Shown here: one piece after another, positions 1 through 35,693 of the stretch | How positions within the stretch are numbered: the stretch's first letter is position 1 | How the letters are laid out: each line of letters begins with the position of its first letter | Virus record (IMG/VR): IMGVR_UViG_3300037041_001227 | Coordinates: 1 to 35,693 of that record | Reading direction: 5' to 3' (one strand) | DNA: 35,693 bases | Origin: a virus | The notes under the pieces: model-generated | Told to the model about the DNA's origin: nothing | Database searches by the model: none | The model's input: only the letters and a program-made list of their open reading frames with translations | Program-made: the position numbers and the translations under genes

Positions 1-147
1 TATAAATGGAATGGTTATAATGAAGTAACAATTTTAAAACAATTACCTAAAATAGATTTATCATCAACTATGACTGATATTGAAATTTATGACATGTTTG
101 GGTTAACTAAAAACGAAATTGAAATGATTGAATCTCATGTTGTGTAA
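1..147 (+). CDS. C-terminal end of a probable adenine-specific DNA methylase (partial)
   Basis: Open from the first base of the window and closed by TAA at 145-147, leaving 48 C-terminal residues. The text includes MTDIEIYDMFGLTKNEIEMI, a pattern I recognise from the extreme C-terminus of Eco57I/N6-type adenine methylases (T-D-x-x-L/I-Y-x-x-F-x-L-T-x-x-E-I). The catalytic part lies outside the window, so the assignment rests only on this tail. The next gene encodes an N-terminal methylase portion, so a C-terminal piece precedes an N-terminal piece. It could be an unrelated protein with a similar helical tail. Confidence 0.45.
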   Translation, partial: YKWNGYNEVTILKQLPKIDLSSTMTDIEIYDMFGLTKNEIEMIESHVV

Positions 148-178
148 CTATGTTGTATATGTAAGGGACAGAGAATAT

Positions 179-604
179 ATGTCAGGTGTTGATCGTGACA
201 AACTTCGCATAAAACAAACTGCAGAAGTTTTCACGCCAACAGAACTGGTTCAAGAGATGTTAGATAAACTTGAAGAACAAGACCCAACACTATTCTTAGA
301 TCCTAATAAAACCTTCTTAGATAATTCTTGTGGTGATGGTCAGTTCTTATCTGAGGTTGTCATCAGAAAGATGGAAAGAAGTGGTTGTTCGTTGGAACAA
401 GCACTTAAAACAACATATGGTGTTGAACTTATGGAAGATAACGTAAAGGAATGTAGAAAAAGATTGGCAGGACCAAATCCAATAAGGAAAATATTAGATA
501 TATTAGAGACGAATATCGTATGTCATGATGCTTTAACTTACGATTATTCTTTTGAACCTATAATTACTAAAGTTGGTAAGAATGGACAAACAGTTTTGTT
601 TTGA
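179..604 (+). CDS. N6-adenine methylase N-terminal (SAM-binding) portion, lacking the catalytic motif
   Basis: This 141-residue protein starts at ATG 179; the longer TTG start at 128 would overlap the preceding gene and adds no conserved residues. It carries the opening of N6 DNA methylases: VFTPTELVQEML, then motif I as FLDNSCGDGQFLSEV, then YGVELMEDNVKECRKRL and a C-H-D-A-L stretch typical of the SAM-binding half. It stops before any NPPY motif, so it cannot methylate adenine alone. It may be a truncated remnant, a subunit working with another polypeptide, or half of a rearranged gene whose other part lies upstream. Confidence 0.65.
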   Translation: MSGVDRDKLRIKQTAEVFTPTELVQEMLDKLEEQDPTLFLDPNKTFLDNSCGDGQFLSEVVIRKMERSGCSLEQALKTTYGVELMEDNVKECRKRLAGPNPIRKILDILETNIVCHDALTYDYSFEPIITKVGKNGQTVLF

Positions 605-700
605 GATAAAACTTTTATTACATTTATTGTTCATTGGGGTTACATGATTGTGAATTTATTAACATCGGTTTAGGTAATCAAAAAAATACTGATTTTTTTT

Positions 701-730
701 TTGGTAGTCTGATAAAAAGATGTATCTTTG
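701..730 (+). promoter_or_regulatory. Bacteroidota-type promoter TTG-N19-TATCTTTG
   Basis: TTG at 701-703 and TATCTTTG at 723-730 are separated by 19 bases, the -33/-7 arrangement of the Bacteroidota primary sigma factor. It excludes the upstream TTG start at 728, which lies inside the -7 box, and fixes the next gene's start at 761. Confidence 0.75.
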
Positions 731-760
731 TGGGAGTTAATCATTAAACCAACCACCTCG

Positions 761-1081
761 ATGAAAACAGTTCACCTCACCAACGACCTGAAGATTCAGA
801 AGTCAACCTTTAAACGTATCATTCAAGAGTCTTGTGAAGGTTTGAGCCAAACTGATATCGTTGAACGCAAATTCAACGTGGCTCAGGACTTGTTGAATCG
901 TCGTGGTTTGGTTTATTCATTGGACGAGGCTCAATTCCTCATCGATTATTACCTCACCTCTCACGACGAGTGTGTTATGGAAAACGAAGATGAATATCTT
1001 GGTTTGGAAGTTTACCGAGCCAAAAATAAGGAAAAGAAATACAAAGAGATGAAAAAGACCATCCAACGTATTTCACAATAA
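761..1081 (+). CDS. Small charged protein of unknown function
   Basis: This 106-residue protein begins at the ATG about 30 bases after a consensus promoter. It is rich in Lys and Glu, predicted mostly helical, and ends in a basic stretch (KNKEKKYKEMKKTIQR). I recognise no domain. The N-terminal region with KIQKSTFKRIIQESCEGLSQ could hold a helix-turn-helix-like segment, but this is weak. It is followed after 11 bases by the GIY-YIG-like gene, so the two are probably co-transcribed. Confidence 0.6.
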   Translation: MKTVHLTNDLKIQKSTFKRIIQESCEGLSQTDIVERKFNVAQDLLNRRGLVYSLDEAQFLIDYYLTSHDECVMENEDEYLGLEVYRAKNKEKKYKEMKKTIQRISQ

Positions 1082-1092
1082 AATATATTTTT

Positions 1093-2031
1093 ATGATTAT
1101 GGAAAAGAAGTCAACTGAAGGGTACGTATATATTGGTGAACATTATGACTCGGCGGGTCGACCCATCCTACCCAACGATAAGAAAATCGGTTATACAATC
1201 GATCCGCCGTCGAGGGAGAGTTCATGGTCAAGAACCAAATCTCCCTACCTTTATCGTCACATCAAATCCTATCTCGTTGACGATATGTTTCGTGTTGAGA
1301 GTCTTCTTCACGCAATCTTGAATAGTCGTAACACCAATGGTGAATGGTTTGAAGATTCCGACGAAACTTTGGTTGAGGACTTTACTAACTTTATGGAGAT
1401 CTACGGAGGGGTGTTGTATGTATCTGAGGTAAAGGATGAGGTTCCTCAATCTTCAGATCAGAGGTTGGTAGATCTTGCTAAAGAGATGGGAGAGACGGTC
1501 TTGATTCGTACCTATATGGGTGAGGATTATGAAGTCACGTTGACTGCCGATGGTCTTCTTATTTTCGATGGTCAGACCTTCGACACTCCTAATAAACTTT
1601 ATAATAACGGTATTGTAAAGAAGGTCAAAGGTGTTCGTGGTAACAGCGGTACGAATGGTTTGTCACAGTTCAAAGTCAAAAGTACTGGTAAACCGTTGGG
1701 TGGAGGAAATGGTTTCGGTGAAATCAATATGGTTGACCGAGGAGAGAAAAAGAACTTCAACTACGATTATGACTTTGTAACCTATTTGGCCGAACGTATG
1801 GTTGAAAAAGTTGGATTTGATCGAGTGGTTCAAGATAATATTTGGATTTGTAAAAATATGGAGGATTTTCCAGATGTATACTTGAACAATTATAAATCCG
1901 CAATCAAACAAGTTAACGGGTATTACGTCTGTACGTGGGGTAACAAGCGTCAAAAATTTGAGATGATGAAAAAGGCTTTGGAAATGATTCCTGAACTTTC
2001 CGAAGAAATTTCATTAAATTTGGATCAATAA
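1093..2031 (+). CDS. T5orf172/Mug113-type GIY-YIG-like protein with RAMA-like domain
   Basis: A 312-residue protein. Residues ~8-105 follow the T5orf172/Mug113 branch of the GIY-YIG superfamily: GYVYIGEHYDS, KIGYTIDPPSRESSWS, then a helix with VESLLHAILNSR and GEWFEDSDETLVEDF. Residues ~125-200 (VLIRTYMGEDYEVTLTADGL, IFDGQTFDTPNKLY, then a GxNG segment) resemble the RAMA/DUF4357 module often attached to restriction-related proteins. The C-terminal ~90 residues are unassigned. Family knowledge suggests DNA binding or cleavage; whether it is an active nuclease cannot be told. ATG at 1093 is used; 1099 is an alternative. Confidence 0.65.
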   Translation: MIMEKKSTEGYVYIGEHYDSAGRPILPNDKKIGYTIDPPSRESSWSRTKSPYLYRHIKSYLVDDMFRVESLLHAILNSRNTNGEWFEDSDETLVEDFTNFMEIYGGVLYVSEVKDEVPQSSDQRLVDLAKEMGETVLIRTYMGEDYEVTLTADGLLIFDGQTFDTPNKLYNNGIVKKVKGVRGNSGTNGLSQFKVKSTGKPLGGGNGFGEINMVDRGEKKNFNYDYDFVTYLAERMVEKVGFDRVVQDNIWICKNMEDFPDVYLNNYKSAIKQVNGYYVCTWGNKRQKFEMMKKALEMIPELSEEISLNLDQ

Positions 2032-2032
2032 T

Positions 2033-2063
2033 TTGGAATTTGGATATTTTTGCCGTAAATTTG
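2033..2063 (+). promoter_or_regulatory. Bacteroidota-type promoter TTG-N20-TAAATTTG
   Basis: TTG at 2033-2035 and TAAATTTG at 2056-2063 are separated by 20 bases. It places transcription start just before ATG 2079, so that codon, not the upstream TTG at 2040, starts the lipoprotein gene. Confidence 0.65.
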
Positions 2064-2078
2064 TCAAAAATACAAAAA

Positions 2079-2297
2079 ATGAAAAACTTTCTCGTGTTGG
2101 CTGCAGTTATGGTTCTTATGAGCTCTTGTTACACCAGTCGATCTTCCATGCAAGGTGGTAACCATATCCGTCGTGCTTATGATGTATCAGATCATCGACT
2201 CTCTCAAAAACGAGGTGTTAGGGTTATTGAATCTGCTCATGGTCGAAGCGGTAATATTTTCTTCCGTCAAGAACGACCTTGTTCTGAACAGTGGTAA
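2079..2297 (+). CDS. Small predicted lipoprotein
   Basis: A 72-residue product with a lipoprotein signal: positive start MKN, hydrophobic core FLVLAAVMVLM and lipobox SSC at residue ~17. The mature part is short, basic and Ser/Arg-rich with no recognised domain. It is probably anchored in the cell envelope. Small phage lipoproteins can act in superinfection exclusion or as lysis-helper (spanin-like) proteins; nothing here proves either. It has its own promoter at 2033-2063. Confidence 0.6.
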   Translation: MKNFLVLAAVMVLMSSCYTSRSSMQGGNHIRRAYDVSDHRLSQKRGVRVIESAHGRSGNIFFRQERPCSEQW

Positions 2298-2361
2298 TCT
2301 ATATAGATAAACATATCCAAAATAACGATTCTGTTGTTGTTTTATACCCCATAAAACTCTC

Positions 2362-2880
2362 ATGGAAAATAGTAGGTTATATGAATCAGCTCGTGAGTGG
2401 TTTGATTTGGAACTCCAATACTATGTTTGGTATTTCGATACACCCGAACAACGATTCAAATACACATCAGGATCAATTTGGCTCATTAATCCAAATACCA
2501 AAGAATGGGCGTTTGAGTTGACTAAGTCAGGTCATCTTTGGTATTTCCATTACATTAGAAATGATTTTTTGGAATTATTTCCCATCAATGATATTGAATT
2601 TGAAGAAATTGTGAAGTTGTGGGTGGAGGATGCTCTCAAAAGAGGTGTGTCAACAACGTCCCAGCAGGAGCGAATAAAGGAAATCGTGGTGGAGGATGCT
2701 CTCAAAAGAGGTGTGTCAACAACAGACGGCAGCAACGTTTTGCAGCAATCCGAGGTGGAGGATGTTCTCAAAAGTGGTGTGTCAATAAATGTAAAAAAAG
2801 GATATGCTTCGGAAAAATGGTTGGACGATGTCATCGAAATTGGAGTTCCGACTGTTAAAATAAGTTATCAAAATTTATAA
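2362..2880 (+). CDS. WLINPxTKxW-family protein with a C-terminal 22-residue tandem repeat
   Basis: A 172-residue protein. Residues ~36-62 read SGSIWLINPNTKEWAFEL, the signature of a family seen again at 28866-29255 and twice within 29378-30193. Residues ~88-165 are an exact 22-residue periodicity: VEDALKRGVSTT twice, VEDVLKSGVS, then degenerate LDDVIEIGVPT. The last unit matches the tail of the paralog at 28866-29255 (VKEILSIGVP), so the repeats look like an expansion of the family's own C-terminal helix. Function unknown. A shorter overlapping reading frame at 2291-2521 is rejected as a shadow. Confidence 0.7.
   Translation: MENSRLYESAREWFDLELQYYVWYFDTPEQRFKYTSGSIWLINPNTKEWAFELTKSGHLWYFHYIRNDFLELFPINDIEFEEIVKLWVEDALKRGVSTTSQQERIKEIVVEDALKRGVSTTDGSNVLQQSEVEDVLKSGVSINVKKGYASEKWLDDVIEIGVPTVKISYQNL
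2623..2853 (+). repeat. In-frame 66-bp tandem repeat
   Basis: Three units begin at 2623, 2689 and 2755, each 66 bases (22 codons), with a degenerate fourth at 2821. The first ~35 bases of units 1 and 2 are identical, including synonymous positions, while the remainder of each unit differs. That mosaic points to recent duplication or gene conversion of the conserved half only. The period and in-frame coding rule out a CRISPR array. Confidence 0.85.
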
Positions 2881-2899
2881 ATAAAAAATCTAAATCAAA

Positions 2900-3241
2900 A
2901 TGGTTGATAAAAATTCATGTGGGGGTCACACTTGGAATCACAGGGTGATGAGGCGTACCACAAAATACGGTACATATTATGGGGTACATGAAGTTTATTA
3001 TGATTCCGAAGGAAAGGTAGATGGATATACGATGCATCCTGTCAGTGTTGCAGGTGAGAGTGTCGAAGAAATTAAGGAATATTTGCAAATGATATTAAAT
3101 TGTTTGGATAAAGATATTCTTGACTATGAGGAGGAAGAAAAAAATGAAATTTTGAGACAAAAAATTGAAGAAGGACTCAATTCTGATATCATAGATTTCA
3201 ATCCTGAAGAGTACTTACATGAATTAAAAAAACACAAATAA
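2900..3241 (+). CDS. Conserved phage-type hypothetical protein
   Basis: A 113-residue acidic protein opening with TWNHRVMRRTTKYGTYYGVH and EVYYDSEGKVDGYT, a pattern I recognise from uncharacterised bacterial and phage proteins of the NHRV-GIHEVYYD type, which usually end in a helical region about a Leu-Asp-Lys motif (LQMILNCLDKDILD). No activity is known to me. The extra C-terminal ~35 residues are Glu/Lys-rich. It sits 19 bases after the repeat-bearing gene. Confidence 0.6.
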   Translation: MVDKNSCGGHTWNHRVMRRTTKYGTYYGVHEVYYDSEGKVDGYTMHPVSVAGESVEEIKEYLQMILNCLDKDILDYEEEEKNEILRQKIEEGLNSDIIDFNPEEYLHELKKHK

Positions 3242-3243
3242 AT

Positions 3244-3274
3244 TTGTGGAACAATTTTTTATTTATTACTTTTA
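3244..3274 (+). promoter_or_regulatory. Probable Bacteroidota-type promoter TTG-N20-TACTTTTA
   Basis: TTG at 3244-3246 and TACTTTTA at 3267-3274, 20 bases apart, 22 bases before the next start codon. The -7 box ends in A rather than the usual G, so this is a moderate call. Confidence 0.45.
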
Positions 3275-3296
3275 CTGAATCAAAAAAATAAAAAAA

Positions 3297-3869
3297 ATGG
3301 CAAACAACGTAACTAACAACATTCGTGTAATTGGGAATGAGAAAGTTCAAGAAAGGTTCGATCAATATGTTGAATCATTGAAAGAGTTGGACTATAGGGA
3401 CGATGTAGGGTTTGTGAAGGTGTTCTACAAGAATCCTAACATCAGTGAAGATGGTGATATAGTTTATGAATGGACAGAAGAGAACTTGGGTTCAGAGTGG
3501 GCTCATTTCGAACATGTGATTGAAAAAAACGAAATCAAAGTCACCTCCGCTTGGAATAAAGCAACGAACTTTACAATTCATCTTTACAATCTTTTGGTTG
3601 AATTAGATCCTGAGGTTGCGGTTGAAAATAGATTCGAAGATGAGAGTTATGAAAGTGTTGGTGGTATGTTGGTACATAAAGGATCTACATACAGTGATGA
3701 AGAATATTTCGAATATCCTGACGAAGATGATGAAGATGGTGAAGATGATGTTTTGATGAAATTCTACGACGAAATCGGAAATTTTCAAAACACATGTATC
3801 TCAGATGGATATGAATCAGTTGAATCTGAGTTTGCTGAACCTATTACATATACAGAAAATATTCAATAA
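3297..3869 (+). CDS. Api92-like/DUF1281-like acidic protein
   Basis: A 190-residue protein starting MANNVTNNIRVIGNEKVQER. An N-terminal MANxxxN...I.G segment followed later by a W-x-x-A-T-P/N-type strand (TSAWNKATNFTIHLYNLL) resembles Api92-like phage proteins with a ferredoxin-like fold. The C-terminal third is very acidic (YPDEDDEDGEDDVLMKF), which could mimic nucleic acid or bind a basic partner. Family membership is a pattern match only. It overlaps nothing and is followed after one base by the next gene. Confidence 0.5.
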   Translation: MANNVTNNIRVIGNEKVQERFDQYVESLKELDYRDDVGFVKVFYKNPNISEDGDIVYEWTEENLGSEWAHFEHVIEKNEIKVTSAWNKATNFTIHLYNLLVELDPEVAVENRFEDESYESVGGMLVHKGSTYSDEEYFEYPDEDDEDGEDDVLMKFYDEIGNFQNTCISDGYESVESEFAEPITYTENIQ

Positions 3870-3870
3870 A

Positions 3871-4113
3871 ATGACCGAAAAAGATCTGATCGATTTGGGG
3901 TTTCAAAGAGAGGACTCACCAGATGAGTCCTCCCCCTTCTTTTATTACATTTACGAACTCGGAGATTTCACTCTGATTACCAACACCAGTGACGAAGCAG
4001 GTGAAGATGGTTGGTATGTCGAAATTTTTGACTATCTTGATTTTCAATATAAAGATATTCAAGACATTAAAAACCTTCTTGAGATCTTGCAAGTTGGACT
4101 AAAAGACAAATAA
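3871..4113 (+). CDS. Small conserved hypothetical protein
   Basis: An 80-residue acidic protein taken from ATG 3871, directly after the preceding stop; a longer reading from 3805 overlaps the upstream gene and is rejected. It opens MTEKDLIDLGFQREDSPDES and continues with FYYYIYELGDFTLITN and DGWYVEIFDY, a small alpha/beta pattern common in Bacteroidota phages and genomes. No function is known to me. It is probably co-transcribed with its neighbours on both sides. Confidence 0.6.
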   Translation: MTEKDLIDLGFQREDSPDESSPFFYYIYELGDFTLITNTSDEAGEDGWYVEIFDYLDFQYKDIQDIKNLLEILQVGLKDK

Positions 4114-4114
4114 A

Positions 4115-4549
4115 ATGGGAGTCGGAACTGCCCTTTTTCTATTTTTTTTGTTCGGAATGATAATTATTTTTATTTCGGATTACTTACTGGCTCCTTTGGA
4201 TATTTGGAGGAGTATTTGGTCAAAGAATGTTGTAACGAGAGGATTTGGTTTTGGTGCTGCTTATAGACTTCTGAAACTTTTCTCTTGGTTTTTTGTGAAT
4301 ATATTTTTGATCTATTGTATTATTGAAGTCATCCCCGACGGACATTGGATTGGGGTTTTTGCTCTTTTCTTCTTGTTTTTTTCTCTTTTCTTTCCCTCCC
4401 TTTACGAGAAACCCATCTTCAAATTTCTAAACAAATTCTATTCTTTGGATGAAATGGAGGAGGGTGTTTATCTGATGGGTATTGGAGGATCGGATAAGAA
4501 AAAAGAACGAAGGACAAAGTTAATCAACAAGATGAGGTCGAAGGTTTGA
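4115..4549 (+). CDS. Integral membrane protein, about three segments
   Basis: A 144-residue protein with hydrophobic segments at about residues 4-27, 55-74 and 79-96 and a Lys/Arg-rich C-terminal tail (DKKKERRTKLINKMRSK). The positive tail suggests it remains in the cytoplasm. No conserved family is recognised. A membrane protein of this size could be a holin or exclusion protein, but position beside a methyltransferase gives no support for either. Confidence 0.6.
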   Translation: MGVGTALFLFFLFGMIIIFISDYLLAPLDIWRSIWSKNVVTRGFGFGAAYRLLKLFSWFFVNIFLIYCIIEVIPDGHWIGVFALFFLFFSLFFPSLYEKPIFKFLNKFYSLDEMEEGVYLMGIGGSDKKKERRTKLINKMRSKV

Positions 4550-4576
4550 GTTTTTATTAAACTTAACTTATTATTG
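4546..4576 (+). promoter_or_regulatory. Possible promoter TTG-N20-TATTATTG
   Basis: TTG at 4546-4548 and TATTATTG at 4569-4576 are spaced 20 bases apart and lie 6 bases before the methyltransferase start. The -7 box matches only partly, so confidence is moderate. Confidence 0.4.
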
Positions 4577-4581
4577 AGAAC

Positions 4582-5475
4582 ATGACTGAATATCTAAATA
4601 AAATAATCTGCTCTAATTCGATTGAATTTATGAGAGACAAGATGAATGAAAATTCGATCGACTTGATTGTGACCAGTCCCCCTTATGGTGTTGGTATTGA
4701 CTATGATAGTTGGGATGATGATAAAGAATTTGAAGAATACAAAGATTTTTCAAGGGAATGGTTGATCGAAGCTTTTCGTATTCTCAAAGAAGATGGAAGA
4801 ATTGCTCTCAATATCCCGTATGAGATCAACCGACAAGGTAAAGGTGGAAGGATTTTCTTTGTTTCGGAGATGTGGCAAATCATGAAAGAAATTGGGTTTG
4901 GTTTCTTCGGTGTTGTGGATTTGGAGGAATCTTCACCCCATCGTTCAAAGACAACCGCATGGGGATCTTGGATGAGTCCTTCTTCACCTTATATCTATAA
5001 CCCGAAGGAATGTGTAATCCTTGCCTATAAATCCAAACATAAGAAGATTGTTAAGGGAACACCACAATGGGACTTTCAAAATCAGATGGTGGAAGATCCC
5101 AAGACGGGAACCTCAAGAGAAAAAAAGGTCTATGATGAAAAAGACAAGAGGGACTTCATTGAACTTGTCTATGGTCAGTGGAACTATTTTGCTGACACCC
5201 GATCTCTAACCAAGGCCACTTTCTCTTTGGATATTCCGTGGAAGGCAATTAAGATTCTTTCATATAAGGAAGACATCATCTTTGATCCCTTCAATGGCTC
5301 GGGAACCACATGTTTGGCCGCAGAAAAACTCGGAAGAAAGTGGATCGGATGTGACATCAGTGAAAAGTATTGCGAAGTTGCAAGAAAAAGAATCAAAGAA
5401 TACCAAATCGAAAGGGACTCAAGTCTGAATCTCTTTTGTGACGAAATAAAATCAGGAAGATTTTTAGACATATGA
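4582..5475 (+). CDS. Beta-class DNA methyltransferase (N6-adenine or N4-cytosine)
   Basis: A 297-residue enzyme with both hallmark motifs in beta-class order: catalytic motif IV TSPPYGVGIDYDSW near residue 31, and SAM-binding motif I FDPFNGSGTTCLAAEKLGRK near residue 234. TSPPY is found in N4-cytosine and some N6-adenine enzymes, so the modified base is not settled. No restriction gene accompanies it. As a solitary phage methyltransferase it probably protects phage DNA from host restriction. Its stop overlaps the PEP carboxykinase start by four bases, implying co-expression. Confidence 0.88.
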   Translation: MTEYLNKIICSNSIEFMRDKMNENSIDLIVTSPPYGVGIDYDSWDDDKEFEEYKDFSREWLIEAFRILKEDGRIALNIPYEINRQGKGGRIFFVSEMWQIMKEIGFGFFGVVDLEESSPHRSKTTAWGSWMSPSSPYIYNPKECVILAYKSKHKKIVKGTPQWDFQNQMVEDPKTGTSREKKVYDEKDKRDFIELVYGQWNYFADTRSLTKATFSLDIPWKAIKILSYKEDIIFDPFNGSGTTCLAAEKLGRKWIGCDISEKYCEVARKRIKEYQIERDSSLNLFCDEIKSGRFLDI

Positions 5476-6953
5476 TTAAACGATATAATTGTTTTTCGGA
5501 AGACCTGTATCAACACGCTCTATCCGAAGGTGTGGAACAAACCAAAGACGGAATTTTACATTTTCCGACTGGTAAATTTACAGGACGATCCCCCAAAGAC
5601 AGATATTTCTGTGAAGGTGAATATGTAAAAAAGGTGGTAGATATCACAAGGGAAATTAATCAAATTGTCTCAAGGAAAACATATCAATCCTTGAGAACGA
5701 TGATTGAAGATCATCTACAAAACGCACCAATATTTTATAGAAGTTCAAGGGCTCTTTGCCATAACGAGAAGTATGTTTCCTTATTCGAACTCAATACTAC
5801 TTACGCTTGGGCAAACTTGTTTTTCAATAACATGACAAATAATTCGGTTGAATATTCACGAAAACCGAATGAGTTCTATACAAATTGGAAAATACTTCAC
5901 GCTCCTGACTTTGTTGCTCCATTTTATGAAGACATTAAAAATAATAATTTTGTAATCATCGATTTTGAAGACAAAACCATTTTGATCGGGGGAACAAGTT
6001 ATACGGGTGAGATTAAGAAAAGTATTTTTACAGTTCTAAATACCATCTTGATTGACGAAGGTGTTCTCCCCATGCATTGTTCCGCAAACGCAAATACAAA
6101 GAAAGGAAAAGGTGTGAATCTATTCTTTGGATTGTCAGGAACTGGTAAGACAACCCTTTCTTCAGATCCTGATAAATTCTTCATTGGGGACGATGAACAT
6201 GGTTGGGTTGACGACGAGGTCTTCAATTTCGAAGGAGGATGTTATGCAAAGTTAATCAATCTGAAAGAAGAAAACGAACCAATTATTTGGGAAGCTATCC
6301 ATTCTGAATCGAGATATACCAACATCAATACCACATTGATGGAAAATATTGTTGTTGATGAAAATGGCAAACCCGACTTTTCTAATTCTTCAATTACAGA
6401 AAATATTAGAGCCTCTTATCCGTTAGACCAATTACCGGAACAATATATGGTTGAACAGGTCGGTCAAGGAAAGAAGGTTGAAAATATATTCTTTCTTTCC
6501 TTCGATGCTTTTGGTGTGTTACCTCCGATCTCAAAACTTGATGTCGAGGATGCTGCTCGTTTCTTTAAGATGGGATATACTTCAAAAGTGGCAGGAACAG
6601 AAGTTGGGGTTACAGAACCTACCGTTGTTTTCTCCACCTGTTTTGGGTCACCCTTCCTTCCAAGAAAAGTAGATGATTATGTGAATCTTTTTAAGAAGAA
6701 GGTTCAAGAGTCAGGTTGTAATGTATGGTTAGTTAATACTGGGTTCGACGAGAATCTTAAGAGATATCCGATCGATATTACAAGAAAAGTAATTAACGGA
6801 GTAATTAACGGAAAATATTCGAAACAAGTTTTTGACTTCAACGGACTCAAGATTCCAAACCGAATTGAAGACCTCGATCTTCTTACACTGAAACCAGATG
6901 TAGAACAAGAAAGAGTTGATAAATTATTCGAATTATTTCAAGAACAAAATTAA
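5472..6953 (+). CDS. pckA: ATP-dependent phosphoenolpyruvate carboxykinase
   Basis: A 493-residue protein that converts oxaloacetate and ATP to PEP, CO2 and ADP (or the reverse). Signatures are all present: substrate loop PTGKFTGRSPKDRY near residue 34, P-loop LFFGLSGTGKTTLS near residue 210, metal-binding IGDDEHGW soon after, and the later GxTEP segment. It is slightly shorter than most bacterial enzymes (~520-540) but looks complete. It overlaps the methyltransferase by ATGA and ends in a strong terminator. A complete central-carbon enzyme inside a phage-like gene cluster is unusual; recent capture from a Bacteroidota host is an inference. Confidence 0.95.
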   Translation: MIKRYNCFSEDLYQHALSEGVEQTKDGILHFPTGKFTGRSPKDRYFCEGEYVKKVVDITREINQIVSRKTYQSLRTMIEDHLQNAPIFYRSSRALCHNEKYVSLFELNTTYAWANLFFNNMTNNSVEYSRKPNEFYTNWKILHAPDFVAPFYEDIKNNNFVIIDFEDKTILIGGTSYTGEIKKSIFTVLNTILIDEGVLPMHCSANANTKKGKGVNLFFGLSGTGKTTLSSDPDKFFIGDDEHGWVDDEVFNFEGGCYAKLINLKEENEPIIWEAIHSESRYTNINTTLMENIVVDENGKPDFSNSSITENIRASYPLDQLPEQYMVEQVGQGKKVENIFFLSFDAFGVLPPISKLDVEDAARFFKMGYTSKVAGTEVGVTEPTVVFSTCFGSPFLPRKVDDYVNLFKKKVQESGCNVWLVNTGFDENLKRYPIDITRKVINGVINGKYSKQVFDFNGLKIPNRIEDLDLLTLKPDVEQERVDKLFELFQEQN

Positions 6954-6976
6954 CCCCTCTTAATGAGGGGTTTTTT
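6952..6976 (+). terminator. Rho-independent terminator after pckA
   Basis: Stem CCCCTC/GAGGGG with loop TTAAT, followed by six T. It overlaps the pckA stop codon, so transcription ends immediately after the gene. Confidence 0.9.
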
Positions 6977-6986
6977 CATTTTGATT

Positions 6987-6995
6987 GTATTTATC
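6987..6995 (+). promoter_or_regulatory. TATTTATC-class upstream element
   Basis: GTATTTATC ends 16 bases before ATG 7012. It is one of about sixteen similar elements located just upstream of genes on both strands of this window and is interpreted as a phage promoter class. Confidence 0.5.
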
Positions 6996-7011
6996 AATAA
7001 AATATAATCAT

Positions 7012-7380
7012 ATGGCTAGAATTACCACAGATCCTGCAGAACAGGAAAGAATTTTAAAATTACATTTAGAAGCAACCAAAAGACATTATCTCAAAGAGGA
7101 GGATTACACTCCACAATCGACACTAAAAAACGCAGACATAGATTATACTGCTAAAAGATTCATACAAGATAATGTAAAATATACCATAGATGTTGCTGAT
7201 GATGGTGTAAGTGTTGCTGGTGAAACAAATTTAAAAGGTAAACAATTCACTATAAATGATATCATCAAAGCACCTGTGGATCGTAGTCTATATTTTAGAC
7301 ACCCTAAGGGTATTGGATTAGTAGCAACTGCAAGGGGAAAAACAATAAATGTTTTTGCACCGATAGACCAAGGTACTTAA
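7012..7380 (+). CDS. Leader-bearing small protein, probable virion-associated
   Basis: A 122-residue protein from ATG 7012, chosen because the upstream promoter-like element lies between it and the alternative start at 6985. Its N-terminus MARITTDPAEQERILKLHLE fits the E-x-x-R-I-x-x-L-H/Y leader shared with the lysozyme and the protein at 31398. The rest is a compact alpha/beta region with no known family (DVADDGVSVAGETNLKGKQF). Position just before the lysozyme, with a 22-base gap, suggests an operon of packaged or late proteins. Confidence 0.55.
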   Translation: MARITTDPAEQERILKLHLEATKRHYLKEEDYTPQSTLKNADIDYTAKRFIQDNVKYTIDVADDGVSVAGETNLKGKQFTINDIIKAPVDRSLYFRHPKGIGLVATARGKTINVFAPIDQGT

Positions 7381-7402
7381 TTAAACTTAATAGGATAAGG
7401 AC

Positions 7403-8056
7403 ATGAAATTTCAACTCAATGAGTCTGAAAAACAAAGAATCAAAGAACTTTATGGTATCCAAGAACAAAATTGGTTAACCAATTGGTTCGACATGATTGG
7501 GGATTACTTCAGTCCTGACGAACCTGAAGAAAAATCCCAACCTGTTTCCACACCATCATCATCGGCTTATATCACACCTCTTCTTAATCCTTTGGTTGAT
7601 CATATGAAAAAATATGAAGAGTTTGTGCCTTTTGCATATTATGATGGTAGATATCCACCTGTTCCCGCCAATGAAGACAAGAGTAAAAAAGGAACTTTAA
7701 CCATTGGATATGGAACTACCGATCCAAAACATGCTAAAATCGGTAATAAAATTACTGAAAAAGTTGCAAGTGATTTGTTAAAAAATCATTTGAACACTGA
7801 ATGTAAACGTTGTATTGAGAGTTGGAAAAGAGATAATAATATAAAAGTTTTGGATAGAAACATTGTGTTGTCTCTTATGGATATGATCTATGTTAATGGA
7901 TGTACTGGATTCAGAAGATCCAATGTTGCAACTAGTTTAGAAAATGAAAATTACAAACAAGCTGCTAACAATATAAAAAATGGTAATTGGGGTAACTCCT
8001 CAAGAAGAAATGATAACGTAAATAAATTTTTCTGTAAATCAGGTTTGTGTAAATGA
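7403..8056 (+). CDS. GH24 phage-type lysozyme with N-terminal leader
   Basis: A 217-residue muramidase. Residues ~60-210 show the GH24 pattern: catalytic glutamate in KKYEEFVPFAYYDG (E72/E73), then LTIGYGTTD, a helical middle and a C-terminal GxxxFRRSNVATSL/W-GNSSRRN region equivalent to the phage lysozyme core. Residues 1-22 (MKFQLNESEKQRIKELYGIQ) are a separate helical leader joined by a Pro/Ser linker, not part of the enzyme and not a signal peptide. The leader is shared with unrelated neighbours, so this may be a virion lysozyme used during entry rather than an endolysin. Its stop overlaps the DHH gene. Confidence 0.88.
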   Translation: MKFQLNESEKQRIKELYGIQEQNWLTNWFDMIGDYFSPDEPEEKSQPVSTPSSSAYITPLLNPLVDHMKKYEEFVPFAYYDGRYPPVPANEDKSKKGTLTIGYGTTDPKHAKIGNKITEKVASDLLKNHLNTECKRCIESWKRDNNIKVLDRNIVLSLMDMIYVNGCTGFRRSNVATSLENENYKQAANNIKNGNWGNSSRRNDNVNKFFCKSGLCK

Positions 8057-9465
8057 AAAAGTTAATCAAAGAAGGTGGTATTCGAGATATTAAAGCGTTA
8101 GCTAAAAGATACCCAAAGGCTAAAATATATTTTCACCAAGATTTAGATGGTGTCACCACCGCTCTTGCAATGAGGGAATATCTAAAATCAAATGGTATTG
8201 ATGTTGTTGATACTGAGATCATTCAATATGGTGATAAAGAATTTGCAATTAAAAAGTTGGACGCTGAAGGTGATACGATGCCTGTTCTTGTGGACTTTGC
8301 ACATGGTAAACCCATGTTCACCATACATACTGACCACCACGACAGACAAGCGGGTGCTGAAGATACCAAATCTAAATCTTTCAGATCGGCAAGATCAAAT
8401 GTTGAAACAATATCTCAGGTCGTATCTCCAAAAGATATATTCACCTCTGACGATATCAAACTTATCTCTACCGTTGACTCGGCTAACTTTAAAACTTTTG
8501 GTATTAAACCCAAAGATGTAATGAATTATATTCTCACTTTGGATAAAGAAGGTAAGTTGGAAAAGAATAAGATGGCGTTGGGTTTAATTGTTAACAAACT
8601 TATTTTGGCTTACAAAAACAAGCCTGGGTTTATGGAAGAGTTGGTTATGAATGCAAGTCCTTCACTTTTGAATATCTATCAAAGTATTAAAAATATTGCC
8701 AAAAATAGAAACTTCGCTAGTCCTGAAGAGATGCAGAAAAACCAAGAGTTATATGTTCAATCTCAAAAAGATTCGAAAGATGTAGTTTATGAGGATGGTA
8801 TTATCAAACAATATGGTGGAGGATCGATGTTTAAACCAGGTTCATACGATCGATATACACCTTTTGAAAACTACCCCGAAGCTGATTTCTTAGTAATCGC
8901 ATGGCCTCTTGGATTAGTTCAAGCAAGTTGTAATCCATTCAAAGAAGATAGAGCTCTTAAAGGTGTGGATTTAGGAAAGATTAAAGACGAGATCTTATCT
9001 GAGAATATGGATTGGATGAAAAAAGAAATGGTACCACTCTCAACCTTGAAGTGGATTTCTGAAACTTCAGCTAATGAATCAAGTGTTGGTTTTACTTCTA
9101 CAGATCTCAAGGCTTTTTACATGGACAAAGTTCAAGCGGGTAATGAAGAATATATCTCACGTTTGGATGATATCATGGATAAGAAATTTAAGGAACTAAC
9201 TGAAGAAGAGTTGATGATTTTAGATTCATTTGCGATACCGTTCTATGACTTAGTAATCGAAAATTCAGGTGGACATAAATGTATCACCAACATCTCAGGT
9301 CTTAATTATCTGAGAAGATCCAAAAGACCACCTCAAGGTGATTACAGAAAACCTGCGGGTGCTCCTCCGACAAAATACATACAAGGAGTTAAGTATTTTC
9401 AGGAACAGATGTTCGAAAAACTTAAGGAATATATTAAAAGTAAAGAAGACTCAGGTGTTGAGTAA
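8053..9465 (+). CDS. DHH-family phosphoesterase
   Basis: A 470-residue protein of the DHH superfamily, which includes RecJ exonucleases, nanoRNases and cyclic dinucleotide phosphodiesterases. Metal-site motifs are visible: FHQDLDGVTTALAM (D30, D32), VLVDFAHG (D81), HTDHHDRQAG (D94-H96) and STVDSANF. Near the C-terminus SGGHKCITNISG resembles the GGH substrate motif of DHHA1 domains. Cleavage of single-stranded nucleic acid or short oligonucleotides is most likely; the substrate is not determinable here. The N-terminus MKKLIKEGGIRDIKALAKR loosely matches the local leader. It overlaps the lysozyme gene by four bases and the opposing DUF192 gene by 15. Confidence 0.82.
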   Translation: MKKLIKEGGIRDIKALAKRYPKAKIYFHQDLDGVTTALAMREYLKSNGIDVVDTEIIQYGDKEFAIKKLDAEGDTMPVLVDFAHGKPMFTIHTDHHDRQAGAEDTKSKSFRSARSNVETISQVVSPKDIFTSDDIKLISTVDSANFKTFGIKPKDVMNYILTLDKEGKLEKNKMALGLIVNKLILAYKNKPGFMEELVMNASPSLLNIYQSIKNIAKNRNFASPEEMQKNQELYVQSQKDSKDVVYEDGIIKQYGGGSMFKPGSYDRYTPFENYPEADFLVIAWPLGLVQASCNPFKEDRALKGVDLGKIKDEILSENMDWMKKEMVPLSTLKWISETSANESSVGFTSTDLKAFYMDKVQAGNEEYISRLDDIMDKKFKELTEEELMILDSFAIPFYDLVIENSGGHKCITNISGLNYLRRSKRPPQGDYRKPAGAPPTKYIQGVKYFQEQMFEKLKEYIKSKEDSGVE

Positions 9466-9804
9466 TACGAAAGGGTCACCCTCTTTGATAGAGTTCTCTT
9501 CACAATAACCACCTGGTAGTTCCAAAACTATATTTCCGATACCTGAGTAACTTTCACAATCTTCACCTGAACATGGTGGACAATCTCTGTGGATTTTATT
9601 CACTACATTATTCTTAATAAAAAGAATATCCAAAGGTATTACACAATCCTTCATCCAAAAAGAATGAGATAGTTTATTCATTAGAAAGACCATCGATTGA
9701 AAGTCCGAAAAAGTTTTACCCATCATTCCTTCTTCAATCTGTTGTGGGGTTGCACAAACTTTAGACGTTAATACTTTATCTTTCAATTTTACATTTGTAA
9801 TCAT
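9451..9804 (-). CDS. DUF192 (UPF0127) family protein
   Basis: From ATG 9804 the product is 117 residues; the longer frame from 9843 would place the start upstream of the TATATTTATC element and is disfavoured. The DUF192 pattern is clear: QIEEGMMGKTF, then MVFLMNKLSHSFWMKDCVIPLDILFI, then a GNIVLELPGGYCEENSIKEGD end. The family is small, often secreted, and of uncertain function, frequent in phages and environmental bacteria. It faces the DHH gene, overlapping by 15 bases at the 3' ends. Confidence 0.82.
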   Translation of the reverse strand: MITNVKLKDKVLTSKVCATPQQIEEGMMGKTFSDFQSMVFLMNKLSHSFWMKDCVIPLDILFIKNNVVNKIHRDCPPCSGEDCESYSGIGNIVLELPGGYCEENSIKEGDPFVLLNT

Positions 9805-9805
9805 A

Positions 9806-9816
9806 TTGATAAATAT
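9806..9816 (-). promoter_or_regulatory. TATATTTATC element for the DUF192 gene
   Basis: On the minus strand GTATATTTATC lies only a few bases upstream of ATG 9804, so a transcript started here would be nearly leaderless. Confidence 0.5.
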
Positions 9817-9846
9817 ACCGATAGTTGTGTTGAAAAAACCCAAGAC

Positions 9847-9877
9847 TTGATTTAACGGGTATTTCTTACTAAATTTA
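9847..9877 (+). promoter_or_regulatory. Promoter TTG-N20-TAAATTTA
   Basis: TTG at 9847-9849 and TAAATTTA at 9870-9877, 20 bases apart, 23 bases before the Nudix start. It would drive the operon at 9901-11794. Confidence 0.5.
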
Positions 9878-9900
9878 CGAATACATCAATCATTTTAAAG

Positions 9901-10290
9901 ATGAGAAGATCGGCAGGAATACTTATAAGGGTTAAAAATGAAGTTCTACTTTGTAAACGAAGTATGGATTGTAAGACCCTACCAGGGTTTTGGTCAATAC
10001 CTGGTGGAGGTATCGAACAAAATGAATCTAGTCAAAGTGCGGCAATAAGAGAATTTTACGAAGAAACAAATATCTCCATAAATGTACCATTACTTTATAT
10101 CGGTACATCTATTGAGAAAAAGTCGAATCACAAGATGGATGTTTTCTTGGTTGACTTTGATGAAAAAATTTCTGTATCTTTAGAAAAAGCTCGAGATGGA
10201 TTTGAACATATTGAATGTGGATATTTTCCAATAGATAATTTGCCAACTCCAATACCCGAAAAATTAAAACAAATAATTAAACAAATTTAA
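9901..10290 (+). CDS. Nudix hydrolase
   Basis: A 129-residue MutT-like protein with the Nudix box at residues ~39-61: GGGIEQNESSQSAAIREF then YEETNI, matching G-x5-E-x7-R-E-U-x-E-E except that the final Gly is Asn. The Glu residues that bind metal are intact. Family members hydrolyse nucleoside diphosphates linked to another moiety; phage versions often clean damaged nucleotides or act on capped RNA. The precise substrate cannot be read from sequence. First gene of an operon with FKBP, two small genes and SLT. Confidence 0.88.
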   Translation: MRRSAGILIRVKNEVLLCKRSMDCKTLPGFWSIPGGGIEQNESSQSAAIREFYEETNISINVPLLYIGTSIEKKSNHKMDVFLVDFDEKISVSLEKARDGFEHIECGYFPIDNLPTPIPEKLKQIIKQI

Positions 10291-10294
10291 AAAA

Positions 10295-10726
10295 ATGGCA
10301 GTAGTAAAAGGAGACAAGGTAAAAGTTCACTATCGCGGGACTTTAACAGAAAATGGACTTGAGTTCGATAGTTCATATGAAAGAAATGAAACTTTGAATT
10401 TCGAAGTTGGAAGTGGTCAGATGATTCAAGGTTTCGATAACGCCCTTCTTGGTATGGAAAAGGGTGACACCAAACAAGTTACAATTTCCGCTAACGAAGC
10501 ATATGGAGAATCTCGTGAGGAAGCGATTCAGAGTGTTCCCAAAACCAACTTCCCACCCAACTTTGATGGAAAAGTAGGATCTATGGTTCAAGGACAAAAT
10601 CAGATGGGTCACCCAATTCAAGCTTTGATTGTTGAAGAACAAGACGATTCTTATGTTTTGGATTTTAATCATCCACTTGCGGGTAAAGAACTTAATTTCT
10701 CGATTGAACTCGTTGATGTTGAATGA
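10295..10726 (+). CDS. slyD: SlyD-type FKBP peptidyl-prolyl isomerase
   Basis: A 143-residue FKBP of the SlyD layout: KGDKVKVHYRGTL, FDSSYERNETLNFEVGSGQM, IQGFDNALLGMEKGDTKQV, an inserted chaperone (IF) segment at ~70-120, and the closing LDFNHPLAGKELNFSIELVD. It lacks the His-rich C-terminal tail of E. coli SlyD, so metal storage is unlikely. It would catalyse prolyl isomerisation and assist folding in the cytoplasm. A phage-encoded folding helper could serve structural protein maturation (inference). Four bases separate it from the Nudix gene. Confidence 0.92.
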   Translation: MAVVKGDKVKVHYRGTLTENGLEFDSSYERNETLNFEVGSGQMIQGFDNALLGMEKGDTKQVTISANEAYGESREEAIQSVPKTNFPPNFDGKVGSMVQGQNQMGHPIQALIVEEQDDSYVLDFNHPLAGKELNFSIELVDVE

Positions 10727-10753
10727 ATAAAATAAACTTTTAAACCAAAAAAA

Positions 10754-10966
10754 ATGGAAGTAAAAAGAAGACTCGTAGAAGCTCTGAGGATGAAATACAG
10801 GGCGGATATGGAATTGGCTTCGGCCACACTTCAGGTATATCTCGATCGACCTGCAGGTATTGGAGAACACCCACAAATCTTGGATGAGATGGATAAACTT
10901 GTTGAGGACTACGCAAACGCAAAAGACAAACTGCACGCACTTGAGGATGGAACATTAATTGATTGA
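10754..10966 (+). CDS. Small T4-type phage protein (GIGEHP family)
   Basis: A 70-residue helical protein. The pattern A-x-x-x-V-Y-L-x-x-P-A/V-G-I-G-E-H-P (here LQVYLDRPAGIGEHPQILDE) followed by a helix rich in Ala, Glu and Lys is familiar from many T4-like phages of marine bacteria, where it has no assigned role. Recognition is from memory of that motif. It overlaps the start of the next gene region by the stop only. Confidence 0.65.
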   Translation: MEVKRRLVEALRMKYRADMELASATLQVYLDRPAGIGEHPQILDEMDKLVEDYANAKDKLHALEDGTLID

Positions 10967-10968
10967 TT

Positions 10969-11268
10969 ATGAATAAGGAAAACTTGAATAAACTGTGGGA
11001 ATTTACCAAAAAGATAATTAATTACGCCTTTCTTTTGATTGTATTGGGGACTGGTTTTTATATTGGAAAAATGTACACAGAATACTTCCCAGAGGAAGAA
11101 AAAGATGAACCAACCTCCTCAACTGATGTCTCAATAGCGATTGACGATAAAAACCGTATATTTATTATAGATAAGGATTCAGGTGAATACCAAGTCTTGA
11201 GTGACTCGGTGGGGGTAACCATTTTCAAAATGTACGCCTCACGAATCTATAATACTCAACCAAAGTAA
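10969..11268 (+). CDS. Small single-pass membrane protein
   Basis: From ATG 10969 (the TTG at 10963 is less likely) the product is 99 residues: MNKENLNKLWEFTKKI, one hydrophobic segment at ~19-36, then an acidic linker and a C-terminal domain with IDDKNRIFIIDKDSGEYQVL. It is likely anchored in the inner membrane with a small soluble domain. The next gene encodes a membrane-anchored transglycosylase, so a lysis or envelope role is plausible but unproven. Confidence 0.55.
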   Translation: MNKENLNKLWEFTKKIINYAFLLIVLGTGFYIGKMYTEYFPEEEKDEPTSSTDVSIAIDDKNRIFIIDKDSGEYQVLSDSVGVTIFKMYASRIYNTQPK

Positions 11269-11272
11269 CAAA

Positions 11273-11794
11273 ATGGAAAAAGTAAAATTTATAACCGTCT
11301 CAATTGTAATGTTAATTGCGGCGACCATATTTGATCATCAAAAGATCAAATCAATCGAAGGAGAAACAAAAGTCGAGTCGGCATCAATTTTACTGAATCA
11401 CGAACCCCCCTGTATTCAGATGTATTATTATATAGAAAAATATTCCAAAGAATACAACATACCTAGAAAATACGCATATGGAATTGCATACAAAGAAACT
11501 GGATACAGGGGACCTTTTCATTGGAGATATAATCATCGTCTTGTGAGTTCAGCGGGGGCTTTAGGTCCCATGCAGATTATGCCTTCCACAGCCACTCACA
11601 TTAATGGAGTTAAAGTTTCGAATGAAAAACTCAAAACTGATATTGAATATAATGTTGAAACATCTATGAAACTTTTGAAGGTGTTGAAACAAAAATATGG
11701 AAGTTGGGAGATCGCCTTTGGTGCTTACAATACAGGTCGACCAATGATTAATCAATACGCACAAGACGTATATCGGTTCGAACCAAGTTGGTAA
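11273..11794 (+). CDS. Lytic transglycosylase (SLT/GH23) with N-terminal anchor
   Basis: A 173-residue protein with a signal or anchor segment (residues ~4-19) and a compact SLT domain: catalytic Glu in YGIAYKETGYRG, then SAGALGPMQIMPSTA, and AFGAYNTG near the end. Together these are the three SLT motifs. It would cleave the glycan strand of peptidoglycan in the periplasm, for lysis or for DNA entry. Last gene of the Nudix-FKBP operon, closed by a terminator at 11801. Confidence 0.9.
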   Translation: MEKVKFITVSIVMLIAATIFDHQKIKSIEGETKVESASILLNHEPPCIQMYYYIEKYSKEYNIPRKYAYGIAYKETGYRGPFHWRYNHRLVSSAGALGPMQIMPSTATHINGVKVSNEKLKTDIEYNVETSMKLLKVLKQKYGSWEIAFGAYNTGRPMINQYAQDVYRFEPSW

Positions 11795-11800
11795 TATAAC

Positions 11801-11827
11801 AACCCCTCACTTAACGAGGGGTTTTTT
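11801..11827 (+). terminator. Rho-independent terminator after the SLT gene
   Basis: Stem CCCCTC/GAGGGG with a 7-base loop and a run of six T; same stem sequence as the terminator after pckA. Confidence 0.9.
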
Positions 11828-11886
11828 CTTTAATTAATTTGACATAAATAAAATTAAAACATATAATTAGTCATCTTTAAAACATC

Positions 11887-12936
11887 ATGAAAGTAAAATT
11901 AGAATACATTTGGTTAGATGGTTATGAACCCGAACCTAACCTCAGAAGTAAAGTTAAGGTAATTGACTCTCCGTCTCACCAAACTGCAGGAAAAAAAGTA
12001 GAGTTTGTCACATTGGAGACTTGTCCCGAGTGGTCATTCGATGGATCTTCAACACATCAAGCGGAGGGTAGTTTCTCTGATTGTGTATTGAAACCTGTTC
12101 GTCTGTATCTAAACCCTTTGAATAGAGGTGTGATACCCTCTTATTTTGTCTTGTGTGAAGTTTATCTCCCCGATGGTACTCCACACCCCACAAACACCCG
12201 ATCGTTGATTGGCGAGGAACAAGAAGATCTTTGGTTCGGATTCGAACAAGAATATACCCTTGTAAAGGATGGACGACCTTTGGGGTTCCCCACCAACGGA
12301 TACCCTGAACCACAAGGAAAATATTATTGTGGTGTAGGTAACGGACAGGTTAATGGACGAATCTTCGTGGATGAACATATGGAGATGTGTATCTTGGCAG
12401 GGATCGAAATTACTGGAACAAACGCTGAGGTTATGCTTGGACAATGGGAATATCAGGTTTTTAGTGAGGGAAAGAAAAAAGCTGGAGATGATCTTTGGAT
12501 TACTCGATATATCCTCGAACAAATGTCTGAGAACTATGGATTTCAGATTGAATTTCACCCTAAACCCGTTCAAGGGGATTGGAACGGATCGGGACTACAT
12601 TGTAACTTCTCGAATCACAAAATGAGAGAGGTGGGTGGAAAAGAATACTTCGAAGGAATCTTCAAACAATTTGAAGATCGACATGAACTTCATATTGAAA
12701 ATTATGGATCAGATAATAATCTTCGTTTGACAGGTCGACACGAAACACAACATATCTCTAAATTCAGTTGGGGTATTTCTAATCGTGGAGCCTCGATTCG
12801 AGTTCCATTGAATACCGCTAAGGACAATTGGAAAGGTGGTTATGTTGAAGATCGGAGACCTGCATCACATGCTGATCCCTACAAGATTGTCAAAGTAATT
12901 TCCGATTCTTTGAATTTAGCTGAGGTAACCGCTTGA
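11887..12936 (+). CDS. Type II (eukaryotic-like) glutamine synthetase
   Basis: A 349-residue enzyme joining ammonia to glutamate with ATP. GSII features are clear: WSFDGSSTHQAEGSFSDCVL in the beta-grasp domain, EQEYTLV, GTNAEVMLGQWEYQV, GDWNGSGLHCNFS, and the C-terminal RLTGRHETQHISKFSWGISN with NRGASIRVP and EDRRPASHADPY. All expected substrate and metal residues appear present. No adenylylation-type regulation is expected of GSII. The gene is monocistronic, between a terminator and the ncRNA promoter; the promoter of the next unit overlaps its stop codon. A glutamine synthetase in a phage cluster suggests redirected nitrogen flow for nucleotide synthesis. Confidence 0.95.
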   Translation: MKVKLEYIWLDGYEPEPNLRSKVKVIDSPSHQTAGKKVEFVTLETCPEWSFDGSSTHQAEGSFSDCVLKPVRLYLNPLNRGVIPSYFVLCEVYLPDGTPHPTNTRSLIGEEQEDLWFGFEQEYTLVKDGRPLGFPTNGYPEPQGKYYCGVGNGQVNGRIFVDEHMEMCILAGIEITGTNAEVMLGQWEYQVFSEGKKKAGDDLWITRYILEQMSENYGFQIEFHPKPVQGDWNGSGLHCNFSNHKMREVGGKEYFEGIFKQFEDRHELHIENYGSDNNLRLTGRHETQHISKFSWGISNRGASIRVPLNTAKDNWKGGYVEDRRPASHADPYKIVKVISDSLNLAEVTA

Positions 12937-12963
12937 CAAATCGAAAAAAAGTTCATACATTTG
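12933..12963 (+). promoter_or_regulatory. Distal ncRNA promoter TTGACA / TACATTTG
   Basis: TTG at 12933-12935 (as TTGACA) and TACATTTG at 12956-12963, 20 bases apart. The -33 box overlaps the glutamine synthetase stop codon. It lies 111 bases upstream of a second, stronger promoter. Confidence 0.75.
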
Positions 12964-12988
12964 TAATCCAAACCAAACGAGGTGAGGG

Positions 12989-13029
12989 TTTTTTCTGAAA
13001 AACGATATATTTATATATCACAGAAAAAA
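12989..13029. repeat. Long AT-rich nested hairpin between the two promoters
   Basis: Outer arms TTTTTTCTG (12989-12997) and CAGAAAAAA (13021-13029) enclose a perfect inner hairpin GATATAT-TT-ATATATC (13004-13019). It sits between the two ncRNA promoters and could attenuate the distal one or end glutamine synthetase readthrough. Confidence 0.7.
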
Positions 13030-13043
13030 ATTGGGGATTTCAC

Positions 13044-13074
13044 TTGACAAAATGAAAATTTAGTTGTAGTTTTG
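13044..13074 (+). promoter_or_regulatory. Proximal ncRNA promoter TTGACA / TAGTTTTG
   Basis: TTGACA at 13044-13049 and TAGTTTTG at 13067-13074, with 20 bases between TTG and the -7 box. It is close to the Bacteroidota consensus and would start transcription near 13080, directly before the structured sequence. Confidence 0.8.
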
Positions 13075-13079
13075 TCACC

Positions 13080-13914
13080 TGAAACTTAAGTTCTTTGATT
13101 AAAACCTTTTATTGATGGTTTAAACGGTTGGCGGCTTGGCGTCGTTAGATAACCCCGGTGACGGGAATAAAGGGTCGGAATTCAGATTTAGCAATCTGAT
13201 GAGATGACCGCAGAACACGAGATGTTCTGACAACCAAGCAAATTACCTACGATAGAAACCCTAAGGGCAACTGCTGAGGGGGTTCTATTATCCTGAGTCC
13301 GTGGAATATCAGGATTGAGGTGGTGACACCAATAGGAAAAGGTAAAGATGACGGTTCGAAACAACCTGCCAGTTGTAAGAGAGCTGAGCATCAGTCTGAT
13401 GGGTATCCGAAGCAGAGAGAATCTGACGATATCCTGAAAGGCCGTGAGTGGCAGACTCACAGAGAGTAGTGTGGTATTCCGTGTCCAAAAGATATGGAGT
13501 CACACCGACAGCACTACTTTCCAAATCCACATTTGCTAAATAATTTACAAATTATAAGCAAAAGCCTGTCGGCGTTGTAAACGAAAGGTGTCTAACACTT
13601 CGAGCCGTGATGGTTAACGAAGTCTACAATAAGATCGCGAGTCTTTTGTAGTCGATTGTGAAAGTTCTAGTAGGAAGGCCAACCTTTAGTGAGTGAAAAC
13701 TCAATAGAAACAAAGTAACAGTTGAGTAGTTTACAACGATACGAGTGGTTACCGATAGTAACCGACACTGATCCGATACCACGGGCAATCGTGGTGGACA
13801 AGTTGGCAACCTGTCATGGGGTACACCAACAAAAGACGGATCACTCAAACGTGTAGTCTCAGCGTAAACTTATTGAATCCCCTAACCTTGACCGTAGTTG
13901 GTTGAGGTTTTTTA
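13080..13914 (+). ncRNA. Giant, highly structured noncoding RNA (~830 nt)
   Basis: No credible coding frame crosses this span, it has its own promoter and terminator, and it folds richly by eye. Perfect or near-perfect helices include 13134-39/13234-39 closing a junction of three hairpins (13154-65, 13182-99, 13211-29); 13290-96/13309-15; 13444-60; 13465-71/13512-18; 13532-62; 13624-51; 13747-63; 13769-75/13837-43 enclosing 13778-95. GNRA tetraloops cap 13154-65 (GTGA), 13319-30 (GTGA) and 13690-703 (GAAA). A 10-bp long-range helix joins 13573-82 with 13729-38. CCGACAG at 13505-11 can pair with CTGTCGG at 13566-72, forming a pseudoknot. Base composition is much less AT-rich than neighbours. 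Size and style recall GOLLD and ROOL RNAs of phages, but I cannot match a consensus; it may be a new class. Confidence 0.85.
13881..13913 (+). terminator. Terminator of the ncRNA
   Basis: CCTAACC (13881-13887) pairs with GGTTGAGG (13900-13907) with one bulge, followed by six T. It defines the 3' end of the RNA. Confidence 0.8.
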
Positions 13915-13921
13915 TGCCGTA

Positions 13922-13951
13922 TTGACAAAAAACAAAAATCACATATATTTA
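13922..13951 (+). promoter_or_regulatory. Promoter TTGACA-N-TATATTTA
   Basis: TTG at 13922-13924 with 19 bases to TATATTTA at 13944-13951. It joins a host-like -33 box to the local TATATTTAT element, linking the two promoter classes, and lies upstream of the 53-residue gene. Confidence 0.6.
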
Positions 13952-13975
13952 TTAGTAGTTAAAACATTTTGAAAA

Positions 13976-14137
13976 ATGAACCATTTAACTGATGACGACG
14001 ACGATCTCACATTTTTGTGGGGTGAGGGTAAGAAAGTTAAAAAATCTAAGAAAGGGGTAAAACCCACCGATGGATTTTGGGAAGACGAGTATTACGACGC
14101 TAGTCAAAAGAAAGGAAGAGGTAAGAAAAAGTTTTGA
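13976..14137 (+). CDS. 53-residue highly charged protein
   Basis: A short gene with an acidic start (MNHLTDDDDDLTFLWGEG), a basic middle (KKVKKSKKGVK), an aromatic acidic patch (FWEDEYYD) and a basic tail (KKGRGKKKF). Own promoter at 13922-13951. The alternating charge suggests a disordered, nucleic-acid-binding peptide. It is the first gene after the large RNA, so a role with that RNA is conceivable but unsupported. Confidence 0.6.
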   Translation: MNHLTDDDDDLTFLWGEGKKVKKSKKGVKPTDGFWEDEYYDASQKKGRGKKKF

Positions 14138-14163
14138 AATCTGAGATTTAATTCGTATCTTTG
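14134..14163 (+). promoter_or_regulatory. Promoter TTG-N19-TATCTTTG
   Basis: TTG at 14134-14136, inside the end of the preceding gene, and TATCTTTG at 14156-14163, 19 bases apart; 17 bases before ATG 14181. Confidence 0.75.
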
Positions 14164-14180
14164 TATCAAACAAAGAAACA

Positions 14181-14447
14181 ATGACTCAGAAGACAATTTC
14201 GATCCTCCATCCTGTTCTCGGACAACTTGTAAAGGAGAACTTCGCTGATGACATTCAGTTCAAGTTGTTCCTCAAGTCTGTAAACGGATGTCTTTCAAAC
14301 GAACGTGACCTCACATTCTATGATGGAAACCACTTTCTTCTTCACGTACCTTTCACGGTTCTGAAGGGATCCATCATCACCACACACGTTGAGATGATTA
14401 CACCTGGTAAGGTATTGATTGAATCGGCGTTGGAAAAAAGCCACTAA
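14181..14447 (+). CDS. Small conserved-looking protein of unknown function
   Basis: An 88-residue protein with consensus promoter and terminator of its own. It opens MTQKTISILHPVLGQLVKEN and continues with predicted strands (DLTFYDGNHFLLHVPF, GSIITTHVEM). No family recognised. Codon choice is less AT-rich than in the neighbouring unknown genes, like the other singly promoted genes here (25065, 761), suggesting strong expression. Confidence 0.6.
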   Translation: MTQKTISILHPVLGQLVKENFADDIQFKLFLKSVNGCLSNERDLTFYDGNHFLLHVPFTVLKGSIITTHVEMITPGKVLIESALEKSH

Positions 14448-14484
14448 GCGTAGGAACAAGGTGGAGTGCCAAAACGGCCCTGGA

Positions 14485-14511
14485 AGTGTCACAGAGATGT
14501 GGCACTTTTTT
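14485..14511 (+). terminator. Terminator after the 88-residue gene
   Basis: AGTGTCAC/GTGGCACT stem with one G-U pair, loop AGAGAT, then six T. An upstream AGTGCC at 14465 could compete for the 3' arm. Confidence 0.8.
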
Positions 14512-14520
14512 CATTTATAG

Positions 14521-14530
14521 TATATTTATA
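14521..14530 (+). promoter_or_regulatory. TATATTTATA element
   Basis: A clear TATATTTATA ends 16 bases before ATG 14547, directly after a terminator, so the next gene needs a promoter here; no -33 TTG box is obvious. Confidence 0.6.
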
Positions 14531-14546
14531 AACAAACCTTTTTATC

Positions 14547-14858
14547 ATGGCAAAGTTCGTAATCACACAAAAACAACTCGATTATATTGTTGAGAATATA
14601 AAAAATAAAACCATTAATGAAGATTCTGATGGGAGTTACATGGCTAAACAACAGTTGTTTGTGATTGCTACCATGGCTTATAAGATGTGGGAGATGTTGG
14701 ATGACAACGCTCAACTTGAAGATTGGATGGAGAGCAAAATAGCTCAGTGTGAACAGAGTGTAAGTTCAGTTGTTAAGGCGTACCTTTATGATGAATTCGA
14801 TGCTGAATTAAAAGGTATGGATACTTTGAACTATGATGATCTTGTAATTGGGAAGTAA
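14547..14858 (+). CDS. Small T4-type phage protein with N-terminal leader
   Basis: A 103-residue protein. Residues ~32-88 (AKQQLFVIATMAYKMWEMLD, then QLEDWMESKIAQ and SSVVKAYLYDE) match a motif that I recognise from numerous T4-like marine phages (M-L-x-D-D-x-Q-L-x-x-W-x-x-x-K-I...S-S-V-x-x-Y-L), where it occurs in small proteins or at the end of a processed structural protein. The first 20 residues (MAKFVITQKQLDYIVENI) resemble the local virion-leader pattern. A structural or packaged role is inferred. Confidence 0.65.
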   Translation: MAKFVITQKQLDYIVENIKNKTINEDSDGSYMAKQQLFVIATMAYKMWEMLDDNAQLEDWMESKIAQCEQSVSSVVKAYLYDEFDAELKGMDTLNYDDLVIGK

Positions 14859-15524
14859 TCAGTAAATATACATATATTCTTCTTCTGATTGTTGTTCTTC
14901 TTCATAAACATCCAAATTAAATTGGATTGTTTTTTCAATAGGATTAATAACGAACTTACCACTTGAACCCTCATTGAGTTCCCAACCCGGTGCTTTATCT
15001 TCCAAAATTCCATACAAAATTTCTTCAACATCATTAGGTAAACTATGAAGTGCACACTCAAAGTAACCACTGTCACCACCTCCAATTATTTCCACATTAA
15101 AAGTCCTTCGGTTACTACCTATTTCGGAATACAATTGATTCCAAAATAATTCTTTCTCTTCTCCCTCGAGATCAATTTCTTCTGAATATGATTCAGAAAC
15201 CTCAGTTTCATGGTAAATTCCATTAATAGTTATTTTTCTTGAAACAGTATCTACAATCATTTCGTAAGAGGAATATTCTGAATCATTTGGGGAGTCCGTA
15301 CCTACTTCACTTCCTAGTAAATCATCAAAAAATGTCTCAATATCCCTACTAAAAGGTATTGGAGTGGATACATGACCCCCTACACCATTCAAACAATAAA
15401 CGATATCTTTAGAAAATACAAGATTTCCCGATTCGTCGAAATCTATCTCAAAGATAGTACAATTGTTATGTTCTTTAACATAATCACTCAAAACTTCTAA
15501 TATTTTTATTAATTTCTTTTCCAT
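14859..15524 (-). CDS. Acidic hypothetical protein
   Basis: A 221-residue strongly acidic protein read from ATG 15524; an alternative start at 15530 lies inside the TATATTTATG promoter-like element. It contains many Glu/Asp/Ser stretches (EVSESYSEEIDLEGEEKELF) and ends with GKFVINPIEKTIQFNLDVYE, faintly similar to the WLINPxTKxW family. No domain recognised. Its 3' end abuts the opposing gene at 14858 with no gap. Confidence 0.55.
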   Translation of the reverse strand: MEKKLIKILEVLSDYVKEHNNCTIFEIDFDESGNLVFSKDIVYCLNGVGGHVSTPIPFSRDIETFFDDLLGSEVGTDSPNDSEYSSYEMIVDTVSRKITINGIYHETEVSESYSEEIDLEGEEKELFWNQLYSEIGSNRRTFNVEIIGGGDSGYFECALHSLPNDVEEILYGILEDKAPGWELNEGSSGKFVINPIEKTIQFNLDVYEEEQQSEEEYMYIY

Positions 15525-15529
15525 ATTCA

Positions 15530-15539
15530 TAAATATAGG
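15530..15539 (-). promoter_or_regulatory. TATATTTATG element on the minus strand
   Basis: CTATATTTATG reads on the minus strand immediately upstream of ATG 15524; same class as 35466-35475 and 28819-28828. Confidence 0.45.
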
Positions 15540-15893
15540 TTAATCTACAAATTCTAACTTCATAGTTTTTGTCATCCATAATGGTTTATCACCTGATTTA
15601 AAAGCGTTGATCCAATCTTTGGCCGAAGGAACTAAGTTATTACAATCCTCTCTCACGTGTTGTTCACCCACATATCGAGTAAAAACTTCTTTACCCTCGG
15701 AGTTTATAAAAGACACTCCGAATATTTTCTCACATTCAAAAATACCCTCTGAGTGATGACGAAATACTCTGTGATCGGAATGGCCAATCCAAGCTTTGGT
15801 TTCATCAAACCAATTGTGGATCTTGAGATAATCCTCTTCTTTTCCTCCGAACTTTTTAACTGATGATTTTGAATGAATAATTGGATGTGCCAT
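15540..15893 (-). CDS. DUF6915 family protein
   Basis: A 117-residue protein of a His-rich family: MAHPIIHSKSSVKKFGGKEE, DYLKIHNWFDETKAW, DHRVFRHHSEGIFECEKIFG, INSEGKEVFTRYVGEQHVRE and PSAKDWINAF. This is the complete DUF6915 pattern as I know it. The conserved His and Glu residues could bind metal, but no activity is established. Upstream on its strand lies TATATTTAA (15912-15920), and the divergent purA gene begins 49 bases away. Confidence 0.8.
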   Translation of the reverse strand: MAHPIIHSKSSVKKFGGKEEDYLKIHNWFDETKAWIGHSDHRVFRHHSEGIFECEKIFGVSFINSEGKEVFTRYVGEQHVREDCNNLVPSAKDWINAFKSGDKPLWMTKTMKLEFVD

Positions 15894-15942
15894 TTGATTT
15901 ATATCTTTTTTTTAAATATAATTATGGGTAATTGAATGTAAA

Positions 15943-16968
15943 ATGATTGGATATGCTGATATAATTGTTGATCTCCAAGCGGGAGACACTGGTAAAGGGA
16001 AAGTTGCCCATGCTTTAGCTAAAAGCGGTAATTATACCCATGTAGTTCGATATAATGGTGGTGGTAATGCAGGACATACTGTTTACCATGATGGACAAAA
16101 GGTTGTAACCCATTTTGTCCCAATCGGAGTTCTTTATAACATTCCTTCTATTATTGGACCAGGGTGTGTTGTTGATCCTGTAAAATTGGAGGTAGAGTTG
16201 GATCAACTCGAAAAAATTAATCCTGAGGTACGAAATTATCTTATGATCGACAAACGAGTTCATGTTATTACCGATCAACACAAGGAGGAAGACTCTAAAG
16301 ATGTTAAAATCGGAACTACCAAGACAGGTAATGGACCTGCCTATTCTTCCAAATATAAAAGAGAAGGGATAAGAGCTGGAAAATATGTTCACATGGTTCA
16401 AGAGGAAAGTAACTTCCCATTTTATGTATGTGACATTTATCAAATCTTATTTCAGAAGGAAAAGGTAAATATCCTGTTTGAAGGTGCTCAAGGATTTGAA
16501 TTGGATATTGATTGGGGTGATTATCCCTTTGTTACCTCTTCACACTGCACTGCGGGAAGTGCTTGTTTAAATGGTGTTTCCCCGAAGTATGTTCGGAACA
16601 TTTATGGAATCTGCAAAGCATATGTTACTTATGTGGGAGCAAAAGAATTTGAAGGGGGGTCTGATTTGTTTCAAAAGATCCGAGAGGTGGGTAATGAATA
16701 CGGAGCAACAACAGGAAGACCTCGACAGGTAAATTGGTTGGATTTGGACAATCTTATCGTAGCATCGAATATCAATGGAGTGACCAATCTTATCATCAAC
16801 AAGATTGATGTTTTGGATAAAGTGAATTATTATTGTTTGATTCATCACGGAGAAGAGATGGTATTTTCATCAAAGATCGAATTTGTAAAATATATCGAAG
16901 AAAATCTTTATGAAAATTGTCTCATCATTGATGAGATTATTTTTAGTCACACACCTTACGACATATGA
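15943..16968 (+). CDS. purA: Adenylosuccinate synthetase, short (archaeal/phage-like) form
   Basis: A 341-residue enzyme joining IMP and aspartate with GTP. Motifs: DLQAGDTGKGKVAHAL (D15 corresponds to the catalytic Asp of GDEGKGK; the usual Glu is Thr), RYNGGGNAGHTVYHDG, TTKTGNGPAY, GATTGRPRQVNWLDL and NKIDVLDK. It is ~90 residues shorter than typical bacterial PurA and near the archaeal length, the group to which phage PurZ is related. In PurZ the catalytic Asp is reported to be replaced; here it is kept, favouring IMP over dGMP as substrate. It precedes thyA through a small overlapping gene, forming a nucleotide-synthesis unit. Confidence 0.9.
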   Translation: MIGYADIIVDLQAGDTGKGKVAHALAKSGNYTHVVRYNGGGNAGHTVYHDGQKVVTHFVPIGVLYNIPSIIGPGCVVDPVKLEVELDQLEKINPEVRNYLMIDKRVHVITDQHKEEDSKDVKIGTTKTGNGPAYSSKYKREGIRAGKYVHMVQEESNFPFYVCDIYQILFQKEKVNILFEGAQGFELDIDWGDYPFVTSSHCTAGSACLNGVSPKYVRNIYGICKAYVTYVGAKEFEGGSDLFQKIREVGNEYGATTGRPRQVNWLDLDNLIVASNINGVTNLIINKIDVLDKVNYYCLIHHGEEMVFSSKIEFVKYIEENLYENCLIIDEIIFSHTPYDI

Positions 16969-17159
16969 ACTGGACACTCTCACTATCAACCTTCTCTATC
17001 GATGAAGAATGTTTCTACCTTCTTCCGTTTATCAAATTATACACTATCATGGAATTCCCAACTCCAAAAGGGTATAACTCACCCCTTCATGGGTTTGAGA
17101 TGGGTATTTTTCGATTCAGATATACCTTCGGAATTCAAAAACTATATAACGACTTTTGA
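16965..17159 (+). CDS. Small unknown protein between purA and thyA
   Basis: A 64-residue frame starting with ATGA overlap at the purA stop and ending with ATGA overlap at the thyA start (17156-17159). The tight coupling on both sides supports a real gene. The product is rich in Phe, Tyr and Leu ([25 protein letters not shown]) with no clear membrane segment and no recognised family. Confidence 0.55.
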
Positions 17160-17623
17160 TGATGAATAATTTAGACAAACAATACCAAGCACTCCTTCAA
17201 GATATTCTTGATAATGGAGTAACAAAAAAAACAAGGAATGGAGGGACAATCTCAGTATTCGGAAGACAGATTCGTCACAAAATGTCAGAAGGATTTCCAC
17301 TTCTTACAACCAAGAAAGTTCATTTCAAAAGTGTAATTGCGGAGTTGTTGTGGTTTTTGAGAGGTGAGACTAACATCAAATCCCTTTTGACATATGGTTG
17401 TAACATTTGGAATGGAGATGTTTATAAGAATTACAGCAGTCAAGTTCAAGTATGGGAACCACACTTGGATGAAGAGATGTTTATTGAACGAATTAAAACC
17501 GATGATGATTTTGCTCAGAAGTGGGGTGAGTTAGGTCCTGTGTACGGGGCTGGTTGGCGTAATTGGAATGGTAAATCCGAGGACGAACTTTATGATGATT
17601 ATTTGAAAAAAGTAAAAAAATAA
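17156..17623 (+). CDS. thyA: Thymidylate synthase, N-terminal part (split gene)
   Basis: 155 residues equal the N-terminal half of ThyA: Q-Y-Q-x-L-L-x-D-I-L, [49 protein letters not shown] and [13 protein letters not shown]. It then runs into an A-rich end (YLKKVKK) and stops before the catalytic Cys. The C-terminal half resumes at 18497 in the same frame class after an inserted HNH nuclease gene. Both halves look intact and unmutated, so a two-chain enzyme or RNA-level joining is possible. Confidence 0.92.
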
Positions 17624-17655
17624 TTATAATTCTTTTAGTTTTTTTCTTTTAGTTA

Positions 17656-17666
17656 TATATTTATTA
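17656..17666 (+). promoter_or_regulatory. TATATTTATTA element in the thyA insertion
   Basis: TATATTTATTA ends 3 bases before ATG 17670. It suggests that the inserted genes are expressed from their own promoter. Confidence 0.5.
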
Positions 17667-17669
17667 TAG

Positions 17670-17840
17670 ATGGGACGATTAAAAAAATACAAGACAGAAC
17701 AAGAAAAGGTTGACGCACAACGTCTTTGGGCTAAAGAGTATTATCATCGTAACAAAGAAAAAATAAATAAAAAAACAATGGAAAAATACTATGAATTACG
17801 AAAAAATATACAACCAAATAGTGGAGAGAGCGAAGAATAG
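17670..17840 (+). CDS. 56-residue basic protein inside the thyA insertion
   Basis: A small gene reading MGRLKKYKTEQEKVDAQRLW, then AKEYYHRNKEKINKK, and ending in a short acidic tail. The pattern R-x-x-K-x-K-T-x-E-E-K...A-R-R-x-W-x-x-x-Y-Y-x-x-N-K-E is familiar from small viral and phage proteins and from DNA-binding leaders of homing nucleases. It overlaps the HNH gene start by 50 bases in a different frame. It may be an ancestral N-terminal part of the nuclease, now frameshifted, or an independent DNA-binding peptide. Confidence 0.6.
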   Translation: MGRLKKYKTEQEKVDAQRLWAKEYYHRNKEKINKKTMEKYYELRKNIQPNSGESEE

Positions 17841-18507
17841 AGTATTAGATTGTTATACTGAAAGTCATCATATTATACCACGTTGTATGGGTGGTGGTGA
17901 TGAAAAAGAAAATTTAGTTACTTTAACGGCTAGGGAACATTTTATATGTCATAGATTATTAGTACAAATTCATCCTGATAACAATAAGTTAAAATTTGCG
18001 TTATGGGCTATGTGTAATATGAAAAGTAAGAGACAAAGTAGATACGTTCCTAGTTCTAGAGTTTATGAATCTATTAAAATAGAAGTAATAAAATTAATAA
18101 GTGAAAAGAAAAAAGGTGTTAAATTAAGTGAAGAACATAAAAGAAAAACAAGCGAAACACTTAAAGGTAGAAAACGACCACAAGAAGTTATTAATAAAAT
18201 TTACAAAAAGAGATTAGAGTCTGGTTGGAAACATTCTTATGAAACTCGTAAAAAAATGACGGGTAGGAAACTTTCTGATGAAACTCGTAAAAAAATAAGT
18301 GAGACGAATATAAAAAGAAACTCTTCGCCCGAGTTTAGAAAAAAACTAAGTGATGTGTCAGTTCACAAAAGGGCTTGTATTATTGATGGTGTATGGTATG
18401 AAAGTATTAGGCAAGCGTCAAATCAATTAGGTATTAAGTGGGATATGGTTAGTGATAGAATAAAAAGTAAAAGTGAAAAATTTAAAAACTGGAATTATGC
18501 GGAATAA
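17791..18507 (+). CDS. HNH homing endonuclease with NUMOD3 and NUMOD1-like modules
   Basis: A 238-residue protein. The HNH core is at ~18-55: ESHHIIPRCMGGGDEKENLV then TLTAREHFICHRLL. Residues ~105-180 carry two or three NUMOD3 DNA-binding motifs (KLSEEHKRKTSETLKGRKRP; KMTGRKLSDETRKKISETN). The C-terminus has a NUMOD1-like helix-turn-helix (YESIRQASNQLGI). It is more AT-rich and Lys-rich than the thyA halves around it, consistent with transfer. It would cut uninterrupted thyA alleles and spread itself by repair. Its end overlaps the beginning of the C-terminal thyA part. Confidence 0.9.
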   Translation: MNYEKIYNQIVERAKNRVLDCYTESHHIIPRCMGGGDEKENLVTLTAREHFICHRLLVQIHPDNNKLKFALWAMCNMKSKRQSRYVPSSRVYESIKIEVIKLISEKKKGVKLSEEHKRKTSETLKGRKRPQEVINKIYKKRLESGWKHSYETRKKMTGRKLSDETRKKISETNIKRNSSPEFRKKLSDVSVHKRACIIDGVWYESIRQASNQLGIKWDMVSDRIKSKSEKFKNWNYAE

Positions 18508-19186
18508 ACAAACACACGAAGATGGAACTCCATTTACAAAAGAAGAGTTTCTACAAAAATTGAAAACGGACAAGGAATTTAATAATGAGTTCGGTAATAA
18601 GGGAATTGACCAAATATCTGAATTAATTAGGTTATTAAAAGAAACTCCTGATTCTAGGCGTATGGTTGTAAACGCTTGGGCTGTGCACGATTTACCAAAT
18701 ATGGTTCTTCCACCTTGTCATTATGGATTTCAAGTTTATACAAGAGAATTGAGTAATGAAGAGAAATGGGAACAGTATACTAAATCAGGTTTGAATATAG
18801 AAATAAACGGAACTCCATTAGAACTTAAACATATGGGGACTCCATTTTATCCAAAATCACTACCTCAACGAGCAATCTCTTTAATGTGGAATCAACGTTC
18901 AGTAGATACATTCTTAGGGTTACCATTCAACATTGCTAGTTACGGATTACTACTGACAATGATTGCAGATGAAATGAATATGATTCCTGATGAATTAATT
19001 GGAAATTTGGGTGACACACACCTATATTCAAATCATATTGAACAGGCTAAAGAACAAATTAGTAGAGAACCTTATCCACTACCCACCTTCAAACTACAAC
19101 ACATAGAGAAAGATTATACAGGTATGGTTTATGAACTCGAAAACTATGAATCACACCCAACCATTAAAGCACCTTTATCAAACTAA
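18497..19186 (+). CDS. thyA: Thymidylate synthase, C-terminal part (split gene)
   Basis: From ATG 18497 (18473 is an alternative) the product is ~229 residues. After an extra stretch (THEDGTPFTKEEFLQKLKTD) it rejoins ThyA at GIDQISELIRLLKETPDSRR, with the catalytic Cys in LPPCHYGFQVY, then RSVDTFLGLPFNIASYGLLL, GDTHLYSNHIEQ and the C-terminal H-P-T-I-K-A-P. It contains dUMP- and folate-binding residues, while the first half supplies the phosphate loop. The start lies inside the HNH gene, so translational coupling may drive it. Confidence 0.9.
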   Translation: MRNKQTHEDGTPFTKEEFLQKLKTDKEFNNEFGNKGIDQISELIRLLKETPDSRRMVVNAWAVHDLPNMVLPPCHYGFQVYTRELSNEEKWEQYTKSGLNIEINGTPLELKHMGTPFYPKSLPQRAISLMWNQRSVDTFLGLPFNIASYGLLLTMIADEMNMIPDELIGNLGDTHLYSNHIEQAKEQISREPYPLPTFKLQHIEKDYTGMVYELENYESHPTIKAPLSN

Positions 19187-19191
19187 AAACC

Positions 19192-19500
19192 ATGACATAC
19201 GAAACTTTTATGAAAATTAACGAACGGCTTAAAGAACAACATGATGTTATCTTCGAGCTGAGTGGGAAAAAAGTGGATCTAATCGACTTCGTCGACCCTT
19301 ATCATCATATTATCTCTGACCTAATTAAAGAAGTTTATGGTGTGGAAGGATGTGATTGGTGGTATTGGTTCATCTATGATAATGACTTTGGAAGAGGAAA
19401 TCTAACTGCGAATGATGAAAATGGAAATTCTATCTGTTACGACTACCAATCCTTGTGGGAATTCTTAGAAAAGATCAGATTGGAATTGCCTAAATCTTGA
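19192..19500 (+). CDS. Conserved phage-type hypothetical protein
   Basis: A 102-residue acidic protein, five bases after thyA. It contains GCDWWYWFIYDNDFGRGNL, DENGNSICYDYQSLWEFLE, a pattern recurrent in phage proteins of unknown function (D-W-x-x-W-F-x-Y-E/D-N-D-F-G). Its place after thyA suggests co-transcription. Confidence 0.6.
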   Translation: MTYETFMKINERLKEQHDVIFELSGKKVDLIDFVDPYHHIISDLIKEVYGVEGCDWWYWFIYDNDFGRGNLTANDENGNSICYDYQSLWEFLEKIRLELPKS

Positions 19501-19537
19501 AATTGAATTAATTAATTATATTTTATAAGAAAAACTT

Positions 19538-20962
19538 ATGATCAGACTTATTCCCCTCTTTATTTTGATGTTATCATCTTTGACTTCATTTGGTCAAACT
19601 CGTAGAATCCCATTTGGATGTCAGACGATGGGTGAAATCAAAAACACCTTACCTGAATCTAGAATGAGATCTAAAAGTGTTAATACCCCTAAAAATATTA
19701 GATGTGTGGTTCATGTTTGTCATTCACCAGGTTTTGCAGGAAGTGAACTACCCATTGAAGTTGTTCAAGGTGCGATTGATCAGATGAACGTTGATTTTAT
19801 TGGATCCAATCTATCATTCACATTGGAACATACCAACTACGTTGATCTACGTCAATACGCTTGGCATGACGCGTACGTTGATGGTAGTGTTTGTTTTCCT
19901 TTATATCAGACTCAGGCAACTATGATAGCCAAACAACATAAATGGGACACAAGAGAATATTGTAATATTTATGTTACTCCTAGGTTGTGTCAAACTCTTT
20001 TGGGTTATGCGTACGTTTTGTTCGGTCCAAATAATGCTAATGATGGTATTTGGATGAAGACAAATTCTTTTGGTTTTGGAGATTGGCCACATCTTGCTCC
20101 GACTCTTCGTGAGAATGAAACCCTTTCTCATGAGATGGGTCATTATTGTGGTTTGTTTCATACTTTTAATGAAACAGAATTTTGTGGACAACAAGATTCC
20201 AACATCGGATGTGAATACGAAGGTGATTATGTTTGTGACACCCCACCAACAAAAATGAGTCGTGGATGTCCTGGTGTACCTGGTTTCTTTTGTCCTGAAA
20301 CTATGTATGATGGTACCGTTCAATTCAGAGCGAATAACCATATGGACTATTGTCCTGAACAATGCCGAGATGTTTTCACACCAGGTCAGATAGAAAGGAT
20401 GCATAGAATGTTGGATTTTCAAAGGTATGAACTTTACACTGAAGAAACCGCAACTCCTTTTTGTTTGGGGGATCTAAATGGTGATGGAGCGGTTGGTACT
20501 TCGGATCTTTTGGTGATTTTGTCTAATATGGGATGTGTTGAATGTGGATATGAACGAGGGGATATTAATTTGGATCAAAGGGTTACCGTTCAAGATGTTA
20601 ACTTCATTCTTTCCCTTTGGGGTGATATCTGTGGTGATGGTATTGGACAAATTAGTGGTCTTCGAACCAAATCAACTCGGATGTATGACGAGAATGAATT
20701 TTCAGATCCTTATGAAATTATCAAAAACTATCATTATCCTGAACGAGGAACACCTACCAAAGAACAAGATCGTGAAAATAAGGAAGAGGAAAAAACAACT
20801 GAAGGATTTATGACCCTCACTAAAAAAGTAAAACCAACTTTACAAATTAAGCTTTCGGAGCTTGACGAATTGGATTTGTTTGGTCTATTTTTGGAAGACG
20901 GAATTGACAACCTAATCGTAGAAATCGGTGAAGGTGAAAAAATCGTAATTGAAAGGTCATAA
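19538..20962 (+). CDS. Secreted pappalysin-like (M43) metalloprotease with dockerin-type repeats
   Basis: A 474-residue protein with signal peptide (MIRLIPLFILMLSSLTSFGQ). The zinc site HEMGHYCGLFH lies near residue 198, in the HExxHxxGxxH form of M43 pappalysin-like proteases, with Cys-rich segments (DSNIGCEYEGDYVCDTPP) and a later NHMDY Met-turn-like motif. Around 310-365 come two Ca-binding dockerin-type halves (DLNGDGAVGTSDLLVILSNM; DINLDQRVTVQDVNFILSLW). The last ~100 residues are charged and unlike the paralog at 30175. It would act outside the cell, perhaps degrading surface protein or host matrix. Such an exported protease is unexpected in a phage. Confidence 0.85.
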   Translation: MIRLIPLFILMLSSLTSFGQTRRIPFGCQTMGEIKNTLPESRMRSKSVNTPKNIRCVVHVCHSPGFAGSELPIEVVQGAIDQMNVDFIGSNLSFTLEHTNYVDLRQYAWHDAYVDGSVCFPLYQTQATMIAKQHKWDTREYCNIYVTPRLCQTLLGYAYVLFGPNNANDGIWMKTNSFGFGDWPHLAPTLRENETLSHEMGHYCGLFHTFNETEFCGQQDSNIGCEYEGDYVCDTPPTKMSRGCPGVPGFFCPETMYDGTVQFRANNHMDYCPEQCRDVFTPGQIERMHRMLDFQRYELYTEETATPFCLGDLNGDGAVGTSDLLVILSNMGCVECGYERGDINLDQRVTVQDVNFILSLWGDICGDGIGQISGLRTKSTRMYDENEFSDPYEIIKNYHYPERGTPTKEQDRENKEEEKTTEGFMTLTKKVKPTLQIKLSELDELDLFGLFLEDGIDNLIVEIGEGEKIVIERS

Positions 20963-20972
20963 TTCAAAAAAC

Positions 20973-21905
20973 ATGAAATATATTATCACTGGCGCTTGGG
21001 GATTCATCGGATCCGAGTTTTTGAAAAAGGTTTATGTGGAAAACCAATTTACAGAAATTATTGTTGTGGATAAACAAACCTACGCTGCAGACCAAGCGAG
21101 AGTTCCAATACCTATCTTAAGAGATGAACGGGTTCAGTTTATTACTGAAGACATCTGTAATCTCACCTATGAAATGGTTGGTGACTTTGATTACCTCGTA
21201 AATTTCGCAGCTGAAACCCATGTTGATAATTCGATTATTGATGGAAAACCTTTTATCCGTTCAAACTACGAAGGTGTTTTTAACCTTTTGGAAGTAGCAA
21301 AACAATCTAAAATCCTCAAGAAGTTTGTTCAAATTTCAACTGATGAAGTATATGGTGATGTGAAAGATGAATTTTGTTCCACAGAAAATGATCGGTTGAA
21401 TCCAAGTTCGTATTATTCTTCAACTAAGGCAGGTGCAGACCTTTTGGTGAAATCTGCACATAGAACATATGGATTACCTTATCTTATTACAAGATCATGT
21501 AACAACTTCGGGGGACTTCAACATCAAGAAAAATTCATTCCAAAAGTAATTGATTGTATTAAATCCGATGAACCAATCCCTGTTTATGGGAATGGTGATC
21601 AGAAAAGGGTTTGGATTTCGGTTGAGGATAACGTCAATGTAATCTACCAACTTGTTCGGAGTGAAAGTTGTTTGAATGAAATCGTGAATATCGGTTCAGA
21701 ATATCAACGAACAAATATCGATATAATCAATGCGATTGGAAAAGTATTGCAACGTACTCCAATCATTGAACATATTGATGATCGGTTGGGTCATGATGTA
21801 GAATATAACTTGGATATCTGTAAGTTACAAGACCTTGAATATTATCATGACTTCTGTATTGATGAATTCAAAACCCCTGAAGAATATTTCATCGAAAATC
21901 TATGA
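20973..21905 (+). CDS. rfbB: dTDP-glucose 4,6-dehydratase-like enzyme
   Basis: A 310-residue short-chain dehydrogenase from ATG 20973 (20949 adds no conserved residues). Motifs: NAD-binding TGAWGFIGSEF, NFAAETHVDNSI, ISTDEVYGDV with the catalytic Thr/Asp/Glu, YSSTKAGADLLV (YxxxK) and RSCNNFGGLQHQEKFIPKVI. This is the RmlB pattern: dTDP-glucose to 4-keto-6-deoxyglucose, the first committed step to deoxysugars such as rhamnose. The rest of the pathway is not in the window. It may alter host polysaccharide or glycosylate phage components. Terminator follows. Confidence 0.9.
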   Translation: MKYIITGAWGFIGSEFLKKVYVENQFTEIIVVDKQTYAADQARVPIPILRDERVQFITEDICNLTYEMVGDFDYLVNFAAETHVDNSIIDGKPFIRSNYEGVFNLLEVAKQSKILKKFVQISTDEVYGDVKDEFCSTENDRLNPSSYYSSTKAGADLLVKSAHRTYGLPYLITRSCNNFGGLQHQEKFIPKVIDCIKSDEPIPVYGNGDQKRVWISVEDNVNVIYQLVRSESCLNEIVNIGSEYQRTNIDIINAIGKVLQRTPIIEHIDDRLGHDVEYNLDICKLQDLEYYHDFCIDEFKTPEEYFIENL

Positions 21906-21913
21906 AAAAAATA

Positions 21914-21938
21914 AACCTCTCCATCGAGAGGTTTTTTT
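21914..21938 (+). terminator. Terminator after rfbB
   Basis: Stem CCTCTC/GAGAGG, loop CATC, followed by seven T. Confidence 0.9.
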
Positions 21939-22021
21939 ATATTCAATCGATAAAAAAAAGGGAATGAAACATTGAATATATGATCTTAAAATATTATTAT
22001 TATGTAAAATGTAAATACTAC

Positions 22022-22204
22022 ATGACATATCTTGCCTTATATTTTATAATCGGAATTATGATTACTTTGTTACTAACTCACTTCACACCTAATGAGAGTT
22101 TAAGTGATATGGGTGGGACTGGTATTTTTATATGGATTTTATTCATAACATTATTATGGCCTTTGGTTTTTTTGATCATCTTATCACAATATTTCAAGGA
22201 TTGA
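22022..22204 (+). CDS. Small two-segment membrane protein
   Basis: From ATG 22022 the product is 60 residues (a longer frame starts at 21980). Two hydrophobic segments (YLALYFIIGIMITLLL and IFIWILFITLLWPLVFLIIL) flank a short polar loop (THFTPNESLSDMGGTG). No family recognised. A two-helix hairpin of this size is compatible with a holin-like protein but there is no adjacent endolysin. Confidence 0.55.
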   Translation: MTYLALYFIIGIMITLLLTHFTPNESLSDMGGTGIFIWILFITLLWPLVFLIILSQYFKD

Positions 22205-22229
22205 TATTTATGTCATATGGTTCAACCAA

Positions 22230-23018
22230 ATGACAAAAAATATCTATGACAAAGTAATTATTTCCGACATACACTTGGGATCAGCTTCATGTATGTACGA
22301 AGAAATCAACAAGTTTTTCGATTCCTTCACTACGAAAGAATTAATATTAAATGGGGACATAATCGATGGTTGGGCTTTAACAAGGAGAGGAACGTGGAGA
22401 CCTGAACATTTAAGAATCTTACGTAAGATTATTAAAATTGCGGAGAAAGGAACCAAAGTAGTTTGGGTGGTTGGGAACCACGACGACTTTTTGAGGAAAT
22501 TAGTACCTATGGAGTTGGTAAACATAGATTTTGTTAACGAATATGAAATCAATCTCGATGATAAAAAACTTTTAGTTATTCACGGAGATATCTTGGATAT
22601 CTTTGTTAATAAATTTAGATTTATAAGTATTCTTGGGTCTATAGGTTATGAACTGGCCTTATATTTTAACAGGATCATTAACAACAGACGAAAAAAGAAA
22701 GGTCTTGAGTATTTTTCTTATGCTAAGAAGATAAAGAAAAACGTAAAAAAAGCCACAGAGTTTATTAATCAGTTTGAAGAAAACGCTGTGGAATATGCGA
22801 AGAAGAAGGGTTATGATGGAATTGTCTGTGGACACATCCACGAACCTAAAGCTAGTGAATTTTATTTTAATTCGGGAGATTGGTGTGAATCTTGTACTGC
22901 TTTAATTGTTGACAAGGGTCAAATATCGGTTTATGATTATTTTGACGGAATTAAACAACCAACACCCGAACCTATAGAAAAACCAAAAGAGGTGAAGAGG
23001 TTGGTTTATAGTAAATAA
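22230..23018 (+). CDS. LpxH-like calcineurin-type phosphoesterase
   Basis: A 262-residue metallophosphoesterase with every metal motif: SDIHLGSA, LNGDIIDGW, VVGNHDDF, VIHGDILD and CGHIHEP. The insertion and W-R-P segments resemble UDP-2,3-diacylglucosamine hydrolase (LpxH) and its relatives of Bacteroidota, which act in lipid A synthesis. The C-terminal Pro/Lys tail is extra. Substrate is inferred from similarity only; general calcineurin-like activity is secure. It is preceded by GATATTTATG at 22203-22212. Confidence 0.82.
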   Translation: MTKNIYDKVIISDIHLGSASCMYEEINKFFDSFTTKELILNGDIIDGWALTRRGTWRPEHLRILRKIIKIAEKGTKVVWVVGNHDDFLRKLVPMELVNIDFVNEYEINLDDKKLLVIHGDILDIFVNKFRFISILGSIGYELALYFNRIINNRRKKKGLEYFSYAKKIKKNVKKATEFINQFEENAVEYAKKKGYDGIVCGHIHEPKASEFYFNSGDWCESCTALIVDKGQISVYDYFDGIKQPTPEPIEKPKEVKRLVYSK

Positions 23019-23027
23019 AATAACAAG

Positions 23028-23657
23028 ATGGTTTTACTTATTACATTTAACAGAGATGAATCTCCAATAAAGGAGAGTTTTATAAATTACTACTCAGATA
23101 TAGTAGACAGAATCCAAGTATGGGATATCTCGGAACAAGGGAATATGAATTTGGTTGGATTACCAAAAACGACGGTAATTAGATTTCATGAAGAGGAAAG
23201 AAATGAGTTGGGTTTGATAACATACATGGACTCAAATTGGAAAAAATTCAGAAATGATTTCGAGGTTATGATTGTGGTGGAATCCGATGAGATATTATTC
23301 AGTAGATCACTAAAAACATACATCGATATAAAAAAGAAAGACCATACACTTATCGAACCACAAGGATTCCAAATGTATGTGGACAACAACTTCGATTTGG
23401 ATAATATTATGGAAGGTGAATATTATGGTAGACCCGATGGTAATTATTCAAAACCTGTGATTATATATTTGAAAAATTTACTTAAGTTAAAATTTATGGA
23501 GGGATTCAAACTTATTAACTCGATAAAATCACTCAAAGGAGAGAAACCATTACGAAATACAGATACTGCACTTAGTTTTCCTATTAAACTTTTGAAACTA
23601 ACACCAACAAAATTAGTAACAGAAGAACATCTTAATAGGAAAATTAGAATTTTGTGA
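23028..23657 (+). CDS. Possible glycosyltransferase-like protein
   Basis: A 209-residue protein, ten bases after the phosphoesterase. Its opening (MVLLITFNRDESPIKESFIN), a central VMIVVESDEILFSRSL and later EPQGFQMYVDNNFD recall GT2-like or Glyco_tranf_2_4-like proteins, where an E/D-x-D-E motif binds metal and nucleotide sugar. The match is weak and the protein is short. If real, with RfbB and LpxH-like genes it would belong to a surface glycan set. Confidence 0.4.
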   Translation: MVLLITFNRDESPIKESFINYYSDIVDRIQVWDISEQGNMNLVGLPKTTVIRFHEEERNELGLITYMDSNWKKFRNDFEVMIVVESDEILFSRSLKTYIDIKKKDHTLIEPQGFQMYVDNNFDLDNIMEGEYYGRPDGNYSKPVIIYLKNLLKLKFMEGFKLINSIKSLKGEKPLRNTDTALSFPIKLLKLTPTKLVTEEHLNRKIRIL

Positions 23658-23670
23658 GTATCTTTGTAAT

Positions 23671-23850
23671 ATGATTCATGCAAATTCCGAATACCAAAAA
23701 ATTCTTCAAACTTTGGAAGACATGAGGAATCAGGGTTATACTATCCTTAATCCTGAATTTGTTGACATGTGTAAGAAGAGAGATCAGTTGAAAAAATCAA
23801 TCGAAAGTTCTACACCAACCAAAGTTACAAGAACATTCATGGAGGATTGA
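23671..23850 (+). CDS. 59-residue helical protein
   Basis: A small gene (MIHANSEYQKILQTLEDMRN..., ending TRTFMED) with predicted coiled helices. TATCTTTG at 23659-23666 is a good -7 box just before the ATG, but no -33 TTG is found at the right distance. Function unknown. Confidence 0.5.
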   Translation: MIHANSEYQKILQTLEDMRNQGYTILNPEFVDMCKKRDQLKKSIESSTPTKVTRTFMED

Positions 23851-23862
23851 TATTTATTTGTT

Positions 23863-24162
23863 ATGAATATTGAAGACAAATTAAGATTAATTTTAATTGA
23901 GTATTTGAATTCGGGTGAATTACGAATTGAAAACGCTCGTCATTATCAAAAAGTTATCTTAGATAAAGAAGTCATTGCTATTTATTTCTTCTTCACTCGA
24001 GAGATATTTTTAACTAAATATTTTTCATTATATTTCATGTTACCTCCTGAATCGGGAGACAAATTGGTTAAGGTTTTTTTTGAAGAAGTGATTTATCCAG
24101 GTTTAGATTTCCCCCATGATTCTAAAACATACAAATTTGCAGGGTTATATAATCCAAATTGA
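23863..24162 (+). CDS. Small unknown protein
   Basis: A 99-residue protein preceded by GATATTTAT at 23849-23857. It opens MNIEDKLRLILIEYLNSGEL and has an aromatic core (IYFFFTREIFLTKYFSLYFM). No family recognised. Its stop overlaps the next gene by ATTGA. Confidence 0.5.
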   Translation: MNIEDKLRLILIEYLNSGELRIENARHYQKVILDKEVIAIYFFFTREIFLTKYFSLYFMLPPESGDKLVKVFFEEVIYPGLDFPHDSKTYKFAGLYNPN

Positions 24163-24365
24163 AAATACTTAAACAAATTATAAAAAGTAAGATACTCAAA
24201 ATCATTATGTCGATTTTGATTATTGCTTCCGCGGTTCCGACTATCATATCCGATTTTACAAACAACGATGATAATGGGTGGGAACATTATGGACTTATGT
24301 TGATTGGATTATTTTATTTAATTCAAGGGATCATCGACCTTCTTGAATTGTGGATTGATGGATAA
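24159..24365 (+). CDS. Small membrane protein
   Basis: A 68-residue protein using a TTG start that overlaps the preceding stop, or ATG 24207. Two hydrophobic segments (IIMSILIIASAVPTII and YGLMLIGLFYLIQGIIDLL) are separated by an acidic loop with Trp-Glu-His. A similar small two-helix pattern occurs in Bacteroidota genomes. Function unknown. Confidence 0.5.
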   Translation: MKILKQIIKSKILKIIMSILIIASAVPTIISDFTNNDDNGWEHYGLMLIGLFYLIQGIIDLLELWIDG

Positions 24366-24373
24366 TTATAGAT

Positions 24374-25006
24374 ATGTCATATCTAGTAGCTAACTTACCT
24401 CCCATTCAGTGTTATATTAGAAAAGAATATCTTTATGATTTTCAAAAAGGGTTTGGTGAATTTGAACCTTGTTATTGGGTTTCAGTAAAATCTATCAAAG
24501 GAAAAGCTCTGTATATTGAATCTCTATTAGTAAATTACGGAGCTTTATATGATAAACTTCCGATCTCAGCATATGTATGGAAAACTGATCTTGGAGAAGA
24601 ACAACTTCCCTTAGATTTTTTGGAGATATGGGATGCTTTTTCTTACAATATAAGTGTTATCGAAAAAACAACTTTGAGCGGATTAAAGTGTCAGGTCTTT
24701 ATGAAAGACAAGAAGTTTTATAAAGGGGAATACCTCTTTACCATAGACTCTTGTCATTCAGATCCAAACGAATTAAATGTTTCTTTGTCTGAAACACCAA
24801 ACGAACATAAGTCCTTTAACATTATCAAACTCGACAACGGACAGTTCTGTGCTCAACCAAATAACAGAGTTCTTTTCTTTGATCAATCTTTAACACCGAA
24901 AGGAATTACTACACCTGACTTTAAAGTTTCAACACACGAGTTTAAGTGTGAAGATGGAACAAAATGGGCGGCAGATTCTGATGATTTCTTTTACAATCTT
25001 GGTTAA
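24374..25006 (+). CDS. Hypothetical protein, likely beta-rich
   Basis: A 210-residue protein starting MSYLVANLPPIQCYIRKEYL. It has a Cys- and aromatic-rich body (FEPCYWVSVKSIKGKALYIE; QFCAQPNNRVLFFD) and a DWF-like C-terminus (KWAADSDDFFYNLG). The pattern suggests a compact beta fold found in other phages, but I cannot name the family. No signal peptide or membrane segment. Confidence 0.55.
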   Translation: MSYLVANLPPIQCYIRKEYLYDFQKGFGEFEPCYWVSVKSIKGKALYIESLLVNYGALYDKLPISAYVWKTDLGEEQLPLDFLEIWDAFSYNISVIEKTTLSGLKCQVFMKDKKFYKGEYLFTIDSCHSDPNELNVSLSETPNEHKSFNIIKLDNGQFCAQPNNRVLFFDQSLTPKGITTPDFKVSTHEFKCEDGTKWAADSDDFFYNLG

Positions 25007-25015
25007 TAACTTTAT

Positions 25016-25046
25016 TTGTTTTATTACGACCAAATGATTATCTTTG
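25016..25046 (+). promoter_or_regulatory. Promoter TTG-N20-TATCTTTG
   Basis: TTG at 25016-25018 and TATCTTTG at 25039-25046, separated by 20 bases, 18 bases before ATG 25065. Confidence 0.75.
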
Positions 25047-25064
25047 GGTATTAATCATTAATCC

Positions 25065-25274
25065 ATGAAAAATCTTTCAGTTCACCTCTTGACCGCTTTG
25101 GTTATCTTGGCTTTTGTTGCTGTCACAATTCTTATTGTGAATTCACCTGTTTTTGAATACGCCTATCTCGCGGGTATTACCCTTTTTGTTGGTTGGCTCC
25201 TTGTGATGTGGTATCAAATCATCTTCGGATGGATCACCAAGTTCAAAGAAAAACAAAACAAAGAGGTATTGTAA
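25065..25274 (+). CDS. Small two-segment membrane protein
   Basis: A 69-residue protein with hydrophobic segments at ~7-27 and ~33-57 and a Lys-rich cytoplasmic tail (KFKEKQNKEVL). It has its own consensus promoter and terminator, so it is a strongly defined single-gene unit. Function unknown; holin or exclusion roles are possibilities only. Confidence 0.65.
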   Translation: MKNLSVHLLTALVILAFVAVTILIVNSPVFEYAYLAGITLFVGWLLVMWYQIIFGWITKFKEKQNKEVL

Positions 25275-25421
25275 TCAGAAACCCCACTGAGAAGTGGGGT
25301 TTTGTTGTTTTGGGATAATAATTTTTGGTTCAGGTTCGCTCAACCATTTGACAATACACAAAGTAAGAATTAAAATTAGGGGTATGTAAATGACCCACAT
25401 AAATTTCAGGTTATTTTTCAT
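25275..25421 (-). CDS. 48-residue single-pass membrane peptide
   Basis: A minus-strand gene in what otherwise looks like an intergenic gap. It reads MKNNLKFMWVIYIPLILILT, continues LCIVKWLSEPEPK and ends in a polar Gln/Pro-rich tail. One membrane segment spans ~7-25. A consensus promoter (TTG-N19-TATCTTTG on the minus strand) sits 4 bases upstream. Its 3' end runs through the terminator hairpin shared with the opposing gene. Confidence 0.65.
   Translation of the reverse strand: MKNNLKFMWVIYIPLILILTLCIVKWLSEPEPKIIIPKQQNPTSQWGF
25279..25303. terminator. Terminator hairpin between convergent small genes
   Basis: Stem CCCCACT (25282-25288)/AGTGGGG (25293-25299) followed by TTTTGTTGTTTT on the plus strand. 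It ends the plus gene at 25274 and lies within the last codons of the minus gene. Confidence 0.8.
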
Positions 25422-25425
25422 ACCT

Positions 25426-25455
25426 CAAAGATAAAACAAATATTTTAAAACCCAA
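25426..25455 (-). promoter_or_regulatory. Minus-strand promoter TTG-N19-TATCTTTG
   Basis: CAAAGATA at 25426-25433 and CAA at 25453-25455 read as TATCTTTG and TTG on the minus strand, 19 bases apart. Confidence 0.7.
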
Positions 25456-25461
25456 AAAAAA

Positions 25462-25992
25462 ATGAACACTTTCACAGTAGATCAGAGTCATTCTGAAATT
25501 GGATTCAAAGTACGCCATCTCGGTATTTCATCGGTAAAAGGTACTTTCAAAAATTATGATGTAGAAATCATTGGAGATTCCATCGACAAACTCCAGGTAA
25601 AATTCTCGGCCAAAGTCTCAAGTATTGACACCTCAAATATTGATCGAGATGCTCACCTTGCGTCGGGAGATTTCTTCAACTCGGATGAATATCCAACCAT
25701 CGATTTTGTTTCGAATGTATTCGACGCTAACGATGGAAATTTGGTCGGAGATCTTACCATTAAAGGTGTTACACATCCAATGACTCTCACTATGGAATAC
25801 TACGGTTCTCAGAAAGACCCTTGGGGTAATTCAAAACACGGATTTGAACTTCAAGGTAAAATCAACAGAACAGACTACGGACTCACCTACAACTCGGTTA
25901 TGGAGACAGGAGGTCTCTTGATCGGAGAACATGTTCGATTTAACATCGAACTTGAATTATTAGAGACTTCTCCACAAATGGCCGAAGCGTGA
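25462..25992 (+). CDS. yceI: YceI-family protein
   Basis: A 176-residue lipocalin-like protein. YceI motifs in order: FTVDQSHSEIGFKVRHLGIS, VKGTFKNYDV, DRDAHLASGDFFNSDEYPTI, GDLTIKGVTHPMTL, GFELQGKINRTDYGLTYN and GEHVRFNIELEL. Family members bind isoprenoid-type lipids, often in the periplasm; this copy lacks a signal peptide, so it is probably cytoplasmic. It is flanked by a divergent microgene and a terminator. Its role in a phage is unknown. Confidence 0.92.
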   Translation: MNTFTVDQSHSEIGFKVRHLGISSVKGTFKNYDVEIIGDSIDKLQVKFSAKVSSIDTSNIDRDAHLASGDFFNSDEYPTIDFVSNVFDANDGNLVGDLTIKGVTHPMTLTMEYYGSQKDPWGNSKHGFELQGKINRTDYGLTYNSVMETGGLLIGEHVRFNIELELLETSPQMAEA

Positions 25993-26000
25993 TCAAATAA

Positions 26001-26029
26001 AACTCCTCTTAAACCAAGAGGAGTTTTTG
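26001..26029 (+). terminator. Terminator after yceI
   Basis: Stem ACTCCTCTT/AAGAGGAGT with loop AAACC and a T run. Confidence 0.9.
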
Positions 26030-26084
26030 TTTTTCTATGTTTTTTTTCGTATATTTACCACACAATAACTCGATTGATATTTAC

Positions 26085-26315
26085 ATGACACCTCTACAAG
26101 AACTTATTAAATTGGAATCAGATTTGACACGCATGTTCGACTCTGATCATAGAGTCGCTATGGCAATCTTGGACTACATTAGGAACAATAAAAAATCATT
26201 GATTCAGAAAGAGAAAGAGGTGATTATAAACGCTTATGAGATAGGGGATAAGTACAAGACAGAAATATCAGGAGAACAATACTACAACGAAACCTTCAAC
26301 ACCAAAGAGAAATGA
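26085..26315 (+). CDS. Small phage-type protein ending YYNETFNTKEK
   Basis: From ATG 26085 the product is 76 residues; the frame from 26037 would begin before the TATATTTACC element and is rejected. The C-terminal half (EKEVIINAYEIGDKYKTE, then QYYNETFNTKEK) is a pattern I know from small Bacteroidota phage proteins (I-I-x-A-Y...Q-Y-Y-x-E-T-F). Function unknown. It overlaps the next gene by four bases. Confidence 0.6.
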   Translation: MTPLQELIKLESDLTRMFDSDHRVAMAILDYIRNNKKSLIQKEKEVIINAYEIGDKYKTEISGEQYYNETFNTKEK

Positions 26316-26512
26316 AAACACCAGTAAAAGAGTTGTACGAAAAACTATGGGAAGCAGACAAAAACAGATTTGCTTGGAATGCTATCCTTATGGAAATGCT
26401 TGAGAAAGAAAAAGAAGTAATGTGTCAGTTAGCGGCTACCTGTGTACGAGTCAACGACTTTCTTGGTCCTGATGAAGTATTTGAAGAAACCTTTAACACC
26501 AACAAAAAATAA
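26312..26512 (+). CDS. Small helical protein ending FEETFNTNKK
   Basis: A 66-residue protein beginning MKTPVKELYEKLWEADKNRF and ending with the same tail type as its upstream neighbour (E-x-T-F-N-T). Overlap of four bases with that neighbour implies coupled translation. No function recognised. Confidence 0.6.
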   Translation: MKTPVKELYEKLWEADKNRFAWNAILMEMLEKEKEVMCQLAATCVRVNDFLGPDEVFEETFNTNKK

Positions 26513-26520
26513 CAACAGTG

Positions 26521-26697
26521 ATGACAAAAGCTGACATGAAGGAAATGATGGCCCAGTATCTGATGCATATCCGCGACTATGGAGCGCTACCATATGGGCC
26601 TTCTGGACACAGATACTTTACGTTTGATGATTTGCATAAGGGAGCTAAAGAATTTTTGGATCAGTTCCAAGACGACGATGAGGATGAAGTAAAATAA
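26521..26697 (+). CDS. 58-residue protein with acidic tail
   Basis: A short gene MTKADMKEMMAQYLMHIRDY, then ALPYGPSGHRYFTFDDLHKG and an acidic end (QFQDDDEDEVK). It starts 8 bases after the previous stop. Third member of this run of tiny genes; unlike the others, its tail is not FNTK, but an orphan FNTKEK-coding sequence follows it. Confidence 0.55.
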   Translation: MTKADMKEMMAQYLMHIRDYGALPYGPSGHRYFTFDDLHKGAKEFLDQFQDDDEDEVK

Positions 26698-26727
26698 GAG
26701 ATTGAGAATCTTTAACACCAAAGAGAA

Positions 26728-26961
26728 ATGAAACCCGAATTAACCAAAGCAAGTTTCGTCTTCACTCAAGAAGGAAACACTGAAGGGACTACAAGTGAAT
26801 TTGAGGAAATCACTATTGATTATGAGGTGGTTGGTGATGAAGGGGGATTTTTTGTCCTTAGGACTGAAGGATGGTCTGTGGATAGTGTAGAAGAATTGGA
26901 AGAGTTGTTCAATCGGATTAGGAAAATACATAACACTAAAGATTTGGATTTACCGAAGTAA
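26728..26961 (+). CDS. Small acidic protein
   Basis: A 77-residue protein (MKPELTKASFVFTQEGNTEG...), probably a beta-meander followed by a helix (SVEELEELFNRIRKI). Its start codon is embedded in the repeated junction sequence. Function unknown. Confidence 0.6.
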   Translation: MKPELTKASFVFTQEGNTEGTTSEFEEITIDYEVVGDEGGFFVLRTEGWSVDSVEELEELFNRIRKIHNTKDLDLPK

Positions 26962-26965
26962 TTTC

Positions 26966-26976
26966 GTATATTTATC
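26966..26976 (+). promoter_or_regulatory. GTATATTTATC element
   Basis: Full match to the recurrent element, 17 bases before ATG 26994. Confidence 0.55.
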
Positions 26977-26993
26977 TTTTAAACACTGAAGAT

Positions 26994-27143
26994 ATGAAAC
27001 CTCAAAAAGATTGGCAAAATAATGGATTCAAAAGTGAAAAAGATTACCACAACTTTTTGAGAGAAAAGATGGATTCACTGATGAACAGGATTAAGAATAA
27101 TCCAGAGTTGTTGAATGTGTTCAAAAGACTCAAGGATAGATAA
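26994..27143 (+). CDS. 49-residue helical protein
   Basis: MKPQKDWQNNGFKSEKDYHN followed by a basic helix (LREKMDSLMNRIKNNPELLN). The start MKP matches the neighbour at 26728. Preceded by GTATATTTATC. Function unknown. Confidence 0.5.
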   Translation: MKPQKDWQNNGFKSEKDYHNFLREKMDSLMNRIKNNPELLNVFKRLKDR

Positions 27144-27144
27144 A

Positions 27145-27234
27145 ATGGAAAGTAACAGAAATTACAAAGAACTGTGGAAAGCGTTCTTCATTTGTTTATT
27201 GGTTATGATTACTTTTGGAATTATCATTAATTAA
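27145..27234 (+). CDS. 29-residue membrane peptide
   Basis: MESNRNYKELWKAFFICLLV then MITFGIIIN: a polar start and one membrane segment. It begins one base after the previous stop, supporting translation by coupling. Very short, so uncertain. Confidence 0.4.
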   Translation: MESNRNYKELWKAFFICLLVMITFGIIIN

Positions 27235-27240
27235 CTCAAA

Positions 27241-27525
27241 ATGAATCCTGAAAAAGAAAATCAAAAAAAACTACTTATTGAGATGATGGATATTGATTCA
27301 GAAAATGGATTATATGATATGGAACAAGAAGTTAATTGGAAAGAGATGTATATAAAGATGAGGACTCTGATCATCACCGATGGTCAGGGTCTCATTGGTG
27401 ATGTCCGAAATGAATTCAAATACTCTGATTCTGATGATTGGAGATCTTTTTATCGTGGATGGACTCAAGGTAGAACAGACATGATTCAAAAAATCATAGA
27501 TCTCGAAAAAGAAAATAACATTTAA
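27241..27525 (+). CDS. Small acidic helical protein
   Basis: A 94-residue protein (MNPEKENQKKLLIEMMDIDS...). The central WKEMYIKMRTLIITDGQGLI and the final WRSFYRGWTQGRTDMIQKII give an aromatic, charged helix. No family recognised. It lies in the row of small genes 26085-27525. Confidence 0.55.
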   Translation: MNPEKENQKKLLIEMMDIDSENGLYDMEQEVNWKEMYIKMRTLIITDGQGLIGDVRNEFKYSDSDDWRSFYRGWTQGRTDMIQKIIDLEKENNI

Positions 27526-27554
27526 AAAAAATTAGATTAAGTTATAATTTCTTT

Positions 27555-28190
27555 ATGAGAAATTATTTACTTTTAGCTTTGATCTTTATTTCTTGTAATC
27601 AAGATAAAGATATTGAAATGATCCAAGCGGTTGAACCAACCATTACAGAAGAACAAATAGTTCAATTAAAGGGTACCAAATCCCAACAATTCAATTCAAA
27701 AGATTTATTGGACTTCCTTGCGGTTTATGGTGAGAAAGTTCCCGATATAACACCAGCCTTTATGAACTATTATCAGGATATTTCTTCTGCTCAGACAAAT
27801 TCTTTGTTTGACAATCTTACTGAACCAACCCTTGATTGCTCGTATAAGTGGTATATAAACGACAAATTAGTTTCAACCGATCAGAACCTTGTCCTGAACC
27901 CTTTAGTTAATGTATTACCTTGTGAAGGAGTTGTGAGAGTTAGATTAGAAGTTACAGATAAACGATTCGGAACGGTTTATCAGAGAGAAGAATATGGGTT
28001 GTTGGAATTTGTTGATTTAACAGAATGGTGTGAATGTGGTGGTTGTCCTGATTATTGGGATGTCTTTTATGAATTTTATCCCCCACATGATCCATACTTT
28101 TATCAAAGCCAACATTCTAGGTGGGATTTCGACAAAAACAACTTTATTAATTCAGAAGACCTTTTGACTTTTTTAAGTCTTTATGAGTGA
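27555..28190 (+). CDS. Lipoprotein with PKD-like region and dockerin-type EF-hand
   Basis: A 211-residue protein with lipobox (LLLALIFISC, Cys ~15). A central PKD-like segment reads CSYKWYINDKLVSTDQNLVL and VRVRLEVTDKRFGTVY. The C-terminus DFDKNNFINSEDLLTFLSLY is a dockerin-type calcium half-site like those of the proteases at 19538 and 30175, and NSKDLLDFLAVYG near residue 50 looks like a second, degenerate half. It is probably anchored in the outer envelope and may be a partner of those proteases. Its 3' end overlaps the opposing gene by 18 bases. Confidence 0.65.
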   Translation: MRNYLLLALIFISCNQDKDIEMIQAVEPTITEEQIVQLKGTKSQQFNSKDLLDFLAVYGEKVPDITPAFMNYYQDISSAQTNSLFDNLTEPTLDCSYKWYINDKLVSTDQNLVLNPLVNVLPCEGVVRVRLEVTDKRFGTVYQREEYGLLEFVDLTEWCECGGCPDYWDVFYEFYPPHDPYFYQSQHSRWDFDKNNFINSEDLLTFLSLYE

Positions 28191-28802
28191 AGTTTCCCAA
28201 CTCATTTTATCAAAGTCAGGGAAAACTTCTTGTAGGTGGTCATACAATATATTTAGATCACACTCTTTATTCGTTTCCAAGTCACCCTTGAACATTAGTC
28301 GAGGTACGAATAAAAAATTATTTTTACCATACTTTTTTTCATAATAAGATTTGATTACAGGACCACTTTCTGACCAACTTCTTCTTGATAATCCATAGAC
28401 ATAACTACCACCCTCATCATACGATCTTGTGGAAACATGGATTTGTGTTTTACAACCTTCATTCATTTTTAACGTATTCAAACTTTCTTCCGCTTTAGAT
28501 GATATAACCTTATAATTTTCAGGGTCTTGAATACAATATACAAAATTTAAATCAATTGCTTTGTACAAAGAAGTTGATAAATATGAAACGGCACCACCCA
28601 ACTCAGATAATAAATCAACCTCATCTATCCCCCCGTAATTTTCAGTATCAGTCCCACCCAAACATTCAAAATGGTTAGATAGTTTATAATTTATTACCAA
28701 TACTGATTTTTGATTCGGTATTGGAACAACATCACAAGTAAAACTTGTCCCATCGAATACCAACGAATTAAATAGTTTAGTAAACCCTTCAGAGGAAACC
28801 AT
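28173..28802 (-). CDS. Hypothetical protein
   Basis: A 209-residue protein with TATATTTATC 16 bases upstream on its strand. It has mixed alpha/beta character (VSSEGFTKLFNSLVFDGTSF; LLSELGGAVSYLSTSLYKAI; HVSTRSYDEGGSYVYGLSRR) and several Cys residues, no signal peptide and no recognised fold. It ends DHLQEVFPDFDKMSWETSL. It is convergent with the lipoprotein gene, overlapping by 18 bases. Confidence 0.55.
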   Translation of the reverse strand: MVSSEGFTKLFNSLVFDGTSFTCDVVPIPNQKSVLVINYKLSNHFECLGGTDTENYGGIDEVDLLSELGGAVSYLSTSLYKAIDLNFVYCIQDPENYKVISSKAEESLNTLKMNEGCKTQIHVSTRSYDEGGSYVYGLSRRSWSESGPVIKSYYEKKYGKNNFLFVPRLMFKGDLETNKECDLNILYDHLQEVFPDFDKMSWETSLIKT

Positions 28803-28818
28803 ATTATTTCTATTTTAT

Positions 28819-28828
28819 GATAAATATA
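28819..28828 (-). promoter_or_regulatory. TATATTTATC element (minus strand)
   Basis: GATAAATATA on the plus strand; 16 bases upstream of ATG 28802. The divergent plus gene has its own AGATATTTAATAATA at 28839-28853, giving a back-to-back promoter pair. Confidence 0.6.
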
Positions 28829-28838
28829 ACTCTTGATA

Positions 28839-28853
28839 AGATATTTAATAATA
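28839..28853 (+). promoter_or_regulatory. AGATATTTAATAATA element
   Basis: Identical 15-base sequence recurs at 29349-29363. Both lie 12-14 bases upstream of paralogous WLINP-family genes, so the regulatory region was duplicated with, or is shared by, the family. Confidence 0.6.
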
Positions 28854-28865
28854 AAGAAATCTTTT

Positions 28866-29255
28866 ATGAGATCAACCAAATCAAACGACGAAAAATTAAT
28901 CAAACTTTTTTTGGATGAATTACAAAAAAGAGCGAAGGGTCTAACATGGATCACAGACACAGAAGAAAAACCATTTCCAGGTCCAACAGGAATTTGGTTG
29001 ATTGATGATAAAAATAAAATTTGGTTGTTCGAAGTTAGACCTGATAGAGATGTTCTTTACATGAATAAAAAAGAATTTGATATATTATTACTGATACCTA
29101 AATCTAAAGAAGATGTCTTGATGGATGCAACGATGGATTGGGTATATTCTCAAACGGGAATTAGACCAACACTTTGTTTGGACTACGATTCAGATCAGAT
29201 TGAAACTGTTAAAGAAATTTTAAGTATAGGAGTTCCCTATAAGAAACAGGACTGA
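28866..29255 (+). CDS. WLINPxTKxW-family protein
   Basis: From ATG 28866 the product is 129 residues. The family signature is GIWLIDDKNKIWLFEVRPDR near residue 53, with a helix before it and the C-terminal VKEILSIGVPYKKQ. Related proteins are at 2362-2880 and, in two copies, at 29378-30193. The conserved Trp, Asp/Asn and Glu-Val/Arg pattern suggests a small beta domain. Function unknown. Confidence 0.65.
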   Translation: MRSTKSNDEKLIKLFLDELQKRAKGLTWITDTEEKPFPGPTGIWLIDDKNKIWLFEVRPDRDVLYMNKKEFDILLLIPKSKEDVLMDATMDWVYSQTGIRPTLCLDYDSDQIETVKEILSIGVPYKKQD

Positions 29256-29298
29256 TCGATCAACTTTAAGTAAGTCAAAAAAAATATTGGAGTTATTT

Positions 29299-29321
29299 GG
29301 GAGTTTTCTAACACCCTTTTT
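29299..29321 (+). terminator. Probable terminator
   Basis: GGG-A-GTT pairs with AAC-A-CCC (one A-A mismatch), loop TTCT, then a T-rich run. Confidence 0.6.
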
Positions 29322-29348
29322 ATTATTTTTGAGGGAATCTATTATTAT

Positions 29349-29363
29349 AGATATTTAATAATA
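29349..29363 (+). promoter_or_regulatory. AGATATTTAATAATA element (second copy)
   Basis: Same 15 bases as at 28839-28853, upstream of ATG 29378. Confidence 0.6.
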
Positions 29364-29377
29364 TATAAGGTTTTTTT

Positions 29378-30193
29378 ATGGAAATTACGGATAAAAAAGA
29401 TCAAAAGTTATATGATTTAATCACCACGCAACTTGATGAGGTGACTGATGGTTCTATTTGGTATGAGGAGACAGAAGAACTTATGAAACAATTTGATAGT
29501 AAGGGTAGTAAATGGTTGATCAACCCCAAGACTAAAACTTGGTTTATTGAAGTAAGGAGTGAATTAAATGTATTTTACAATATCAATCAAATTACTATAC
29601 CAAGACTTATTTCTAAAGAAAAAGTAGATTTCTTCGATAAAGTGTTGTCAGAATGGATTTATAAGTCAATAGATATCAAAACAAATTTAATGATGACCGC
29701 TTGGAGTATTCCCCAAATATATGTAGTAGGAGATGTTATTGAAAAGGGAAAACCAATCAAATCAAATAGTTTAAATGAATCATCAAATCGTGAAGAGAAA
29801 TTACTATCAGCTGTAAATGATTATTTTGAAGAAATTTATCTCAAAAATTCTGAATGGTTCTTAATTGATGATGATACTGAATTGTATTTGATAAATCCTA
29901 CTAAGGAAGAATGGATTTTTGAAGCGAGACGGTCGGGGGCACTATTTTATAATGAAGAAATGTTTCAAGATATCAAAAGACTATTTAATTTTCGAGATAA
30001 TAAAATAATAGTATCTTTAATTGAGAATGTAATGAAGAAATTCCCTAATATTGAATATTCTGCAATAACTTCGATATGGGTAGATAACATGAAAGAAATT
30101 CAAAAGGCTTTACGAGGTAATAAAAAGATTAACAACCAACGTTGGGTAGAAGGTAGAGGGTTGGTATCGGATGATCAGTCACCACAGACCTGA
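29378..30193 (+). CDS. Two-domain WLINPxTKxW-family protein
   Basis: A 271-residue protein made of two tandem copies of the family domain: SKWLINPKTKTWFIEVRSEL near residue 47, and ELYLINPTKEEWIFEARRSG near residue 168. Each copy is followed by an aromatic LFY/VFY and a helix ending in V-x-x-W. The linker contains NSLNESSNREEKLL. The duplication shows the domain is an independent unit. The gene's end overlaps the opposing protease gene by 19 bases. Function unknown. Confidence 0.65.
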   Translation: MEITDKKDQKLYDLITTQLDEVTDGSIWYEETEELMKQFDSKGSKWLINPKTKTWFIEVRSELNVFYNINQITIPRLISKEKVDFFDKVLSEWIYKSIDIKTNLMMTAWSIPQIYVVGDVIEKGKPIKSNSLNESSNREEKLLSAVNDYFEEIYLKNSEWFLIDDDTELYLINPTKEEWIFEARRSGALFYNEEMFQDIKRLFNFRDNKIIVSLIENVMKKFPNIEYSAITSIWVDNMKEIQKALRGNKKINNQRWVEGRGLVSDDQSPQT

Positions 30194-31299
30194 CCGATAC
30201 CTGTTAAGAATACCAAAAAATCCTGAGACCCAACAAGTCCGTCACCATCGATATCACATTTATAACACTCCCCTTTTTCTATTGTTGTGCCGTGACAAGA
30301 TAGGTATATAAGAAAATCTTTTGAGGTTACAAGACCATCTTTATCGAGATCCAAAAGACAGGGAAGTGATAAAGTTCTATAGACATCTTTTCTATTTTCT
30401 GACACATAGTTATGCATTCGTGTTATCTGACCGTTTGTAAAACTTCTTCTACAATTACTTCCGAGATAGTCCATATGATTATCTTGTACATATCCAGCCC
30501 AAGGATCGGATTCCAATATTATTATATTACAAGCGGGTGTGCAGTCTATTCTTGGACTCGATTGTTTAAAAGGTGGGGTGTCACATACAAGATCACCTGT
30601 GGTTGCACAATTCATACCAAAGTTTTCACAAGAGAAGGATCCGTTAAAGGTATGGTACAATCCGAGATAATGACCGATCTCATGAATTAACGTTGCGTTT
30701 CTATTATATGAAGATGAATTTGTGGTAAAGGTAGAAGTTCTTATCCACACACCATCGGGTGGTTTGGGTGAAGGACTTACGGATGTTTGTCCATAGGGTG
30801 GGATAAAAGAAAATCCTAAGGCACCATATAACTTTGGTTGAACAAAAATATTGAGAGTAGTTCTTGGATTTACACTCATGGTTTCCGCAATTTCAAAAAG
30901 TTTGGAAGATCCAGGTGATCTCATAGATGGGATCTTAGTACTGTTTGTGGATTCGGTCATATATTCTTGATACCATGAAAAATCACTAAGAGGTTTTCTG
31001 TTTATAGATACCAACACAAATCTGAATTTTGACTTGTTGAATTTGATATTCAAATCATTGAGTGCAACATACAAAGCCGAATCGGAAACATTTACCAACT
31101 GATCATCATATAATACATGAAACACAACAGGTATTTCTTTATGTTCAATAGGATCAGATCCTCGTTTTAACATACGGGATGATTTTCTTGATTGTGAATT
31201 AAATTCTCTTTTAGACGTAAATGTACCGCATTCTTCTTCTTGTGTAAAAGATGGGAGAGATATAAACCCAAGTAGTAATAGTAGTATAAACTTTTTCAT
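30175..31299 (-). CDS. Second secreted pappalysin-like (M43) metalloprotease with dockerin-type repeats
   Basis: A 374-residue protein with signal peptide (MKKFILLLLLGFISLPSFTQ). Zinc site HEIGHYLGLYH lies near residue 206, followed by CENFGMNCATTGDLVCDTPP and NHMDYLG. The C-terminus has two calcium half-sites (DLDKDGLVTSKDFLIYL; DIDGDGLVGSQDFLVFL). It is a clear paralog of 19538-20962 but ends right after the dockerin pair, lacking the charged tail. It is encoded on the opposite strand, so it is not a local tandem duplicate. Upstream TATATTTG at 31319-31326 (minus) is a candidate -7 box. Confidence 0.85.
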   Translation of the reverse strand: MKKFILLLLLGFISLPSFTQEEECGTFTSKREFNSQSRKSSRMLKRGSDPIEHKEIPVVFHVLYDDQLVNVSDSALYVALNDLNIKFNKSKFRFVLVSINRKPLSDFSWYQEYMTESTNSTKIPSMRSPGSSKLFEIAETMSVNPRTTLNIFVQPKLYGALGFSFIPPYGQTSVSPSPKPPDGVWIRTSTFTTNSSSYNRNATLIHEIGHYLGLYHTFNGSFSCENFGMNCATTGDLVCDTPPFKQSSPRIDCTPACNIIILESDPWAGYVQDNHMDYLGSNCRRSFTNGQITRMHNYVSENRKDVYRTLSLPCLLDLDKDGLVTSKDFLIYLSCHGTTIEKGECYKCDIDGDGLVGSQDFLVFLTGIGQVCGD

Positions 31300-31371
31300 G
31301 TAATCATTCTTGATATATCAAATATATAGGATTGAGTATACTTGTAAATTTTACTAATATGAAACTTACAA

Positions 31372-31381
31372 TATATTTATC
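31372..31381 (+). promoter_or_regulatory. TATATTTATC element that fixes the start at 31398
   Basis: TATATTTATC followed by TGATA, also found upstream of 35458 on the minus strand. It ends 16 bases before ATG 31398 and lies downstream of the alternative starts at 31332 and 31359, which are therefore rejected. Confidence 0.6.
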
Positions 31382-31397
31382 TGATATTAATGCAGAT

Positions 31398-32279
31398 ATG
31401 AAAATCAATTTGAATCTTACAAATATTGAAAAAAATAACATACTTTTTCAACATGGTTTATTAAGTGAGCAATTTTATTCCTTTGGTTCCCCAACAGCAA
31501 CACTTAAAGGTCAAGATCCTATGGGTTCTATAAATTTGGCTGATGCTACTAAATTTGTAGTAGAAAACCCTCACCAAGGATTACCTATTTTGTCTTTGGT
31601 CGCGGGTTTTATGCCAGTAATAGGACCTGCAATTTCAGCGGTTTTGGGGACAATAGACGCTGCGATTTATTTTAAAGAAGGTGATAATTTTAACGCAGGT
31701 CTTGCTTTATTTTTTGAAACTATCCCCTATTGGGGACCCTCACTTAGAGTTGCGGGAAATGCTTTAAAAATAGATAGTAAATTTGCTAAAACTCTAGCTA
31801 ATAAAATTATAAATAAGGAATTCTTGAGTCGGGCTGAAAAGGCAGTTTATGATTTTTACACTAAAAACGCAGATACTATGGGACAGAGATTCAAAAATTG
31901 GTTAGGTGGTAAACTTACAGGTGCTGGTTTATCCGAAGTTGCAACCCAAAAATTAATTCAAGGTGGGATCAATGTTGGAAGTGGAACGGCTAAAGTTGCC
32001 ACAGAAGTGGGTAAGGCTGAAGGTTTAACTGCATTATATCGAGCAACGTATGAAGCGGCAACAGGTGCATCGTTTAAATCGGCACAAAAATGGTTCTTGT
32101 CGAACAAATCTGAAAAGGATAATGTTTTAATGAATAAAGCGTTAAAGGCAGGATGGAAACCTGGTACTCCTGTTCCACCTCAATATCAGACTGAATTATA
32201 TAAACAAGATATGAAAGATCTAAATTCTTTAGATTACTCTAAACTTAATGAATTCCTCAGAGAGAAACAACAAGCATGA
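31398..32279 (+). CDS. Leader-bearing protein with hydrophobic region, probable virion-associated
   Basis: A 293-residue protein from ATG 31398. The N-terminal MKINLNLTNIEKNNILFQHG, then LLSEQ, aligns with the lysozyme leader (MK-x-x-L...EK-x-x-I...G-[IL]...EQ). Residues ~55-115 are hydrophobic with Gly and Pro (SLVAGFMPVIGPAISAVLGT; LFFETIPYWGPSLRVAGNAL), a pre-toxin-like or membrane-active pattern. The remainder is Ala/Lys-rich and helical. It may be an internal virion protein or part of an ejected set. The next gene starts by ATGA overlap. Confidence 0.55.
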   Translation: MKINLNLTNIEKNNILFQHGLLSEQFYSFGSPTATLKGQDPMGSINLADATKFVVENPHQGLPILSLVAGFMPVIGPAISAVLGTIDAAIYFKEGDNFNAGLALFFETIPYWGPSLRVAGNALKIDSKFAKTLANKIINKEFLSRAEKAVYDFYTKNADTMGQRFKNWLGGKLTGAGLSEVATQKLIQGGINVGSGTAKVATEVGKAEGLTALYRATYEAATGASFKSAQKWFLSNKSEKDNVLMNKALKAGWKPGTPVPPQYQTELYKQDMKDLNSLDYSKLNEFLREKQQA

Positions 32280-33481
32280 AATACATCATCAAAGAAAGTC
32301 AATTATTAAATCTATTTGAACAAAGAAAGTTAGGTAGTTTTGAATTACCTAACTTTACTAGAGTTGCAGATTTTACACAATTTTTAGCTCAAAACAGAAC
32401 AAAGTTTATCCAAGCTATGGGGGATAATGTTAGAGAGGCAACGGCTAAAGTTAATTCAATGGAGAGTTTATTTAGAATGTTAGAAACAGGTGAAATTAAA
32501 GCGGGTGAATTGATCAATGGAGTACCTGTTGAGCAATATATCACAAGACAAGGTGGGTTAAGAGACGACTTCATTAAATTTTCGAATCAGCCAGTACCTG
32601 CAAAGGCGGCATCAAATGTCGCGGCTTCAGGTCGTGTATTTAAGAAGCTTATTGATCTCCCACCTAACGAACAATCCGAATTATTAAGAAGGTTAGATTT
32701 AACTGATGTTTTTTCAGATATAAAATGGAAAACTTTTGGAAAAGAACCTACAACAATGAGTGGATGGAAGTTTCACGTTTTCGGAGAAGATGTTTATGAC
32801 TCGGCGGAATTATACCAAGCTTTGAAACCACTTGCGAGTAAATGGGGTTTTAACGCGAAAGTAGGTGTTAATGTAAATATGGGTGGTGTTCAGTGGGGTA
32901 AAGGTGGTGCGACAATATACATTCCACCCGATGTTATAAAAAACAACCAAACAAATCAATTATTACAAGATATACAATCAGCAATAAGTGGATATAAAAA
33001 AGGAGGTAAAATAGATGGAGATAAAGCGATTACACCTGCAATTCATTATAGATATGAACTTAGCACTGCGATAGATCCAGCTAAGGGTTTAAGTGTTGAT
33101 GAATATCGAGCAGCTTATAACCCAAACAGCGGAGGTGCTTACAAACCCGACAATGTCCCCGACTTATTTGAACCTACACCAAATAATAAACCAAAACCTT
33201 CTATACCTGCAAGACAATTAAGATCGGGAGAAGAATTTGGAACTAATAACTTAGATACTTCAAATGTTGACTTTAGTAAAATAAAAAATGCTAAAAACGC
33301 AACAGAACTAAATAGATTAATATCAACAGCTTTATCAACAAATAATTTTAATATGATCTCAAGAGGAGGTTTTGAGAATTATGGTATTGATAACTTTAGA
33401 GAATTTTTAGCAACTAAAATCGATCCAAGATATACTTCAGTAAATGCACAACAAGGTGTATGGAATGTAAGAGTTAAATAA
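32276..33481 (+). CDS. Leader-bearing protein with possible HopA1/LanKC lyase-like domain
   Basis: A 401-residue protein. Leader: MKYIIKESQLLNLFEQ. Residues ~155-265 contain SGWKFHVFGEDVYDSAELYQ, then GFNAKVG, KGGATIYIPPDV, a helix ending SAISGYKK and PAIHYRYELS. The order W-K-x-H-V, F-x-x-K, T-I-Y-x-P, H-Y/V-R-Y resembles the lyase-like region of class III/IV lanthipeptide synthetases and HopA1-type effectors. This is a pattern match from memory, not verified. The last ~120 residues are Asn-rich and disordered-looking, then a small folded end. Translationally coupled with the preceding gene. Confidence 0.45.
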   Translation: MKYIIKESQLLNLFEQRKLGSFELPNFTRVADFTQFLAQNRTKFIQAMGDNVREATAKVNSMESLFRMLETGEIKAGELINGVPVEQYITRQGGLRDDFIKFSNQPVPAKAASNVAASGRVFKKLIDLPPNEQSELLRRLDLTDVFSDIKWKTFGKEPTTMSGWKFHVFGEDVYDSAELYQALKPLASKWGFNAKVGVNVNMGGVQWGKGGATIYIPPDVIKNNQTNQLLQDIQSAISGYKKGGKIDGDKAITPAIHYRYELSTAIDPAKGLSVDEYRAAYNPNSGGAYKPDNVPDLFEPTPNNKPKPSIPARQLRSGEEFGTNNLDTSNVDFSKIKNAKNATELNRLISTALSTNNFNMISRGGFENYGIDNFREFLATKIDPRYTSVNAQQGVWNVRVK

Positions 33482-33485
33482 GATA

Positions 33486-33516
33486 TTGAATCGATAGGTA
33501 AATTTTATTATCTTTC
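33486..33516 (+). promoter_or_regulatory. Promoter TTG-N20-TATCTTTC
   Basis: TTG at 33486-33488 and TATCTTTC at 33509-33516; the -7 box ends four bases before ATG 33521, implying a very short leader. Confidence 0.5.
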
Positions 33517-33520
33517 ATGT

Positions 33521-33868
33521 ATGAAAGTGATCATTGCAGGTGGGAGAGATTTCAAAGACTATAATAGACTAAAAGAAGTCTGTGATAAGATATTAATTAA
33601 TCAAAACAACATAGAGATTGTATCAGGAACAGCGGGCGGGGCGGACACACTCGGAGAAAGGTACGCACAGGATAAAGGTTACGAAGTAAAAAAATTTCCA
33701 GCTAAATGGGATGAGTATGGAAAGAAGGCGGGATACTTAAGAAATCAAGAGATGGGAGATTATGCCGATGGACTCATTTCGTTTTGGGACGGACAATCAA
33801 AGGGAACAAAACATATGATAGATATTGCAAATAATAAGGGATTAAAAGTAAGAGTGATAAGGTATTAA
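33521..33868 (+). CDS. SLOG-domain protein (DUF2493/YspA-like)
   Basis: A 115-residue Rossmann-like protein: MKVIIAGGRDFKDYNRLKEV, IVSGTAGGADTLGERYA, FPAKWDEYGKKAGYLRNQEM, YADGLISFWDGQSKGTKHMI. This is the complete DUF2493/YspA pattern within the SLOG superfamily, which binds nucleotides or nucleotide-derived ligands; relatives are linked to nucleotide sensing and defence. It is common in phages. Exact ligand unknown. It is the last plus-strand gene before a long noncoding stretch. Confidence 0.88.
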   Translation: MKVIIAGGRDFKDYNRLKEVCDKILINQNNIEIVSGTAGGADTLGERYAQDKGYEVKKFPAKWDEYGKKAGYLRNQEMGDYADGLISFWDGQSKGTKHMIDIANNKGLKVRVIRY

Positions 33869-34449
33869 TGGTGATGAATTAATAATATTATTCACTCCAC
33901 ATTTCACTAACGTGAACCACTCCACTTCGTTCCGTTATGTTCCGTTCATATTATTATTAATTCCCACCCCTCCCCCTGAAGTTCCCACCCTGAAGAAGAT
34001 AAGTGTAGGGACACACAAAGAGATGTGGTAAACCACGTTTTATGTGGAGTGTCCATAACCATGTTTCTCATCCGTAACTATAGTATTGGTCTAAAGACCA
34101 TATGAAAATGTTCCCCGTGAAACGTTGTATAATCTTCATTTTTTAACCCACCATTTTATGTCAGAATGTCTGTTGAGATCTAAATGAAGGGGTATAAAGT
34201 TGGGGGAATTTAAAGGAACTTCGTTCTCACCCCCTTCAGAAGGGGTCGTTCTCTTTTTTGCTGTAATTTTATACTATGTAATTTTTCCTTGCTGGCACTA
34301 TCAGGAGAGGGGATTTTTTCACTTCTTACTATCAAGAACAACAAAAATGGTGGGAGAAGGTGGGAAGAAATGGGAGAACAACATAGGGGGGTGGGATTAT
34401 CCCATCGCGAGATCACGACTGACATTTTGACAAAATCAAGTTTTTTGTG
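33869..34449. other. Noncoding, hairpin-rich region between convergent gene sets
   Basis: About 580 bases without a convincing gene. It holds a 12-bp inverted repeat (GAATTAATAATA at 33876-33887; its complement at 33952-33963) around GTTCCGTT direct repeats; a compound hairpin GGACAC/GTGTCC (34009-34054) enclosing GTGG-TAAA-CCAC; GGTCT-AA-AGACC near 34090; a terminator-like CCCCTT/AAGGGG stem (34231-34245) with TTTTTT soon after; and four G-runs of three or more at 34352-34395, a potential G-quadruplex. It may be a structured 3' region, a second ncRNA or a replication/packaging site. Confidence 0.5.
34352..34395 (+). other. Potential G-quadruplex sequence
   Basis: GGG runs at 34352-34354, 34362-34364, 34372-34374, 34386-34391 and 34393-34395, separated by 7-11 A-rich bases. 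The loops are somewhat long, so stability is uncertain. Confidence 0.4.
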
Positions 34450-34818
34450 TTAAATTTTTTCCCTAAACCATATTGGATCACTACTAAGTCTTCCTTCAGG
34501 GGTAGGAACAAACTCATAGTTTCTATTTATATTATGATCTTTAATATCATAATAATCCAAATACATTTTAGCAAGTTCGAGGTGGAGAGATATAAGGTCT
34601 TCTTCAGAGATGGAGTTTTTAATAACTGACTGATCGGGGGAATCATAGTAGAAGATAAGACCCTTCCCAAAATTTTGTGAGGTAAAGATGATATTGTTAT
34701 TCTCATCCACAAAAGAATATACAAGATTATCTTTATGGTGGGAAACTACTTGTTTTGGGATATTTTCCTCAAAGATATATTCGGCAAGTTTATTTAATTT
34801 ATCTTTGTTCATGATCAT
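34450..34818 (-). CDS. KLDKLVD-family small protein, third of three
   Basis: A 122-residue protein (start 34818, or ATG 34812) beginning MNKDKLNKLAEYIFEENIPK. The N-terminal helix is that of its two upstream neighbours; the body differs (VYSFVDENNNIIFTSQNFGK; ISEEDLISLHLELAKMYLDY). The start overlaps the preceding stop by ATGA. Function unknown. Confidence 0.6.
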   Translation of the reverse strand: MIMNKDKLNKLAEYIFEENIPKQVVSHHKDNLVYSFVDENNNIIFTSQNFGKGLIFYYDSPDQSVIKNSISEEDLISLHLELAKMYLDYYDIKDHNINRNYEFVPTPEGRLSSDPIWFREKI

Positions 34819-35120
34819 ACATACTCAAAGAAATAAAGATCTTCGAATTCCTTTTTAAATTTCACGGGTTCTTGGTATTTGTATTTTCCTGAGACATAGT
34901 TCCCCACTCTATTTATAACATAGTTAAATGATTCTTGATCCATTGCGGTTTGGAGCATTTCTATAAGTGGGACATTTTTGGTGAGTATCAAATAATCAAA
35001 TCTTTTAACCGAGATAAGTTCTTGTCTTTGGTTATACATATCTTGTCCATAAGATTCTTTAATCTCTCCCATCTCTTGGAGGATTGTATCAACGAGTTTA
35101 TCTAACTTATCTTTTTTCAT
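34815..35120 (-). CDS. KLDKLVD-family small protein, second of three
   Basis: From ATG 35120 the product is 101 residues; a GTG start at 35135 would add five. It opens MKKDKLDKLVDTILQEMGEI and contains LTKNVPLIEMLQTAMDQESF, NYVINRVGNYVS, closely parallel to the first member (VTHNVPHLNTLENIMDPESF). This proves a tandem duplication. No domain known. Confidence 0.65.
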   Translation of the reverse strand: MKKDKLDKLVDTILQEMGEIKESYGQDMYNQRQELISVKRFDYLILTKNVPLIEMLQTAMDQESFNYVINRVGNYVSGKYKYQEPVKFKKEFEDLYFFEYV

Positions 35121-35131
35121 GTGTTGGGTAA

Positions 35132-35458
35132 TCACTCTTGATTTATTCCATATAAATAATTACTACCATCAGGTTGATAATATGAAACATTTTTTTTTGT
35201 TGGATAATATGTGTATAACTTATATAACCTATTTCCCACCTGATCCATAATATATTTAAAAGATTCGGGATCCATAATATTTTCTAACGTATTGAGGTGG
35301 GGAACATTGTGGGTTACTATAAAAGATTCTGTCAATCCATAACAAATTAATTCACCACTCTCATCCAAAAGACCAATATATATCTTCTCTCCTTCTTCTA
35401 TCTTTCCCATCTCTGAGAAGATCTGATCGACTAACTTATCTAACTTTTCTGTGTTCAT
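35132..35458 (-). CDS. KLDKLVD-family small protein, first of three
   Basis: A 108-residue protein starting MNTEKLDKLVDQIFSEMGKI, followed by a strand-rich middle (IYIGLLDESGELICYGLTES) and DPESFKYIMDQVGNRLYKLY. TATATTTATCTGATA lies directly upstream on the minus strand (35466-35475 for the core), giving a promoter for the whole three-gene unit. The N-terminal helix also faintly resembles MNKENLNKLWEF of the membrane protein at 10969. Function unknown. Confidence 0.65.
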   Translation of the reverse strand: MNTEKLDKLVDQIFSEMGKIEEGEKIYIGLLDESGELICYGLTESFIVTHNVPHLNTLENIMDPESFKYIMDQVGNRLYKLYTYYPTKKNVSYYQPDGSNYLYGINQE

Positions 35459-35693
35459 CTTATCAGATAAATATACACATAAAATAATTCATATAAAATT
35501 TGGATCCCATCTTTTTTCGCCGTAACTTAGCAACAAGTTTGTAACCGAGAGGGGACCGAGTATACTCCAGCCTGCTTTATATTATATAAACCCACCCCTA
35601 ACTTGTTAATAACTTTACCATATATAATTTGGTTATATCAATAACCCCCATACACCCCCGATCCCCTTAGAGGTGGGATCTACCTCCCCCTCC
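35459..35693. other. Noncoding C-rich end of the window
   Basis: No gene seen. It contains a repeated ACCGAG around AGGGG (35544-35560), the palindrome GAGTATACTC (35558-35567), hairpin GGTTAT-ATCA-ATAACC (35631-35646) and hairpin GATCCC...GGGATC (35660-35680). The plus strand becomes C-rich like the 33960-34250 stretch. No tRNA could be folded on either strand. Confidence 0.4.
35466..35475 (-). promoter_or_regulatory. TATATTTATC element for the three-gene minus cluster
   Basis: GATAAATATA on the plus strand; the core ends 7 bases upstream of ATG 35458, and the following bases (TGATA) match those after the element at 31372. Confidence 0.55.

Follow-up and report, generated by a model that had tools for sequence, protein, structure and literature searches.

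The RNA encoded at positions 13081-13913 of a linear viral record of 35,693 bases (the whole of which was analysed and is referred to here as the window) belongs to the known GOLLD family, and both GOLLD domains are present in it. The Rfam model RF02032, which covers only the 3' half of GOLLD, matches 13462-13865 over its entire length (positions 1-416 of 416) with 259.6 bits and an E-value of 5e-73, and so exceeds the curated cut-off of 150 bits. We consider it highly probable that the locus is a complete two-domain GOLLD gene of a Bacteroidota phage, with its own promoter, probable boxA-type antitermination, a terminator and cage assembly. The structure of GOLLD cages has been solved (PMC12286853); what is new here is a shorter cap domain, the absence of neighbouring tRNA genes, and a leader that matches the host rRNA leader.

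Secondary structure and covariation

Relatives were collected by exact-pattern scans of viral contigs, which returned more than 50 contigs carrying the same full-length RNA; the GOLLD cut-off was exceeded in 36 of 40 records tested, the RNA of the remaining four being cut short by a contig end. The alignment comprises 17 non-redundant full-length sequences, including that of the window, to which the others are 60-90% identical. These sequences support a structure of 207 pairs in which 98.5% of cells are paired, and changes on both sides are found in 95 pairs (408 cells), compared with 57.6 +/- 4.0 doubly changed pairs in shuffled alignments, none of 500 reaching the real value, and 11-20 in slid controls. 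An earlier note on this DNA, which had named covariation among homologues as the check on the helices it proposed, is upheld on this point, and the helices, tetraloops and pseudoknot that it named all exist in the window. Its 10-bp long-range helix and 7-bp pseudoknot are exact there (the former 97.1% paired across the alignment), and its three GNRA tetraloops are present as given, the first two being GNRA in all 17 sequences. The secondary structure of the 3' half (helices 19-35 of the 207-pair structure) is conserved with compensatory changes, and the 10-bp helix coincides exactly with the helix that is bracketed in RF02032.

A scan of the unpaired columns adds a 6-bp pseudoknot, a 5-bp kissing loop and a 2-bp contact (Table 1), all of them short and picked by the scan, and hence weaker evidence than the main structure; the count of doubly changed pairs in these added helices was reached by 24 of 500 shuffles and the count of doubly changed cells by none. 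A further helix proposed by RNAalifold, 13144-13150 with 13856-13863, was not accepted: it is nearly invariant, which leaves covariation uninformative, its sequence differs in long-cap GOLLDs, and in the solved structure the last loop makes its contacts elsewhere (PMC12286853).

Table 1. Elements of the GOLLD locus, in window coordinates
Element	Position	Strand	Basis and remarks
Upstream promoter-like site TTG-N-TACATTTG, possible second start	12933-12963	+	Pattern scan; kept in two relatives (L002, L006)
Main promoter TTGAC...TAGTTTTG, Bacteroidota -33/-7 type	13044-13074	+	Promoter type upstream in 17/17
boxA-like leader motif GTTCTTTGA	13090-13098	+	Motif count in leaders
First hairpin of 5' domain	13130-13143	+	Loop 13134-13139 pairs with 13234-13239 (6-bp pseudoknot)
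Hairpin, GNRA loop GTGA 13158-13161	13154-13165	+	3/4 pairs compensatory; GNRA in 17/17
5'-domain pseudoknot, 3' strand	13234-13239	+	2/6 pairs compensatory, 100% paired
5' subdomain (R1): multi-branched junction and hairpin with GNRA loop 13323-13326	13243-13392	+	Covariance model
Kissing loop, strand 1 (CUGCC)	13366-13370	+	Pairs with 13450-13454; 2/5 pairs compensatory, 96.5% paired
Short end of cap, 69 nt	13393-13461	+	128-151 nt in long-cap GOLLDs, including ACC-GAAA-GGT
Kissing loop, strand 2 (GGCAG)	13450-13454	+	Pairs with 13366-13370
Conserved GOLLD 3' domain	13462-13865	+	RF02032, 259.6 bits, model 1-416 of 416
Pseudoknot, strand 1	13505-13511	+	Pairs with 13566-13572; 4/7 pairs compensatory, 100% paired
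Variable A/T-rich linker	13522-13559	+	Alignment; cage interior in solved structure; without tRNA
Pseudoknot, strand 2	13566-13572	+	Pairs with 13505-13511
Long-range helix, 5' strand (probably P17)	13573-13582	+	Pairs with 13729-13738; 5/10 pairs compensatory
Hairpin whose GGCC loop is self-complementary; probably L21a (number inferred), a kissing loop that closes the shell	13672-13685	+	
Hairpin, GAAA loop 13695-13698; probable L21b	13690-13703	+	Alignment
Long-range helix, 3' strand	13729-13738	+	Pairs with 13573-13582
Two-pair contact, 13742-13743 with 13753-13754	13742-13754	+	Matches the pseudoknot of L22 with J17/22
Intrinsic terminator, hairpin and T-tract	13885-13913	+	5/9 pairs compensatory; T-tract in 17/17

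The 5' domain and a short-cap subfamily

Conservation in GOLLD is weaker in the 5' half than in the 3' half (PMC12286853). A covariance model of the 5' subdomain R1, built from the short-cap family alone, was run against 100 other loci, nearly all of which had been fetched by a loose pattern for the GOLLD 3' domain, and it matched 71 of them over the full model length. In the 39 loci for which positions were checked the match lies just upstream of the 3' domain on the same strand, and the sole stray second match has an E-value of 2.6. This placement indicates that the 5' domain is homologous to the 5' domains of other GOLLDs. The 5'-domain pseudoknot likewise has equivalents in long-cap GOLLDs, as GTGTA/TACAC and GTATA/TATAC.

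The distance from the end of R1 to the 3' domain is 69 nt in the window as opposed to 128-151 nt in 29 other loci, and a strict pattern for the ACC-GAAA-GGT hairpin matches 25 of these 29 long-cap loci, whereas all 17 short-cap sequences lack it. The short-cap subfamily is without a cap element of about 60 nt that includes this GAAA hairpin. The hairpin is probably the conserved GAAA loop L11a, its number having been assigned by us, and L11a, a feature of the solved member that lies outside the Rfam definition, faces the cap's inner circle in the solved GOLLD (PMC12286853). Because the subfamily has no counterpart to a cap element that the long-cap GOLLDs have kept, the geometry of the 14-mer may not carry over to it.

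The 3' domain and proposed cage assembly

The GOLLD that has been studied assembles into a hollow RNA cage, resolved as a 14-mer by cryo-EM, and GOLLD expression rises during lysis (PMC12286853). By homology to this structure, from which both cage assembly and the number of subunits are carried over, the window RNA, too, most likely forms a hollow RNA cage by self-assembly. Within each half of the shell the cap would be made of 5' domains and the ring of 3' domains (PMC12286853), and copies would join through kissing loops, such as the GGCC loop, and through A-minor contacts to give a closed hollow cage, with the variable linker inside. The loop of the hairpin at 13672-13685 is GGCC in 16 of the 17 sequences and retains the central GC in all of them. 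The two-pair contact is CG in 10 sequences and AU in 7, and is thus paired in 17 of 17; the pseudoknot of L22 with J17/22 to which it corresponds was seen by cryo-EM in the solved GOLLD (PMC12286853). As a proposal, the most likely purpose of such an assembly would be that of a container or a sequestration shell acting late in infection. PMC7567579 reports that a GOLLD in L. brevis was not needed for phage production.

A distinctly less likely account holds that the RNA is GOLLD by descent and forms no closed cage, existing instead as a smaller or open oligomer or as a monomer that might, for example, bind host ribosomes. It draws on the short cap, with its missing stretch of about 60 nt and conserved GAAA hairpin, and on the pull-down of ribosomes with GOLLD, a result cited in PMC12286853; nevertheless the contacts of the ring domain, in the form of the GGCC loop and the L22 contact, have been kept, and the kissing loop of the cap still covaries. 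We prefer the closed cage.

Family identity

The earlier note had described the RNA as possibly a new class, and as either a member of the known giant phage RNAs or an unrelated analogue. It is not a new class, because RF02032 matches over the entire length of the model, and of the two remaining options membership, in GOLLD, stands while the unrelated analogue does not. All Rfam models were searched, a check which that note had recommended, and across 12900-14100 no family other than GOLLD matched even at E-values up to 1; at this threshold there was no match to the models of ROOL, HEARO, OLE, RNase P, tmRNA or group I and group II introns, and ARAGORN found no tmRNA. Introns, RNase P, tmRNA and an embedded tRNA were accordingly rejected, none having matched. 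That the RNA might nonetheless represent a new giant phage class with a superficial resemblance to GOLLD is very improbable: no Rfam model matches the 5' half by itself, and this half is only weakly similar in sequence to other GOLLD 5' halves, yet the 3' half matches at E 5e-73 over the full model and the 5' covariance model recovers its counterpart in 71 of 100 other loci, and on these two grounds the new class and the unrelated analogue were both rejected.

GOLLD RNA, solved as the env-38 14-mer nanocage (PMC12286853), is the closest known system, and the window RNA resembles it in a 3' domain that matches over the full length, in a homologous 5' subdomain, in the same pseudoknots where these are testable, in a size of about 830 nt, and in being phage-encoded with its own transcription unit. 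The window RNA differs from it in its cap, which is shorter by about 60 nt and does not have the GAAA hairpin seen in long-cap relatives, in having no tRNA nearby or within the 3' linker, and in that its cage is proposed by homology. ROOL RNA, which forms an 8-mer nanocage, is likewise a large ornate phage RNA and is analogous only, the Rfam ROOL model giving no match to the window RNA at E-values up to 1.

The locus at about 13081-13913 is a real noncoding RNA gene of about 830 nt with its own promoter and terminator. Its G+C content, 43.9% against 34.8% for the window, agrees with the earlier remark that it is less AT-rich than its surroundings, and the gene-free character claimed for it is borne out, the open stretches in 13080-13914 falling in differing frames across the 17 homologues so that no reading frame or translation is conserved. 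It is scarcely credible that 13080-13914 is instead a decayed coding region, an intron or another known RNA: antisense open reading frames of 73-90 amino acids exist in the window, but the open stretches are not kept among homologues (on which ground a coding region was rejected), 95 pairs in the alignment are compensatory, and no intron, RNase P or tmRNA model matches.

Transcription

Both transcription signals proposed in the earlier note hold up. The promoter at 13044 is of the Bacteroidota type and follows the pattern TTG-N-TAnnTTTG, and the terminator consists of a stem of 13885-13893 with 13900-13908 followed by a run of T's. The leader holds the nine-base motif GTTCTTTGA, which is found in 44 of the 47 GOLLD leaders checked (15 of the 17 that are short-cap, 29 of the 30 others), whereas 1.7% of 260-nt segments taken at random from the same loci contain it; the leaders without it are two of the short-cap group and that of one Mahaphage. 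Five rRNA leaders were read from two Bacteroidota genomes, and each of them contains these nine bases, in the form TGTTCTTTGACATATTG, at 93-128 nt upstream of where the 16S match starts; it is this position relative to 16S that is informative, genome-wide counts of GTTCTTTGA alone being uninformative. A longer form, AGTTCTTTGAAATATTG, is present in several GOLLD leaders, including that of a 634-kb phage in which tRNA-Met precedes GOLLD.

The motif resembles the boxA of E. coli, and in the rRNA leaders it lies at the place of boxA; the Bacteroidota motif is called boxA on the strength of this resemblance. As in the boxA antitermination leaders of rRNA operons, GTTCTTTGA stands in the leader, the difference being that here the leader is that of a phage noncoding RNA and antitermination is proposed from identity of the motif. 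This identity to the rRNA-leader motif suggests that the GOLLD leader serves host-type antitermination of an untranslated RNA. The RNA would be transcribed alone from its own host-type promoter, the boxA-like leader would probably recruit the host factors for rRNA antitermination and allow the untranslated transcript to be finished, and transcription would end at the intrinsic terminator. No mention of GOLLD together with boxA was found among the open-licence papers searched. From the leader comes a prediction of how a long untranslated RNA is produced by phages, and with it a link between GOLLD and transcription of the rRNA type.

tRNA genes and the distribution of GOLLD

GOLLD is commonly, though not invariably, found near tRNA genes, and this is not so at the window locus; the window holds no tRNA gene, nor does the linker of any relative. 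A tRNA gene lies within 3 kb of GOLLD in 11 of 29 long-cap loci, whereas 50 short-cap loci contain no tRNA gene at all, a difference that, the loci being related, is a correlation of lineages and not a set of independent events. Most of the long-cap tRNA genes are for tRNA-Met and begin about 30 nt or less from the 3' end of GOLLD, loci adjacent to tRNA-Met being L086, L102, L106, L087, L125, L126, L132 and L138, which suggests a co-transcript of GOLLD and tRNA-Met in long-cap loci. A natural subfamily without one cap element and without the tRNA linkage provides a comparison between parts that serve the cage and parts that serve its cargo. It is possible, though we lean slightly against it, that in the short-cap subfamily of Bacteroidota phages the GAAA hairpin and the tRNA-Met linkage have been lost or were never present, giving a different cage geometry or cargo, and that GOLLD transcription borrows the host rRNA boxA signal, the RNA being made like ribosomal RNA.

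Two complete huge-phage genomes also carry a GOLLD that exceeds the Rfam cut-off, LR745206.1 (634 kb; 420875-421280, 287 bits, L208) and LR756502.1 (642 kb; 434685-435091, 275 bits, L209), and the family is thereby represented in some of the largest phages known. One huge-phage GOLLD lies about 100 nt after a tRNA-Met and carries the same GTTCTTTGAAATATTG leader, and no GOLLD was found in a 735-kb huge-phage genome. A survey of huge phages describes genomes of these 634-642 kb sizes, with Bacteroidetes hosts predicted for the largest, and its main text makes no mention of GOLLD (PMC7162821); we infer from their sizes that LR745206 and LR756502 are genomes from that survey. A blastn search with three RNAs of the short-cap family gave no match among annotated phages, even though two of the records hold GOLLD, and a search of 198 genomes from the phylum of one Bacteroidota genome found no GOLLD, a result that does not show absence.

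Host, phage and neighbouring genes

The RNA has a NUDIX-family gene on one side and a small gene downstream, a placement conserved in most relatives. The record is viral and contains a phage lysozyme/endolysin, from which it follows that this GOLLD is phage-encoded. Assignment to a Bacteroidota phage, as the earlier note had it, is supported by the promoter type, by the near absence of Shine-Dalgarno cores (a Shine-Dalgarno-like core precedes one of 37 window genes) and by the rRNA-leader motif. Relatives of the RNA occur in contigs as long as 297 kb, and for this reason the window probably represents one piece of a large Bacteroidota phage.

The window also encodes an ATP-type PEP carboxykinase (5472-6953), a glutamine synthetase-like protein (11887-12936), whose gene has a counterpart of 55% identity in LR756501, a huge phage of 735 kb, and an adenylosuccinate synthetase (15943-16968) that is PurZ-like by PHROGs. 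At 17156-19186 thymidylate synthase is in two halves, the Pfam profile being matched up to position 108 and then from 104, and the open reading frame that splits it (17791-18507) is homing-endonuclease-like, with similarity to the I-TevI DNA-binding domain and to NUMOD3; no group I intron model matched at the split at E-values up to 1. Two related, secreted-looking metalloproteases, at 19538-20962 and 30175-31299, bear HEIGHYLGLYHTF / HEMGHYCGLFHTF motifs, the first protease being M43-like, and both translations end in dockerin-like DxDxDG repeats. The translation of 2362-2880 contains the repeat VEDALKRGVST, VEDALKRGVST, VEDVLKSGVSI.
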